Source: Enterobacter sp. RHBSTW-00994
GTDB taxonomy: Bacteria > Pseudomonadota > Gammaproteobacteria > Enterobacterales > Enterobacteriaceae
Reading direction: 5' to 3'
Assembly (NCBI RefSeq): GCF_013782625.1
Contig: NZ_CP056199.1
Location: 390,588 to 454,587 of the forward strand
Length of the DNA: 64,000 bases
Under the pieces are notes generated by a model that did no database searches, was not told where the DNA came from, and was given only the letters and a program-made list of their open reading frames with translations. Shown here one piece after another: positions 1 through 64,000 of this stretch (positions within the stretch are counted from its first letter, which is position 1; every line of letters begins with the position of its first letter). Both the position numbers and the translations under genes were made by a program.

Positions 1-18
1 AGCGTCAGGCGTGTTCAC
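1..18 (-). CDS. cutA: CutA, divalent-cation tolerance protein (first 6 codons only)
   Basis: Only the extreme 5' end lies in the window. Read leftward, a GTG at 18-16 opens the frame V-N-T-P-D-A and runs off the edge. A GAGG motif sits 7 nt upstream of it. The call rests on position: in E. coli cutA follows dcuA on the same strand. Six codons cannot prove the product, so this is mainly a boundary marker. Confidence 0.45.
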
Positions 19-79
19 AGGTCGACCTCGTTCTCGCGAAAAAAATCACTATACCACGCGAGGCTGATGGTCATTAATG

Positions 80-104
80 AATCGGGCCGCTACGCGACCC
101 GATT
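80..104. terminator. Stem-loop between dcuA and cutA
   Basis: An AATCGGG/CCCGATT stem with an 11-nt loop lies just past the dcuA stop. The T-rich side (TTTT then ATTTTT) is on the + strand, so it is not a textbook terminator for the leftward dcuA transcript. Confidence 0.35.
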
Positions 105-131
105 TTAACTATTTTTACAACCACAAAACAT

Positions 132-1433
132 TTACAGCACGATACCGCCAATGATAAAGCCCAGGATCACACACAGGGTAATCGCAATGACACCTGGGAT
201 CAGAAACGCATGGTTAAACACGTATTTACCGATACGAGTGGAGCCTGTGTCATCCATTTCAACTGCTGCAAGCAACGTTGGGTAGGTTGGCAAAACGAAC
301 AGGGCAGACACGGCTGCAAAAGAGGCAATCGCAGTCAGCGGGGTCACGCCCAGCAGTAGCGCCGCAGGCATCAGGGCTTTGGTGGTCGCAGCCTGGGAGT
401 AAAGCAGGGTGGCCGCAAAGAACAACACCACGGCCAGCAGCCACGGGTAGTTGTGCAGCAGGTCACCCGCCACAGTCTGGATATCGGCGATATGTGCTTT
501 CACGAAAGTATCACCGAGCCACGCTACACCCAGTACACATACGCAGGCACTCATACCGGATTTAAAGGTGCTGGCGTTCAGCACTTCGCTGGTGTCAATT
601 TTACAGGTGATGCTAATCAGCGTTGCGATAGTTAGCATGAAGACCACAATCGCTTCGTTACGTGGCAGAACCGGGTTCTGAATCAACCCCACCGTATCGC
701 TAATAGCAGTGGCGTAGAACATCACGGCCACGATGCCGATCAGGAACAGCATCACAGAGCGTTTTGCATGAGGTTTTAGCTCAAACACCTGGCTGCCACG
801 CAGGCGCACTTCACCTTTCGCCAGACGTTCCTGGTAAACCGGATCGTCTTTCAGCTCGCAACCCAGGAAGTTACAGACCACTGCGGTAATCATAACGGCG
901 ATCAACGTGACCGGAATACAGATCCCCAGCAGTGTCAGGTAACTTACGCCCATAGGCTCCAGAATACCGGCGAAGAAGACCACAGCGGCTGAAATAGGCG
1001 AAGCAGTAATCGCAATCTGCGAAGCCACTACGGCGATAGAGAGCGGACGTGAGGGGCGAATGCCTTGCTCTTTCGCCACTTCGGTAATGACCGGCAGTGT
1101 GGAGAATGCGGTATGGCCTGTACCCGCAAGAATGGTCATAAACCAGGTGACCAGTGGGGCAAGGAAGGTGATGTATTTCGGATGGCGACGCAACATTCGT
1201 TCCGCCAGGCTTACCAGATAATCCATACCACCTGCCACTTGCATAGCAGCGATTGCGGCGATAACCGCCATGATGATTTCGATAACGTCAAAAGGGATTG
1301 CGCCAGGTTTGATCTGAAATATCAGGGTAAGAACGAGTACCCCGAGCCCCCCCGCAAAGCCAATGCCGATACCACCGAGTCTTGCTCCCAAATAAATCGC
1401 CAGTAAGACGACGACGAGTTCTGCTCCAAACAT
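132..1433 (-). CDS. dcuA: Anaerobic C4-dicarboxylate transporter DcuA
   Basis: This inner-membrane carrier of the Dcu family exchanges aspartate, fumarate and malate for succinate. At 433 residues it has the family length, is hydrophobic throughout, and starts with the typical MFGAELVVVLLAIYLGARLGG segment in place of a cleaved signal. It lies downstream of aspA on the same strand with a strong terminator between them. That is the usual arrangement, in which dcuA has its own promoter plus some read-through. Together with aspA and frdABCD in this window it forms the aspartate-to-succinate fumarate respiration route. The start has no convincing competitor. Confidence 0.96.
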   Translation of the reverse strand: MFGAELVVVLLAIYLGARLGGIGIGFAGGLGVLVLTLIFQIKPGAIPFDVIEIIMAVIAAIAAMQVAGGMDYLVSLAERMLRRHPKYITFLAPLVTWFMTILAGTGHTAFSTLPVITEVAKEQGIRPSRPLSIAVVASQIAITASPISAAVVFFAGILEPMGVSYLTLLGICIPVTLIAVMITAVVCNFLGCELKDDPVYQERLAKGEVRLRGSQVFELKPHAKRSVMLFLIGIVAVMFYATAISDTVGLIQNPVLPRNEAIVVFMLTIATLISITCKIDTSEVLNASTFKSGMSACVCVLGVAWLGDTFVKAHIADIQTVAGDLLHNYPWLLAVVLFFAATLLYSQAATTKALMPAALLLGVTPLTAIASFAAVSALFVLPTYPTLLAAVEMDDTGSTRIGKYVFNHAFLIPGVIAITLCVILGFIIGGIVL

Positions 1434-1505
1434 AGTAGGGTTCCTTGTTTATTAACAAGTTGATATTAAATTGTTGTGTAATTGGTAATGCTTAAAAAGA
1501 AAAAA

Positions 1506-1527
1506 GGCACGTCACAAGTGACGTGCC
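1506..1527 (-). terminator. Rho-independent terminator of aspA
   Basis: A perfect 10-bp stem (GGCACGTCAC/GTGACGTGCC) with a 2-nt central gap is followed on the minus strand by a T-rich run. It lies 23 bp past the aspA stop, between aspA and dcuA. Confidence 0.85.
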
Positions 1528-1550
1528 TTCGGCAAGTTTAACCGGAACGG

Positions 1551-2987
1551 TTACTGTTCGCTTTCATCGGTATACCGTTTTGCTTTGTATGCCGGGTGCA
1601 TCAGGTTCTGTGCTGAGAAAATATCATCCAGCTCAGCTTCCGTCAGCAGGCCGCGCTCCAGCACGACTTCACGTACGCTCTTACCGGTTTCGGCGCAAAT
1701 CTTACCGACAATGTCGCCATTATGGTGGCCGATGAACGGGTTAAGATAGGTCACGATACCGATCGAGTTGTAAACGAAGCTCTCGCACACTGCTTTGTTG
1801 GCGGTGATGCCGTTGATGCATTTCTCCAGCAGGTTATAGCAAGCGTTGGTCAGGATGTGGATAGACTCGAACATCGCCTGGCCGATGACAGGTTCCATCA
1901 CGTTCAGCTGCAATTGACCCGCTTCGGAAGCCATGGTGACGGTGATATCGTTACCGATGACTTTGAAGCACACCTGGTTTACCACTTCTGGCACAACCGG
2001 GTTCACTTTGGCTGGCATGATAGAAGAACCTGCCTGCAGTTCTGGCAGGTTGATTTCATTCAGGCCAGCACGCGGGCCTGAAGAGAGCAAGCGCAGATCG
2101 TTACAGATTTTAGACAGTTTCACCGCCAGACGTTTCAGGGCGCTGTGTACCATTACGTAAGCGCCGCAGTCTGAGGTCGCTTCGATTAGGTCTTCTGCCG
2201 GGACAACTGCCAGGTTAGACACTTCAGCCAGTTTCTGTACGGCCAGTTGTTGGTAACCGTCTGGCGTGTTCAGGCGCGTCCCGATCGCTGTCGCACCAAG
2301 GTTCACTTCCAGCAACAGTTCAGATGTACGCAGGATATTTTTGGTTTCTTCGTTTAACAGGACGTTAAACGCATGGAATTCCTGACCGAGCGTCATCGGT
2401 ACGGCATCCTGCAACTGGGTACGGCCCATTTTCAGGATGTCCTGGAACTCAACCGCTTTACGCTGGAAACCATCACCTAACTGGTTAATTGCATCGACCA
2501 ATTTCACCACGGAGGCATATACCGCGATGCGGAAGCCAGTAGGGTAGGCATCGTTGGTGGACTGGCATTTGTTAACGTGGTCGTTCGGATTGAGGTACTG
2601 GTATTCACCTTTCTGGTGGCCCATCAACTCCAGGCCGATATTCGCCAGCACTTCGTTGGTATTCATGTTGACGGAGGTTCCCGCACCGCCCTGATAGACG
2701 TCAACCGGGAACTGATCCATACATTTGCCGTTGTTCAGTACTTCGTCACAGGCGGCGATAATCGCATTTGCAGCGCTTTTAGGAATGGTTTGCAGTTCTT
2801 TGTTAGCCAGCGCAGCGGCTTTCTTCACCATAACCATGCCACGTACAAACTCAGGGATGTCGCTGATTTTGCTATTGCTGATGTAGAAGTTTTCAATCGC
2901 TCTCAGAGTGTGAATACCGTAGTAGGCATCCGCTGGAACTTCCCTGGTACCCAACAAATCTTCTTCGATACGAATGTTGTTTAACAT
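1551..2987 (-). CDS. aspA: Aspartate ammonia-lyase (aspartase)
   Basis: Converts L-aspartate to fumarate and ammonia in the cytoplasm, supplying fumarate to fumarate reductase under anaerobiosis. The 478-residue product matches the family length and carries the fumarase/aspartase signature [11 protein letters not shown]. The frame stays open 14 codons further upstream, but the ATG at 2987 is preferred: GAAGG lies about 7 nt before it, and the protein then begins [13 protein letters not shown], like E. coli AspA. A CRP-like site lies in the upstream gap. Transcription ends at the strong hairpin before dcuA. Confidence 0.97.
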
Positions 2988-3322
2988 GTGAACCTTCTTT
3001 TCAAGCTGCCGATGGATTGTACTAAACACACAGTATATATGTGGTTTTGAATATTTTCTGACCGACGATTATTCCCTCAATCAGCCAGATGTTCGAGATC
3101 ATATGCTGATAATAGCGAATTGCCGTAATCTGGATCACTTATTATTGCCCTCGTAACATGATAATTATTAATCTGTGAAATGAATCACCGCTTTAATATT
3201 TCCAAAAAAAATATCCGTGCAAACTGATTGAATTTTGGCTAATCGCCACCATCTTGTGTAGACGCGAAGTGCGAACACATTCAGACAGGGGCCAAAAGGC
3301 CTCTGCCATACAGGAGATGCCA
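2988..3322. promoter_or_regulatory. aspA-fxsA divergent intergenic region
   Basis: This 335-bp AT-rich gap must hold the promoters of both divergent genes. The clearest element is a CRP-like palindrome at 3174-3189, TGTGA-N6-TCACC, which fits the known cAMP-CRP control of E. coli aspA. I see no small gene in it. Confidence 0.6.
3174..3189. promoter_or_regulatory. CRP-like binding site upstream of aspA
   Basis: TGTGA, six bases, then TCACC is one base from the consensus TGTGA-N6-TCACA. It lies 187 bp upstream of the aspA start and 134 bp upstream of fxsA, so it could serve either promoter. Confidence 0.55.
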
Positions 3323-3793
3323 GTGCGCTGGATACCGTTTATTGCTGTTTTTCTCTATGTCTACATTGAGATATCGATTTTTATTCAGGTCGCTCATGTG
3401 CTTGGCGTCCTGCTGACGCTGATCCTGGTGATCTTCACATCGGTGATTGGGATGTCGCTGGTGCGTAATCAGGGTTTCAAAAATTTCCTGTTAATGCAGC
3501 AGAAGATGGCGGCAGGTGAAAGCCCGGCGGCTGAAATGATTAAAAGCGTGTCACTGATTATTGCTGGGTTATTGCTGATTCTGCCTGGGTTCTTCACCGA
3601 CTTCCTTGGCCTGTTACTGTTGCTGCCACCGGTACAAAAACACCTGACCATGAAACTGATGCCGCACCTGAGCTTCAGCCGTATGTCTGGCGGCGGGTTT
3701 AGCTCTGGTCCTGAAAATGGGGACACCTTCGAAGGGGAATACCAGCGTAAGGACGAACAGCACGACCGTTTAGACCATAAAGACGATCGTTAA
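3323..3793 (+). CDS. fxsA: FxsA, inner-membrane protein of phage exclusion suppression
   Basis: A 156-residue FxsA-family membrane protein. In E. coli its overproduction relieves F-mediated exclusion of phage T7; the normal function is unknown. Hydrophobic segments lie at about residues 4-22, 24-42 and 72-102, followed by a charged tail (RKDEQHDRLDHKDDR). The GTG at 3323 is taken as start because CAGGAG precedes it by 6 nt and the protein then begins RWIPFIAVFLYVYIEIS as in E. coli. The longer upstream frame has no such support. It is divergent from aspA and convergent with yjeH. Confidence 0.93.
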   Translation: MRWIPFIAVFLYVYIEISIFIQVAHVLGVLLTLILVIFTSVIGMSLVRNQGFKNFLLMQQKMAAGESPAAEMIKSVSLIIAGLLLILPGFFTDFLGLLLLLPPVQKHLTMKLMPHLSFSRMSGGGFSSGPENGDTFEGEYQRKDEQHDRLDHKDDR

Positions 3794-3817
3794 GCAGAGC
3801 GCTTCACCAAATGACTG

Positions 3818-3850
3818 GCCCGGTAAGCATTGCGTTACCGGGCTTTTTTT
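3818..3850. terminator. Terminator between fxsA and yjeH
   Basis: The stem GCCCGGTAA/TTACCGGGC is followed by a T7 run on the + strand. It ends fxsA and lies immediately beyond the stop of convergent yjeH. Confidence 0.85.
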
Positions 3851-5087
3851 ACATTACACTACGCTTCGGCAAGCATACCCACAGCATTGCCAGCATGATG
3901 ATGGCGTACAAACTCTTCCATCCCACCATTGCCAGCAGCAGCAAGCACAATACCCCCCCGATAATTGCCAGGGCTTTGAAACGGCCTTGTAGTAACCGAC
4001 AGCCTGCCAGCATGCACAGCAGATAAATCATGATGAAGATGCCGTTGGCGTACACAATCAGGGCATCAAGATTGATATTCAGCCAGTAGATAGCCAGTGT
4101 ACTCAACACACAACAGCCCAGTACGGCGTTGAGCGCATTTAGCGGTAATTGACGTTTTGACAGGTGTGCAAGGCGGCTATCGGGTTTGTATTGCGCCTGT
4201 GACCATACCAGGCGTGCAAAGCTCTGAATGTAGATATTCAGGCTGGCGAAACAGGCAAGGTAACCAATCACGCAGGCCACCCACAGCGCTTTTACGCCAA
4301 ATAACTGCACGACGATACCCGGTAGTGACGCAGCAGCGGCTTTATCTGCCCCGAATGCGTTAAAGTGCAGTACCAACACAGTACAGGCCCAATAAACCGA
4401 GCCCGCTAACAGCAGGCCTATCATCAGGGCGCGCGGAAAATCACGCTCGGGCTGTTTAAACTCTGACGCCAGATGAGCAAAAGCCTCCAGGCCGACGAAA
4501 CACCAAAACATCACGGAGAGTGCGGCGAACAGTTGTGAATGATCGACATTCGTGATGGCCGGGAACGGAATTTCTGCCACCGTGATATCGCCAGCCCACC
4601 AGGTCGCGGCAATCAGTGCGACGATCAGCACGGCAACCAGCGTTTGTAGGTTAGCGCTCGAACTGGCTCCCCGTGAACCGACCCACCAGACAATCGCCAG
4701 TGTACCCAGTTCAGCGAACAAAAGTTGTTTATCGTGCCAGCCAAACAGCGCCTGTCCGAACCCCGTCGCAATGTGCAGTGCCGCCGGAAGCCCGACCGGA
4801 ATCACCGACAAAAAAAGCCAGCCGGTGACACGCTCAAGACGAGGGCCAAAGGCCATGCCGACAAAGTGCGCCACGCCTCCTGCGCTGGGGAAATGCCGGC
4901 CCAGTACGGCAAAAACGATCGCTACTGGAAACACCAGTACAATCAACACTGGCCATGCCCACAGGCTGTTATTTCCGGCAACCAGTGCGGCCAGCGCGGG
5001 TACGGCAAACACGCCCGTACCTAACAAGGAGGTTGAGAGTAAGCCAACGCCTTGTGCCAGCCCCAACTCCTGTTTGAGTCCACTCAT
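3849..5087 (-). CDS. yjeH: L-methionine/branched-chain amino acid exporter YjeH
   Basis: An APC-superfamily inner-membrane transporter of 412 residues, near the E. coli length of 418. E. coli YjeH exports methionine, leucine, isoleucine and valine. About twelve hydrophobic segments are visible. The N-terminus MSGLKQELGLAQGVGLLSTS contains the small-residue loop typical of the APC first membrane helix. It is transcribed away from groS, whose heat-shock promoter lies in the shared gap. Confidence 0.93.
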   Translation of the reverse strand: MSGLKQELGLAQGVGLLSTSLLGTGVFAVPALAALVAGNNSLWAWPVLIVLVFPVAIVFAVLGRHFPSAGGVAHFVGMAFGPRLERVTGWLFLSVIPVGLPAALHIATGFGQALFGWHDKQLLFAELGTLAIVWWVGSRGASSSANLQTLVAVLIVALIAATWWAGDITVAEIPFPAITNVDHSQLFAALSVMFWCFVGLEAFAHLASEFKQPERDFPRALMIGLLLAGSVYWACTVLVLHFNAFGADKAAAASLPGIVVQLFGVKALWVACVIGYLACFASLNIYIQSFARLVWSQAQYKPDSRLAHLSKRQLPLNALNAVLGCCVLSTLAIYWLNINLDALIVYANGIFIMIYLLCMLAGCRLLQGRFKALAIIGGVLCLLLLAMVGWKSLYAIIMLAMLWVCLPKRSVM

Positions 5088-5127
5088 TTACGTCGTCCTG
5101 CCAAGATCAAAAGAGGGGCGATGGTAA

Positions 5128-5559
<432 letters not shown>

Positions 5560-5576
5560 TCCGCGAACGACACTGA

Positions 5577-7247
<1,671 letters not shown>

Positions 7248-7274
7248 TCGTGCGCTATACCCCATAGCATCAAG

Positions 7275-7310
7275 AAACCCCCAGGCAGAAATGTCTGGGG
7301 GTTTTTCTTT
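7275..7310 (+). terminator. Terminator of groSL
   Basis: A perfect 10-bp stem (AAACCCCCAG/CTGGGGGTTT) with a 10-nt loop is followed by a T-rich tail, 27 bp past the groL stop. Confidence 0.92.
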
Positions 7311-7380
7311 TGGTCATCTTTTAGGTATAAGGTTTACACACGGACAACTACTGTCCAGCTTATTGAAAACGAGGAATAAC

Positions 7381-7734
7381 ATGCGCGTAAAAGTCTGTGC
7401 AGGGATCGTAGGGGCAGCATTGCTGCTGGCGGGTTGTAGCTCCAGTAATGAGCTGTCTGCTGGTGGTCAGAATGTTCGCTTTGTGGAAGATAAGCCGGGC
7501 AGTGAGTGCCAGCTGTTAGGTACAGCAACCGGTGAGCAAAGCAACTGGATGTCTGGTCAACACGGTGAAGAGGGGGGGTCTATGCGCGGCGCGGCAAATG
7601 CTCTGCGTAACCAGGCGGCTGCAATGGGTGGCAATGTGATTTATGGCGTGAGCAGCCCAACGCAAGGAATGTTGTCGAGCTTTGTCCCTACGGCCAGCGC
7701 AATGAATGGCCAGGTCTATAAATGCCCGAACTGA
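7381..7734 (+). CDS. yjeI: DUF4156 lipoprotein YjeI
   Basis: A small lipoprotein of 117 residues and unknown function, orthologous to E. coli YjeI. The signal peptide MRVKVCAGIVGAALLLAGC ends in the lipobox LAGC, with lipidated Cys19. The mature part contains the Ser/Gly-rich GQHGEEGGSMRGAAN stretch typical of the family. The ATG at 7381 is chosen because GAGG precedes it and the signal peptide starts exactly there. It is separated from groL by a terminator, so it has its own promoter. E. coli yjeJ, which follows it there, is absent. Confidence 0.93.
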   Translation: MRVKVCAGIVGAALLLAGCSSSNELSAGGQNVRFVEDKPGSECQLLGTATGEQSNWMSGQHGEEGGSMRGAANALRNQAAAMGGNVIYGVSSPTQGMLSSFVPTASAMNGQVYKCPN

Positions 7735-7745
7735 TTGCCTTTTTA

Positions 7746-7768
7746 CCCTCTCCCTTGCAGGGAGAGGG
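7746..7768. terminator. Terminator hairpin between yjeI and epmB
   Basis: The perfect 9-bp stem CCCTCTCCC/GGGAGAGGG with loop TTGCA is followed by TTT on the + strand and sits between convergent genes. The same stem recurs at 41719-41742. Confidence 0.8.
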
Positions 7769-7778
7769 TTTGGATTAA

Positions 7779-8807
7779 TCAACTCTGACGCAGTTGCAAA
7801 TCCAGCGGCGTTTTACTCGGTTCACCACCAATCTCACGCGCCAGTTTCGGAACCATATAACCCGAGACCAGGGTCAGTAGCTCGCGCATAATCTGTCGGG
7901 CTTCCTCATCTGTGACCATGAAATGCGCCGCACCTTGCACACGGTCCAGCACGTGCAGGTAATAGGGCATCACACCTGCATCAAACAATGCGTTGCTGAG
8001 CTCAGCGAGTACTCGTGCATTATCATTGACGCCGCGCAGCAGTACGCTCTGGTTTAACAATGTCACGCCCACTTTACGCAAACGTGTCATTGCAAAGCGG
8101 AACGCGTCATCGATTTCGTTAGCGTGGTTGATATGGTTCACCAGCAGGATCTGCAACCGGGACTGCTCAAAACGCGAGACCAGACCGTCGGTAATGCGTG
8201 CAGGGATCACTATCGGCAAACGGCTGTGAATGCGCAGACGTTTAATGTGCGGAATCGCTTCCAGTTGGGCGAGTAGCCAGTCCAGTTCATGATCTTTTGC
8301 CATCAGCGGATCGCCGCCGGAAAAAATGATCTCATCCAGCTCAGGATGCGTTGCAATATAGTCCAGGGCAACCTGCCAGTTTCGCTTATTGCCCTGATTT
8401 TCGGCATAAGGGAAGTGACGGCGGAAGCAATAGCGACAATTTACCGCACAACCGCCCTTGACCAGTAGCAGCGCACGGTTCAGGTATTTATGCAATAGTC
8501 CTGGCACGACGCTGTTCTGTTCTTCCAGCGGATCAGTGCTAAACCCCGGTGCGGTAACAAACTCATCCTGAGAGGTAAGTGTTTGTTTTAGCAGAGGGTC
8601 ATCAGGGTTGCCTTTTTCCATTCGCGCAACAAACGCGCGGGGAACACGCAGCGCAAAGAGACGCTTAGCCTCGCGGCCTGCGAGCAAATTTTCATGCTTA
8701 TCCAGGTCTAACAGATGCAGCAGTTCATCAGGACTGGTGATTACATCGGCAAGTTGCGATAACCAATCTTCTCTGGACGGGGTATTTAGGGTTACAATAT
8801 GCGCCAT
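7779..8807 (-). CDS. epmB: EF-P beta-lysylation enzyme EpmB (lysine 2,3-aminomutase family)
   Basis: A radical-SAM, PLP-dependent aminomutase that makes (R)-beta-lysine, which EpmA then attaches to elongation factor P. The [4Fe-4S] cysteines C120, C124 and C127 lie in GGCAVNCRYCFRR. At 342 residues it matches E. coli. It is divergent from efp, the modified substrate, with only 41 bp between starts, so the promoters overlap; epmA is at 17.6 kb. All three components of the pathway are therefore in this window. Confidence 0.96.
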   Translation of the reverse strand: MAHIVTLNTPSREDWLSQLADVITSPDELLHLLDLDKHENLLAGREAKRLFALRVPRAFVARMEKGNPDDPLLKQTLTSQDEFVTAPGFSTDPLEEQNSVVPGLLHKYLNRALLLVKGGCAVNCRYCFRRHFPYAENQGNKRNWQVALDYIATHPELDEIIFSGGDPLMAKDHELDWLLAQLEAIPHIKRLRIHSRLPIVIPARITDGLVSRFEQSRLQILLVNHINHANEIDDAFRFAMTRLRKVGVTLLNQSVLLRGVNDNARVLAELSNALFDAGVMPYYLHVLDRVQGAAHFMVTDEEARQIMRELLTLVSGYMVPKLAREIGGEPSKTPLDLQLRQS

Positions 8808-8848
8808 TTTGTGGCTTAGCTACCAGTTAACAATTTTTAGAGGGCCTT

Positions 8849-9415
8849 ATGGCGACTTACTATAGCAACGATTTTCGTGCTGGTCTTAAAATCATGATGG
8901 ACGGCGAACCGTATGCGGTTGAAGCCAGCGAATTCGTTAAACCAGGTAAAGGCCAGGCGTTTGCACGCGTTAAGCTGCGCCGCCTGCTGACCGGTACTCG
9001 TGTAGAGAAAACCTTCAAGTCCACCGACTCCGCTGAAGGCGCAGACGTTGTCGATATGAACCTGACTTACCTCTACAACGACGGTGAGTTCTATCACTTC
9101 ATGAACAACTCTACTTTCGAACAGCTGTCTGCTGACGAGAAAGCCGTTGGCGAAAACGCGAAATGGCTGCTGGATCAGGCCGAGTGCATCGTGACCCTGT
9201 GGAATGGCCAGCCTATCTCTGTGACCCCACCTAACTTCGTCGAGCTGGAAATCGTTGAAACCGATCCAGGCCTGAAAGGTGACACCGCAGGTACTGGCGG
9301 TAAGCCAGCTAAACTGTCTACCGGTGCAGTGGTTAAAGTTCCACTGTTCGTACAGACGGGCGAAGTGATCAAAGTGGATACTCGCTCTGGCGAATATGTA
9401 TCCCGCGTGAAGTAA
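8849..9415 (+). CDS. efp: Translation elongation factor P
   Basis: EF-P binds ribosomes stalled at polyproline and promotes peptide-bond formation. The 188 residues form the usual KOW-like plus two OB domains. The modified residue Lys34 is present in [10 protein letters not shown], as required for EpmA/EpmB beta-lysylation. The start follows TTTAGAGGG closely. It is divergent from epmB. A small imperfect palindromic repeat lies just after the stop. Confidence 0.98.
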
Positions 9416-9422
9416 TTCACGT

Positions 9423-9487
9423 ATACCCGTCATATTTTACGTTGCAAAAGGCGTTGGCTTTTATGCAGCGTGAATGACTTTGGGTAT
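9423..9487. repeat. YPAL-like short imperfect palindrome
   Basis: The ends ATACCC (9423-9428) and GGGTAT (9482-9487) enclose arms GTCATATTTTACGTTGCA and TGCAGCGTGAATGAC, which pair with a few indels around a roughly 17-nt centre. The end sequences resemble palindromic intergenic repeats I recall from Klebsiella, Serratia and Yersinia. A second, separate hairpin (GGCGCAGC/GCTGCGCC) follows at 9499-9518. Confidence 0.5.
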
Positions 9488-9498
9488 GAACGAGTAAA

Positions 9499-9518
9499 GG
9501 CGCAGCGTTCGCTGCGCC
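9499..9518. terminator. Stem-loop after efp
   Basis: The stem GGCGCAGC/GCTGCGCC closes the loop GTTC. There is no T-run after it, so it may be a processing or transcript-protecting hairpin rather than a strong terminator. Confidence 0.4.
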
Positions 9519-9540
9519 TGAACGACTGATTCAGGCAGGG

Positions 9541-9675
9541 ATGATGAAACGTACCGTTAAAATTCTACTGCTGCTGGTCCTCTCCAGCGCGATACTTTCC
9601 GGTTGCAACACCGCGCGCGGCGTTGGCGAAGATATCAAAGACCTGGGCCACGCGATCTCGCACGCTGCCAGCTAA
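9541..9675 (+). CDS. ecnA: Entericidin A lipoprotein
   Basis: A 44-residue membrane lipoprotein, the antidote partner of entericidin B in the model of Bishop and colleagues. The signal peptide is hydrophobic (residues 7-20) and ends in LSGC. The mature peptide begins CNTARGVGEDIKDLGHAISHAAS, nearly identical in pattern to E. coli EcnA. A second ATG directly follows the first; the longer form matches the usual MMKR start. ecnB follows after 107 bp. Confidence 0.93.
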   Translation: MMKRTVKILLLLVLSSAILSGCNTARGVGEDIKDLGHAISHAAS

Positions 9676-9730
9676 TTCTCTCCAGTATTCCTAAAATCGC
9701 TTCCGGTTCCGTCATGTTACGGGATTTTGT

Positions 9731-9740
9731 CTATGCTTAA
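9731..9740 (+). promoter_or_regulatory. Sigma-S-type -10 element upstream of ecnB
   Basis: CTATGCTTAA differs by one base from the extended sigma-S -10 sequence CTATACTTAA, and lies 43 bp before the ecnB ATG. This agrees with the reported RpoS-dependent expression of entericidin B. Confidence 0.6.
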
Positions 9741-9782
9741 GTGGCTATGCACAAACAACTTTGGCTATAAAAGGAAGAAATT

Positions 9783-9929
9783 ATGGTTAAGAAAACAATT
9801 GCAGCGTTATTTTCTGTCCTGGTGCTTTCTTCAGTTTTAACCGCCTGTAACACCACGCGTGGGGTTGGTCAGGATATTTCTGAAGGTGGTAGTGCAATAT
9901 CGGGTGCAGCAACAAAAGCACAGCAGTAA
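9783..9929 (+). CDS. ecnB: Entericidin B, bacteriolytic lipoprotein
   Basis: A 48-residue cationic lipoprotein reported to promote lysis in stationary phase at high osmolarity. The signal peptide ends in LTAC, and the mature sequence [27 protein letters not shown] follows the family pattern. AGGAAG lies 5-6 nt before the ATG. It shares the CNT-RGVG core with ecnA, so the two are tandem duplicates. Its own sigma-S-like promoter is visible in the gap. The EcnR regulator is convergent just downstream. Confidence 0.94.
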
Positions 9930-9935
9930 TGAAAA

Positions 9936-9966
9936 ACGGTACGGGACTGAGCCGTTGCCGTACCGT
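9936..9966. terminator. Terminator between ecnB and ecnR
   Basis: A perfect 9-bp stem ACGGTACGG/CCGTACCGT reaches into the ecnR stop codon. The T-run is on the minus strand, so it best serves ecnR but can also stop ecnB transcripts. Confidence 0.75.
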
Positions 9967-10565
9967 TAGCTTTCCGATTCCTGCAAAGACAAAAATGGAG
10001 AGAAGCGCGTATCCATATGCAGTTTCATGCGGATATTGCGCTTGTAGGTATAGACCGTTTTCCCGTTGATACTCAGGTGGCTGGCAATTTTTTGGTTACT
10101 CGCGCCATCCATCCACAATGTCAGCACTTTCTCTTCTTGTCGGGTCAATAGTGGCGCGGCAATTTGTGGTATCTCCACGCTGGAACAGGATGTTAATGCA
10201 TCATTAATGACGGTTGCCAGTTTCTCAAGATCCACATTTTTCAACAGCGATGACCAAACCGGGAATTGCGCCAGATAGCCCCCCATCTCTTGTTCTTCAC
10301 CCGACTGCAGCAAAATAAAGGGTAATGTCTCGCTGGCAATCAACAAGGATGACAGCTGCTGGAAATGATGAATATCCTGCTTGAAGCTGTGTAAATCAGC
10401 GATAACCAGCGTCGGTTTCCACTGCAGAATGTGCTCTCTGGCGAGGAAAAGATTATTCAGTCCGGTCACAACGAAATGACCAGGAAACAAGCCTGAATGA
10501 TTGAGCCATGCTTCAAACCCTGCACGGGTGAAGTGACAACGGTCAATCAAAAGAATTTTGAACAT
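9966..10565 (-). CDS. ecnR: EcnR/EntR, LuxR-type regulator of the entericidin locus
   Basis: A 199-residue protein with an atypical receiver-like N-terminus (FKILLIDRCHFTRAGFEAWL) and a C-terminal LuxR/FixJ helix-turn-helix (LLTRQEEKVLTLWMDGASNQKIASHLSINGKTVYTYKRNI, given in part: residues about 140-180). It resembles EntR, described beside ecnAB in Citrobacter freundii; E. coli lacks it here. The ATG at 10565 is chosen from the family N-terminus MFKILLIDR. No good ribosome site is visible, and the frame is open 17 codons further upstream. It is convergent with ecnB, so regulation of ecnAB is inferred from location and precedent. Confidence 0.8.
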   Translation of the reverse strand: MFKILLIDRCHFTRAGFEAWLNHSGLFPGHFVVTGLNNLFLAREHILQWKPTLVIADLHSFKQDIHHFQQLSSLLIASETLPFILLQSGEEQEMGGYLAQFPVWSSLLKNVDLEKLATVINDALTSCSSVEIPQIAAPLLTRQEEKVLTLWMDGASNQKIASHLSINGKTVYTYKRNIRMKLHMDTRFSPFLSLQESES

Positions 10566-10755
10566 ATTGTATTCGCAGTTGGCAAAGGGGTTGGGCTTCC
10601 TGCCATCAGAAAGCACACCATCATAGGGAAGTCGGATGAGTGATAAATGCCTGAACTACGCGGCATACTGAGGCTATTTCTTGCCTTAACACGTTCAGCA
10701 CAAAAGGATTGAAAAAAAATCACTCACTAACCAAAATATGACGAGTAATCTCTGC

Positions 10756-10800
10756 CTTACAGGACGACCTGTAAGTGCATCCTTCATCGGGGACGGCCCC
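10756..10800 (+). ncRNA. Guanidine-II (mini-ykkC) riboswitch
   Basis: Two adjacent hairpins each carry an ACGR loop. The first is CTTACAGG-ACGA-CCTGTAAG (10756-10775), the second GGGG-ACGG-CCCC (10789-10800), joined by a 13-nt linker. This double ACGR stem-loop defines the mini-ykkC class, shown to bind guanidinium. It lies about 30 bp upstream of the gdx start codon, and ligand binding is expected to free the ribosome site. Confidence 0.92.
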
Positions 10801-10829
10801 AACTGTTGTTTAAGTTAAGGAGCCTGACT

Positions 10830-11147
10830 ATGTCCTGGATTATTCTTGTCGTTGCCGGTTTGCTTGAGGTGGTATGGGCGATTGGCCTGAAATACACCCA
10901 CGGTTTTACCCGCCTGACCCCCAGCATTATTACTGTCACTGCTATGATCGTCAGCATTGCTCTGTTGTCATGGGCGATGCGTACATTGCCGGTCGGTACA
11001 GCTTATGCCGTCTGGACGGGTATCGGTGCGGTGGGCGCTGCTATCACGGGGATCCTGCTACTGGGGGAATCGGCGAGTCTGGCACGCATTGCCAGCCTCG
11101 CCCTGATAGTCGCCGGCATTATTGGTCTAAAGCTCAGTGCACACTAA
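10830..11147 (+). CDS. gdx: Guanidinium exporter Gdx (SugE)
   Basis: A small-multidrug-resistance family proton/guanidinium antiporter of 105 residues with four membrane helices. The first helix holds the essential glutamate ([16 protein letters not shown], Glu13). It works as an antiparallel dimer in the inner membrane. The ATG at 10830 follows TTAAGGAG by about 6 nt. The guanidine-II riboswitch directly upstream confirms the substrate class better than homology alone. Its stop overlaps the stop of convergent blc by 4 bp. Confidence 0.97.
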
Positions 11148-11674
11148 TGCGGTTGTTCGACCCAGATTAGCTTCGTAACATCAAACCCTTGCCGGGTTGC
11201 GATATCCAGCATCTGCTGCTTCATTTCACTGGAAATGGTTGGCGTGCGGGAGAGTATCCATAGATAGTCGCGATCCGGCCCGCAAACCAGCGCGTGCCGA
11301 TACTCTCTGTCCAGTGCGATCACGTTATATCCGCCATAGAATGGCCCGAAAAACGACACTTTCAGGGCTGCTCTGCTTTGCGCGCCGGTAAAGTACGCTT
11401 TGCCGATTGACTGCTGCCACATGCCGCGATCAGGATTATAGCCCCGGTTGATCACCTGGACACCCCCGTCGTCCATTGTGCTGTAGTTTGCCGTCACTCT
11501 CTGTAAGCCACGCTCAAATCGATGATCAAAACGGGCGATTTCATACCACGTGCCCAGATATCGCTGGGCGTCGAAATTACTGACGACGGTAACGCCGGAA
11601 GGCGGGGTTGGTGAGCTACAGGCAACCACTAAAAACGCGGCTGTGACTGCGGCGATAACAGGTAGGATGCGCAT
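11144..11674 (-). CDS. blc: Outer-membrane lipocalin Blc
   Basis: A 176-residue bacterial lipocalin that binds lysophospholipids. The signal peptide [19 protein letters not shown] ends in the lipobox VVAC, with lipidated Cys19. The lipocalin motif [16 protein letters not shown] (G-x-W) follows at about residues 46-61. In E. coli it is sigma-S controlled. It is convergent with gdx, stop codons overlapping. The next gene leftward in transcription order upstream is ampC, separated by REP elements. Confidence 0.95.
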
Positions 11675-11747
11675 GGTCGTTTCCTTACTGACTTTTTGTT
11701 AAGTGTAGATTACAGCAAGGAAAATGCGGGGCATGTGCGGTATGTTT

Positions 11748-11816
11748 TGCCGGGCGGCGCTAACGCTTACCCGGCCTAAAGAAGGCAGACCCGCGCAAGC
11801 GCAGCACCGCCGGGCA
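11748..11816. repeat. REP/BIME-like pair of palindromic units
   Basis: Two units in opposite orientation share the GCCGGGCGGCG core: 11748-11776 (GCCGGGCGGCGC then TTACCCGGCC) and 11791-11816 (GCAGCACCGCCGGGCA). They fill the gap just beyond the ampC stop and upstream of blc, where they can act as transcript 3'-end structure for ampC. Confidence 0.75.
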
Positions 11817-11817
11817 A

Positions 11818-12966
<1,149 letters not shown>

Positions 12967-13042
12967 TTATCTTCCGTAATGGCGGGTCGAGGGAGTGTCC
13001 GGGCCCATCAGACGAGCGTAGTCTGTTGGATTTGACTCCGCC

Positions 13043-13085
13043 TGACAAACGGTTAAATTTAGCATTAGCTGTTAATTTTTCTAAC
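13043..13085 (-). promoter_or_regulatory. ampC promoter and AmpR operator
   Basis: Read toward ampC, AGCTAATGCTAAATTT (13070-13055) resembles the AmpR-binding core TCTGCTGCTAAATTT as I recall it. It is followed by a -35-like TTGTCA (13048-13043). No strong -10 is obvious, which suits an activator-dependent promoter. The site overlaps the ampR promoter zone, as expected for autoregulation. Confidence 0.6.
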
Positions 13086-13095
13086 GGATTGGTCT

Positions 13096-13971
13096 ATGAC
13101 GCGCAGCTATCTTCCGCTTAATTCGCTTCGGGCATTTGAAGCCGCCGCAAGGCATCTCAGTTTTACTCATGCTGCAATCGAGCTGAATGTTACTCATTCT
13201 GCAATCAGCCAGCATGTGAAAACGCTGGAACAACACCTCAATTGTCAGTTGTTCGTCCGTGTCTCGCGCGGCCTGATGTTGACCACGGAAGGTGAGAATC
13301 TGTTGCCGGTACTGAACGACTCGTTCGACCGCATTGCCGGTATGCTGGATCGCTTTGCGCACCATCGTGCGCAAGAAAAACTGAAAATGGGTGTCGTGGG
13401 TACGTTTGCGACCGGTATTTTATTCTCGCAGCTCGAGGATTTTCGCCGCAGTTATCCCCATATCGATCTCCAGCTTTCTACCCATAACAACCGTGTTGAT
13501 CCGGCGGCAGAAGGGCTGGATTACACGATTCGCTACGGCGGAGGAGCATGGCACGGAACCGATGCAATTTTCCTTTGTGATGCGCCACTGGCGCCGCTTT
13601 GCACACCAGACATTGCCGCCGGGCTGAATTCACCTGCGGATCTACTGAAATTTACCCTGCTGCGCTCCTATCGGCGGGATGAGTGGGCCACCTGGATGCA
13701 GGCCGCCGGTGGACCACAACCATCGCCTACGCACCGGGTTATGGTGTTTGATTCTTCTGTCACGATGCTGGAAGCCGCACAGGCAGGTGTGGGTATTGCT
13801 ATTGCGCCAGTGGCGATGTTTACCCATTTGCTGAACAGCGAGCGAATCGTGCAGCCCTTCGACACGCAAATTGATCTCGGTAGTTACTGGCTCACGCGAT
13901 TGCAGTCACGGGCAGAAACACCCGCAATGCACGAGTTTTCACGGTGGCTGGTGGGGAAAATGTCGAACTAA
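13096..13971 (+). CDS. ampR: AmpR, LysR-type regulator of ampC
   Basis: A 291-residue LysR regulator. It represses ampC when bound to UDP-MurNAc pentapeptide and activates it on muropeptides produced by beta-lactam action. The N-terminal helix-turn-helix spans about residues 22-42 (LSFTHAAIELNVTHSAISQH). Residues whose mutation is reported to deregulate AmpR are all wild type here: S35, G102, D135 and Y264. It diverges from ampC with 132 bp between starts. The frd operon terminator overlaps its 3' end. E. coli lacks this gene. Confidence 0.96.
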   Translation: MTRSYLPLNSLRAFEAAARHLSFTHAAIELNVTHSAISQHVKTLEQHLNCQLFVRVSRGLMLTTEGENLLPVLNDSFDRIAGMLDRFAHHRAQEKLKMGVVGTFATGILFSQLEDFRRSYPHIDLQLSTHNNRVDPAAEGLDYTIRYGGGAWHGTDAIFLCDAPLAPLCTPDIAAGLNSPADLLKFTLLRSYRRDEWATWMQAAGGPQPSPTHRVMVFDSSVTMLEAAQAGVGIAIAPVAMFTHLLNSERIVQPFDTQIDLGSYWLTRLQSRAETPAMHEFSRWLVGKMSN

Positions 13972-13973
13972 AA

Positions 13974-13993
13974 GGCCCGCAGGATAGCGGGCC
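13974..13993 (-). terminator. Terminator of frdABCD
   Basis: The stem GGCCCGC/GCGGGCC with a 6-nt loop is followed by TTTT on the minus strand. It lies 7 bp past the frdD stop and adjoins the ampR stop, so it also covers convergent ampR. Confidence 0.8.
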
Positions 13994-14000
13994 TGAACAG

Positions 14001-14360
14001 TCAGATGGTAACAACAGCGATCAGTGTTACCACGGTCAGGATGGTTGCCAGACCGTAGAACACCCATTTCCCATTTGGTACATGGATTTTCAGATCATGC
14101 ATGGCGTGGTGGATACGGTGCAAACCACACCACAGCGGCAGGACAATCATCAGAAAGATGAATACGCGGCCAATAAAGCTGCTCGCGAAGGCCAGCACGC
14201 GTTCGTAACCTAATGCCTCGCCAGGGAACAGCCCCAGTGGCAGCATAACGCCGACCAGCAGGATAATGACGGGAGCGATAATGGCACTCCACATGCCGCC
14301 TGCACCAAACAGACCCCAGAATACCGGCTCGTCAGAGCGTTTTGGATTTGGATTGATCAC
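14001..14360 (-). CDS. frdD: Fumarate reductase membrane anchor FrdD
   Basis: A 119-residue membrane anchor with three hydrophobic helices (about 25-50, 60-83 and 97-118). With FrdC it holds the quinol site and attaches FrdAB to the inner face of the cytoplasmic membrane. It is last in the frdABCD operon, 11 bp after frdC. Length equals the E. coli protein. Confidence 0.97.
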
Positions 14361-14371
14361 AGTGGCCTCCT

Positions 14372-14767
14372 TTACCAGAACAGTGCGACAAACAGAACGA
14401 CCACGGTGACGATTGCCGTCACTCCCCAGAGCCCTTTAATCACCGGCTCTGGCCCCATTTTTTCACCTTTAACAATGATGTTCGCTGCTTTTGGCGCGAG
14501 CTCAAACCAGGTTTTGGTATGCAATAATGCGGCAGCCAGTACGATCAGGTTCAGGAGCACTACAACAGGGTTTTGCAGGAAACCGACAAAGTTAGCCCAG
14601 GTTTCCGGACCGTGCTTCAGGGCAAATACGGCATACATCAGTTCAATACTGAACCAGACAGCCGGAACCGCTGTACCTTCACGCAGCATATAGAAGCGAT
14701 AAAACGGCAGTTTTTTCCACCAGGTGGCAGGCATTGGCCGCACGTAGGCTTTGCGTTTAGTCGTCAT
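14372..14767 (-). CDS. frdC: Fumarate reductase membrane anchor FrdC
   Basis: A 131-residue anchor with three hydrophobic helices. It contributes to menaquinol binding together with FrdD. Two ATG codons are adjacent; the second (14767) is chosen because TAAGGAG sits 6 nt before it and the length then equals E. coli FrdC. It is third in the operon, 10 bp after frdB. Confidence 0.96.
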
Positions 14768-14777
14768 CATGCACTCC

Positions 14778-15512
14778 TTAGCGTGGTTTCAGGGTTGCGA
14801 TAAGAAAGTCTTTCGAACTTTCCACTTTACCCTGCTGAATAGCGGCAGCCGGATCGACATGCTTTGGACACACTTCGGAGCAATAGCCTACGAAGGTGCA
14901 GGTCCAGACGCCGTTCTGGCCGTTGAGTTGCGCCATACGTTCTTTTTTCCCGTGGTCTCGGCTGTCCTCGTTGTAGCGGTGTGCCAGCGTAATGGCCGCC
15001 GGGCCGATGAACTCTGGGTTCAGGCCAAACTGCGGACAGGCGGCGTAGCACAGGCCACAGTTGATGCAGCCGGAGAACTGATGGTATTTCGCCATCTGTG
15101 CAGGCGTCTGGGTGTTGGGGCCTTGATCCGGCGTGCGCGGATTGCCGATGATATACGGCTTAATCGCTTCCAGGCTTTCGATAAAGTGGGTCATATCGAC
15201 CACCAAATCGCGTTCAATCGGGAAGTTACCCAGCGCTTCTACCTTGATGCCTTTGGTGTATTCACGCAGGAAGGTTTTACAGGCCAGTTTTGGTACTTTG
15301 TTGACCATCATGCCGCAGGAACCACAAATCGCCATACGGCAAGACCAGCGGTAGCTGAGATCTGGTGCCAGATTATCTTTAATGTACCCAAGCGCATCCA
15401 GCAGCGATGTTTGCTCGTCGTAAGGAACTTCATAGAAAGCGCTGTGCGGTGCGGAATCCACTTCCGGGTTGTAGCGCACCACTTCAACTTTCAGGGTTTG
15501 CATCTCAGCCAT
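14778..15512 (-). CDS. frdB: Fumarate reductase iron-sulfur subunit FrdB
   Basis: A 244-residue electron-transfer subunit carrying three clusters. The [2Fe-2S] ligands lie in [11 protein letters not shown]; the [4Fe-4S] and [3Fe-4S] ligands lie in [12 protein letters not shown] and CSEVCPKH. The ATG at 15512 gives [19 protein letters not shown], as in E. coli; the 14 open codons upstream are Arg-rich and fall inside frdA. It overlaps the frdA 3' end by 8 bp, indicating translational coupling. Confidence 0.97.
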
Positions 15513-17295
15513 TGGTCGTCTCCTTCTTCTCGGCTGCTTCCGCTTCCGCGCCATACACTCGTTTTGCTGGTGGCAGCGTTGTGATCTTCACATCGCTGTA
15601 ATCCAGACGCGTTGCGCCATCTGCATCACGCCAGGCAAGAGTGTGTTTCAGGAAATTGACGTCATCACGTTCAGTACAGCCTTCATCCAGACGCTGGTGA
15701 GCACCACGTGACTCTTTACGCGCGAGGGCGGAGTGTGCCATACATTCGGCCACGTTCAGGCCATGGCCCAGTTCGATGGTATAGAGCAGGTCAGTGTTGA
15801 ACACGCTGGAGGTATCGGTAATGCGGACGCGTTTGAAGCGCTCTTGCAGCTCTGCCAGCTTGTCGACGGTTTTTTGCATCAGTTCTGGCGTACGGTAGAT
15901 ACCGCAACCTTCTTCCATCGACAGGCCCATTTCGTCACGGATTTTTGACCAGTTCTCGCTGCCTTCCTGGTTGACCAGGTCCTTCAGCCGTTTTTCCACG
16001 TCAGCCACTTGCGCATCCAGCGCCGCGCTGTTTGCTTCGCCCGCGGTAGCCGCACGTTCCATGGCGCGTTCACCGGCCATACGTCCGAACACCACCAGTT
16101 CTGCCAATGAGTTAGAGCCCAGACGGTTTGCACCGTGCAGGCCAACAGAGGAACACTCACCGACGGCAAAGAGGCCTTTAATCCGGGTTTCACACTGCTG
16201 ATCGGTTTCGATACCGCCCATGGTGTAGTGTGCGGTTGGGCGAACCGGGATCGGCTCTTTCACCGGGTCGACACCCACGTAGGCTTTTGCCAGCTCACAG
16301 ATGAACGGCAGACGCTCCAGTAACTTTTTCTCACCGAGATGACGCAGGTCGAGATAGACCACATCACCGCGCGGGGTCGGGATCGTGTTGCCTTTGCGCC
16401 ATTCATGCCAGAATGCCTGGGAGACTTTGTCGCGTGGGCCCAGTTCCATGTATTTGTTTTTCGGCTCGCCGAGCGGTGTTTCCGGCCCCATGCCGTAGTC
16501 CTGCAAATAGCGGTAGCCATTTTTGTTGACCAGAATACCGCCTTCACCGCGACAGCCTTCCGTCATCAGAATGCCTGAACCTGGCAGCCCGGTTGGGTGA
16601 TACTGGACAAACTCCATATCTCGCAGAGGAACGCCGTGGCTGAGTGCCATGCCCATCCCGTCGCCGGTGACGATGCCGCCGTTCGTGTTGTAGCGATAAA
16701 CACGACCAGCCCCGCCTGTCGCCATCACCACCGCTTTCGCGCGGATCTGGACCAGTGAGCCTTCCATCATGTTCATTGCCACCAGGCCACGAGCCTCTCC
16801 GTCATCAACCAGAATATCCAGTACGAAGTGTTCGTCGAAGCGTTGAATTTGAGGGAACTGGAGGGAGGTCTGGAACAGGGTATGGAGCATGTGGAAGCCC
16901 GTTTTATCGGCGGCGAACCAGGTGCGTTCAATCTTCATTCCACCGAAGCGGCGAACGTTAACGCTGCCGTCTGGACGACGGCTCCACGGGCATCCCCACT
17001 GTTCGAGTTGGGTCATTTCGGTTGGACAATGATGCACGAAGTAGTCAACGACATCCTGTTCGCAAAGCCAGTCGCCCCCTGCAACCGTGTCGTGGAAATG
17101 GTATTCGAAGCTGTCATGATCCTGCGCAACGGCGGCGGATCCTCCTTCTGCAGCAACCGTATGGCTACGCATCGGGTAGACTTTTGAAATCAATGCGATT
17201 TTAGCGTTTGGATTAGCTTGTGCTGCAGCAATTGCAGCCCGTAATCCCGCGCCGCCAGCACCTATAACGGCAAGATCGGCTTGAAAAGTTTGCAC
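15505..17295 (-). CDS. frdA: Fumarate reductase flavoprotein FrdA
   Basis: The catalytic subunit of 596 residues reduces fumarate to succinate in anaerobic respiration. The FAD-binding GAGGAG motif lies at 12-17, and covalent FAD attachment is through His45 ([11 protein letters not shown]). Active-site segments [12 protein letters not shown] and [11 protein letters not shown] hold the conserved His and Arg. It is a few residues shorter than E. coli FrdA (602) at a variable C-terminal tail. It is first gene of frdABCD; a candidate FNR site lies upstream. Confidence 0.98.
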
Positions 17296-17605
17296 GACAT
17301 TCCTCCAGATTTTTGTTATTTCGCGATGCGATGACCTAAAGGTAGTTCACTTACCCGAGTCGTCGACGACGAAAGTGTTTCCACTGTTCCTTTATGGGTA
17401 AGGCAGTATAACCGCGTGGATGTGAGGGAAATTTGACGTGTTCGATTTTTTTGCTGTTATGTGCGGTGATTTATCATTGTGATTGATGAATTGGGTCACG
17501 TAATTTCCTGCTCCGGTGAAATGGACGCTTTTGCCGCGCAAAATTTGTCTCTGTCCCCGCTAACGAGTAGACTTCGTGCCCTTGTCTGACATCGGAGAAA
17601 AACTC
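17296..17605. promoter_or_regulatory. frdA-epmA divergent intergenic region
   Basis: This 310-bp gap holds the promoters of the frd operon (leftward) and epmA (rightward). The recognisable element is the FNR-like site at 17433-17446. No small gene is evident. Confidence 0.55.
17433..17446 (-). promoter_or_regulatory. FNR-like site of the frd promoter
   Basis: On the minus strand this reads ATCGA-N4-GTCAA within AATCGAACACGTCAAATTT. It closely parallels the known E. coli frdA FNR site (TCGATCTCGTCAA) and is a relaxed form of TTGAT-N4-ATCAA. Anaerobic activation is inferred. Confidence 0.6.
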
Positions 17606-18583
17606 ATGAGCGAAACGGCCACCTGGCAGCCGAGCGCATCCATCCCTAACCTGCTAAAACGCGCAGCAATTATGGCGGAAATTCGTCGCTTCTTTGCCGA
17701 TCGCGGTGTACTGGAGGTGGAAACGCCGTGCATGAGTCAGGCAACGGTAACCGATATTCATCTGGTCCCGTTTGAAACCCGTTTTGTTGGCCCCGGCCAC
17801 TCGCAGGGTATGAATTTGTATCTGATGACCAGCCCGGAATACCACATGAAACGTCTTCTGGCGGCGGGATGTGGCCCGGTATATCAACTGTGCAGAAGCT
17901 TCCGTAATGAAGAGATGGGGCGTCACCATAATCCAGAATTCACCATGCTGGAGTGGTATCGCCCACATTACGATATGTACCGCCTGATGAACGAGGTGGA
18001 CGACTTGCTCCAACAGGTGCTGGATTGTTCCGAAGCTGAAACGCTCTCCTACCAGCAGGCGTTTCAACGCCATCTGGAAATTGACCCGCTGTCTGCCGAT
18101 AAAACCCAACTGCGTGAAGTGGCGGCGAAGCTGGATTTGAGCAATGTTGCGGACACAGAAGAAGATCGTGATACGTTGCTGCAACTGCTGTTCACCTTTG
18201 GTGTCGAGCCGCAGATTGGTAAAGATCGGCCGACCTTTGTTTACCATTTCCCGGCGAGTCAGGCCTCTCTGGCACAGATCAGCACTGAAGATCATCGTGT
18301 GGCAGAACGTTTTGAGGTCTATTACAAAGGTATTGAGCTGGCGAATGGTTTCCACGAACTGACCGATGCGCGTGAACAGCAACAGCGCTTTGAGCAGGAT
18401 AACCGTAAGCGCGCAGCGCGCGGGCTGCCACAACAGCCGATTGACCATAATCTTCTTGAAGCATTAGCGGCGGGCCTGCCGGATAGCTCCGGTGTCGCGC
18501 TGGGGGTGGATCGTCTGGTAATGCTGGCGCTGGGTGCTGAGCAGCTTGCGGATGTGATTGCTTTCACGGTCGACAGAGCCTGA
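17606..18583 (+). CDS. epmA: EF-P--(R)-beta-lysine ligase EpmA (PoxA/GenX)
   Basis: A class II lysyl-tRNA-synthetase-like enzyme of 325 residues without an anticodon-binding domain. It adenylates (R)-beta-lysine and transfers it to Lys34 of EF-P. Motif 2 is [19 protein letters not shown], and motif 3 lies near [12 protein letters not shown] at the C-terminus. The ATG at 17606 follows CGGAGAAA by about 6 nt and yields the standard [17 protein letters not shown]. Substrate efp and partner epmB are 9-10 kb away. In E. coli yjeM follows; here mscM follows directly and converges. Confidence 0.97.
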
Positions 18584-18592
18584 CGGTTTTTG

Positions 18593-18642
18593 GCCTCTCC
18601 TGTAGGAGAGGCTTGGTGTGTGGGCATTAGGCCCCACACACC
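18593..18642. terminator. Tandem hairpins between epmA and mscM
   Basis: GCCTCTCC/GGAGAGGC (18593-18612) is followed by a perfect 10-bp stem GGTGTGTGGG/CCCACACACC (18615-18642). Both lie in the 66-bp gap between convergent genes and probably stop both transcripts. Confidence 0.65.
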
Positions 18643-18649
18643 ATTAACC

Positions 18650-21600
18650 TTACAAACTTCCTGCCGGGCGTTTCCTTGCCGCTGATGTAATCGTTCTTCC
18701 CGTTTTGCGGCCATCCAGGCTTTCCAGACGCATCTGGAACGGAGGGAATGGCATATCGATTCCGTGTTCACGGAAGCCCGCCAGAATCAGTTGATGGATT
18801 TCATGGCGCAGCGGCATGCGATGCCCCATTTCGGCGGCGTAGATACGCAGTTCGAAAATCTGGATCCCCTGCTGTAAATCCACCAAAAAGACTTCCGGTG
18901 CTGGGTTATCGATAACCAGTGAACAGCGCTCTGCCGCGGTGTACAGAATTTGTGTGACCTCTTCACTGTTAGCATCCGACGGTGCAGGAACCGTCAGAAC
19001 AACACGTGTTACCGAATCGGACAGCGACCAGTTGATAAACTGCTCGGTGATAAACGCTTTGTTCGGCACGATGATCTCTTTGCGATCCCAATCGCTGATC
19101 GTGGTCGCACGGGTGTTGATCTTGGTGACGCTACCCGTTAAATCGCGGATCGTGACCGTATCGCCAATGCGGATCGGTTTTTCGAACAAAATGATCAAGC
19201 CTGAAACGAAGTTAGCGAAGATCTCCTGTAAACCGAAGCCCAGACCAACGGTCAGTGCGGCAACCAACCACTGCAGTTTTGACCACTCAATACCGATCAT
19301 TGAGAAGCCAACCAGCCCACCAAACAGCATAATTAAATACTTGGTGATAGTGGTAATGGCGTAACCCGTTCCCGGTGTTAAATCCAGGTGCTGCAACAGT
19401 GCCAGCTCTAACAACGCGGGGAAGTTACGCACCAGTTGCGTGGTAATGATGAGCACCAGAATGGCAATCAATACCGCGCCGAGGGTAATAGGCTCCAGGC
19501 TTTCGACACCCTGAACCGTTGAGGTGACGTCCCACAGGGAAATATTTTCCAGGAAACCAAAAGCGGAGTGAATTTCCGACCACAGAACGATCACCGAGAG
19601 CAGGGCGATCAACATCAGAATAGAACGTACCAGACGCAGCGACTGGGTACTAATGGCATCGAGATCCAGTTCGGCCTCATCCACCTCATTGTTGCCTTCG
19701 GTGCTGTTGGCGTGGTGAGGATCTTCTTCACCGCGTGCTCGTTGGGCCAGGATTTCAGCACGCCGATGTTTGGCTCGATCAAATGCCAGCCGGCGGCGCT
19801 GAATTAACATCCAGCGACGGATGACGTGATAGACCACCAGAAGAAGGAACCATATGGCAACAGACGTTTCGAGTCGCGCCAACAGGGCCTGAGCCGTTGC
19901 CAGATAACCGACCGCTGCTGCCAGAATGGCGGCCAGCGGTGCGGTGAGTAACAGATTCCACAGCAGGCGGTTGAACATGTTTTCACCGCTACCTGTTTTA
20001 TCAAGATAGAGCGGAATGCCCGCCCGTTTCAGGCTGAGTGTCACCATCGCCAGCGCCCCGCCAATCAGCATAAAGCAGAGACGACCCAGCGAGCCGGAGA
20101 ATTCCCGATCGTTAAGGTTATCGAACATAATCAGTGCCATGATCAATGGCACGATAAGCCCGATACTCATCAGGTAATAGCGCATGGCGCGGACTACGCG
20201 CTGGCGCGGCCAGGCAAAGTGGGCGATGAACAGTCCATTTGGACGCGCAAAGGTGGCACAAATCATTACGACCCACAGCAGAGGTACGGTGGCGGTAACA
20301 CCATCGCCAATTGCCACTGCGAGCGGATACGGCCAGGCCTCGCGCAGGCCGTAGCCCAGTGTCATCCAGAGCACAGGCAGCGGTGAGGCGACGAGTATCG
20401 ACCAGAACACAGTGCGCAGTGTGAGCCAGAAGTGATCTTGCGTGACTTTGCCTACGCGCGCACCAGAGCGTTCAAGGAAGCGGGTGAAATGCCTGCGCGA
20501 ATAAATGCTGCACCCTACCAGAATCAACGCCCCTAGCAGCGGGAAGATGGTCTCTTTGCTGGTGAGCATCATGACGCTGGCCTGGCCCAACTGGCTGAAG
20601 GTATCCAGCGAGATCAGACGGCGCAGATCCTGCACAATCTCAATCGGCCACGAGAATGTCATCGGACGGACATCAGAGGTCCAGAAGAGATAGCGGTGGG
20701 TCGCTTCGTTCACCTCCTTCAACGCATCTTCAAGCTGGCTATTGGAGACCTTCAGCTTGGTCAGCTCCAGAATCAACGTATCGCCACCCTGCAACAGTGA
20801 GTTCAGTAATTCCCGCTGAGTCCGCATCTGCGCTTCCAGAATGCGGTTTTGCTCGTTGGTGAGCGCTTGCCCATCGGCCTGACGGATCTGGCGGATTTGC
20901 GGCTGTTTGTTGAGTAAATCTTCAAAGTGCAGGCGCTGGACGCGTAACTGCGCCATTTCGGTATCAAGCTGCTGCGGTTTTGGCATTTCCGGCAAACGTG
21001 CAACCTGCGCACGCAGTGCTTCACCCAACAGGTTAGAAGACCCCAGCCACTGGGATTGTTCACGCAAGGTGTTTAGAGCCTGGCGAACCTGCAAGGTCTG
21101 GTTAGTTGCCTGACGTTGCTGTGAGGCGACCAGATCCATACGTTGCGCTTGCTGGTTCAGTGCCGCGGAAAGCTCACGGTTGACCTTAAATTGATCGACG
21201 ATCCCGACTGGCAGGTTATCGCTGTTTTCGGCCAGTAATTCGGTACTTTCCAGTGCGCGTTCAGCTTCACGCTGACGCTGGCTGTTCAACTGGTTACGCA
21301 AGGCTTGCAGGTAGGCATCAAGCTGTTCGCTTTGCTTTTGTGCCAGCTCGGAGCGCATACGCGCCAGTTCCTGACGGTTATTTGCCGATAGCTGGGCCAG
21401 CTCTAGCTCATTAACCAGCGCTTTCAGTTTGGCCGATTCAGCCTGAATGCCGAGATTCTGGGCCTGACTTTGCGGAGTGTTGCCTGATTGCGTGCCGACC
21501 CGGCGCTCAACATCATTAAGCTGGCGGCGGGCATCGGTTTGCTGTTGTGGAAGCTGGTTGAGAGAGTCAGCGATTTCCCGCGCTCGTTCCTGTTCCTGTT

Positions 21601-21973
21601 GAGCCTGACGGCTTTTTTCCAGCAACTGGCTACTGACCTGCAAAATCTCCTGATTCAGGGCATCAGAGGTCATGCCTGCCGGGATCTCACGTGGCTCATC
21701 ACGCAGGTTATTCAACTGCGAGCGTAATGTTTGTGAGAGTTTGGGGAAGTTATCGATAACTTGCTGATATTGCTGAGCACGCTCAAGAGAACCTTTCCGT
21801 TCCTCAAGCGCGTTCAGTGCGGCCTGGAGCGTTTCGACAGTATCGGGCTGTGCGGGTTTTGCCGCTTTAGCCTGCTCCAGTTCTTGTGTGATGTGTTTGG
21901 CGTCGGGGGCCGTCGCTGCGTACGCCCCCATGCTGAGGCACCAGGCCATCAGAATTACGATAATCGGGCGCAC
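18650..21973 (-). CDS. mscM: Mini-conductance mechanosensitive channel MscM (YjeP)
   Basis: A large MscK/MscS-family inner-membrane channel opened by membrane tension on hypoosmotic shock. A signal peptide (ending GAYAATAP) precedes a long periplasmic coiled-coil region rich in Gln, Glu and Arg (about 25-450), then some eleven membrane helices and an MscS-like pore and cytoplasmic domain (about 850-1080). The GTG at 21973 is chosen: AAGGA lies 8 nt upstream and the product is then 1107 residues, the E. coli length. It starts 19 bp after the psd stop, so the two are co-transcribed. Confidence 0.95.
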   Translation of the reverse strand: MRPIIVILMAWCLSMGAYAATAPDAKHITQELEQAKAAKPAQPDTVETLQAALNALEERKGSLERAQQYQQVIDNFPKLSQTLRSQLNNLRDEPREIPAGMTSDALNQEILQVSSQLLEKSRQAQQEQERAREIADSLNQLPQQQTDARRQLNDVERRVGTQSGNTPQSQAQNLGIQAESAKLKALVNELELAQLSANNRQELARMRSELAQKQSEQLDAYLQALRNQLNSQRQREAERALESTELLAENSDNLPVGIVDQFKVNRELSAALNQQAQRMDLVASQQRQATNQTLQVRQALNTLREQSQWLGSSNLLGEALRAQVARLPEMPKPQQLDTEMAQLRVQRLHFEDLLNKQPQIRQIRQADGQALTNEQNRILEAQMRTQRELLNSLLQGGDTLILELTKLKVSNSQLEDALKEVNEATHRYLFWTSDVRPMTFSWPIEIVQDLRRLISLDTFSQLGQASVMMLTSKETIFPLLGALILVGCSIYSRRHFTRFLERSGARVGKVTQDHFWLTLRTVFWSILVASPLPVLWMTLGYGLREAWPYPLAVAIGDGVTATVPLLWVVMICATFARPNGLFIAHFAWPRQRVVRAMRYYLMSIGLIVPLIMALIMFDNLNDREFSGSLGRLCFMLIGGALAMVTLSLKRAGIPLYLDKTGSGENMFNRLLWNLLLTAPLAAILAAAVGYLATAQALLARLETSVAIWFLLLVVYHVIRRWMLIQRRRLAFDRAKHRRAEILAQRARGEEDPHHANSTEGNNEVDEAELDLDAISTQSLRLVRSILMLIALLSVIVLWSEIHSAFGFLENISLWDVTSTVQGVESLEPITLGAVLIAILVLIITTQLVRNFPALLELALLQHLDLTPGTGYAITTITKYLIMLFGGLVGFSMIGIEWSKLQWLVAALTVGLGFGLQEIFANFVSGLIILFEKPIRIGDTVTIRDLTGSVTKINTRATTISDWDRKEIIVPNKAFITEQFINWSLSDSVTRVVLTVPAPSDANSEEVTQILYTAAERCSLVIDNPAPEVFLVDLQQGIQIFELRIYAAEMGHRMPLRHEIHQLILAGFREHGIDMPFPPFQMRLESLDGRKTGRTITSAARKRPAGSL

Positions 21974-21992
21974 GTCAGCGATCCTTCTTGAA

Positions 21993-22961
21993 TTAGCCTT
22001 CGGTTTTTTTGTCGTCAACCACCGGACGGGTGCTGTCTACGGCAACGATCTCTTCTTCTGTCTGCGGAGCCGATTCAACAACGGGTGCTGCGACGGTTTC
22101 CGTAGATATAGCCAGTGGCTGGCCGAGTTTTGTGACTGACAGGCTTTCCAGCTCTTCAACCAGCTTCACTTTGCCTGGCGCAAACAGGTTGATTACTGTT
22201 GAACCCAGTTTAAAGCGACCCATTTCCTGACCTTTCAGCAGTGCAACGGAGCCATCGTTTTCACCAGCAGGCCAGGTCCAGCGCTTGATCACACCTTCAC
22301 GTGGCGGGGTGATCGTGCCAGCCCAAACGGTTTCGATGCTGCCTACAATTGTCGCACCCACCAGAATCTGTGCCATTGGCCCAAATTCAGTATCAAACAG
22401 GCAGATGACGCGCTCGTTACGTGCGAACAGGTTTGGTACGTTCTGTGCGGTCAGGTGGTTTACGGAGAACAAATCACCCGGCACATAGATCATTTCACGC
22501 AGGATGCCGTTACACGGCATGTGCACGCGGTGATAGTCGCGTGGTGACAGGTAGGTTGTTGCAAATGAACCGTTGCGGAACAGGTCTGCCATCAGGTAGT
22601 TACCTGCCAGCAGCGCTTCCAGGCTGTAGTTGTGGCCTTTAGCCTGCAAAATTTTATCGTCTTCAATTTTGCCAAGCTGGCTGATGACGCCATCGGCCGG
22701 CATGACCAGTACCGCAGGGTCGTTATTGACAGGGCGAACATCATCACGCAGTGGGCGTACGAAGAATTCGTTGAAAGAGCGATAGCTGGCCGTATCGGGC
22801 TTTTGCGCTTCTTTCATGTCAACCTTGTAGTATTTCACAAACAGGTCGATGACCAGCTTGGTCAACCAGCCCGCTCGTTTGCTTGCGCCCCAGCCCGCCA
22901 GGCGAGTGAGCCACAGTTTTGGCAGAATGTATTGAAGCGAAAGTTTAAATGAGTTTAACAA
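21993..22961 (-). CDS. psd: Phosphatidylserine decarboxylase proenzyme
   Basis: Converts phosphatidylserine to phosphatidylethanolamine at the inner membrane. The 322-residue proenzyme self-cleaves at G253-S254 in [10 protein letters not shown], and Ser254 becomes the pyruvoyl group. The processing triad partners Asp90 (VMPAD) and His147 (YHRVHMPC) are present. The C-terminal tail (from about 290) is Glu/Val-rich and variable. It is upstream of mscM in one operon. Confidence 0.97.
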
Positions 22962-23058
22962 GGTAGCCTCCAGGCCATTGTTTTGTCGTTCCTGATCCGG
23001 CCAAAAACAGCCGGAACCTGAAAAAAGGGGACGATTTTAGCGATGCTTAGCTTAGTTG

Positions 23059-24111
23059 TCAGTTATCAGAATCAGAAAAGTTTTTACGCGTTTTTACCTG
23101 GTCCATGCTTTCGAGAATACGGTGGTAGTTCTCGAAGCGGGTTTCCGCTATTTCACCGTTTTCAACCGCTTCGCGGATAGCGCAGCCAGGGTCGTTATCG
23201 TGTTTACAGTCGCGATATTTGCAAGCGCCTAAATAGTCATGGAATTCGACAAACCCATTGAAGATTTGTTCCGGCTCAAGATGCCACAACCCGAATTCAC
23301 GCACGCCTGGGGAGTCGATCACATCGCCGCCATGTGGGAAGTGATACAGACGTGAGGCTGTGGTGGTGTGCTGCCCCAGACCTGAGTTGTCGGAAACATC
23401 ATTCGTGAGGATTTCGTCCTGCAGACCCAAAAGATTGTTCAGAAGGCTGGATTTACCCACACCCGACTGGCCAGCAAAAATGCTGATACGCCCGGTAAGT
23501 GCCTCTTCGAGCGGCTTCAGGCCATCTTTCTTATGGCTTGAAACCATCAGTACGCGATAGCCAATATGACGATAGATATCCATCTGTTCGTTGACGAAGT
23601 TCATTCCTTCGTCGTCAAGCAGATCAATCTTGTTCAGGACGATCAGCGGTTCGACGTCAAGCGTTTCGCAGGCCACGAGGTATCTGTCGATGATATTGAG
23701 TGACAGTTCAGGCAGGATCGCAGAAACGATCACAATCTGGTCGATATTAGAGGCGATGGGTTTCACACCATCATAGAAGTCCGGGCGCGTCAGCACGGAC
23801 GTGCGTTCGTGGACAGCTTCGACGATCCCTTTTACGGTAACCCCTTCAGCCGCGGCTTTACCAGGCCGCCATACGACACGGTCACCGGTAACCAGCGAGC
23901 GGATGGTACGACGGATATTGCAACGGTGAACACCACCATCGGCGGCTTCGACATCCGCATGCATACCAAAGCGGCTAATCACAACGCCTTCTGTCGCTTC
24001 ACCAAACAGGTTGTCGTCGTAATCGGGCTTCTCCGTAGTGGTTTTAAGACGGCGCTGGTGGTTGGCATTCACGCGGCGCTGTTGCCCTTTGGAGAGTTTA
24101 TTTTTACTCAA
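23059..24111 (-). CDS. rsgA: Ribosome small-subunit GTPase RsgA
   Basis: A circularly permuted GTPase of 350 residues that aids late maturation of the 30S subunit. Domains in order are an OB fold (about 35-110), a permuted G domain (NKIDLLD before [12 protein letters not shown]) and a zinc finger ([14 protein letters not shown]). The start is the TTG at 24111: AGGAG lies 9 nt before it and the protein then begins [15 protein letters not shown]. An upstream ATG would add 17 codons without family support. It is divergent from orn. Confidence 0.95.
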
Positions 24112-24218
24112 TCGTGCTGACTCCTGGTCGCCCATATCGGGCAAAACCTCTATGATACACACTAATTAATACTAGTTAACCTGCTACAGCCGGTTATGCG
24201 AGAAGGGTGGAAAATAAC

Positions 24219-24764
24219 ATGAGCGCAGATGAAAACAACCTGATTTGGATCGATCTTGAAATGACCGGGCTTGATCCAGAACGCGATCGCATCATTGAGA
24301 TCGCGACGCTGGTAACTGATGCGAACCTCAACATTCTGGCTGAAGGACCAACCATCGCAGTGCACCAGTCGGATGAACAACTGGCATTGATGGATGACTG
24401 GAATGTGCGTACCCATACGGGTAGCGGTCTGGTGGAGCGCGTTAAAGCGAGTACGCAGGGCGATCGCGATGCTGAGCTTGCGACGATTGAATTTCTGAAG
24501 CAGTGGGTCCCGCAAGGCAAATCACCGATTTGCGGTAATAGCATTGGTCAGGATCGTCGCTTCCTGTTTAAGTACATGCCGGAGCTGGAAGCCTATTTCC
24601 ACTATCGCTATCTGGATGTCAGCACGCTGAAAGAACTGGCACGCCGCTGGAAACCTGAAATCCTGGATGGCTTTAAGAAGCAGGGTACACACCAGGCAAT
24701 GGATGACATTCGTGAGTCCGTGGCGGAACTGGCTTACTACCGTGAGAATTTTATTCAGTTATAA
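24219..24764 (+). CDS. orn: Oligoribonuclease
   Basis: A DEDDh 3'-5' exonuclease that degrades 2-5-nt RNAs, including pGpG from c-di-GMP turnover. Exo motifs are visible: IDLEMTG near the start, the central [11 protein letters not shown] and the C-terminal [11 protein letters not shown]. The ATG at 24219 gives the family N-terminus [17 protein letters not shown] (181 residues). Four upstream codons are open but lie over the ribosome site. It precedes the tRNA-Gly cluster. Confidence 0.97.
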
Positions 24765-24873
24765 ATTTTGGGCCCGGCGTGCTTGCGCAGCCGGGTTTTT
24801 GCCGTTAAATTGTGCAGCTTGCCGATTAATTAATCACTTGAACGTAATTTCAAAAAAATCGCTTTCAGGGGGG

Positions 24874-24901
24874 TTGCAGCTCAGAGGATTTCTCGTATAA
24901 T
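24874..24901 (+). promoter_or_regulatory. Promoter of the tRNA-Gly operon
   Basis: TTGCAG (24874-24879), a 16-bp spacer and a perfect TATAAT (24896-24901) are followed by the GC-rich discriminator GCGCCTCCC. That discriminator is typical of stringently controlled stable-RNA promoters. Confidence 0.85.
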
Positions 24902-24961
24902 GCGCCTCCCGTAACGACAGAGAATTACGCGTTACGACAGCAACAAAAGCAGTGCAAATTT

Positions 24962-25037
<76 letters not shown>

Positions 25038-25046
25038 AAATTTGAA

Positions 25047-25062
25047 TGTATCGCAAGATACA
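25047..25062 (+). other. Small hairpin in the first tRNA spacer
   Basis: TGTATC-GCAA-GATACA forms a 6-bp stem with a GNRA tetraloop, directly after the AAAATTTGAA that trails the first tRNA. It may guide processing of the tricistronic precursor. Confidence 0.5.
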
Positions 25063-25083
25063 AGCAGCACCAGAACCACCCAA

Positions 25084-25159
<76 letters not shown>

Positions 25160-25169
25160 AAATTTGAAA

Positions 25170-25184
25170 GTGCTTCTAAAGCAC
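25170..25184 (+). other. Small hairpin in the second tRNA spacer
   Basis: GTGCTT-CTA-AAGCAC forms a 6-bp stem placed like the hairpin in the first spacer but with unrelated sequence. This suggests the structure, not the sequence, is kept. Confidence 0.5.
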
Positions 25185-25252
25185 AGACCACCAAATCGTG
25201 GAATTTCGAGTTGTAACGTCAATACAGCGGCAGCTTGAAAAGCACAGATTAA

Positions 25253-25328
<76 letters not shown>

Positions 25329-25415
25329 AATTCTTCTTCACTCTCCAGATATCTACAGCGAATTTCTTCGTTGGGGACATTTTCTATTGCGTTTGAAATA
25401 CTCTTGTAAACAGAG

Positions 25416-25597
25416 TTATCCACAGAATGGTCACTTTATCGATGAAGAGAAAAACCTTCGCACGGTGAACGGTATCTTGATAACTAGCTGAATTTGTTTA
25501 ATTAAATTTCATTTAGAAATGTTAAAGAGATCACTTGACCTGTTTGCAAACCCTCATGGTGCTTGAGTTTGTATTTTTATACACAGGCTGTGAATAT
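25416..25597. promoter_or_regulatory. datA: DnaA-box region, datA-like
   Basis: The 270-bp gap between the last tRNA and queG contains a perfect consensus DnaA box TTATCCACA (25416-25424) and a second box TTATACACA (25577-25585). A one-mismatch inverted box TGTGAATAT lies at 25589-25597. As I recall, E. coli datA, the DnaA-titrating locus at 94.7 min that promotes DnaA-ATP hydrolysis, lies in this tRNA-queG interval. An IHF site was not convincingly found. Confidence 0.6.
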
Positions 25598-25598
25598 A

Positions 25599-26736
25599 TC
25601 AGGCGTCGCGTGTTAGCCCTTTTTCAATCACTCTCACCAGGCGCTGTTTTTTCGGTAATTGCACCTCTATCACACAGGCATTTCGCTTCTCAATTTGCTG
25701 CGCAATCGCCCATTCTATGTGTTCATCGAGAAGTGGGTGCTCACCTCTACGGCTTTCGAGCGCCTGAATATTGGCCTCATTCCAGGCTGCATTACCCAGT
25801 GCAACGGCAATATTTCGCAGCCAGCGTAAATGCCCTATCCGGCGGATGGCGGACCCCTCGGTCACTTTAAGGAACCAGGCCTCAGTCCAGGCGAATAACT
25901 CGATAAGCGGCGGGGCATGCAGTGCTTTTCGCGGGCTAAAGTCTTCTTCATCCGTGAGCTGTGAGTAGCGGTTCCACGGACAGATTAGCTGGCAGTCATC
26001 GCAACCATAGATACGGTTTCCGATGAGTGGGCGAAACTCTTCCGGAATTGCCCCTTCCAGTTCGATGGTGAGATAGGAGATACAGCGGCGAGCATCGACA
26101 GTGTAAGGTTCAACGATAGCGCCTGTTGGGCAGATAGTCATACACGCCACGCAGCGCCCGCAGGCTTCTTCTACAGGGCCATCCACCGGCAATGGCAAAT
26201 CTATTAGCAGTTCGCCCAGAAAGAAGAACGACCCGGCATCACGACTGAGAATAAGTGAGTGCTTACCTGTCCAGCCAAGCCCGGCTTTTTCTGCAATTGG
26301 GCGTTCAAGAATAGGCGCAGAGTCTACAAAGGGTCTAAAATTCAGCGAAACACAGTGTTGCTGAATAGTTTCCCCGAGTTTTTTTAACCGATTGCGCAGA
26401 AGTTTATGGTAATCACGACCCAGAGCGTAACGGCTGACATAACCCAGGGAAGGATCTTTCAGCGTGCGAGCAAATGCCGCATTGGCAGGCAGATAGTTCA
26501 TACGCACGCTGATGACGCGTAATGTACCCGGTAAAAGCTCGTGTGGGCGTGCGCGCATCATGCCATGACGCGCCATCCACTCCATCTCGCCGTGGTATTG
26601 TTTATCCAGCCAGGCCTGAAGTTTAGGCTCGCTGGCGGAGAGGTCGGTATCCGTGATGCCCACTTTCTGAAAGCCAAGCTCAGCGCCCCACTGTTTGATG
26701 TTTTGCGCTAATTGATTGAGATCGAGGGGCTGTGAC

Positions 26737-26738
<2 letters not shown>
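25599..26738 (-). CDS. queG: Epoxyqueuosine reductase QueG
   Basis: The cobalamin- and iron-sulfur-dependent enzyme of the last step of queuosine synthesis in tRNA. It has 379 residues with two ferredoxin-like [4Fe-4S] motifs, CGRCVACMTICP and CDDCQLICP. The ATG at 26738 gives MSQPLDLNQLAQNIKQWG, as in E. coli; the longer frame upstream lies inside nnr. Its start codon and that of divergent nnr share one CATG. The 3' end reaches the DnaA-box region. Confidence 0.95.
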
Positions 26739-28717
<1,979 letters not shown>

Positions 28718-28733
28718 GCTAAGGGATGACGGG

Positions 28734-30059
28734 ATGATTAATCGCGTTAAAGGTTGGTTGTTGGCTGCAACGACACTGCTGTGCGCGCAGGCCGGAGCGG
28801 CAAATCTGTCGGATATTCAGGTGTCGAACGGGGATAACCAGGCCCGTATTACGTTCAGTTTTATGGGCAACCCTGAATATACTTTCTCACCGCTTGATAA
28901 TCGCAGTGTCGCTCTGGACATAAAACAGACGGGTGTCATTCAGGGGCTTCCGCTGCAATTTAGCGGCAATAACCTGGTGAAGAGTATCCGCTCCGGTACG
29001 CCTAAAGACAGCCAGTCGTTACGACTGGTGGTCGATTTAACCCAGAAGGGCAAAACTCAGGCGATGAAGCAGCAAAACGGCGCAAATTATACCGTTGTCT
29101 TTACGATTAATGCGGATGTCCCGCCGCCTCCGCCCGTAGTGGCTAAGCGCGTAGAAACACCGGTATATACACCGCGTCCGTCTGAGCCTGCACGCAACCC
29201 GTTTAAATCAAGCAATGACCGTATCACCAGCGTAACCAGTAGTAATACGGCGACACGTCCTGCCGCCAGTGCGCGCATAGCCAGTGGCGATAAAGTCATT
29301 ATTGCGATTGATGCCGGACACGGCGGGCAAGACCCGGGGGCAATTGGACCGGGAGGGACTCGCGAGAAAAATGTCACTATTTCGATCGCCCGTAAGCTGC
29401 GCGCATTATTGAATGACGACCCGATGTTTAAAGGTGTAATGACCCGTGACGGTGATTACTTTATTTCGGTGATGGGGCGTTCGGATGTCGCGCGTAAGCA
29501 AAATGCCAACTTCCTGGTGTCAATTCATGCTGATGCCGCGCCGAACCGTGATGCGACAGGGGCGTCTGTCTGGGTGCTTTCTAACCGTCGCGCCAACAGT
29601 GAAATGGCTGGCTGGCTTGAACAACACGAGAAGCAGTCAGAACTGTTAGGTGGTGCAGGCGATGTACTGGCAAACAGCCAGTCTGACCCTTACCTCAGCC
29701 AGGCGGTACTGGATTTACAATTCGGTCATTCCCAGCGTGTCGGGTATGATGTCGCCACTAACGTCTTGAACCAACTGCAAAGTGTGGGTGCGCTGCATAA
29801 GCGTCGTCCTGAACATGCAAGCCTGGGCGTTTTGCGCTCGCCGGATATTCCGTCAATCCTGGTAGAAACAGGCTTTATCAGCAATAACGGTGAAGAGCGT
29901 TTGCTGTCGAGCGATAGCTATCAACAGCAAATTGCCAACGCGATTTATAACGGTCTTCGTCACTATTTTGAGGCGCATCCGCTGCAGTCCGCACCGCAAG
30001 GTAGTGCAAGTCAGACGGCCAGCGCGGCTCTGCCTGGCGAGATGACTGCGACAAACTAA
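28734..30059 (+). CDS. amiB: N-acetylmuramoyl-L-alanine amidase AmiB
   Basis: A periplasmic zinc amidase that splits septal peptidoglycan during cell separation, activated by EnvC. A signal peptide (to about residue 23, CAQAGAA) is followed by an AMIN domain (about 24-130), a Pro-rich linker (VPPPPPVV) and the Amidase_3 domain. Zinc and catalytic segments are [21 protein letters not shown] and SIHADAA. The ATG at 28734 is chosen because AAGGGATGACGGG precedes it and the signal peptide starts there. mutL follows after 9 bp. Confidence 0.95.
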
Positions 30060-30068
30060 GGAGAATTC

Positions 30069-31913
30069 ATGCCGATTCAGGTTCTGCCGCCGCAGCTCGC
30101 GAACCAAATCGCCGCCGGTGAGGTGGTGGAACGCCCTGCATCGGTGGTGAAGGAGCTGGTAGAGAACAGCCTCGATGCGGGGGCAACTCGCATCGATATT
30201 GATATCGAACGTGGTGGCGCAAAGCTGATTCGCATTCGGGATAACGGTTGTGGCATCAAAAAAGACGAGCTGGCGCTGGCGCTTGCACGTCATGCCACCA
30301 GTAAAATTGCCTCCCTGGACGATCTGGAAGCGATTATTAGCCTTGGTTTTCGCGGCGAAGCGCTGGCCAGTATCAGTTCAGTTTCACGCTTGACCCTCAC
30401 TTCCCGTACCGCTGAGCAACAAGAAGCATGGCAAGCCTACGCCGAAGGGCGTGATATGGACGTGACGGTGAAACCCGCCGCTCATCCTGTGGGGACCACG
30501 CTGGAAGTATTAGATCTGTTTTACAACACGCCAGCCCGACGCAAGTTTATGCGTACCGAAAAGACCGAGTTTGGGCATATCGACGAAATTATTCGACGTA
30601 TCGCGCTGGCGCGTTTCGATGTGGCCATCAATCTGAGTCATAACGGTAAGATAATACGCCAGTACCGCGCAGTGGCCGAAGGTGGACAGAAAGAGCGTCG
30701 GTTAGGGGCTATCTGCGGAACCGCGTTTCTTGAGCAGGCGCTGGCGATTGAGTGGCAGCATGGCGATCTTGCGATGCGTGGATGGGTGGCCGATCCGAAT
30801 GTGAGCAGTTCTGCTTTCGCTGAGATCCAGTATTGCTATGTAAATGGCCGCATGATGCGCGACCGGCTGATTAATCACGCTATTCGTCAGGCCTGCGAAG
30901 ATAAGCTGGGGGCCGATCAGCAACCCGCCTTTGTCCTGTACCTGGAAATCGATCCGCATCAGGTCGATGTGAATGTGCATCCTGCCAAGCATGAAGTTCG
31001 CTTCCATCAGTCTCGTCTGGTGCACGATTTTATCTATCAGGGGGTGCTGAGTGTACTGCAACAGCAGGTGGAGCCTCAGCTTCCAATGGAAAACGAGGCA
31101 TTAATACCTCGTAGCATCCCGGAAAATCGAGTGGCGGCAGGGCGGAATCATTTTGCCGAACCTGCTGCTGCGCGCGAGCCTGCCGCACCGCGCTTTGCAG
31201 CGACGGGAAGCACGCCGCGCCCAACAGGAGCCAGCTACCCTCATGCTCAGCCTGGTTATGAAAAACAGCAGGGTGCGCTTTACCGGAAATTGCTGGATAC
31301 CCCAGCCGTGGAGCGTAAAGCACACGCAGAGACACCAATGTCTTCACTGGAAGGACATAGTCAGAGCTTTGGTCGGGTATTAACGATTGTTGCACCGGAT
31401 ATGGCGCTGCTCGAGCGAGATAACAAACTGGCATTGTTATCCTTACCGGTGGCTGAACGCTGGCTCAAACAAGCGCAGTTGACGCCCGGGGTTAATGCGG
31501 CCTGTGCTCAGCCACTGTTGATCCCGGTTCGCTTGAAAATATCCCCACAAGAAACAGCAGTTTTACAGCGTGCGATGGCATCGCTTACTCAAATGGGTAT
31601 CGAATGCGTACTGGAAGCACAACATGTGACAATTCGTGCAGTGCCTTTACCCTTACGCCAACAAAATTTACAAAACTTGATTCCTGAACTGATAGGCTAC
31701 CTGGCGCAGCAAACAACGTTTGATGCCGCGAATACTGCTCAGTGGCTTGCTCGTCATCTGGCGAGTGAACACACCGTGTGGAACATGGCGCAGGCGATTA
31801 CTGTGCTGGCAGAGGTTGAACGCCTTTGTCCGCATCTGGTCAAAATGCCGCCGGGTGGTTTATTGCAACTTGTTGATTTAAAAACGGCTATGACCGCCCT
31901 GAAACATGACTGA
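30069..31913 (+). CDS. mutL: DNA mismatch repair protein MutL
   Basis: A GHKL ATPase linking MutS mismatch recognition to MutH and UvrD. N-terminal ATP motifs are [17 protein letters not shown] and [10 protein letters not shown], followed by a low-complexity linker (about 335-430) and a C-terminal dimerisation domain. It lacks the DQHA-type endonuclease motif, as is normal in species with MutH. The 614 residues match E. coli (615). Its 3' end overlaps miaA by 8 bp. Confidence 0.97.
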
Positions 31914-32856
31914 TGCAAGCAAGGCGAGCCTGCCTAAGGCAATTTTTTTAATGGGGCCTACGGCCTCCGGCAAAACGGCATTAGCCATTGAGTTACGTAA
32001 AGTTTTGCCTGTAGAGTTGATTAGCGTTGATTCCGCCCTCATCTATCGAGGGATGGACATTGGTACGGCAAAGCCTGACGCAGAAGAACTGCGTGCTGCG
32101 CCGCATCGTTTGCTGGATATTCTCGATCCCGCACAGGCGTATTCGGCTGCTGATTTTCGCCGCGATGCGCTTACGCAGATGGCTGAAATCACTGCGGCAG
32201 GCCGTATCCCGTTGTTAGTTGGCGGAACCATGCTTTATTTTAAGGCGCTGTTGGAGGGATTATCGCCTCTGCCATCAGCAGATCCTGACGTTAGAGCGAA
32301 GATTGAACAGCAGGCGGCAGAGCAGGGGTGGAGTGCTTTGCATAAGCAACTGGAAGAGATTGATCCGGTTGCGGCAGCCCGGATTCATCCAAATGATCCG
32401 CAAAGGCTTTCCCGGGCACTGGAAGTTTTTTTCATTTCGGGTAAAACTTTAACGGAACTGACGCAAACGTCAGGAGACGCTCTGCCGTATCAGGTGCATC
32501 AGTTCGCCATCGCCCCGGCGAGCCGTGAACTGCTCCATCAGCGAATTGAGCAGCGTTTTCATCAGATGTTAGCTTCAGATTTTGAAGCAGAAGTGCGGGC
32601 GCTTTTTGCCCGTGGAGATTTGCATACGGATATGCCTTCCATTCGTTGTGTGGGATACCGCCAGATGTGGTCGTATCTTGAAGGTGAGATTTCATACGAT
32701 GAAATGGTTTATCGAGGTGTTTGCGCCACGAGACAGTTAGCGAAGCGCCAGATAACCTGGTTACGCGGTTGGGAGGGAGTTCACTGGTTAGACAGCGAAA
32801 AACCACAACAAGCGCTAAACGAAGTCATTCAGGTTATTGGTGATATCGTTCACTGA
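31906..32856 (+). CDS. miaA: tRNA dimethylallyltransferase MiaA
   Basis: Adds a dimethylallyl group to A37 of tRNAs reading UNN codons. The P-loop is [10 protein letters not shown] (about residues 17-26), with the substrate-binding [18 protein letters not shown] following. It has 316 residues, the family length. It overlaps mutL by 8 bp and precedes hfq; in E. coli hfq promoters lie inside miaA. Confidence 0.97.
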
Positions 32857-32929
32857 ATGTGTACAATTAAGCCGTATCGTGCGCAATTTTTCAGAATCGC
32901 AAGGTTCTAAGTACAAAACAAGCATATAA

Positions 32930-33253
<324 letters not shown>

Positions 33254-33274
33254 GGTTATTGGCTGTTTTCCACA

Positions 33275-33302
33275 CGGGGAGCCAGGGATCCTGCGTTCCC
33301 CG
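33275..33302 (+). other. Stem-loop between hfq and hflX
   Basis: The CGGGGA/TCCCCG stem encloses the palindrome CAGGGATCCTG. It has no T-run, so it is more likely a processing or stability structure than a terminator. Confidence 0.4.
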
Positions 33303-33327
33303 CTGATCTATCTTGAGGGTTTTACGC

Positions 33328-34608
33328 TTGTTTGACCGTTATGATGCCGGTGAGCAGGCGGTGCTGGTACACATCTATTTTTCGCAAGACAAAGATATGG
33401 AAGACCTCCAGGAGTTTGAAGCTCTGGTCTCTTCCGCCGGCGTCGAAGCAATGCAGGTGATTACCGGTAGCCGTAAAGCGCCGCACCCAAAGTATTTTGT
33501 TGGTGAAGGTAAAGCAGTTGAAATTGCGGATGCCGTAAAAGCAACTGGCGCGTCAGTCGTGTTGTTTGATCATGCGCTGTCTCCAGCCCAGGAGCGCAAC
33601 CTGGAAGCCCTTTGCGAATGCCGTGTTATCGATCGCACGGGACTGATTTTAGATATTTTTGCTCAACGTGCGCGTACCCACGAAGGGAAGTTGCAAGTTG
33701 AGCTGGCGCAGTTGCGCCATCTGGCAACGCGACTTGTGCGTGGCTGGACCCATCTTGAAAGACAAAAAGGCGGGATTGGTTTGCGTGGCCCGGGTGAAAC
33801 CCAGCTCGAAACCGACCGTCGATTACTGCGTGGTCGTATTACCCAGATCCTGTCACGTCTGGAAAGAGTTGAGAAACAGCGTGAGCAGGGACGTCGTTCG
33901 CGAACGAAAGCCGACATCCCAACGGTGTCGCTGGTGGGCTATACCAACGCCGGTAAATCCACCCTGTTTAACCAGATTACCGAGGCCCAGGTTTATGCCG
34001 CAGACCAGTTGTTTGCGACTCTGGATCCAACATTGCGCCGCATCGATGTCGCGGATGTCGGTGAAACTGTGCTAGCAGATACCGTAGGGTTTATCCGTCA
34101 TCTCCCGCACGATTTGGTCGCAGCGTTTAAAGCGACATTGCAAGAGACGCGACAGGCAACGCTGTTGCTGCATGTGATTGATGCTGCAGACGTGCGGGTG
34201 CAGGAAAATATCGATGCGGTGAATGTCGTGCTCGAAGAGATCGACGCGGATGAGATCCCAACGCTGTTGGTGATGAATAAGATCGATATGCTGGATGATT
34301 TTGAGCCGCGTATCGATCGAGATGAAGAGAACAAACCAATTCGGGTCTGGCTTTCAGCTCAGACCGGAGTTGGCGTGCCACTGCTTTTCCAGGCTTTGAC
34401 AGAACGTCTTTCCGGTGAGGTAGCCCAGCACACGCTGCGATTGCCGCCACAGGAAGGTAGGCTGCGCAGCCGGTTTTATCAGCTTCAGGCGATAGAAAAA
34501 GAGTGGATGGAGGATGACGGCAGCGTGGGGATGCAGGTGCGTATGCCGATCGTTGACTGGCGTCGCCTCTGTAAACAAGAACCTGCGCTGGTCGACTATA
34601 TCGTCTGA
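33328..34608 (+). CDS. hflX: Ribosome-splitting GTPase HflX
   Basis: An Obg-like GTPase of 426 residues that rescues stalled or heat-damaged ribosomes. An N-terminal HflX domain (about 1-190, with the [18 protein letters not shown] segment) precedes the G domain ([19 protein letters not shown]). The TTG at 33328 is taken as start: it gives [15 protein letters not shown] like E. coli, with GAGGG upstream. An alternative TTG lies 15 bp earlier. It is between hfq and hflKC. Confidence 0.95.
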
Positions 34609-34665
34609 TCAGAAAGGGGATGCCTGAAATAATTCGCCCTTGCATAACAAATATGGAGCATATAC

Positions 34666-35925
34666 ATGGCGTGGAATCAGCCCGGTAATAACGGACAAGA
34701 CCGCGACCCGTGGGGAAGCAGCAATAATCAAGGCGGCAACTCTGGGGGAAATGGCAACAAAGGTGGTCGCGAGCAGGGGCCGCCGGATCTGGATGATATC
34801 TTCCGCAAACTCAGCAAAAAGCTGGGTGGTCTTGGCGGGGGGAAAGGTTCTGGCTCGGGTGGCAACACCACTCAGGGACCTCGCCCACACATGGGTGGCC
34901 GCGTAGTAGGCATTGTTGCTGCTGCTGTGGTGATCATCTGGGCTGCCAGCGGATTCTACACCATCAAAGAAGCAGAACGTGGTGTGGTAACCCGTTTTGG
35001 TAAGTTCAGCCATTTGGTTGAACCTGGCCTGAACTGGAAACCGACCTTCATTGACGACGTCACTGCCGTTAACGTTGAGTCTGTTCGTGAGCTGGCTGCA
35101 TCAGGTGTGATGCTGACATCTGATGAGAACGTGGTTCGCGTCGAGATGAACGTGCAGTACCGTGTCACCGATCCGCAGCATTATCTGTTCAGCGTGACCA
35201 GTGCTGATGACAGCCTACGTCAGGCAACTGATAGCGCCCTGCGTGGTGTTATCGGTAAATACACCATGGACCGTATCCTGACGGAAGGTCGTACCGTTAT
35301 TCGTAGCGATACCCAGCGTGAGCTGGAAGAGACCATTCGCCCGTACAACATGGGTATCACCCTGCTGGACGTTAACTTCCAGGCTGCTCGTCCGCCGGAA
35401 GAGGTGAAAGCGGCGTTTGATGATGCGATTGCTGCACGTGAAAACGAACAGCAGTACATCCGTGAAGCGGAGGCCTACACCAACGAAGTGCAGCCGCGTG
35501 CTAACGGTCAGGCGCAGCGTATTCTTGAAGAGGCGCGTGCATACAAGACTCAGACCATCCTGGAAGCTCAGGGTGAAGTGGCTCGTTTCGCGAAGATCCT
35601 GCCTGAATATAAAGCGGCTCCGGAAATTACCCGTGAACGTCTGTATATCGAGACCATGGAAAAAGTGCTGAGCCATACGCGTAAAGTACTGGTTAACGAC
35701 AGCAAAGGTGGAAACCTGATGGTGTTGCCGTTGGATCAGATGCTGAAAGGCGGTTCTGCGCCTGCGGCGAAATCAGATAGTGGCGCGAACAGCCTGCTTC
35801 GTCTGCCGCCAGCGGCATCGGGTAGCTCAAGCGCAACAACCACGCCTTCTTCGAACGATGGTGACATCATGGACCAACGCCGTGCTAACGCGCAGCGTAA
35901 CGACTACCAGCGTCAGGGGGAATAA
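34666..35925 (+). CDS. hflK: HflK, SPFH-family modulator of FtsH
   Basis: A 419-residue type II membrane protein that, with HflC, forms a cage around the FtsH protease and restrains it. The N-terminus is Gly/Asn-rich (about 1-75), one membrane helix follows (VVGIVAAAVVIIWAASGFY, about 79-97), then the periplasmic SPFH domain and a Ser/Pro-rich tail. hflC starts 2 bp after its stop. Confidence 0.97.
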   Translation: MAWNQPGNNGQDRDPWGSSNNQGGNSGGNGNKGGREQGPPDLDDIFRKLSKKLGGLGGGKGSGSGGNTTQGPRPHMGGRVVGIVAAAVVIIWAASGFYTIKEAERGVVTRFGKFSHLVEPGLNWKPTFIDDVTAVNVESVRELAASGVMLTSDENVVRVEMNVQYRVTDPQHYLFSVTSADDSLRQATDSALRGVIGKYTMDRILTEGRTVIRSDTQRELEETIRPYNMGITLLDVNFQAARPPEEVKAAFDDAIAARENEQQYIREAEAYTNEVQPRANGQAQRILEEARAYKTQTILEAQGEVARFAKILPEYKAAPEITRERLYIETMEKVLSHTRKVLVNDSKGGNLMVLPLDQMLKGGSAPAAKSDSGANSLLRLPPAASGSSSATTTPSSNDGDIMDQRRANAQRNDYQRQGE

Positions 35926-35927
35926 GG

Positions 35928-36932
35928 ATGCGTAAGTCAGTTATTGCGATCATCATCATCGTACTGGTCGTGCTTTACACCTCTATCTTTGTGGTAAAAG
36001 AGGGCGAGCGCGGTATTACCCTGCGTTTTGGCAAAGTTCTGCGTGATAGCGAAAACAAACCGTTGGTGTATGCCCCAGGCCTGCATTTCAAAATCCCGAT
36101 GATTGAATCGGTGAAAACGCTCGATGCCCGTATCCAGACCATGGATAACCAGGCTGACCGTTTTGTGACCAAAGAGAAGAAAGACCTGATCGTTGATTCT
36201 TATATCAAATGGCGTATCAGTGATTTCAGCCGCTACTACCTGGCAACAGGTGGTGGTGATGTTTCTCAGGCAGAAGTGTTGCTGAAACGTAAGTTCTCTG
36301 ACCGTCTGCGTTCTGAAATTGGTCGTCTGGATGTGAAAGATATCGTCACCGATTCTCGTGGTCGTTTGACCCTGGAAGTGCGTGATGCGTTGAACTCCGG
36401 TACTGCGGGTACAGAAGACGAAGTATCGACTCCTGCTGCAGATGACGCAATTGCAAAAGCCGCTGAGCGCGTTCAGGCTGAAACTAACGGTAAAGTACCG
36501 ATGGTCAACCCGAACAGTATGGCTGCACTGGGTATCGAAGTGGTTGACGTGCGCATCAAGCAAATCAACCTGCCTGCTGAAGTGTCTGAGGCGATTTACA
36601 ACCGTATGCGCGCTGAGCGTGAAGCGGTAGCCCGTCGTCACCGTTCACAGGGTCAGGAAGAGGCTGAGAAGCTGCGCGCTGCCGCGGACTACGAAGTGAC
36701 TAAGACACTTGCTGAGTCTGAACGTCAGGGTCGTATCCTGCGCGGTGAAGGTGATGCCGAAGCGGCGAAACTGTTCGCTGATGCCTTCAGCCAGGATCCA
36801 GACTTCTATGCCTTTATCCGTAGCCTGCGTGCTTACGAGAATAGCTTCCAGAGCAACCAGGATGTGATGGTGCTCAGCCCGGATAGCGATTTCTTCCGTT
36901 ATATGAAGACGCCAGCTAACGCGACGCGATAA
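35928..36932 (+). CDS. hflC: HflC, SPFH-family modulator of FtsH
   Basis: The 334-residue partner of HflK. A single N-terminal membrane helix (VIAIIIIVLVVLYTSIFVV, about 4-22) anchors a periplasmic SPFH domain, followed by an Ala/Glu-rich coiled coil (about 230-280). The 2-bp spacing from hflK indicates stoichiometric co-translation. A strong hairpin follows. Confidence 0.97.
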   Translation: MRKSVIAIIIIVLVVLYTSIFVVKEGERGITLRFGKVLRDSENKPLVYAPGLHFKIPMIESVKTLDARIQTMDNQADRFVTKEKKDLIVDSYIKWRISDFSRYYLATGGGDVSQAEVLLKRKFSDRLRSEIGRLDVKDIVTDSRGRLTLEVRDALNSGTAGTEDEVSTPAADDAIAKAAERVQAETNGKVPMVNPNSMAALGIEVVDVRIKQINLPAEVSEAIYNRMRAEREAVARRHRSQGQEEAEKLRAAADYEVTKTLAESERQGRILRGEGDAEAAKLFADAFSQDPDFYAFIRSLRAYENSFQSNQDVMVLSPDSDFFRYMKTPANATR

Positions 36933-36954
36933 ACTCAGGCTCGTTTGAGTATTC

Positions 36955-36990
36955 AAACCACCGCTCCTCACGGCGCGGTGGTTTTCTTTT
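36955..36990 (+). terminator. Terminator after hflC
   Basis: A perfect 10-bp stem AAACCACCGC/GCGGTGGTTT with a 10-nt loop is followed by a T-rich tail. yjeT and purA therefore need read-through or their own promoters. Confidence 0.85.
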
Positions 36991-37003
36991 ATGAGGGATA
37001 AAA

Positions 37004-37201
37004 ATGAATTCAACCATTATCCTGGCGCTTGCGTTAGTGCTGGTGCTCGAAGGACTCGGTCCGATGCTTTATCCGCGTGCCTGGCGTCGAATGATCGCTA
37101 CCATGAGCCAACTCCCGGATAATATTTTACGTCGTTTTGGCGGCGGTCTTGTGGTTGCAGGTATTGTTATCTACTACATGTTGAGGAAAACGATTGGCTG
37201 A
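37004..37201 (+). CDS. yjeT: DUF2065 small membrane protein YjeT
   Basis: A 65-residue membrane protein of unknown function, orthologous to E. coli YjeT. Two hydrophobic stretches (about 4-20 and 43-62) flank a basic loop (PRAWRRMI). AGGGAT lies before the ATG. It is placed between hflC and purA as in other enterobacteria. Confidence 0.9.
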   Translation: MNSTIILALALVLVLEGLGPMLYPRAWRRMIATMSQLPDNILRRFGGGLVVAGIVIYYMLRKTIG

Positions 37202-37267
37202 TCAAAAAGTGGTCTGATTTGCCTCATTTAGCGGTCAAAAAGTGCTGTATATCTGAAAAAGCGATGG

Positions 37268-38603
<1,336 letters not shown>

Positions 38604-38617
38604 TTTTCGTGATTGCT

Positions 38618-38668
38618 GGCCTGCGGGGAAACCCGTAGGTCAGATAAGCGTGGCGCCATCCGGCCCGC
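38618..38668. repeat. Hairpin and degenerate REP unit after purA
   Basis: GGCCTGCGGG-GAAA-CCCGTAGGTC (38618-38641) runs into a REP-like stretch, AGATAAGCGTGGCGCCATCCGGC. The second part matches the REP consensus tail GGCG-CATCCGGC. It likely forms the purA transcript 3' structure. Confidence 0.55.
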
Positions 38669-38794
38669 GCCCTCTGATTCCCGCTTTTTGACCCCGTCTG
38701 TCAAATAAATTAGCCGCTAACTATCTGGCTGGTTTATCATCATTAATGAATATCTCTGCGGTTTTGCCGCGTTTTCCCTTTTCCTGAGGTTGAT

Positions 38795-39220
38795 GTGCAG
38801 TTAACGAGTTTCACCGATTACGGCTTACGAGCGCTGATTTACATGGCGTCGTTACCCGATGGACAAATGACCAGTATCTCTGAGGTGACAGAGGTCTACG
38901 GTGTGTCCCGTAATCATATGGTCAAAATAATCAATCAACTTAGTCGTGCCGGATACGTGGCTGCCGTCCGCGGGAAGAATGGAGGGATTCGCCTCGGTAA
39001 GCCGGCGAAGAGTATTCGTGTTGGGGATGTGGTGCGTGAGCTGGAGCCGTTGTCTCTGGTGAACTGCAGCAGTGAATTCTGCCATATTACCCCCGCTTGT
39101 CGCCTGAAACAGGCGCTTTCTAAGGCTGTGCAAAGTTTTCTCAAGGAACTGGATAACTATACGCTGGCCGATTTGGTTGAAGAGAATCAACCGCTGTATA
39201 AATTATTGCTGGTGGAATGA
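38795..39220 (+). CDS. nsrR: Nitric-oxide-sensing repressor NsrR
   Basis: An Rrf2-family regulator of 141 residues whose iron-sulfur cluster senses NO; it represses genes such as hmp and ytfE. An N-terminal winged helix (about 1-80) is followed by the cluster cysteines C91, C96 and C102 in [13 protein letters not shown]. The GTG at 38795 is the start, with TGAGG upstream; a nearby ATG is out of frame. rnr follows after 38 bp, so the pair is probably one transcript. Confidence 0.95.
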
Positions 39221-39258
39221 AGAAAATTTCCACCGGAGCTGACAACGGAGGAACCGAT

Positions 39259-41700
39259 ATGTCACATGATCCTTTCCAGGAACGCGAAGCAGAAAAGTAC
39301 GCGAATCCTATCCCAAGCCGCGAGTTCATCATTGAACATTTAACAAAACGCGAAAAGCCTGCTAATCGTGAAGAACTTGCTGTTGAATTACATATTGAAG
39401 GTGAAGAGCAAATTGAAGCTCTTCGCCGCCGCCTGCGCGCCATGGAGCGTGACGGTCAATTGGTCTTTACCCGCCGCCAGTGCTATGCATTGCCAGAACG
39501 CCTTGATCTCCTTAAAGGTATGGTTATTGGCCATCGCGATGGCTATGGATTCTTGCGCGTCGAAGGTCGTAAGGACGATCTGTATCTGTCGTCTGAACAA
39601 ATGAAAATGTGTATTCATGGCGATCAGATCCTCGCGCAACCTTTGGGAGCAGATCGTAAAGGCCGCCGTGAGGCACGCGTTGTACGTGTCCTGGTCCCGA
39701 AAACCAGTCAAATTGTAGGCCGCTACTTTACCGAGGCGGGCGTGGGCTTTGTTGTTCCGGACGATAGCCGTCTGAGCTTCGACATTCTCATCCCACCGGA
39801 AGAGATAATGGGTGCGCGCATGGGGTTTGTGGTGGTGGTTGAACTCACCCAACGTCCAACGCGCCGTACTAAAGCGGTAGGGAAAATCGTCGAAGTTCTG
39901 GGCGATAACATGGGGACAGGCATGGCCGTTGATATGGCGCTGCGTACTCATGAAATCCCTTACGTCTGGCCAAAAGCGGTTGAAGAGCAGATTGAAGGCC
40001 TGAAAGAGGTTGTCCCGGAAGAATCCAAAGTGGGGCGTGTGGATCTGCGAGACCTGCCGCTGGTGACGATCGATGGTGAAGATGCCCGTGACTTTGATGA
40101 CGCAGTCTATTGCGAGAAGAAACGCGGTGGTGGCTGGCGTCTGTGGGTTGCGATTGCCGATGTAAGCTATTACGTTCGCACGCATACTCCGCTGGACAAT
40201 GAGGCCCGCAGCCGCGGCACGTCGGTTTACTTCCCGTCTCAGGTTGTGCCAATGCTGCCAGAGGTGCTCTCCAACGGGCTGTGTTCTCTGAACCCGCAAG
40301 TTGACCGTCTCTGTATGGTCTGCGAGATGACTATCTCGACGAAAGGGCGTCTTACCGGTTACAAGTTCTATGAAGCGGTGATGAGCTCCCATGCGCGTCT
40401 GACCTATACCAAAGTCTGGCATATGTTGCAGGGCGATCAGGAACTGCGCGAACAGTATGCGCCGTTGGTCAAACACATCGAAGAGCTGCATAACCTCTAT
40501 AAAACGCTGGATCAGGCGCGCGAAGAGCGCGGTGGGATCTCGTTTGAGAGTGAAGAGGCGAAATTCATCTTCAACGCAGAGCGCCGTATTGAGCGTATTG
40601 AGCAGACGCAACGTAACGACGCGCATAAGCTGATTGAAGAGTGCATGATTCTGGCCAACATCTCAGCGGCACGTTTCGTCGAGAAAGCCAAAGAGCCTGC
40701 ACTGTTCCGTATTCACGATAAACCCTCGACAGAGGCAATCACCGCCTTCCGTTCTGTATTGGCGGAATTGGGGCTGGAATTGCCTGGTGGCAACAAGCCG
40801 GAGCCGCGTGATTACGCTGAGTTGCTGGAGTCCATTGGCGATCGTCCTGATGCCGAAATGTTGCAGACCATGTTGCTCCGCTCCATGAAACAGGCGATTT
40901 ATGACCCAGAAAATCGGGGTCACTTTGGTCTGGCGCTACAGTCTTATGCCCACTTTACTTCGCCGATCCGTCGTTACCCGGATCTTTCTCTGCACCGTGC
41001 GATAAAATATCTGTTGGCGCAGGAGCAAGGACACAAAGGGAACAGCACCGAAACTGGCGGCTACCACTATTCGATGGAAGAGATGTTGCAGCTTGGACAG
41101 CACTGTTCCATGACCGAACGCCGTGCCGATGAAGCAACGCGTGAGGTATCGGATTGGCTGAAATGCGACTTTATGCTGGATCAGGTGGGTAACGTCTTTA
41201 AAGGCGTGATTGCCAGCGTGACCGGTTTTGGTTTCTTTGTTCGTCTGGATGAGCTGTTTATTGATGGCCTGGTGCATGTCTCCAGCCTGGATAACGACTA
41301 CTACCGTTTTGATCAGGTTGGTCAGCGACTGATTGGCGAATCTGGTGGCCAAACATATCGTTTGGGCGATCGTGTGGAAGTGAAGGTTGAAGCCGTCAAT
41401 ATGGACGAGCGTAAAATCGATTTTAGCCTGATTTCCAGCGAACGTGCGCCGCGTAACGTCGGTAAAACCGCGCGTGAGAAAGCGAAAAAAGGCGGTAACG
41501 GGAACGCGAGCGGGAAACGTCGTCAGACGGGTAAAAAAGTGAATTTCGAGCCTGACAGTGCTTTCCGTGGCGAGAAGAAACAAAAGCCTAAGGCCGCGAA
41601 GAAAGAGGCCCGAAAAGCGAAAAAGCCTTCAGCTAAAACGCAGAAAATTGCTGCCGCAACGAAAGCGAAGCGCGCAGCGAAGAAAAATCAGGCGGAGTAA
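39259..41700 (+). CDS. rnr: Ribonuclease R
   Basis: A processive 3'-5' exoribonuclease of the RNB family that degrades structured RNA and acts in trans-translation quality control. Order: N-terminal helix-turn-helix and cold-shock domains (about 1-215), RNB domain with the metal-binding [11 protein letters not shown] motif near residue 272, S1 domain (about 640-730) and a Lys/Ala-rich basic tail. The ATG at 39259 follows GGAGGAACCG and gives 813 residues, as in E. coli. Confidence 0.97.
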
Positions 41701-41718
41701 CATTCCCCCTCACCCTGA

Positions 41719-41742
41719 CCCTCTCCCCACCGTGGGAGAGGG
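41719..41742. terminator. Stem-loop between rnr and rlmB
   Basis: CCCTCTCCC/GGGAGAGGG around CACCGT uses the same 9-bp stem as the hairpin at 7746-7768. There is no T-run, so rnr-rlmB read-through is likely. Confidence 0.55.
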
Positions 41743-41767
41743 AACATGTACATTATGAGAACCATCA

Positions 41768-42499
41768 ATGAGTGAAATGATTTACGGCATCCACGCGGTG
41801 CAAGCCCTGCTGGAGCGCGCACCGGAGCGTTTTCAGGAAGTGTTTATTCTGAAAGGGCGTGAAGATAAACGTCTGTTGCCGCTGATCCACGCACTGGAAG
41901 CTCAGGGCGTCGTGATCCAACTGGCTAATCGCCAGTTCCTGGATGAGAAAAGTGAAGGTGCGGTTCACCAGGGCATCATTGCGCGCGTGAAGCCGGGTCG
42001 TCAGTATCAGGAAAATGATCTCCCCGATTTGATCGCTGCACTGGATAATCCCTTCTTCCTGATCCTGGATGGGGTTACCGATCCACACAACCTCGGTGCA
42101 TGCTTGCGTAGCGCGGACGCTGCCGGTGTTCACGCTGTTATCGTCCCTAAAGATCGTTCTGCACAACTGAATGCAACGGCGAAAAAAGTAGCGTGCGGCG
42201 CAGCAGAAAACGTTCCGCTGATCCGCGTGACCAACCTCGCGCGTACTATGCGACAGTTGCAGGAAGAGAACATCTGGATCGTGGGGACGGCGGGTGAAGC
42301 TGATCACACTTTGTACCAGAGCAAAATGACTGGCCGTCTGGCGTTGGTCATGGGGGCAGAGGGTGAAGGCATGCGCCGCCTGACCCGTGAACACTGTGAT
42401 GAGTTGATCAGCATTCCGATGGCGGGCAGTGTCTCATCACTGAACGTCTCTGTTGCAACAGGCATTTGCCTTTTTGAAGCGGTGCGCCAGCGCGGATAA
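41768..42499 (+). CDS. rlmB: 23S rRNA (guanosine-2251-2'-O)-methyltransferase RlmB
   Basis: A SpoU/TrmH-family methyltransferase of 243 residues. The N-terminal L30e-like substrate domain (about 1-75) precedes the knotted SPOUT domain, with motifs [23 protein letters not shown] (in part), GAEGEGMR and [14 protein letters not shown]. Its substrate is G2251 in the 23S P-loop. In E. coli yjfIJKLM and yjfC follow; here aidB is next. Confidence 0.96.
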
Positions 42500-42629
42500 C
42501 CTTATGTGCCCGGTCAGGTTCAGGTGAGCTACCGGGCATAATTTACCTCACCTTGTGACCTCCCCCTCATGCAACGTCCGCGCTGACTGTCCATACTTAC
42601 CTTCATTGCCATTGAAGGAGGGACACCAC

Positions 42630-44252
42630 ATGCACTGGCACACGCATACCGTTTTCAATCAGCCGACTCCACTCTCTAACAGTAACCTTTTCCTCTCTGA
42701 CTGCGCCCTACGTGACGCCGTTGGCCGGGAAGGTGCTGAATGGGATACGGATCTTCTCGCCAGTATCGGGCAGCAACTGGGCACAGCTGAATCACTTGAA
42801 CTGGGTCGTCTGGCCAACGGCAACCCGCCGGAACTTTTGCGTTATAGCGTTACTGGCGAACGACTGGACGACGTGCGTTTTCACCCCGCCTGGCATCTGC
42901 TGATGCAGGGCCTCTGTGCCAACCGGGTTCATAATCTGGCGTGGGAGGATCACGCACGCAAAGGCGCATTTGTCGCCAGAGCGGCTCGCTTTATTCTTCA
43001 TGCTCAGGTGGAGGCGGGTACGCTTTGCCCTGTGACGATGACCTTTGCCGCCACGCCGTTGCTGCAGCAGACATTACCTAAGCCATTTCACGAGTGGTTA
43101 TCGCCGTTGCTTAGCGACCGCTACGATCCCCATTTTGCGCCCGGCGGGCAAAAGCGCGGGATACTGATTGGCATGGGAATGACCGAAAAACAGGGGGGGT
43201 CGGATGTGCTCAGCAACACCACCCGGGCTGAAAAATGCAATGACGGGAGTTATCGTTTGGTGGGCCACAAGTGGTTTTTCTCTGTGCCACAAAGTGATGC
43301 GCACCTGGTGCTCGCGCAGGCAAAAGGAGGATTGTCCTGCTTTTTCGTCCCGCGCTTTTTACCTGATGGGCAACGCAATGCCGTCCGACTTGAGAGGCTG
43401 AAAGAGAAATTGGGCAATCGATCTAATGCCAGCAGTGAAGTGGAATTTCTGGATGCGTCAGGCTGGCTGTTGGGAGAAGAAGGTGAAGGTGTCAGACAAA
43501 TTCTTCGTATGGGCGGGTTAACGCGGTTTGACTGTGCACTTGGCAGTCATGGGCTGATGCGTCGGGCGCTATCAGTCGCGTTGTACCATGCTCATCAGCG
43601 GCAGACCTTTGGTAAGAATCTCATCGACCAACCTTTAATGCGGGATGTCTTGAGCCGTATGGCTCTGATGCTGGAAGGACAGACTGCACTGCTATTCCGT
43701 CTTGCACGCGCATGGGATCGACGAGATGACGTGGAAGAGGCCGCCTTGGCCAGGCTTTTTACTCCAGCAGCGAAATACAGCGTATGCAAAGCCGGTATTC
43801 CGTTTGTGGCGGAAGCGATGGAAGTGTTGGGGGGAATTGGCTACTGCGAAGAGAGCGAGCTCCCAAGGCTTTATCGCGAGATGCCGGTGAACAGTATCTG
43901 GGAAGGTTCCGGCAACATTATGTGCCTGGATGTCCTGCGTGTACTGGCGAAACAACCGGGTATTCTCGATCTCCTCACCGACGATTTTGCGCAGGTGAAA
44001 GGGCAGGACCGGCATTTTGATCGCAGCTGGCGTCAGTTGCAGCAAAAATTACGCAAGCCACAGGAAGCGCAAGGTCGGGAAATAACGCAGCAACTTTTCC
44101 TGTTAGGTACGGGAGGGCAGATGTTACGACATGCCTCACCACCTATGGCGCAGGCGTGGTGTCGTATGATGCTGGATACCCGTGGCGGCTCCCTGATGAG
44201 CGAGCAGTTGCAACATGATGTGTTGTTACGTGCCACGGGCAGGGTGGGATAA
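42630..44252 (+). CDS. aidB: AidB, acyl-CoA-dehydrogenase-like protein of the adaptive response
   Basis: A 540-residue FAD- and DNA-binding protein of the acyl-CoA dehydrogenase superfamily, part of the Ada alkylation response in E. coli. Signature segments are MGMTEKQGGSD (flavin region), VGHKWFFSVPQSDAHLVLA and EVLGGIGYCEESELPRLYREMPVNSIWEGSGNI in part. The ATG at 42630 follows GAAGGAGGG by about 7 nt and gives MHWHTHTVFNQPTPL. Its stop is immediately next to the stop of the convergent chemoreceptor gene. Confidence 0.94.
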   Translation: MHWHTHTVFNQPTPLSNSNLFLSDCALRDAVGREGAEWDTDLLASIGQQLGTAESLELGRLANGNPPELLRYSVTGERLDDVRFHPAWHLLMQGLCANRVHNLAWEDHARKGAFVARAARFILHAQVEAGTLCPVTMTFAATPLLQQTLPKPFHEWLSPLLSDRYDPHFAPGGQKRGILIGMGMTEKQGGSDVLSNTTRAEKCNDGSYRLVGHKWFFSVPQSDAHLVLAQAKGGLSCFFVPRFLPDGQRNAVRLERLKEKLGNRSNASSEVEFLDASGWLLGEEGEGVRQILRMGGLTRFDCALGSHGLMRRALSVALYHAHQRQTFGKNLIDQPLMRDVLSRMALMLEGQTALLFRLARAWDRRDDVEEAALARLFTPAAKYSVCKAGIPFVAEAMEVLGGIGYCEESELPRLYREMPVNSIWEGSGNIMCLDVLRVLAKQPGILDLLTDDFAQVKGQDRHFDRSWRQLQQKLRKPQEAQGREITQQLFLLGTGGQMLRHASPPMAQAWCRMMLDTRGGSLMSEQLQHDVLLRATGRVG

Positions 44253-46184
44253 TTAGCTTTTCAGGCGGAACAGGCTCACCAGCTCAGTAAGATGAGAGCC
44301 CTTCTCGCGCAGCGTTTGTGCGGTTTGCTCACTGCGTGAGACGCGATCGGCGTTGATATGTGAGGCTTCACCAATGTGTGTCATCGCAAGATTGACCTGA
44401 CGGATCCCCGCAGACTGCTCATGAGAGGCGTGGTTTATCTCAGTGACCAACTGGTTAATGTTATCGATGTGGACGATGATAGTATCCATTGCCAGCCGTG
44501 TTTGCTCTGACAGCGAATGACCCTCGCTGACTTTGTTCAGTGTGTCACTGATAAGTTGTTCTATCTCCTTCACCGCATTGGCGCTGCGTGCTGCCAGCGC
44601 ACGAACTTCTTGTGCGACGACGGCAAAGCCCTTGCCGTGCTCGCCCGCTCGCGCGGCTTCTACGGCGGCATTGAGTGCCAGAATATTGGTCTGGAATGCA
44701 ATAGACTCAATCACGCGAGTGATGTCCTCAATGCGTTTTGATGCATCACGAATGTCATCCATAGTCGCGACAGCGTTGCTGACCGTCTTGCCACCCTGAT
44801 GTATTGCTTGCGAAGTTTCAGACACCAGTTGCTGCGTTTGCTGCATGTTTGCCGCATTTTGCTGCACAGTTGCCGCCAGTTGCTCCATGCTGGCAGATGT
44901 CTCTTCCACGCTGCTGGCCTGCTTGTTGATCTGCTCAGAGATCTCTCCGCTATCCGATGCCAGCGCATTGGTTCCCAAATGAATGTCGCCAGCCGCCTCA
45001 CGAACCTGCAGAACAATCTTTTGCAGACCACCACCGATCCCGTTTATCGCGACAATTAGCTGACCGACTTCATCATGGCGCGTTACAGGCAGGCTGGCGC
45101 GGAGATCGCCAGCCGCATATTGACGCGCAAGGTGGATCACATTGCGCAGCGGGTGCGTTAACATGCGGCGGATAATGAGGACAAACAGGCCCGCGAACAG
45201 TGCAGACAACACCAAACCGGCCAGCAGGAAGCGATCGCGTAGTTGAGTCACGCTGGCGAGCAGCACCGATTTATCCACTTCACCCACAATGGTCCAGTTC
45301 CAGCCCGGCAGCGGTGTGTAGGCCATTTTCAATGTACGGCCGTCCTCACTTTCACGTTCCAGTGTGCCGGGTTTATCACTCAGCAACTGCTGCTGCAGGC
45401 TTGCATCCCACTTAGGCAACTGGCCTTCTTCACTGGCGTGGAACAGATACTGACCTCGCGTTTTTCCGTTGCTGCGATCTAATACGAAGAAATGACCGCT
45501 TTCTCCCAGGCGACGATTCAGGATTTTCTCGCGCATGACGTTCCAGGAATGGGTGATATCTACCCCGACAAAAATGATCCCAATAACCTGTCCCCCGGAA
45601 TCTTTGACGGGTTGATACTGGGTTATATAGCGCTTGCCAAACAACAGAGCCAGGCCGCGGTAGACCTCGCCTTTGCTGACGGCGGTGAAAGCCGGGCTGG
45701 AGGTGTCCAGTACGGTTCCCATTGCCCGATCGCCACTCTCTTTACGCAGCGATGTCGCCACGCGAATGAAATCATTTCCGCTGCGCACAAACAGCGTAGA
45801 GATTGCACCAGTACGGTTCAGGAAGTCATCAGAAAGCGTGTTGTTCTCATGCAGCTCAAGCTCCCCCCCTTTAAGAAGTGGGACATCGAATCCGTTAATG
45901 GTGCGTTTCTGACTGGTGTCGACATTCAGTGGCTGGGGCAAAAATGTACTGAACAGACGGGTATAACTTTCGACTTCTTCGCTCAGGCTGGTGTTAAACA
46001 TCTGAACCATATCAACCATGCCGGTGGATTGGTTATGCAGGTCTTCAACCGCCAGGGCTTCAAGCTGCTGGCTGGTTTTATGGCTGAGGAGGAATGTGAA
46101 CAGAAGGAACAGCAGCGCGACACTCATGCCCGTCAGCAGCGATAGCTTAGTGCCCAGACCTGCACGGCGGAAAAAATTGATCAT
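44253..46184 (-). CDS. Methyl-accepting chemotaxis protein with a periplasmic Cache-type sensor
   Basis: A 643-residue chemoreceptor. Membrane helices lie at about 13-34 and 318-338. The roughly 280-residue periplasmic part between them looks like a Cache_3-Cache_2-type sensor ([28 protein letters not shown] in part, [18 protein letters not shown]). HAMP follows at about 337-392, then the signalling domain with the conserved hairpin tip [20 protein letters not shown]. There is no C-terminal NWETF-type CheR/CheB tether, so it probably relies on other receptors for adaptation. A sigma-28 promoter lies upstream. E. coli has no gene here. The ligand is unknown. Confidence 0.92.
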
Positions 46185-46215
46185 AAATTGCTCATTGTTG
46201 AAAAGGTATGGCTTT

Positions 46216-46242
46216 TCAACGGCAGAGTAGGGATAACATTTA
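46216..46242 (-). promoter_or_regulatory. Sigma-28 (FliA) promoter of the chemoreceptor gene
   Basis: On the minus strand, TAAATGTT (46242-46235), exactly 11 bp, then GCCGTTGA (46223-46216), fits the flagellar consensus TAAAGTTT-N11-GCCGATAA with 12 of 16 matches. It lies about 32 bp before the start codon. Confidence 0.75.
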
Positions 46243-46316
46243 CACCATTAATGTAACAAAGTGTTATTTTGTTGTTTTTTATGGGTTATTAAAAAGATAA
46301 AAAATTTGCAATAATG

Positions 46317-46343
46317 AAAAGCCACTAAAAATAAGTGGCTTTT
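46317..46343 (-). terminator. Terminator of yjfN
   Basis: A perfect 10-bp stem AAAAGCCACT/AGTGGCTTTT around a 7-nt loop ends in TTTT on the minus strand, 11 bp past the yjfN stop. Confidence 0.85.
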
Positions 46344-46354
46344 AGTCTGAGTAA

Positions 46355-46630
46355 TTATGCGTAGAGGATGGCCTGTACTCGCCAGTGATCAACATGGTTA
46401 TCTTCCTGCATTTGGATGATGCGATACCAGGAAGCGCCCTGTTCATCGGCTTTTAATGCAACGACACGTTCAACATCTTGCGGGCTCCCCGAAATATTCG
46501 TCACGGAGATCTGGCCAATTTCATTCAGGCCAGTGACACAATCAGCACTGGCAAATTCAGCTGACTGCGCAGTCGTGCTCACCAGACCAGCTGAGAGCAA
46601 CAGTGAGGTCAAAGTAAGAGTTCGTTTCAT
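46355..46630 (-). CDS. yjfN: YhcN/DUF1471-family periplasmic protein YjfN
   Basis: A 91-residue secreted protein. A signal peptide (to about residue 25, STTAQSAEFA) precedes a DUF1471 domain, with ISVTNISGSPQDVERVVALKADEQGA and the C-terminal WRVQAILYA typical of the family. E. coli YjfN is reported to stimulate the protease DegP. The ATG at 46630 is preferred because GGAG lies 6 nt upstream; an ATG 12 bp earlier has no such site. Confidence 0.9.
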   Translation of the reverse strand: MKRTLTLTSLLLSAGLVSTTAQSAEFASADCVTGLNEIGQISVTNISGSPQDVERVVALKADEQGASWYRIIQMQEDNHVDHWRVQAILYA

Positions 46631-46778
46631 CGTCAGCTCCATTTCACATGTCTCCGGTATCCGCCGGGCAATCCTTCGCGAATAAACTCACTTCCATTGT
46701 TGCGGGCATGGAGTTTATTGTGGACAGGAAAATGTCTATGGACGCAAAGCAGTGTAAATATCGTTCAAATGATCACCA

Positions 46779-47087
46779 TTACTTACGGTACAAAATCGCC
46801 TGTGAGTACCATTGTCCCGTAATGATGGTTTCATCAATCATGATGATGACGTAATAATCTGCTTTTGCTGCGACAGCTTGTGCTTTGATTGCTTCTTCCG
46901 CATCGTCCGGAGAACCGCGAACAAGCGCGGAGACAGTCCCCATTCGCTGTAATCCTTCCGTCTGGTTACGACGAATTTCCTGCGGATGATCTGTGGCCGG
47001 GGGAGCGGGTTGTGGAGTTCCCTGTAACGCGCTACAGCCACTGAGCAGTGACACCAGCAATAAAGCAACAAGCCTGCGCATAACCAT
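46779..47087 (-). CDS. bsmA: Biofilm- and stress-related lipoprotein BsmA (YjfO)
   Basis: A 102-residue lipoprotein of the YhcN/DUF1471 family; in E. coli it is linked to peroxide and acid stress in biofilms. The lipobox LLSGC ends the signal peptide, a short Pro-rich linker follows, and the domain ends WYSQAILYRK, like YjfN. The ATG at 47087 has AGGA 8 nt upstream; another ATG lies two codons on. The frame is open 46 codons further up, but that part has no signal-peptide logic. Confidence 0.88.
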   Translation of the reverse strand: MVMRRLVALLLVSLLSGCSALQGTPQPAPPATDHPQEIRRNQTEGLQRMGTVSALVRGSPDDAEEAIKAQAVAAKADYYVIIMIDETIITGQWYSQAILYRK

Positions 47088-47247
47088 ATCTCGTTTCCTG
47101 ATAGCCATAGTGTAGTTGTCTGCGAATTTAGTTTTGGGGGAATGTTCCCAAATTGTTATCTGTGACGTAAATTTCGAATGAAAATATCGCGAAAGCGTAA
47201 TCCAGTTCTCAACATTATGAATCATTCATTAGCAAAGGGGATCGGCC

Positions 47248-47967
47248 ATGATTGAACTTGAAACTCAGCGACTCGGCGACCATGATATTTTACACGCTTT
47301 TCCTGCGGGAAAAGGCCAGCAAGCGCTCCCTGTTGTGGTTTTTTATCATGGATTTACCTCATCAAAACTGGTTTATAGCTATTTTGCGGTGGCATTGGCA
47401 CTTGCCGGATTTCGGGTTGTTATGCCGGATGCACCTGAACATGGCGGGCGATTTAATGGTAACGAACAGGCTCGCTTAAACCGGTTCTGGCAAATTTTGC
47501 AGGGGAGCTTAATCGAGTTCTCCGGACTGCGTGATGCGTTGTACCAGGCTGGGCTGGTGGCTGACAATCGCCTGGCTGTGGCTGGCGCATCAATGGGCGG
47601 AATGACGGCATTGGGTATTATGTCGCGTCATCCTGAAGTGAAATGTGTGGCAAGCCTGATGGGATCGGGTTATTTCACTTCTCTCTCCCGGACTCTATTT
47701 CCACCACAATCGCAGGACGATCTTACCTCACTGGCTGAGTGGGAAGTTACACATGCGTTACCGTCTCTCGCCAATCGACCGCTTTTTTTATGGCATGGTG
47801 AAGCAGATGACGTCGTTCCTGCCGCAGAAACCTTCCGTTTACAGCAGGCATTGCAACGTGAAGGTTTGGACGACAATTTAACCTGTCTATGGGAAGCGGG
47901 TGTAAGGCATCGCATTACGCCAACTGCACTGGATGCCACTATTGCATTTTTCCGTCAGCATCTTTAA
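47248..47967 (+). CDS. yjfP: Alpha/beta-hydrolase esterase YjfP
   Basis: A 239-residue carboxylesterase of the dienelactone-hydrolase-like group, orthologous to E. coli YjfP. The oxyanion segment is FYHGFTSSK and the nucleophile elbow GASMGG (Ser near residue 113), with later Asp and His in GEADDVVP and [15 protein letters not shown] precedes the ATG. It is convergent with ulaR and overlaps its stop by 4 bp. Confidence 0.93.
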
Positions 47968-48719
47968 ACACGTAAGATCGTGACGCCGTGATCTTCCAGT
48001 TTCTTTAGGATCGCGGGGTCAGCATTTTTGCCGGTGATCACCATATCGATCTGCTCTGCGCGGCTGAAAAGCATTCCGGCACGTTCGCCGACTTTGCTGC
48101 TGTCGACCAGCACAACAAGTTTACCCACAACATTGAGCATATTCTGTTCAGCCATCGCGGTGAGCATATCGGTTTTATACAACCCTTCAGCGGTGAGGCC
48201 CTTGCCGCTGGTAAACATCCAGTGTCCGGCATAAAGGCTGTTTTCGCTGTCCTGAGGACTCAACGTAATTGACTGGCTCTTATTATACTGACCGCCCATG
48301 ATCACGACACTTTCATGTTCTTGATCGATCAAGAAGTTCGCCAGCGGCAAATAATTGGTAATGATTTGCACTGGTCTCCCGCACATTTCCCGACCGAGAA
48401 GAAACGCGGTGGAACCGCAGTTAATGACGACACTCTCACCAGGATTCACCAGTTGCGAGGCTGCTCTGGCGATGCGTACCTTTTCATCATGGTTCTGAGC
48501 CTGATGGATATTCATTGGTGTCCAGCGAGGGCGCTGCTGGCTGATGGCTTCTGCGCCGTTACGAACTTTTTTAAGCTTACCGCTCTCATCCAGTTTATTG
48601 ATGTCACGACGCGCTGTTGCCGGAGAGATCCCTAAGCGTTCGATCACTTGTTCGACGGTGACAAACCCTGTTTGCGCCAGTAGTTCCAGTAAAATTTGAT
48701 GCCGTTGCGCTTCCGTCAT
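47964..48719 (-). CDS. ulaR: UlaR, DeoR-family repressor of ascorbate utilisation
   Basis: A 251-residue DeoR-type repressor. An N-terminal winged helix ([20 protein letters not shown], about 6-25, and [13 protein letters not shown]) precedes a phosphosugar-isomerase-like effector domain, which in E. coli binds L-ascorbate 6-phosphate. It controls divergent ulaG and ulaABCDEF. It is transcribed separately from ulaG, 111 bp away. Confidence 0.95.
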
Positions 48720-48830
48720 GAGCTATTCCGATAAAAATTGATTTCAAAAGATGATATTTGAAATAGCATGAAATTACTAAGCAAAATATGAGATCGCCAG
48801 ACACTGAGTCTGGCGATTCCGGGTTCCCTT

Positions 48831-49895
48831 TTACAGGAATGATTTGAACGGCAGGTCAGGTTCAATTGTGAAGCAATCATCGAAACCACGTGGGTAATGG
48901 TATTCGAAATTGTCTTTATCCAGAGGCCAGGTAAATTTCCCGCCAACCTGCCAGATAAAGGGTTTGAAGCCATATTTCAGACGATCTTTTTTCATCTCCC
49001 AGAGCACGCGGATTTCTTGCGGGTCGGCCTGGAAGTTTGACCAGATATCATGATGGAACGGGATCACGACTTTTGTATTCAGAGCTTCTGCCATGCGCAG
49101 CATATCTGCGCTGGTCATCTTGTCGGTAATACCACGCGGGTTTTCCCCGTAAGAGCCCAAAGCAACGTCGATCTGATGCTCATTACCGTGTTTAGCATAG
49201 TAGTTGGAGTAGTGAGAGTCGCCGCTGTGATACAGCGAACCTCCGGGGGTTTTGAACAGGTAGTTCACCGCACGCTCGTCCATGCCATCGGGTAACACAC
49301 CTGCCGCTTTTTGATCTGCGGGGAGTGTAATTAATGCGGTACGGTCAAAAGCATCGAGAGCATGAATTTCGGTATCCTTAATTCTTACCACATCACCGGG
49401 TTTCATCACTATGCAGCGTTCTTTCGGCACGCCCCAACCGATCCACAAGTCAACACACGTTTGCGGCCCAATAAAGGGAATATCGTCGGCACAGTTCTGC
49501 ATGACTGCCGCCGCAACGTTCACATCGATATGATCATTGTGATCATGAGTTGAAAGCACGGCATCAATCTGGCGAATCGCAAAGGGATCAAGGACAAATG
49601 GAGTGGTACGTAAGTTCGGCTGAAGTTTTTCAACACCCGCCATGCGCTGCATTTGGTGGCCTTTTTTCATCAATGGGTTGCCGTGACTTTGCTTGCCAGT
49701 TCCACACCAGAAATCCACACAGATATTGGCTCCACCCTCAGACTTCAGCCAGATCCCGGTACAGCCGAGCCACCACATGGCGAACGTACCTGGTGCGACC
49801 TGCTCCTGTTCAATTTCTTCGTTTAGCCAGCTGCCCCATTCAGGAAAGGTGCTCAGAATCCAGGATTCACGGGTGATTGTGTTCACTTTACTCAT
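48831..49895 (-). CDS. ulaG: L-ascorbate-6-phosphate lactonase UlaG
   Basis: A cytoplasmic metallo-beta-lactamase-fold hydrolase of 354 residues that opens L-ascorbate 6-phosphate to 3-keto-L-gulonate 6-phosphate. The metal motif is THDHNDHID, with later ligands in [13 protein letters not shown] and the C-terminal FHHDIWSNF. It diverges from ulaA across the operator region. Confidence 0.96.
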
Positions 49896-51655
<1,760 letters not shown>

Positions 51656-51667
51656 GGAGTTTAGATT

Positions 51668-51973
51668 ATGACCGTACGTATCCTGGCAGTGTGTGGCAAT
51701 GGGCAAGGGAGTTCCATGATCATGAAGATGAAAGTGGACCAGTTTTTAACCCAGTCAAATATTGACCACACGGTGAATAGCTGCGCGGTGGGCGAATACA
51801 AGAGCGAGCTGAGCGGAGCGGACATTATCATTGCGTCTACCCATATCGCTGGTGAGATCACTGTCTCGGGAAATAAATATGTGGTTGGCGTACGCAATAT
51901 GCTGTCTCCGGCTGATTTTGGTCCAAAACTGCTGGAAGTGATCAAAGAGCATTTCCCTCAGGACGTGAAGTAA
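51668..51973 (+). CDS. ulaB: Ascorbate PTS EIIB component UlaB
   Basis: A 101-residue phosphocarrier. The phosphorylated cysteine is Cys9 in [12 protein letters not shown]. It passes phosphate from UlaC to ascorbate in UlaA. It lies 12 bp after ulaA and 9 bp before ulaC. Confidence 0.96.
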
Positions 51974-51982
51974 GGGAGTCAT

Positions 51983-52450
51983 ATGAAATTACGTGATTCA
52001 CTGGTGGAAAATAACGCCATCCTTTTACACGCTGAGGCCAGCACCTGGCAGGACGCCGTAAAACTGGGTGTTGATCTATTAGTTAAGGCTGACGTTGTTG
52101 AGCCGCGCTACTACCAGGCCATTCTTGATGGTGTTGAACAGCATGGGCCCTACTTTGTGATTGCCCCTGGGTTGGCAATGCCACATGGACGCCCGGAAGA
52201 GGGCGTCAAGAAAACCGGTTTTGCGCTGGTAACGTTGAAAACGCCTCTGGTCTTCAACCATGAGGATAATGACCCGGTTGATATTCTGATTACGATGGCG
52301 GCCGTTGATGCCAATACCCACCAGGAAGTGGGCATCATGCAGATCGTTAATTTGTTTGATGACGAAGCGAATTTTGACCGTTTACGCGCCTGCCGTACCG
52401 AGCAGGAAGTGCTGGATTTAATTGATCACGCCACTGCGGCGGCTGTTTAA
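51983..52450 (+). CDS. ulaC: Ascorbate PTS EIIA component UlaC
   Basis: A 155-residue EIIA of the mannitol-fructose type. The phosphorylated histidine is His68 in [12 protein letters not shown]. It completes the ascorbate PTS with UlaA and UlaB. Confidence 0.96.
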
Positions 52451-52463
52451 AAGGAACTCAAAA

Positions 52464-53114
52464 ATGTCATTACCAATGTTGCAGGTCGCTTTGGACAATC
52501 AAACCCTGTCCCATGCTTACGAAACGACACGTCTGATTGCTGAAGAAGTGGATATCATCGAAGTGGGTACAATCCTTTGCGTGGGGGAGGGGGTTCGTGC
52601 TGTGCGTGACCTGAAAGCGCTCTATCCGCATAAAATTGTCCTCGCAGATGCCAAGATTGCCGATGCAGGTAAAATTCTCTCCCGTATGTGCTTCGAAGCG
52701 AATGCCGACTGGGTCACGGTGATCTGCTGTGCAGATATCAACACGGCCAAAGGTGCGCTGGATGTGGCCAGAGAGTTTAACGGTGATGTACAGATTGAAC
52801 TGACGGGCTTCTGGACATGGGAGCAGGCGCAAGAGTGGCGCGATGCAGGCATACAGCAGGTGGTGTATCACCGCAGTCGTGATGCTCAGGCTGCGGGTGT
52901 GGCATGGGGGGAGGCGGATATCAGTGCCATAAAACGTCTGGCTGATATGGGCTTTAAAGTGACGGTGACCGGTGGCCTGGCCCTGGAAGATCTGCCGCTG
53001 TTCCAGGGCATTCCCATTCACGTCTTTATTGCGGGTCGTAGCATCCGTGATGCCGCGTCTCCAGTTGAGGCTGCACGCCAGTTCAAACGCTCCATAGCTC
53101 AATTATGGGGATAA
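52464..53114 (+). CDS. ulaD: 3-keto-L-gulonate-6-phosphate decarboxylase UlaD
   Basis: A TIM-barrel enzyme of the OMP-decarboxylase suprafamily that yields L-xylulose 5-phosphate and carbon dioxide. The signature D62-x-K64-x-x-D67 is present in ADAKIADAG. The ATG at 52464 follows AAAAGGAAC and gives the standard 216 residues ([15 protein letters not shown]); codons upstream belong to the ulaC 3' end. Confidence 0.96.
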
Positions 53115-53123
53115 GGAGCGGAT

Positions 53124-53984
53124 ATGCTGTCTAAACAGGTTCCGCTTGGCATTTATGAAAAGGCACTCCCTGCGGGGGAGTGCTGGCTGGAGCGGTTGCA
53201 ACTGGCAAAAACACTGGGATTCGATTTTGTCGAAATGTCAGTGGATGAGACCGACGAGCGCCTTTCTCGCCTGGACTGGAGCCGTGAACAGCGCCTGGCG
53301 CTGGTGAGCGCGGTCGCTGAAACGGGCGTGCGTGTGCCTTCTATGTGTCTGAGCGCGCACCGTCGTTTCCCGCTAGGCAGCGAAGATGACGCCGTGCGTG
53401 TGCAGGGGCTGGAGATCATGCGTAAAGCCATTCGGTTTGCACAGGATGTGGGTATTCGCGTGATCCAGCTTGCGGGTTATGACGTTTACTATCAGGAAGC
53501 CAATGATGAAACGCGGCGTCGTTTTCGTGACGGCCTGAAAGAAAGCGTCGAAATGGCCAGCCGTGCTCAAGTAACGCTGGCGATGGAAATCATGGATTAT
53601 CCACTGATGAACTCCATCAGCAAGGCACTGGGTTATGCCCATTATCTGAATAATCCATGGTTCCAGCTCTACCCGGATATAGGCAACTTGTCAGCGTGGG
53701 ATAATGACGTACAGATGGAATTGCAGGCGGGAATAGGGCATATCGTTGCGGTTCATGTAAAAGACACTAAACCGGGCGTCTTCAAGAACGTACCGTTCGG
53801 CGAAGGCGTTGTTGATTTCGAGCGTTGTTTTGAGACACTCAAACAGACGGGTTATTGCGGACCATATCTTATCGAGATGTGGAGCGAAACGTCGGACGAT
53901 CCGGCTAAAGAAGTGGCACAAGCACGCGACTGGGTACGCGAGCGCATGGCGCGGGTAGGGTTAGTGGAGGCCGAACATGCTTAA
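53124..53984 (+). CDS. ulaE: L-xylulose-5-phosphate 3-epimerase UlaE
   Basis: A 286-residue xylose-isomerase-like TIM barrel that interconverts L-xylulose 5-phosphate and L-ribulose 5-phosphate. Metal-ligand segments include [22 protein letters not shown] and HVKDTKPG. It overlaps ulaF by 8 bp. It belongs to the same superfamily as the partial protein at the right edge of the window. Confidence 0.95.
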
Positions 53985-54663
53985 GCTTAAGAAGCAGGTT
54001 TTTGAAGCTAATATGGATCTACCGCGTTACGGCCTGGTGACCTTCACCTGGGGCAACGTGAGTGCTATTGACCGTGAGCAGGGGCTGGTGGTGATTAAGC
54101 CGAGTGGTGTGGTTTATGACACGATGACAGCCGACGACATGGTGGTGGTTGATCTCGACGGAAATGTGGTCGACGGAAAATGGCGGCCATCATCGGATAC
54201 GGCAACCCATCTGGCGCTCTATCGCCGTTATCCCTCACTCGGTGGCGTTGTCCATACGCACTCAACACATGCCACTGCGTGGGCACAGGCGGGGCTACCG
54301 ATCCCAGCATTGGGGACAACACATGCAGATTACTTTTTCGGTGATATCCCTTGCACGCGAGCCTTAACTCAGGCAGAGGTGCAGGATGGGTACGAGCTCA
54401 ATACCGGCAAGGTGATTATCGAAACACTGGGCGATTGTGAGCCGCTGCATACGCCAGGGATAGTGGTCTGGCAACATGGTCCTTTCACCTGGGGAAACGA
54501 TGCGCATGACGCTGTGCATAATGCGGTAGTGATGGAAGAAGTGGCGAGAATGGCATGGATAGCCCGCAGCATTAACCCTCATCTTCAGGGGATTGATGAC
54601 TACCTGATGAATAAGCATTTCCAGCGTAAGCATGGCCCTGATGCGTATTACGGGCAGAAGTAA
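53977..54663 (+). CDS. ulaF: L-ribulose-5-phosphate 4-epimerase UlaF
   Basis: A class II aldolase-like zinc enzyme of 228 residues, paralogous to AraD. It forms D-xylulose 5-phosphate, which enters the pentose phosphate pathway. Zinc ligands His93 and His95 lie in [12 protein letters not shown]. It is last gene of the ula operon. Confidence 0.96.
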
Positions 54664-54669
54664 ATAAGT

Positions 54670-54713
54670 GCTCTGGAATACCGAAACAGTTGTAACCGGT
54701 GGTATTTCAGAGC
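54670..54713 (+). terminator. Long stem-loop after ulaF
   Basis: GCTCTGGAATACC pairs with GGTATTTCAGAGC over 13 bp with one G-T wobble. It starts 7 bp after the ulaF stop but lacks a T-run. Confidence 0.6.
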
Positions 54714-54729
54714 CATTTACTAAAAAAAA

Positions 54730-54746
54730 GCCCCCGGACAGGGGGC
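54730..54746 (-). terminator. Terminator of yjfY
   Basis: The GCCCCC/GGGGGC stem with a 5-nt loop is followed by eight T on the minus strand, downstream of yjfY. Confidence 0.85.
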
Positions 54747-54803
54747 AAGTCAAACTATGGCTATCTTTTATTTGTTGGCTTTCCTGGTGCTAGCGTTAAA
54801 GCG

Positions 54804-55079
54804 TTATCTGTAAATATCTGCACTTGCATGCATATTTCCGTTGCTACCAGGCTCACGCATCAACATCACGTGATAGTAATTTGCGCCCTGGGCATCGGCT
54901 TCTTCATTAATTGCCTGATCTGCTTCACTTTCTGTGGCGAAATTGTGATTGATGTAGATTACGCCTAAGCTTTGCACATCATCCATGTTTCTGGCCTGTC
55001 GGCCGTCGATCTTAATGGCTGCCATCGCGTTTGCACTAAGCAAAAGCACAGCCAAAATGGCGATTGCGATTTTTTTCAT
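54804..55079 (-). CDS. yjfY: YhcN/DUF1471-family periplasmic protein YjfY
   Basis: A 91-residue secreted protein of unknown function, the third DUF1471 member in this window. The signal peptide MKKIAIAILAVLLLSANAMA is followed by the family domain (QSLGVIYINHNFATESEADQA, in part, and ASADIYR at the C-terminus). A terminator lies about 60 bp beyond its stop. Confidence 0.9.
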   Translation of the reverse strand: MKKIAIAILAVLLLSANAMAAIKIDGRQARNMDDVQSLGVIYINHNFATESEADQAINEEADAQGANYYHVMLMREPGSNGNMHASADIYR

Positions 55080-55294
55080 GATATGTGCTCCACGACTGTG
55101 TGCTGTATGACGGTTGATATCTCTCCTTCTGCCTTCGGATGACCTCTGATTAAAGTGTAATGGCTTATCTCATGGACAATGGTGACCATTTCTGATGCTG
55201 TTGTTCAAAAAAACAACGCTTACTGATGTGATTAATTTTAAATCATCCACTTAGTTGAGTTTTGCGCTTTGTGCGAATTATTTGTGCAATCAGC

Positions 55295-55323
55295 TTGAGT
55301 TTCCGTGGCGGCGCAATTAGAAT
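55295..55323 (+). promoter_or_regulatory. Promoter of rpsF-priB-rpsR-rplI
   Basis: TTGAGT (55295-55300), a 17-bp spacer and TAGAAT (55318-55323) are followed by a GACGCG discriminator. It gives a leader of about 90 nt before rpsF. Confidence 0.7.
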
Positions 55324-55362
55324 GACGCGTCAATTTTTCGGCCGACCTTTAACACGTTCCTT

Positions 55363-55397
55363 GCCTCCACGGGCCTCGGCTGACCCAGACAGGAGGC
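55363..55397 (+). ncRNA. Candidate S6:S18 autoregulatory mRNA leader
   Basis: GCCTCC and GGAGGC close a hairpin of about 35 nt just upstream of the rpsF ribosome site. Its position and inner GGG/CCC pairing fit the published leader bound by the S6:S18 protein complex. The key CCG contact was not verified. Confidence 0.45.
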
Positions 55398-55404
55398 TGA
55401 ATAA

Positions 55405-55818
<414 letters not shown>

Positions 55819-55824
55819 TTTCTG

Positions 55825-56371
<547 letters not shown>

Positions 56372-56398
56372 TCGGCCGCTGTCTATTAACGACTTTAA

Positions 56399-56860
<462 letters not shown>

Positions 56861-56883
56861 TTTTCACTCTGCTCACGTCGAAG

Positions 56884-56902
56884 CGCCGGCCTTGTGTCGG
56901 CG
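56884..56902 (+). terminator. Terminator of the rpsF operon
   Basis: The CGCCG/CGGCG stem with a 9-nt loop is followed by TTTTGCTTTT, 23 bp after the rplI stop. It also marks the end of the conserved E. coli-like gene order. Confidence 0.75.
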
Positions 56903-57011
56903 TTTTGCTTTTCAGCGCTCCCAGAAACCTTCTTTTCTTCTTGTATGGTAGCTATTCCTGGCGCATTCTTTGATAATAAATTGAAACGCAATTTTATCTT
57001 TGAGATTTGCC

Positions 57012-57950
57012 ATGGATACCGCTCTACCCACGCCTGTCTTTGCCCGTAAAAATGTGGCTTATGCCTGCGCTACGCTCTGTTGTCTGCTTTGGGGAAGCTC
57101 TTACCCGGCGATAAAAAGTGGCTATGAACTCTTTCATATCGCGACGGATGACATTCCATCAAAAGTGGTTTTTGCCGGATACCGCTTTCTTTTCGCAGGG
57201 GGATTATTGTTGCTCTTTGCACTCGTACAGCGCAAACCCATCGCCAGACTAACGGTCTCACAGTTCGGTCAACTCACGATCCTCGGCGTGACACAAACAA
57301 CAATCCAGTACACCTTCTTTTATATCGGGCTGGCTTATACAACGGGCGTCAATGGCTCGATTATGAATGCCACAGGAACATTCTTCAGCGTGCTGCTGGC
57401 GCACTTTATCTACCACAATGACAAGCTCAGCTATAACAAAGCGCTGGGTTGTATCCTGGGATTTGTGGGGGTCATGCTGGTGAACTTCCACAGTGGGTTG
57501 AGTGAGTTCAGGTTTGTCTGGAAGGGGGATGGATTTGTGGTTCTTGCGGCGTTTATTCTTTCTGCCGCAACGCTCTACGGGAAACGCATCTCCCAGACGG
57601 TCGATCCTACAGTCATGACTGGCTGGCAACTGGCCATTGGTGGTGCTGTTCTGGTGGCGGGGGGCTATATGACGGGGGGAACGCTGGAGGTACACAGCTA
57701 CAACGCTGTGGCAATCCTTGGCTATTTGACGCTTCTTTCATCTGTCGCCTTCGCTTTGTGGAGCGTGCTACTGAAAGTGAACCGCGTCAGTATGATTGCT
57801 CCGTTTAACTTTGTCGTACCTGTTGCGGGTACTGTCCTTTCCGCTATTTTCCTTGGCGAGAATATTCTGGATATCAAATATGCCGTGGCGCTGGTGCTGG
57901 TCTGCTCGGGGATTTGGTGGGTGAACAAGAGTGTGAAAAATAATCAATAG
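57012..57950 (+). CDS. EamA-family (DMT superfamily) transporter
   Basis: A 312-residue inner-membrane exporter-type protein with about ten hydrophobic helices in two EamA repeats (about 20-155 and 165-305). The repeats begin CCLLWGSSYPAIKSGYE and VLAAFILSAATLYGKR. Relatives include YdcZ/RhtA-like metabolite exporters; the substrate is unknown. The ATG at 57012 is chosen over a TTG 12 bp upstream. It is convergent with the ExuT-like transporter. E. coli has no equivalent after rplI. Confidence 0.85.
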   Translation: MDTALPTPVFARKNVAYACATLCCLLWGSSYPAIKSGYELFHIATDDIPSKVVFAGYRFLFAGGLLLLFALVQRKPIARLTVSQFGQLTILGVTQTTIQYTFFYIGLAYTTGVNGSIMNATGTFFSVLLAHFIYHNDKLSYNKALGCILGFVGVMLVNFHSGLSEFRFVWKGDGFVVLAAFILSAATLYGKRISQTVDPTVMTGWQLAIGGAVLVAGGYMTGGTLEVHSYNAVAILGYLTLLSSVAFALWSVLLKVNRVSMIAPFNFVVPVAGTVLSAIFLGENILDIKYAVALVLVCSGIWWVNKSVKNNQ

Positions 57951-57981
57951 CAGACACTATAAACTGAATTACAGTGTCTGC
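57950..57981. terminator. Stem-loop between the two transporters
   Basis: GCAGACACT/AGTGTCTGC forms a perfect 9-bp stem with a 14-nt loop, in the 42-bp gap between convergent genes. It probably ends transcription in both directions, though no T-run is present. Confidence 0.6.
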
Positions 57982-57992
57982 ATGGAGATCCT

Positions 57993-59270
57993 TTAACAGG
58001 CTGCTAGCTTGCCTTCACTTGCGACATCGTTTTCCCGGATTAGAATCCATAATGCCAGTGCGCCAAGAATGTCAAAGAAAGCGAGTGCAATGAAGAACGG
58101 TGCAAACCCAATAATGCTGACAAATGCGCCAATGAATAAGTTAAAGATTAGCTGCCCTGTCCATGCGCAGGCTCCCGCCATGCCAACGGCGGTAGCCACT
58201 TCATCCTTCTTAAAGAGATCACCACCCAGTGTGGCCGCCACAGTGGAAAGCATCTGATGAGAGAATGCGCCGATGCTGATCAGTAACACCGCGATATAGG
58301 GATTTTCGACGATACTGACCAGACCGATGGTCATCATAATGACAGCCGCAATGCTGAAGGTAATGCGTCTGGAGTTAATCAGGTTTATACCGCGGTCATG
58401 GAAAAACTTCGCAACAAAGCCGCTGGCAAGACAGCCAAGATCGCCGAGTAAGAAAGGCAGCCAGACGAACATGGCAATCTCTTTTAAGCTAAAATGAAGT
58501 GTTTCAACGAAAAATATAGGAACCCAGAAGTTGATTGTCCCCCATGCTGGATCAGCCAGAAAACGGGCAATACCAATACCCCAGAAATTACGTTGTTTGA
58601 GAATATTTTTGACAGATGTTTTTTCTTTTTTATCCGTTTTTAAATATTGCTCCTGCCCCGATTCAATATATTCACGCTCTTCCTTAGATAATCGTGACGC
58701 ATCTTTGGGGTCTTTATATAAAAAGAACCATAACAATGCCGCTATTAGCGCCAGACTACCTGAGACCAGAAACGCAAATTGCCAGCTATGAAACATAATA
58801 CACCAGGCAATCAATGGCGGTGCTAACATCGCACCCAGCGACGTCCCCATATTAAATACACCAGTGGCAATTCCGCGCTCTTTAGCTGGAAACCAGATTG
58901 ATGCCGTCTTAACACCCGCAGGAATGGCGGAGGCTTCACTGAAACCCATGAGTGCACGCATAAATGCCAGTCCCTGCCAACTGCCTGTAAGCGCATGCCC
59001 CATCGTCGCGAGCCCCCAGATTGCGGCACAAATGGCAAAGCTGAGTTTTAAACCGACGGTATCAATAAAGAAGCCCATCACGGGTTGACCTAACGTATAA
59101 GCGAACTGGAACGCACTGACAATCCAGGAATAGTGTTCCTTCGTTATGCCGGTGGTTTCCATAATTGTAGGTGCAGCAATCCCTAAAGCAGTTCTATCCA
59201 GATAGTTAATAACAGTAATAAAACATACGAGTGCAATCATATGCCATCGGTAGTTTTTTATTTTTTTCAT
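57993..59270 (-). CDS. MFS transporter, anion:cation symporter family, ExuT-like
   Basis: A 425-residue major facilitator with about twelve helices. It aligns well from memory with the hexuronate transporter ExuT: MKKIKNYRWHMIALVCFITV at the start, IPAGVKTASIWFPAKERGIA, and FWGIGIARFLADPAWGTINFW in part. Substrates of this family are sugar acids and related organic anions. It lies 124 bp downstream of the flavoprotein gene on the same strand, so it may be the last gene of the catabolic operon or a separate unit. The precise substrate is unknown. Confidence 0.88.
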   Translation of the reverse strand: MKKIKNYRWHMIALVCFITVINYLDRTALGIAAPTIMETTGITKEHYSWIVSAFQFAYTLGQPVMGFFIDTVGLKLSFAICAAIWGLATMGHALTGSWQGLAFMRALMGFSEASAIPAGVKTASIWFPAKERGIATGVFNMGTSLGAMLAPPLIAWCIMFHSWQFAFLVSGSLALIAALLWFFLYKDPKDASRLSKEEREYIESGQEQYLKTDKKEKTSVKNILKQRNFWGIGIARFLADPAWGTINFWVPIFFVETLHFSLKEIAMFVWLPFLLGDLGCLASGFVAKFFHDRGINLINSRRITFSIAAVIMMTIGLVSIVENPYIAVLLISIGAFSHQMLSTVAATLGGDLFKKDEVATAVGMAGACAWTGQLIFNLFIGAFVSIIGFAPFFIALAFFDILGALALWILIRENDVASEGKLAAC

Positions 59271-59330
59271 AATTAAACCCTTTAATTTATGACGGTGGTA
59301 ATTTATTAAACGTGTGATTTAATATTATTG

Positions 59331-59371
59331 CGGTAACGGAAATGGGTACTCCTTGCCACCGAATGTTACCG
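59331..59371 (-). other. Hairpin in the gap before the ExuT-like gene
   Basis: CGGTAAC and GTTACCG can pair across a 27-nt loop. The surrounding 124 bp are AT-rich. It could be a weak terminator or processing site between the flavoprotein and transporter genes. Confidence 0.35.
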
Positions 59372-59394
59372 ACTTAATTGTTGAGGTAAGTTAT

Positions 59395-61473
59395 TTAATT
59401 TTTGATGCGGTATATCTCCCCCGATAAAAAGTCCGGCCAGTTTTTTTCAAAATAATTACCATGTATATCCGGGAAATTACGCAGTGGTTTTCTGCGAACA
59501 ATGAATTCAGCATCCTGGAACGTCACCGTTAGCTTATGCTGCTTATCGCTGACCTTCTCCGGGCGAAAACGCCACGATGCTTTTGGCCCTAATCGGGTTA
59601 GAGGCAGACATGTTCCCTGATTATCAAGGACAATGCGCGCACCACGACTCCCGCCACCGCCGGCAAGATAGTGGTCCAGTGTGGTTAATATCGCTGCGGA
59701 TGCTAGCGCCATTTGTCGCCACATAAACAACCCAGCAATTTCGGCGGCATGATTAATGGTTAGCCCATTCTGGTAGACAAACTCTGCGGTGATCCTGGCG
59801 CTTGCTGCCGCCTGGTGTGTGCTTGCGGGATGACAGATAAAACCCGCGTGATCGGACATTCGTGCCTGAAGCTGTGAGCGTAAGATCGGAATACTCATGC
59901 CAGTATCATTTGCCAGTGCATGAGTGATGATCCCTGTGACATCACGGAGAGAGTCCGACGCTACCTCTGCTGTCACCTGGCCCATGAGAGTGCTGCCGCT
60001 TTCGCCAATATAGCGAGCCAGGCGAACCGCAAACACCTGTCCGGCATTCAGTGCAGCACCGCCAGGGCGTGTCACACCATGCGTACCTGCAACTTCACCC
60101 ACGGCAAAGCAGCCTTTCAGGGAAGTTTGTCCCCAGATATCTACTTCAATGCCGCCGTTCATGTGCTGGTTGTTCATGGTAAATTGCAGCGGTTTTTTGG
60201 TCAGATCGTGCCCATGCATTTTGTAGAGAGAAATGGAAAGCGGATTCATCTGTTTAAGCCTCTGAATCGGCAAAGAATTCAATGCCTGATTGTTTTCCAG
60301 ATAGGCTCGAACGTCCTCATCAACCCGCGCCAGTGAAAAAGGGAGATCGCCAGGTACAGCTTCGGGATTACGGTTAAAGTCCATAAACACTTTTCGGCCT
60401 AACGACTGCTCGTGTGCAATGGCCATGTCCAGCAAGCTTGAACCAAAGTCCATAATCCGTGATGCGTGGAAAGGCCACTGATACCCTTTACGGAAGATAT
60501 TCGATGCCAGCTCCTGAGTGGTGCGGTAGTAATCGGCCAGAAAGTTGTATTCTGAACCGTTATTGTCGGTGGAGTAGATGTAAGGGATGACCTGCACATA
60601 AGTGCCGGAAAGATTCCATGGGAAAGTACTGCGCGGAGTACCAATACCGAACTGGCTCTCGGTAATGTTGGCGAGCGTCAGCCCCTCTTCCAGTGCCAGC
60701 CCCAATGAACCGAAACACTTATTCGGATAGACGCTGTCACGGTAGAGTTCGCCAGGACCGCCAGTCGCTAGCACCACATTAGGTGTCATGACGATAGCCA
60801 ATCCCCACGCATTATGGGCGCGCGAGTTGGTCACCAGAACTGCGCCGATGACTCGTTCTGTTCCCTCGTCATCGCTGTGGCGGAGCAGTTTGATAACGGT
60901 AGCGCTGGTTAACAATGGGATATGAAGGCGTTTTACCTCCTCCAGCAGGACTTTCACCATCAGTCTTGAGGTGCGTGGCCCACAGGATGTCGCCCGCCCG
61001 GCTTCATCGTGGTCGGTCTGATAACGAAGAATTGCACCAAAGCGATCTTCCGGAAGTTCCAGACCAAGATATTGTAACCCCCCCAGTGTGTGCAGTGAGC
61101 CAACCGCTTCCACATACGCTGTGTCGAGATCCATCGCTCCACCGCTGGCAAGCGCATCCGCAAGCCTCATAAAGCTATCGCCATTACCTGCGGTTGCCGC
61201 GGTAAAGAGGGTTTGTTTATCTGAACCGGAGCATGCGGATGTCCCCATATACAAACCTGCTGTTGCCAGCAGCACTTTCTGTTTACGCCGTTTTAGCTCA
61301 ATGGCGGCGCGTAAACCTGCAGCACCGCTGCCAACTACCAGAGCATCAGCATGCCATACTGGCCAGGTGAGCCCTTCAAGTGTCAGCGTTGACTCAGGTT
61401 CAGCATGATCAAACCCTTTTGGAAAGGAGACATGCGTCAGCGCATCAAGGATTGCATCATTCGTGTTGCTCAT
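59395..61473 (-). CDS. Soluble FAD-dependent oxidoreductase, fumarate reductase/succinate dehydrogenase flavoprotein family
   Basis: A 692-residue cytoplasmic protein without signal peptide or cytochrome and FMN-binding domains. The dinucleotide motif is VVGSGAAGLRAAIEL (GSGAAG at 48-53). Late segments HMNGGIEVD and GTHGVTRPGGAALNAGQ parallel the FrdA active-site His and Arg regions. The FrdA covalent-FAD histidine position is replaced in MGTSACSGSD, so FAD should be non-covalent. A C-terminal helical domain is present. It probably reduces or oxidises a C-C bond in an organic acid or its CoA ester. It overlaps the CoA-transferase gene by 4 bp, so they are coupled. The substrate is unknown. 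Confidence 0.85.
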   Translation of the reverse strand: MSNTNDAILDALTHVSFPKGFDHAEPESTLTLEGLTWPVWHADALVVGSGAAGLRAAIELKRRKQKVLLATAGLYMGTSACSGSDKQTLFTAATAGNGDSFMRLADALASGGAMDLDTAYVEAVGSLHTLGGLQYLGLELPEDRFGAILRYQTDHDEAGRATSCGPRTSRLMVKVLLEEVKRLHIPLLTSATVIKLLRHSDDEGTERVIGAVLVTNSRAHNAWGLAIVMTPNVVLATGGPGELYRDSVYPNKCFGSLGLALEEGLTLANITESQFGIGTPRSTFPWNLSGTYVQVIPYIYSTDNNGSEYNFLADYYRTTQELASNIFRKGYQWPFHASRIMDFGSSLLDMAIAHEQSLGRKVFMDFNRNPEAVPGDLPFSLARVDEDVRAYLENNQALNSLPIQRLKQMNPLSISLYKMHGHDLTKKPLQFTMNNQHMNGGIEVDIWGQTSLKGCFAVGEVAGTHGVTRPGGAALNAGQVFAVRLARYIGESGSTLMGQVTAEVASDSLRDVTGIITHALANDTGMSIPILRSQLQARMSDHAGFICHPASTHQAAASARITAEFVYQNGLTINHAAEIAGLFMWRQMALASAAILTTLDHYLAGGGGSRGARIVLDNQGTCLPLTRLGPKASWRFRPEKVSDKQHKLTVTFQDAEFIVRRKPLRNFPDIHGNYFEKNWPDFLSGEIYRIKN

Positions 61474-63020
61474 ATGCTCTCCTCCATTGGCGTGAAAAGT
61501 GCGGTATCCATGAGCCGGGGTTGGTTAATGAGCGGCTGGAACGCCATGAAGGGTAAAATATCGCGCTCTATCTCAATTCCTGGGGCAATCTCAATTAACT
61601 CGACGCCTTGTTCGGCCAGACGGAAAACGGCACGTTCCGTGATATACAGAACTTCTTGCCCTTTTTGCCGGGCGTACTGGCCACTGAAGGTGATTTTCTC
61701 CACCTGCGTCACGAGTTTGGGGACCTGACCAGGCTGGAGGATAGCGAGGCCATCGGGCGTGACATTAACCTTACTTCCTTTGGCATCAAATGTGCCGCAG
61801 AAGACCACTTTACGGGCATTCTGGGCAATCTCCAGGAAACCGCCTGGGCCAATTAAACTTCCATTAAGGTGTGAGACATTTACATTGCCGTACTGATCCA
61901 TTTCCCCCATGCCAAGGAACGTTACATCAATCCCACCGCCGCTATAGAACTCGAACTGATCCAGCGAAGAGAGAATGGCATCGGCATTGCGTGCGCAACC
62001 AAAGAATGCATCATCCAGCATCATGCCGTTATGAACGCCTTGTTCGACGCTTAACCACAGGCTGTTGTAAGGCACACCTTCGCGTAGGGCTATACCGGGA
62101 ATGCCGCCAGGAATACCAAAACCAAAGTTGGTGGATGCCCCAGGAATCAACTCACGAGCGGCACGACGAGCGATCAACCGTCGTACAGGATGTTCAGGAA
62201 GAGCGATGGCGTCCGTTGAGCAGCGACGGCGATGCTGTCCACTGATGGTCAGGTCATAGCCGCCGAGGTAGGTTTGCGACTGTTCGCGATATTCAACAAT
62301 ACCGTCAACCAGAATGCCCGGGAGTTTTACTCGCCGTGGCTCGATGGCGCCTGTTTCGAGTACATCGCGGACCTGTACGAACACTTTTCCACCGCAGTTG
62401 TGCGCGGCCAGTGCCATTGAGTAGCTATCCATATCAATGGCTTCTTCTTCCAGGCTGACATTGCCGCGCGCATCGGCGTAGGTTCCACGTATGATGGCGT
62501 AGTCGACCTTGAAGGGGAGATAGCGGAGTTTTTTTTCACCGTCAATCTCAATAATCTCGACCAGATTATCCGTTGTTCGGGCGTTCGATTTTCCACCGCC
62601 ATGACGTGGGTCGACAAAGGAGTCCAGCCCTACATGGGTGAAAAGCCCTGGGCGGCCCGCGCCAATTTCCCGGAGCAATGCCTGAATGACGCCTCCAGGA
62701 AAACAGTAGGCCTCGATCTCTTCCTTGCGAACCAGTTCCTGCATTTTGGGAGACCAGGTAAAGTGTCCGGCAATCACTCGCCGGAGCATGCCGGCATGGG
62801 CGAAACGGTTACTTCCTTTCCTGTCTCGATCGCCAATACCTAGTGAGTGAACCAGCGTCAGGTCGCGAGGATGACCTGTTTCGAGGAAGCGTGCCTCCAG
62901 TGCTTCCAGCAGATGGTCTGCTTCTACCATCCCGCCGCCGTTACCACTGATAGCGATGGTTGCACCGTCGTGGATAGTCGCGACCAGCGCTTGCGCTGTT
63001 GCTAATTTCTGCATCGTCAT
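61470..63020 (-). CDS. Acyl-CoA:acetate/3-ketoacid CoA-transferase, YdiF-like
   Basis: A 516-residue family I CoA-transferase with fused alpha and beta halves, as in E. coli YdiF and propionate CoA-transferases. The N-half opens KLATAQALVATIHDGATIAI with the CoA-binding GNGGG; the C-half carries the probable catalytic Glu326 in LSVEQGVHNG. It would activate a carboxylic acid by CoA exchange. An alternative ATG two codons in (63014) has better spacing from AGAGAG. It is 6 bp after the hydratase gene and overlaps the flavoprotein start (ATGA). Confidence 0.9.
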   Translation of the reverse strand: MTMQKLATAQALVATIHDGATIAISGNGGGMVEADHLLEALEARFLETGHPRDLTLVHSLGIGDRDRKGSNRFAHAGMLRRVIAGHFTWSPKMQELVRKEEIEAYCFPGGVIQALLREIGAGRPGLFTHVGLDSFVDPRHGGGKSNARTTDNLVEIIEIDGEKKLRYLPFKVDYAIIRGTYADARGNVSLEEEAIDMDSYSMALAAHNCGGKVFVQVRDVLETGAIEPRRVKLPGILVDGIVEYREQSQTYLGGYDLTISGQHRRRCSTDAIALPEHPVRRLIARRAARELIPGASTNFGFGIPGGIPGIALREGVPYNSLWLSVEQGVHNGMMLDDAFFGCARNADAILSSLDQFEFYSGGGIDVTFLGMGEMDQYGNVNVSHLNGSLIGPGGFLEIAQNARKVVFCGTFDAKGSKVNVTPDGLAILQPGQVPKLVTQVEKITFSGQYARQKGQEVLYITERAVFRLAEQGVELIEIAPGIEIERDILPFMAFQPLINQPRLMDTALFTPMEESI

Positions 63021-63026
63021 TTCTCT

Positions 63027-63803
63027 CTAGTGGTTACTGAAGTGAACGTCACCTTTTTCAGCAAAGGCGCGGGTTGCCTGCTGGCAATCCTGAGTGGCGG
63101 ACATCAATCCGGCTAATAGCTGGTGTTGTAACGCGGCATGTTTGTTCTCTAATGCGAGGATCAACTGCTTGATGTGGGCCAATGCAACGGGACCGCATTT
63201 TTCCAGCGTGGCGAGTTGCTCGGTAATCCAGCCCTCAGCAAGGTCATTTTCAACCACGGCATTGATGAGCTGGGCTGTGCAGGCCTGTTCTGCTGTGAGC
63301 CTTTTCCCCAGCAGCAGCATTTCGCGGCTTAGCGCAGGGCCGACCTGTGCAAGCAGACGTTCAATACCCATCCAGCCGGGAACCATGCCTAGCATCACCT
63401 CTGGTGAGGAAAACTTGGCCGTTGGGCGTGCAATTCGAATATCGCAGCACAGCGCCAGTTCGAGGCCACCGCCAATGGCATGACCATTAATGTTAGCGAG
63501 CGTTAACTGAGGTAAATTGCGTAGCCGGTCGAAGACTTCATTCCCACGTTTAATCCACTTTCTCCCCATATCCAGCGGTGAATAAGCAGACCAGGATTTG
63601 ATATCACCACCTGCACAGAAAAATTTATCGCCTGTGGCGGTCAGTTCGACCAGGCGTAATGATTCATCTTGTTCGATATCGATTAGCAAGCGGTCGAGAC
63701 ACTCGATCATCTCCTCGTTAATGGCATGGCATTTGTCTTCCCGGTTCAGCGTCAGGCGGCAGGAGGCCGCTGCTCTGCTGAGCAGAACAGGTTGCTTTTT
63801 CAT
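63027..63803 (-). CDS. Enoyl-CoA hydratase/isomerase (crotonase superfamily)
   Basis: A 258-residue crotonase. The oxyanion-hole segments are FFCAGGDIKSW (about 61-71) and NINGHAIGGGLELAL (about 104-118). Both acid/base glutamates of hydratases appear conserved, Glu115 and Glu135 (SSPEVMLG), so hydration or dehydration of an acyl-CoA is plausible. GAGG lies 7 nt before the ATG. It is 9 bp from the upstream partial gene and 6 bp from the CoA-transferase gene. Confidence 0.9.
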   Translation of the reverse strand: MKKQPVLLSRAAASCRLTLNREDKCHAINEEMIECLDRLLIDIEQDESLRLVELTATGDKFFCAGGDIKSWSAYSPLDMGRKWIKRGNEVFDRLRNLPQLTLANINGHAIGGGLELALCCDIRIARPTAKFSSPEVMLGMVPGWMGIERLLAQVGPALSREMLLLGKRLTAEQACTAQLINAVVENDLAEGWITEQLATLEKCGPVALAHIKQLILALENKHAALQHQLLAGLMSATQDCQQATRAFAEKGDVHFSNH

Positions 63804-63812
63804 GGTAATTCC

Positions 63813-64000
63813 TCAGCAAAAATGAGCGATGCGATCGACGCTAATATCCAGCGTGCGGTTCAGGTCTTGTTGCCACCAGTAAGTAGAGAAGATTTCCAGC
63901 TCGACAGCGCCACGATAACCTGCGTTTTCAACCAGGTGGCGAATCGACTGGATTTCAATAACACCGTCGCCCGGCATTCCCCGGTCATTGACCAGATCTG
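63813..64000 (-). CDS. Sugar-phosphate isomerase/epimerase-like TIM-barrel protein (3' end only)
   Basis: The last 61 codons are in the window, ending in TGA at 63815-63813. The visible part reads DLVNDRGMPGDGVIEIQ, then GYRGAVELEIFSTYWWQQDL. That pattern matches the C-terminus of xylose-isomerase-like TIM barrels (AP-endonuclease 2 family; IolE, UlaE and dehydroshikimate dehydratases are relatives). It is the most 5' member of the leftward operon seen here; more genes may lie beyond the edge. Confidence 0.75.
   Translation of the reverse strand, partial: DLVNDRGMPGDGVIEIQSIRHLVENAGYRGAVELEIFSTYWWQQDLNRTLDISVDRIAHFC

Follow-up and report, generated by a model that had tools for sequence, protein, structure and literature searches.

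A six-gene operon of Enterobacteriaceae that may serve the catabolism of a hexuronate-type acid

In Enterobacter sp. RHBSTW-00994 we found a self-contained set of six genes with its own local regulator that probably lets gut and plant bacteria use a uronic-acid-like sugar acid by a route unmatched to described pathways. Judging from the sequence, we see roughly even chances that the substrate is a hexuronate-type acid or a close derivative, a hydroxylated compound of the C6 type that would be handled outside the ordinary UxaC route. Most of the complete E. coli genomes examined carry this catabolic trait, which is invisible in K-12, and it also occurs sporadically in bacteria of soil, plants, the sea and the gut. 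Knowing the substrate would make sense of this large accessory locus, and would assign a role to a flavoprotein subfamily that is widespread and to TIM barrels so far described by structure only. The preliminary description named no known pathway with this gene set, and our literature search, which left subscription journals mostly outside, found no characterised one either.

The analysed stretch of 64,000 nucleotides (the window; chromosome positions 390588-454587 of a 4.89-Mb genome in a single contig) ends at position 64000 within the gene for the TIM barrel. Extending the sequence rightward, as had been proposed for completing the operon and finding its regulator, yielded the rest of the TIM barrel gene, a gene for an SDR dehydrogenase and a divergent TetR gene. 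The completed order is TetR and, divergently, SDR-TIM-ECH-CoAT-FAD-MFS, with ECH standing for the enoyl-CoA hydratase family protein, CoAT for the CoA-transferase, FAD for the flavoprotein and MFS for the importer (Table 1). The tight packing described earlier for TIM, ECH, CoAT and the flavoprotein was borne out (gaps of 9 and 6 bp, then an overlap of 4 bp); SDR and TIM are separated by 6 bp, and MFS follows the flavoprotein gene after 124 bp. Pfam and NCBIfam matches and pairwise identities upheld the family assignments, including that of the ExuT-like importer. As judged from the sequence, translation of SDR probably begins at the second ATG, which lies 12 bp into the longest open reading frame. 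A consensus scan for terminators returned 16 sites in the 8.65-kb region compared with 8.6 in shuffles. The promoter scan returned 4 sites compared with 10.1 in shuffles, and since this is below the shuffle level we built nothing on promoter sites.

Table 1. Features of the operon and its surroundings. Positions up to 64000 lie in the window; larger ones are extended coordinates.
Feature	Position	Strand	Basis or location
Intrinsic-terminator-like hairpin, 13 pairs, directly 3' of the MFS stop codon	57950..57981	-	Consensus scan only
MFS importer, nearest ExuT	57993..59270	-	ORF and pairwise identity
Flavoprotein, complex II / L-aspartate oxidase superfamily, soluble, 692 aa	59395..61473	-	ORF and family match
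CoA-transferase, single-chain, YdiF type, 516 aa	61470..63020	-	ORF and family match
ECH, enoyl-CoA hydratase family, 258 aa	63027..63803	-	ORF and family match
TIM barrel (PF01261, IolI / ketose 3-epimerase type)	63813..64000, C-terminal part only; full gene to 64658 (extended)	-	Pfam, ORF
SDR dehydrogenase	about 64665-65462 (extended, outside window)	-	Pfam, ORF
Palindrome CAACCATCTGGTTG	65516-65529 (extended)		Between TetR and SDR
TetR regulator, divergent	65637-66284 (extended, outside window)	+	Pfam, ORF

The gene order in other genomes supports reading these genes as a single, coherent catabolic operon that is inherited together and includes its own importer; the order is kept in E. coli, Escherichia albertii, Entomohabitans and further members of the Enterobacteriaceae. 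Co-occurrence of the five originally noted genes was checked and they are present together in other genomes. Megablast against 5426 complete E. coli genomes found 80% or more of the five-enzyme stretch in 3095 and any of it in 3143; some part of the operon plus regulator was matched in 5364. Among the matches listed, the weak E. coli ones are confined to the ytfA end, which in many of them contains an IS200/IS605-type element. K-12 MG1655 carries yjfZ and the pseudogene ytfA at this site, and K-12 ytfA is the remaining regulator fragment of the operon. The earlier statement that E. coli has none of these genes after rplI is correct for K-12 MG1655 and wrong for the 3095 genomes holding most of the enzyme stretch. 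The passages on ytfA in PMC6790063 and PMC3614548 give presence/absence and a cell-division screen and name no substrate, and a passage of PMC12542648 gives annotation only. The flavoprotein was found at E 1e-60 or better in 15 of 246 sampled species of the host's family and not in the two other species of the host's genus within that sample. Using five aligned flavoproteins to scan GTDB genomes, we confirmed at least 585 relatives and kept 80 loci. Relatives of the TIM barrel were found in 20 of 398 sampled Pseudomonadota, and the Gfo/Idh relative in 1 of 369 sampled Gammaproteobacteria.

The genes appear to be under purifying selection. Between the host and E. coli, dN/dS is 0.04-0.08 for SDR, TIM, ECH and CoAT, at a dS of 1.6-2.6 that is near saturation; dS is saturated for the flavoprotein, MFS and TetR, and hence no ratio is given for them. 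When two E. coli strains were compared, dN/dS was 0.04-0.08 for SDR, TIM, CoAT and TetR; ECH had no replacement (ratio 0), and the flavoprotein reached 0.26, a value probably raised by an exchanged C-terminus. Chance assembly or decay of the locus was ruled out by the conserved order of the genes together with the low dN/dS.

We regard as the strongest evidence on the substrate that two unrelated importer families, both hexuronate-like by sequence, occupy one place in the operon. Compared with eight K-12 MFS proteins, the MFS of the host is nearest ExuT (47.8% identity, vs 27.6% for LgoT, 27.0% for DgoT, 26.3% for GarP, 26.2% for YfaV and 23.0% for GudP) and is predicted to be a hexuronate importer of the ExuT type. 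Elsewhere in the host genome, ExuT itself (89%) is encoded next to UxaC (94%), and a third protein resembles ExuT (44%). In E. coli VR50 and MEI2BO-21, three TRAP genes lie directly after the flavoprotein gene, in the MFS position, and DctM- and DctP-like genes are found at the importer position of locus L119; in the host genome no TRAP relative was found at E 1e-20. Of the 5426 E. coli genomes, 1679 show any match to the MFS gene; 1463 match the TRAP stretch with an identity of at least 95%, and in 1439 of these the coverage is 80% or more. The sum of 3142, set against the 3143 genomes with any core match, suggests an either-or split in which nearly half of the carriers have TRAP, as judged from summed counts. 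When the flavoprotein of an MFS strain was compared with that of a TRAP strain, 448 of 450 positions up to residue 450 and 47 of 50 in residues 451-500 were identical, followed by 33/50, 44/50, 32/50 and 20/43, as if the transporter and the flavoprotein C-terminus had been exchanged together.

The best PDB relatives of the E. coli TRAP binding protein are 4ovr, 4x8r, 4n8y, 4n15/4ln5, 4n91 and 4mij/4mhf (205-242 bits), compared with 145 bits for an isethionate binder and 133 bits for the best sialic-acid binder. According to the passages concerned, 4N91 is a glucuronate binder and 4MHF binds glucuronate and galacturonate (PMC7660916), and 4X8R has glucuronate and 4N8Y galacturonate (PMC11668362); these ligand labels belong to relatives below the top match 4ovr, and most crystal ligands of such binders were co-purified, which calls for caution (PMC11668362). 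The TRAP binding proteins of some E. coli operons also keep the three ligand residues described as conserved for STM3169 of the Salmonella STM3169-3171 system for hexuronate uptake (Arg150, Arg170 and Asn210; PMC7660916), although the gene neighbours of that system differ from those of the operon. The equivalent R146, R166 and N206 lie at aligned positions that are also conserved in 4x8r, 4n8y and 4n15; the comparison with STM3169, made by spacing, shows the three residues equally far apart. By these comparisons, the E. coli binding protein appears nearest to binders of the glucuronate/galacturonate type. A TRAP protein of Pseudovibrio (L015) lies about 5 kb from the flavoprotein gene and is nearest to other binders, and for these reasons was not used as evidence.

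The enzymes fit chemistry on a hydroxylated acid. In the TIM barrel, E146, D185, H210 and E252 are invariant in 12 aligned members, and we take them to be the Glu-Asp-His-Glu metal ligands of the ketose 3-epimerase/IolI type. Its best NCBIfam match is a weak one to 5-keto-L-gluconate epimerase (34.2 bits vs a cut-off of 300). Since no more than its last 62 residues fall inside the window, the E. albertii orthologue was modelled, and fold matches were taken from two aligners. The TIM barrel resembles the solved putative sugar isomerases SMc04130 (3qc0/3ju2) and Paenibacillus R4 (7vpf), whose titles say only 'sugar isomerase'. Presumably its Pfam family also includes dehydroshikimate dehydratases; neither aligner has one in the 50 fold matches that it shows. 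ECH keeps two glutamates 20 residues apart, E115 and E135, presumably the catalytic pair of enoyl-CoA hydratases. The CoA-transferase is of the FadX/YdiF type by family match and shares 40% identity with YdiF over 504 residues; its Glu326 aligns with YdiF Glu333, which we assume to be the catalytic glutamate of family I CoA-transferases. The partner genes of the two differ, and the likeness is at the family level; the location of E. coli ydiF near aroD-ydiB, adduced earlier, gives no evidence on the substrate.

The flavoprotein has a fold of the complex II/NadB type, not of the acyl-CoA dehydrogenase type (structural model from 25 of 99 homologues). It shares this fold and the carboxylate-binding arginine (HGxxR) with succinate dehydrogenase, fumarate reductase and L-aspartate oxidase, but is only 20-24% identical to SdhA and lacks the covalent-FAD histidine, the HPTG histidine and the catalytic arginine. 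Cys82 takes the position of the covalent-FAD histidine, and the catalytic arginine falls in a gap in 8 of 8 subfamily members aligned to NadB and a partial K-12 SdhA, if the aligned columns have the roles that we assume for them in SdhA-type enzymes. A plain fumarate reductase was ruled out because of these missing active-site residues. On these alignments, the flavoprotein is a distinct subfamily of the complex II/L-aspartate oxidase superfamily.

We surveyed the gene neighbourhood at 99 loci with our own profiles; genes were called by a greedy choice of ORFs and not by a trained gene finder, and some spurious ORFs remain. The survey left out L001-L003 and L090-L106, L109 repeats L013 and L115 repeats L020, and L141-L153 were viewed apart. 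Version 1, with TetR beside SDR-TIM-ECH-CoAT-FAD, is found at 8 loci (L004, L007, L008, L010, L011, L107, L108 and L119). Version 2, TetR beside SDR-Gfo/Idh-TIM-MFS-FAD, is enterobacterial and lacks CoAT and ECH (12 loci, 10 of them distinct), which places the CoA chemistry outside the shared core. Brenneria (L012) has SDR, TIM and FAD plus MFS, and the core that the enterobacterial forms have in common is SDR, TIM and FAD. Loci of Rhizobiales and Rhodobacterales combine, in varying selections, LacI, Gfo/Idh, CoAT, ECH, aldehyde dehydrogenase, a CUT1-type ABC importer, two GMC oxidoreductases, a second Gfo/Idh with matches to levoglucosan dehydrogenase under the cut-off, FAD and a KdgK-like kinase. 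In some anaerobes, an OYE-type reductase, Zn-ADH, IlvD/Edd and SDR adjoin FAD. One core cluster is in Propionivibrio dicarboxylicus, and one of 13 regions around TIM relatives (L144) has SDR, TIM, ECH and CoAT with DUF993 replacing FAD. The KdgK-like kinase, with a family match of 249.9 bits that is below the cut-off of 400, is present in 16 of the 99 loci (own profile, score >400). The importers beside core relatives include an MFS of the aromatic-acid type (best match of L025 TIGR00895; in L013 TIGR00895 with 150.9 bits vs 144.8 for a galactonate model; all under cut-off), ABC importers labelled by eye as branched-chain-amino-acid type (L009 and L076), an SsuA-like ABC importer (60.9 bits, under cut-off) and CUT1 sugar ABC importers.

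Several observations thus favour a hexuronate-type acid: the ExuT-like MFS, the uronate-type TRAP binder, the KdgK-like kinase, the 5-keto-L-gluconate epimerase match, weak as it is, and purifying selection. Against it stand the presence of the ordinary route, version 2 without the CoA enzymes and the non-sugar-acid importers of some relatives. The operon shares an ExuT-type importer with the ExuT-UxaC-UxaA/B-UxuA/B pathway of E. coli, and the substrate class is probably the same, but in place of the UxaC isomerase, the UxaA/UxuA dehydratases and the UxaB/UxuB reductases it has a CoA-transferase, ECH, SDR, TIM barrel and flavoprotein. None of the Uxa/Uxu enzymes is among the Pfam and NCBIfam matches of the operon proteins; UxaC is encoded elsewhere in the genome. 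With ExuT and UxaC already present, the host should have no need of the operon for plain glucuronate or galacturonate. The acid would enter by proton symport through the MFS, or through TRAP in other strains. SDR would oxidise an alcohol to a ketone, and the metal-type TIM barrel would move the proton next to the ketone, as an epimerase or isomerase. The CoA-transferase would activate the carboxylate from acetyl-CoA, and ECH would eliminate water from the thioester, or add it, at the beta carbon. As a guess, the flavoprotein would oxidise or reduce the carbon adjacent to the carboxylate, passing electrons to O2, fumarate or quinone, and the product would join 2-keto-3-deoxygluconate or central metabolism. 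The order of these steps is also a guess, and a rather improbable one. A more specific version, which we think quite unlikely, has the hexuronate carboxylate converted to a CoA thioester and ECH eliminating the C4 substituent beta to it, with SDR, TIM and flavoprotein adjusting the ring to give 2-keto-3-deoxygluconate. Example substrates of such a route are 4-O-methylglucuronate from plant xylan and other substituted uronates that UxaC cannot use. If it were true, more than half of E. coli would have a second uronate pathway, which the model strain never showed because K-12 has lost it.

Other substrates would use the same enzymes differently. The sketch of oxidation, epimerisation and reduction of a ring polyol, a glycoside or another sugar acid, with CoAT, ECH and FAD acting later, follows the analogy of E. 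coli YcjS/YcjR, which act on glucosides, and IolG/IolI, which act on inositols. The operon's own importers point to acids, however, and a common fold is no proof of function; we consider this sketch possible but doubtful. The preliminary description had put forward, as speculation, a hydroaromatic acid of the quinate or shikimate type. SDR might then oxidise a ring alcohol, the TIM barrel dehydrate, FAD desaturate, and CoAT and ECH do the CoA chemistry. The aromatic-acid-type MFS genes (L025 and, narrowly, L013) and branched-chain-amino-acid-type ABC genes beside core relatives fit this proposal, as do the weak match of the Gfo/Idh relative to 4,5-dihydroxyphthalate dehydrogenase (E 4.4e-5) and the cluster in P. 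dicarboxylicus, a Propionivibrio species being known to ferment hydroaromatics. The operon's own importers, an ExuT-nearest MFS and a hexuronate-type TRAP, weaken it, and the families of quinate dehydrogenase and 3-dehydroquinate dehydratase are not among the Pfam matches of the operon proteins; no dehydroshikimate dehydratase is among the fold matches shown, though the TIM barrel may still be one. We therefore kept it as a rival of lowered standing, unlikely overall.

Beta-oxidation in the style of short-chain fatty acids, with CoAT, ECH and FAD as an acyl-CoA cycle, would account for a FadX/YdiF-type CoA-transferase next to ECH and for the weak FadR-like matches of TetR. It would not account for a sugar-type TIM barrel and an ExuT-type importer, no thiolase is among the assigned proteins of the operon, and the fold of the flavoprotein is the wrong one for an acyl-CoA dehydrogenase; we regard it as very improbable. 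The hexuronate-type acid remains our preferred substrate.

The TetR regulator carries a TetR_C_29 domain (Pfam) and has weak FadR-like matches in NCBIfam. An alignment of the TetR-SDR intergenic regions revealed a palindrome, CAACCANNTGGTTG, common to this genome, E. coli, E. albertii and Entomohabitans. At 19 loci these regions align around the palindrome, the other loci having degenerate or doubled forms. The exact pattern has one match in L004 vs 0.06 expected, and is present in 18 of the 164 loci fetched, with some overlapping copies and at least one locus (L052) that is unrelated. Because of the position conserved in the 19 aligned regions, we call the palindrome operator-like, as a prediction; the excess in L004 also speaks for it. 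Its rarity in the genome is a weak argument: the exact palindrome is found at one place in the host, the TetR-SDR site (none in the 64-kb window), but a backwards control is also found once, elsewhere, and six genomes have the pattern at 5 places vs 3 for the control. Beyond TetR, ytfB, fklB and cycA were recognised by eye, matching the annotated order in E. coli.

The 3' end of the operon is variable in E. coli, some strains carrying the ExuT-like importer (MFS) and others a TRAP transporter. The flavoprotein diverges over its final quarter together with the transporter type (loci L154:1886-6832 versus L008:7934-11376). The pattern is as if transporter and final quarter had been exchanged as one cassette. 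At the K-12 MG1655 site (L090), yjfZ and the pseudogene ytfA, a fragment of the regulator, are the sole remains, and at another locus (L156) the regulator fragment is interrupted by an IS200/IS605-type element.

Next to the operon in the host lies a further transporter gene (see the table), which has a relative at the equivalent place in Entomohabitans (L011); the four E. coli loci that were read, L008, L090, L154, and L155, have none there. The host also encodes a third ExuT-like importer (44% identity) away from the operon, at G000:C1:1459301-1460527.

Transporter gene next to the operon (window coordinates)
Feature	Position	Location
EamA-family transporter gene	57000-57950	Between rplI and operon, convergent with MFS

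A gammaproteobacterial cluster (L144:3051-10690) comprises SDR, TIM, ECH, CoAT, and TetR genes together with an MFS gene from the family to which the operon's importer belongs (profile score 243), with DUF993 in the flavoprotein's place. Bradyrhizobium-like loci, e.g. L146, have Gfo/Idh and TIM alongside a gene of the DUF993 cluster and one of the enolase-superfamily cluster.

Two records from the plasmid collection bear the operon, CP054241.1 (L007; 834 kb) and NZ_OL790696.1 (4.8 Mb). Both look like chromosome sequence wrongly labelled as plasmid; CP054241.1 also carries rplI and further ribosomal genes.
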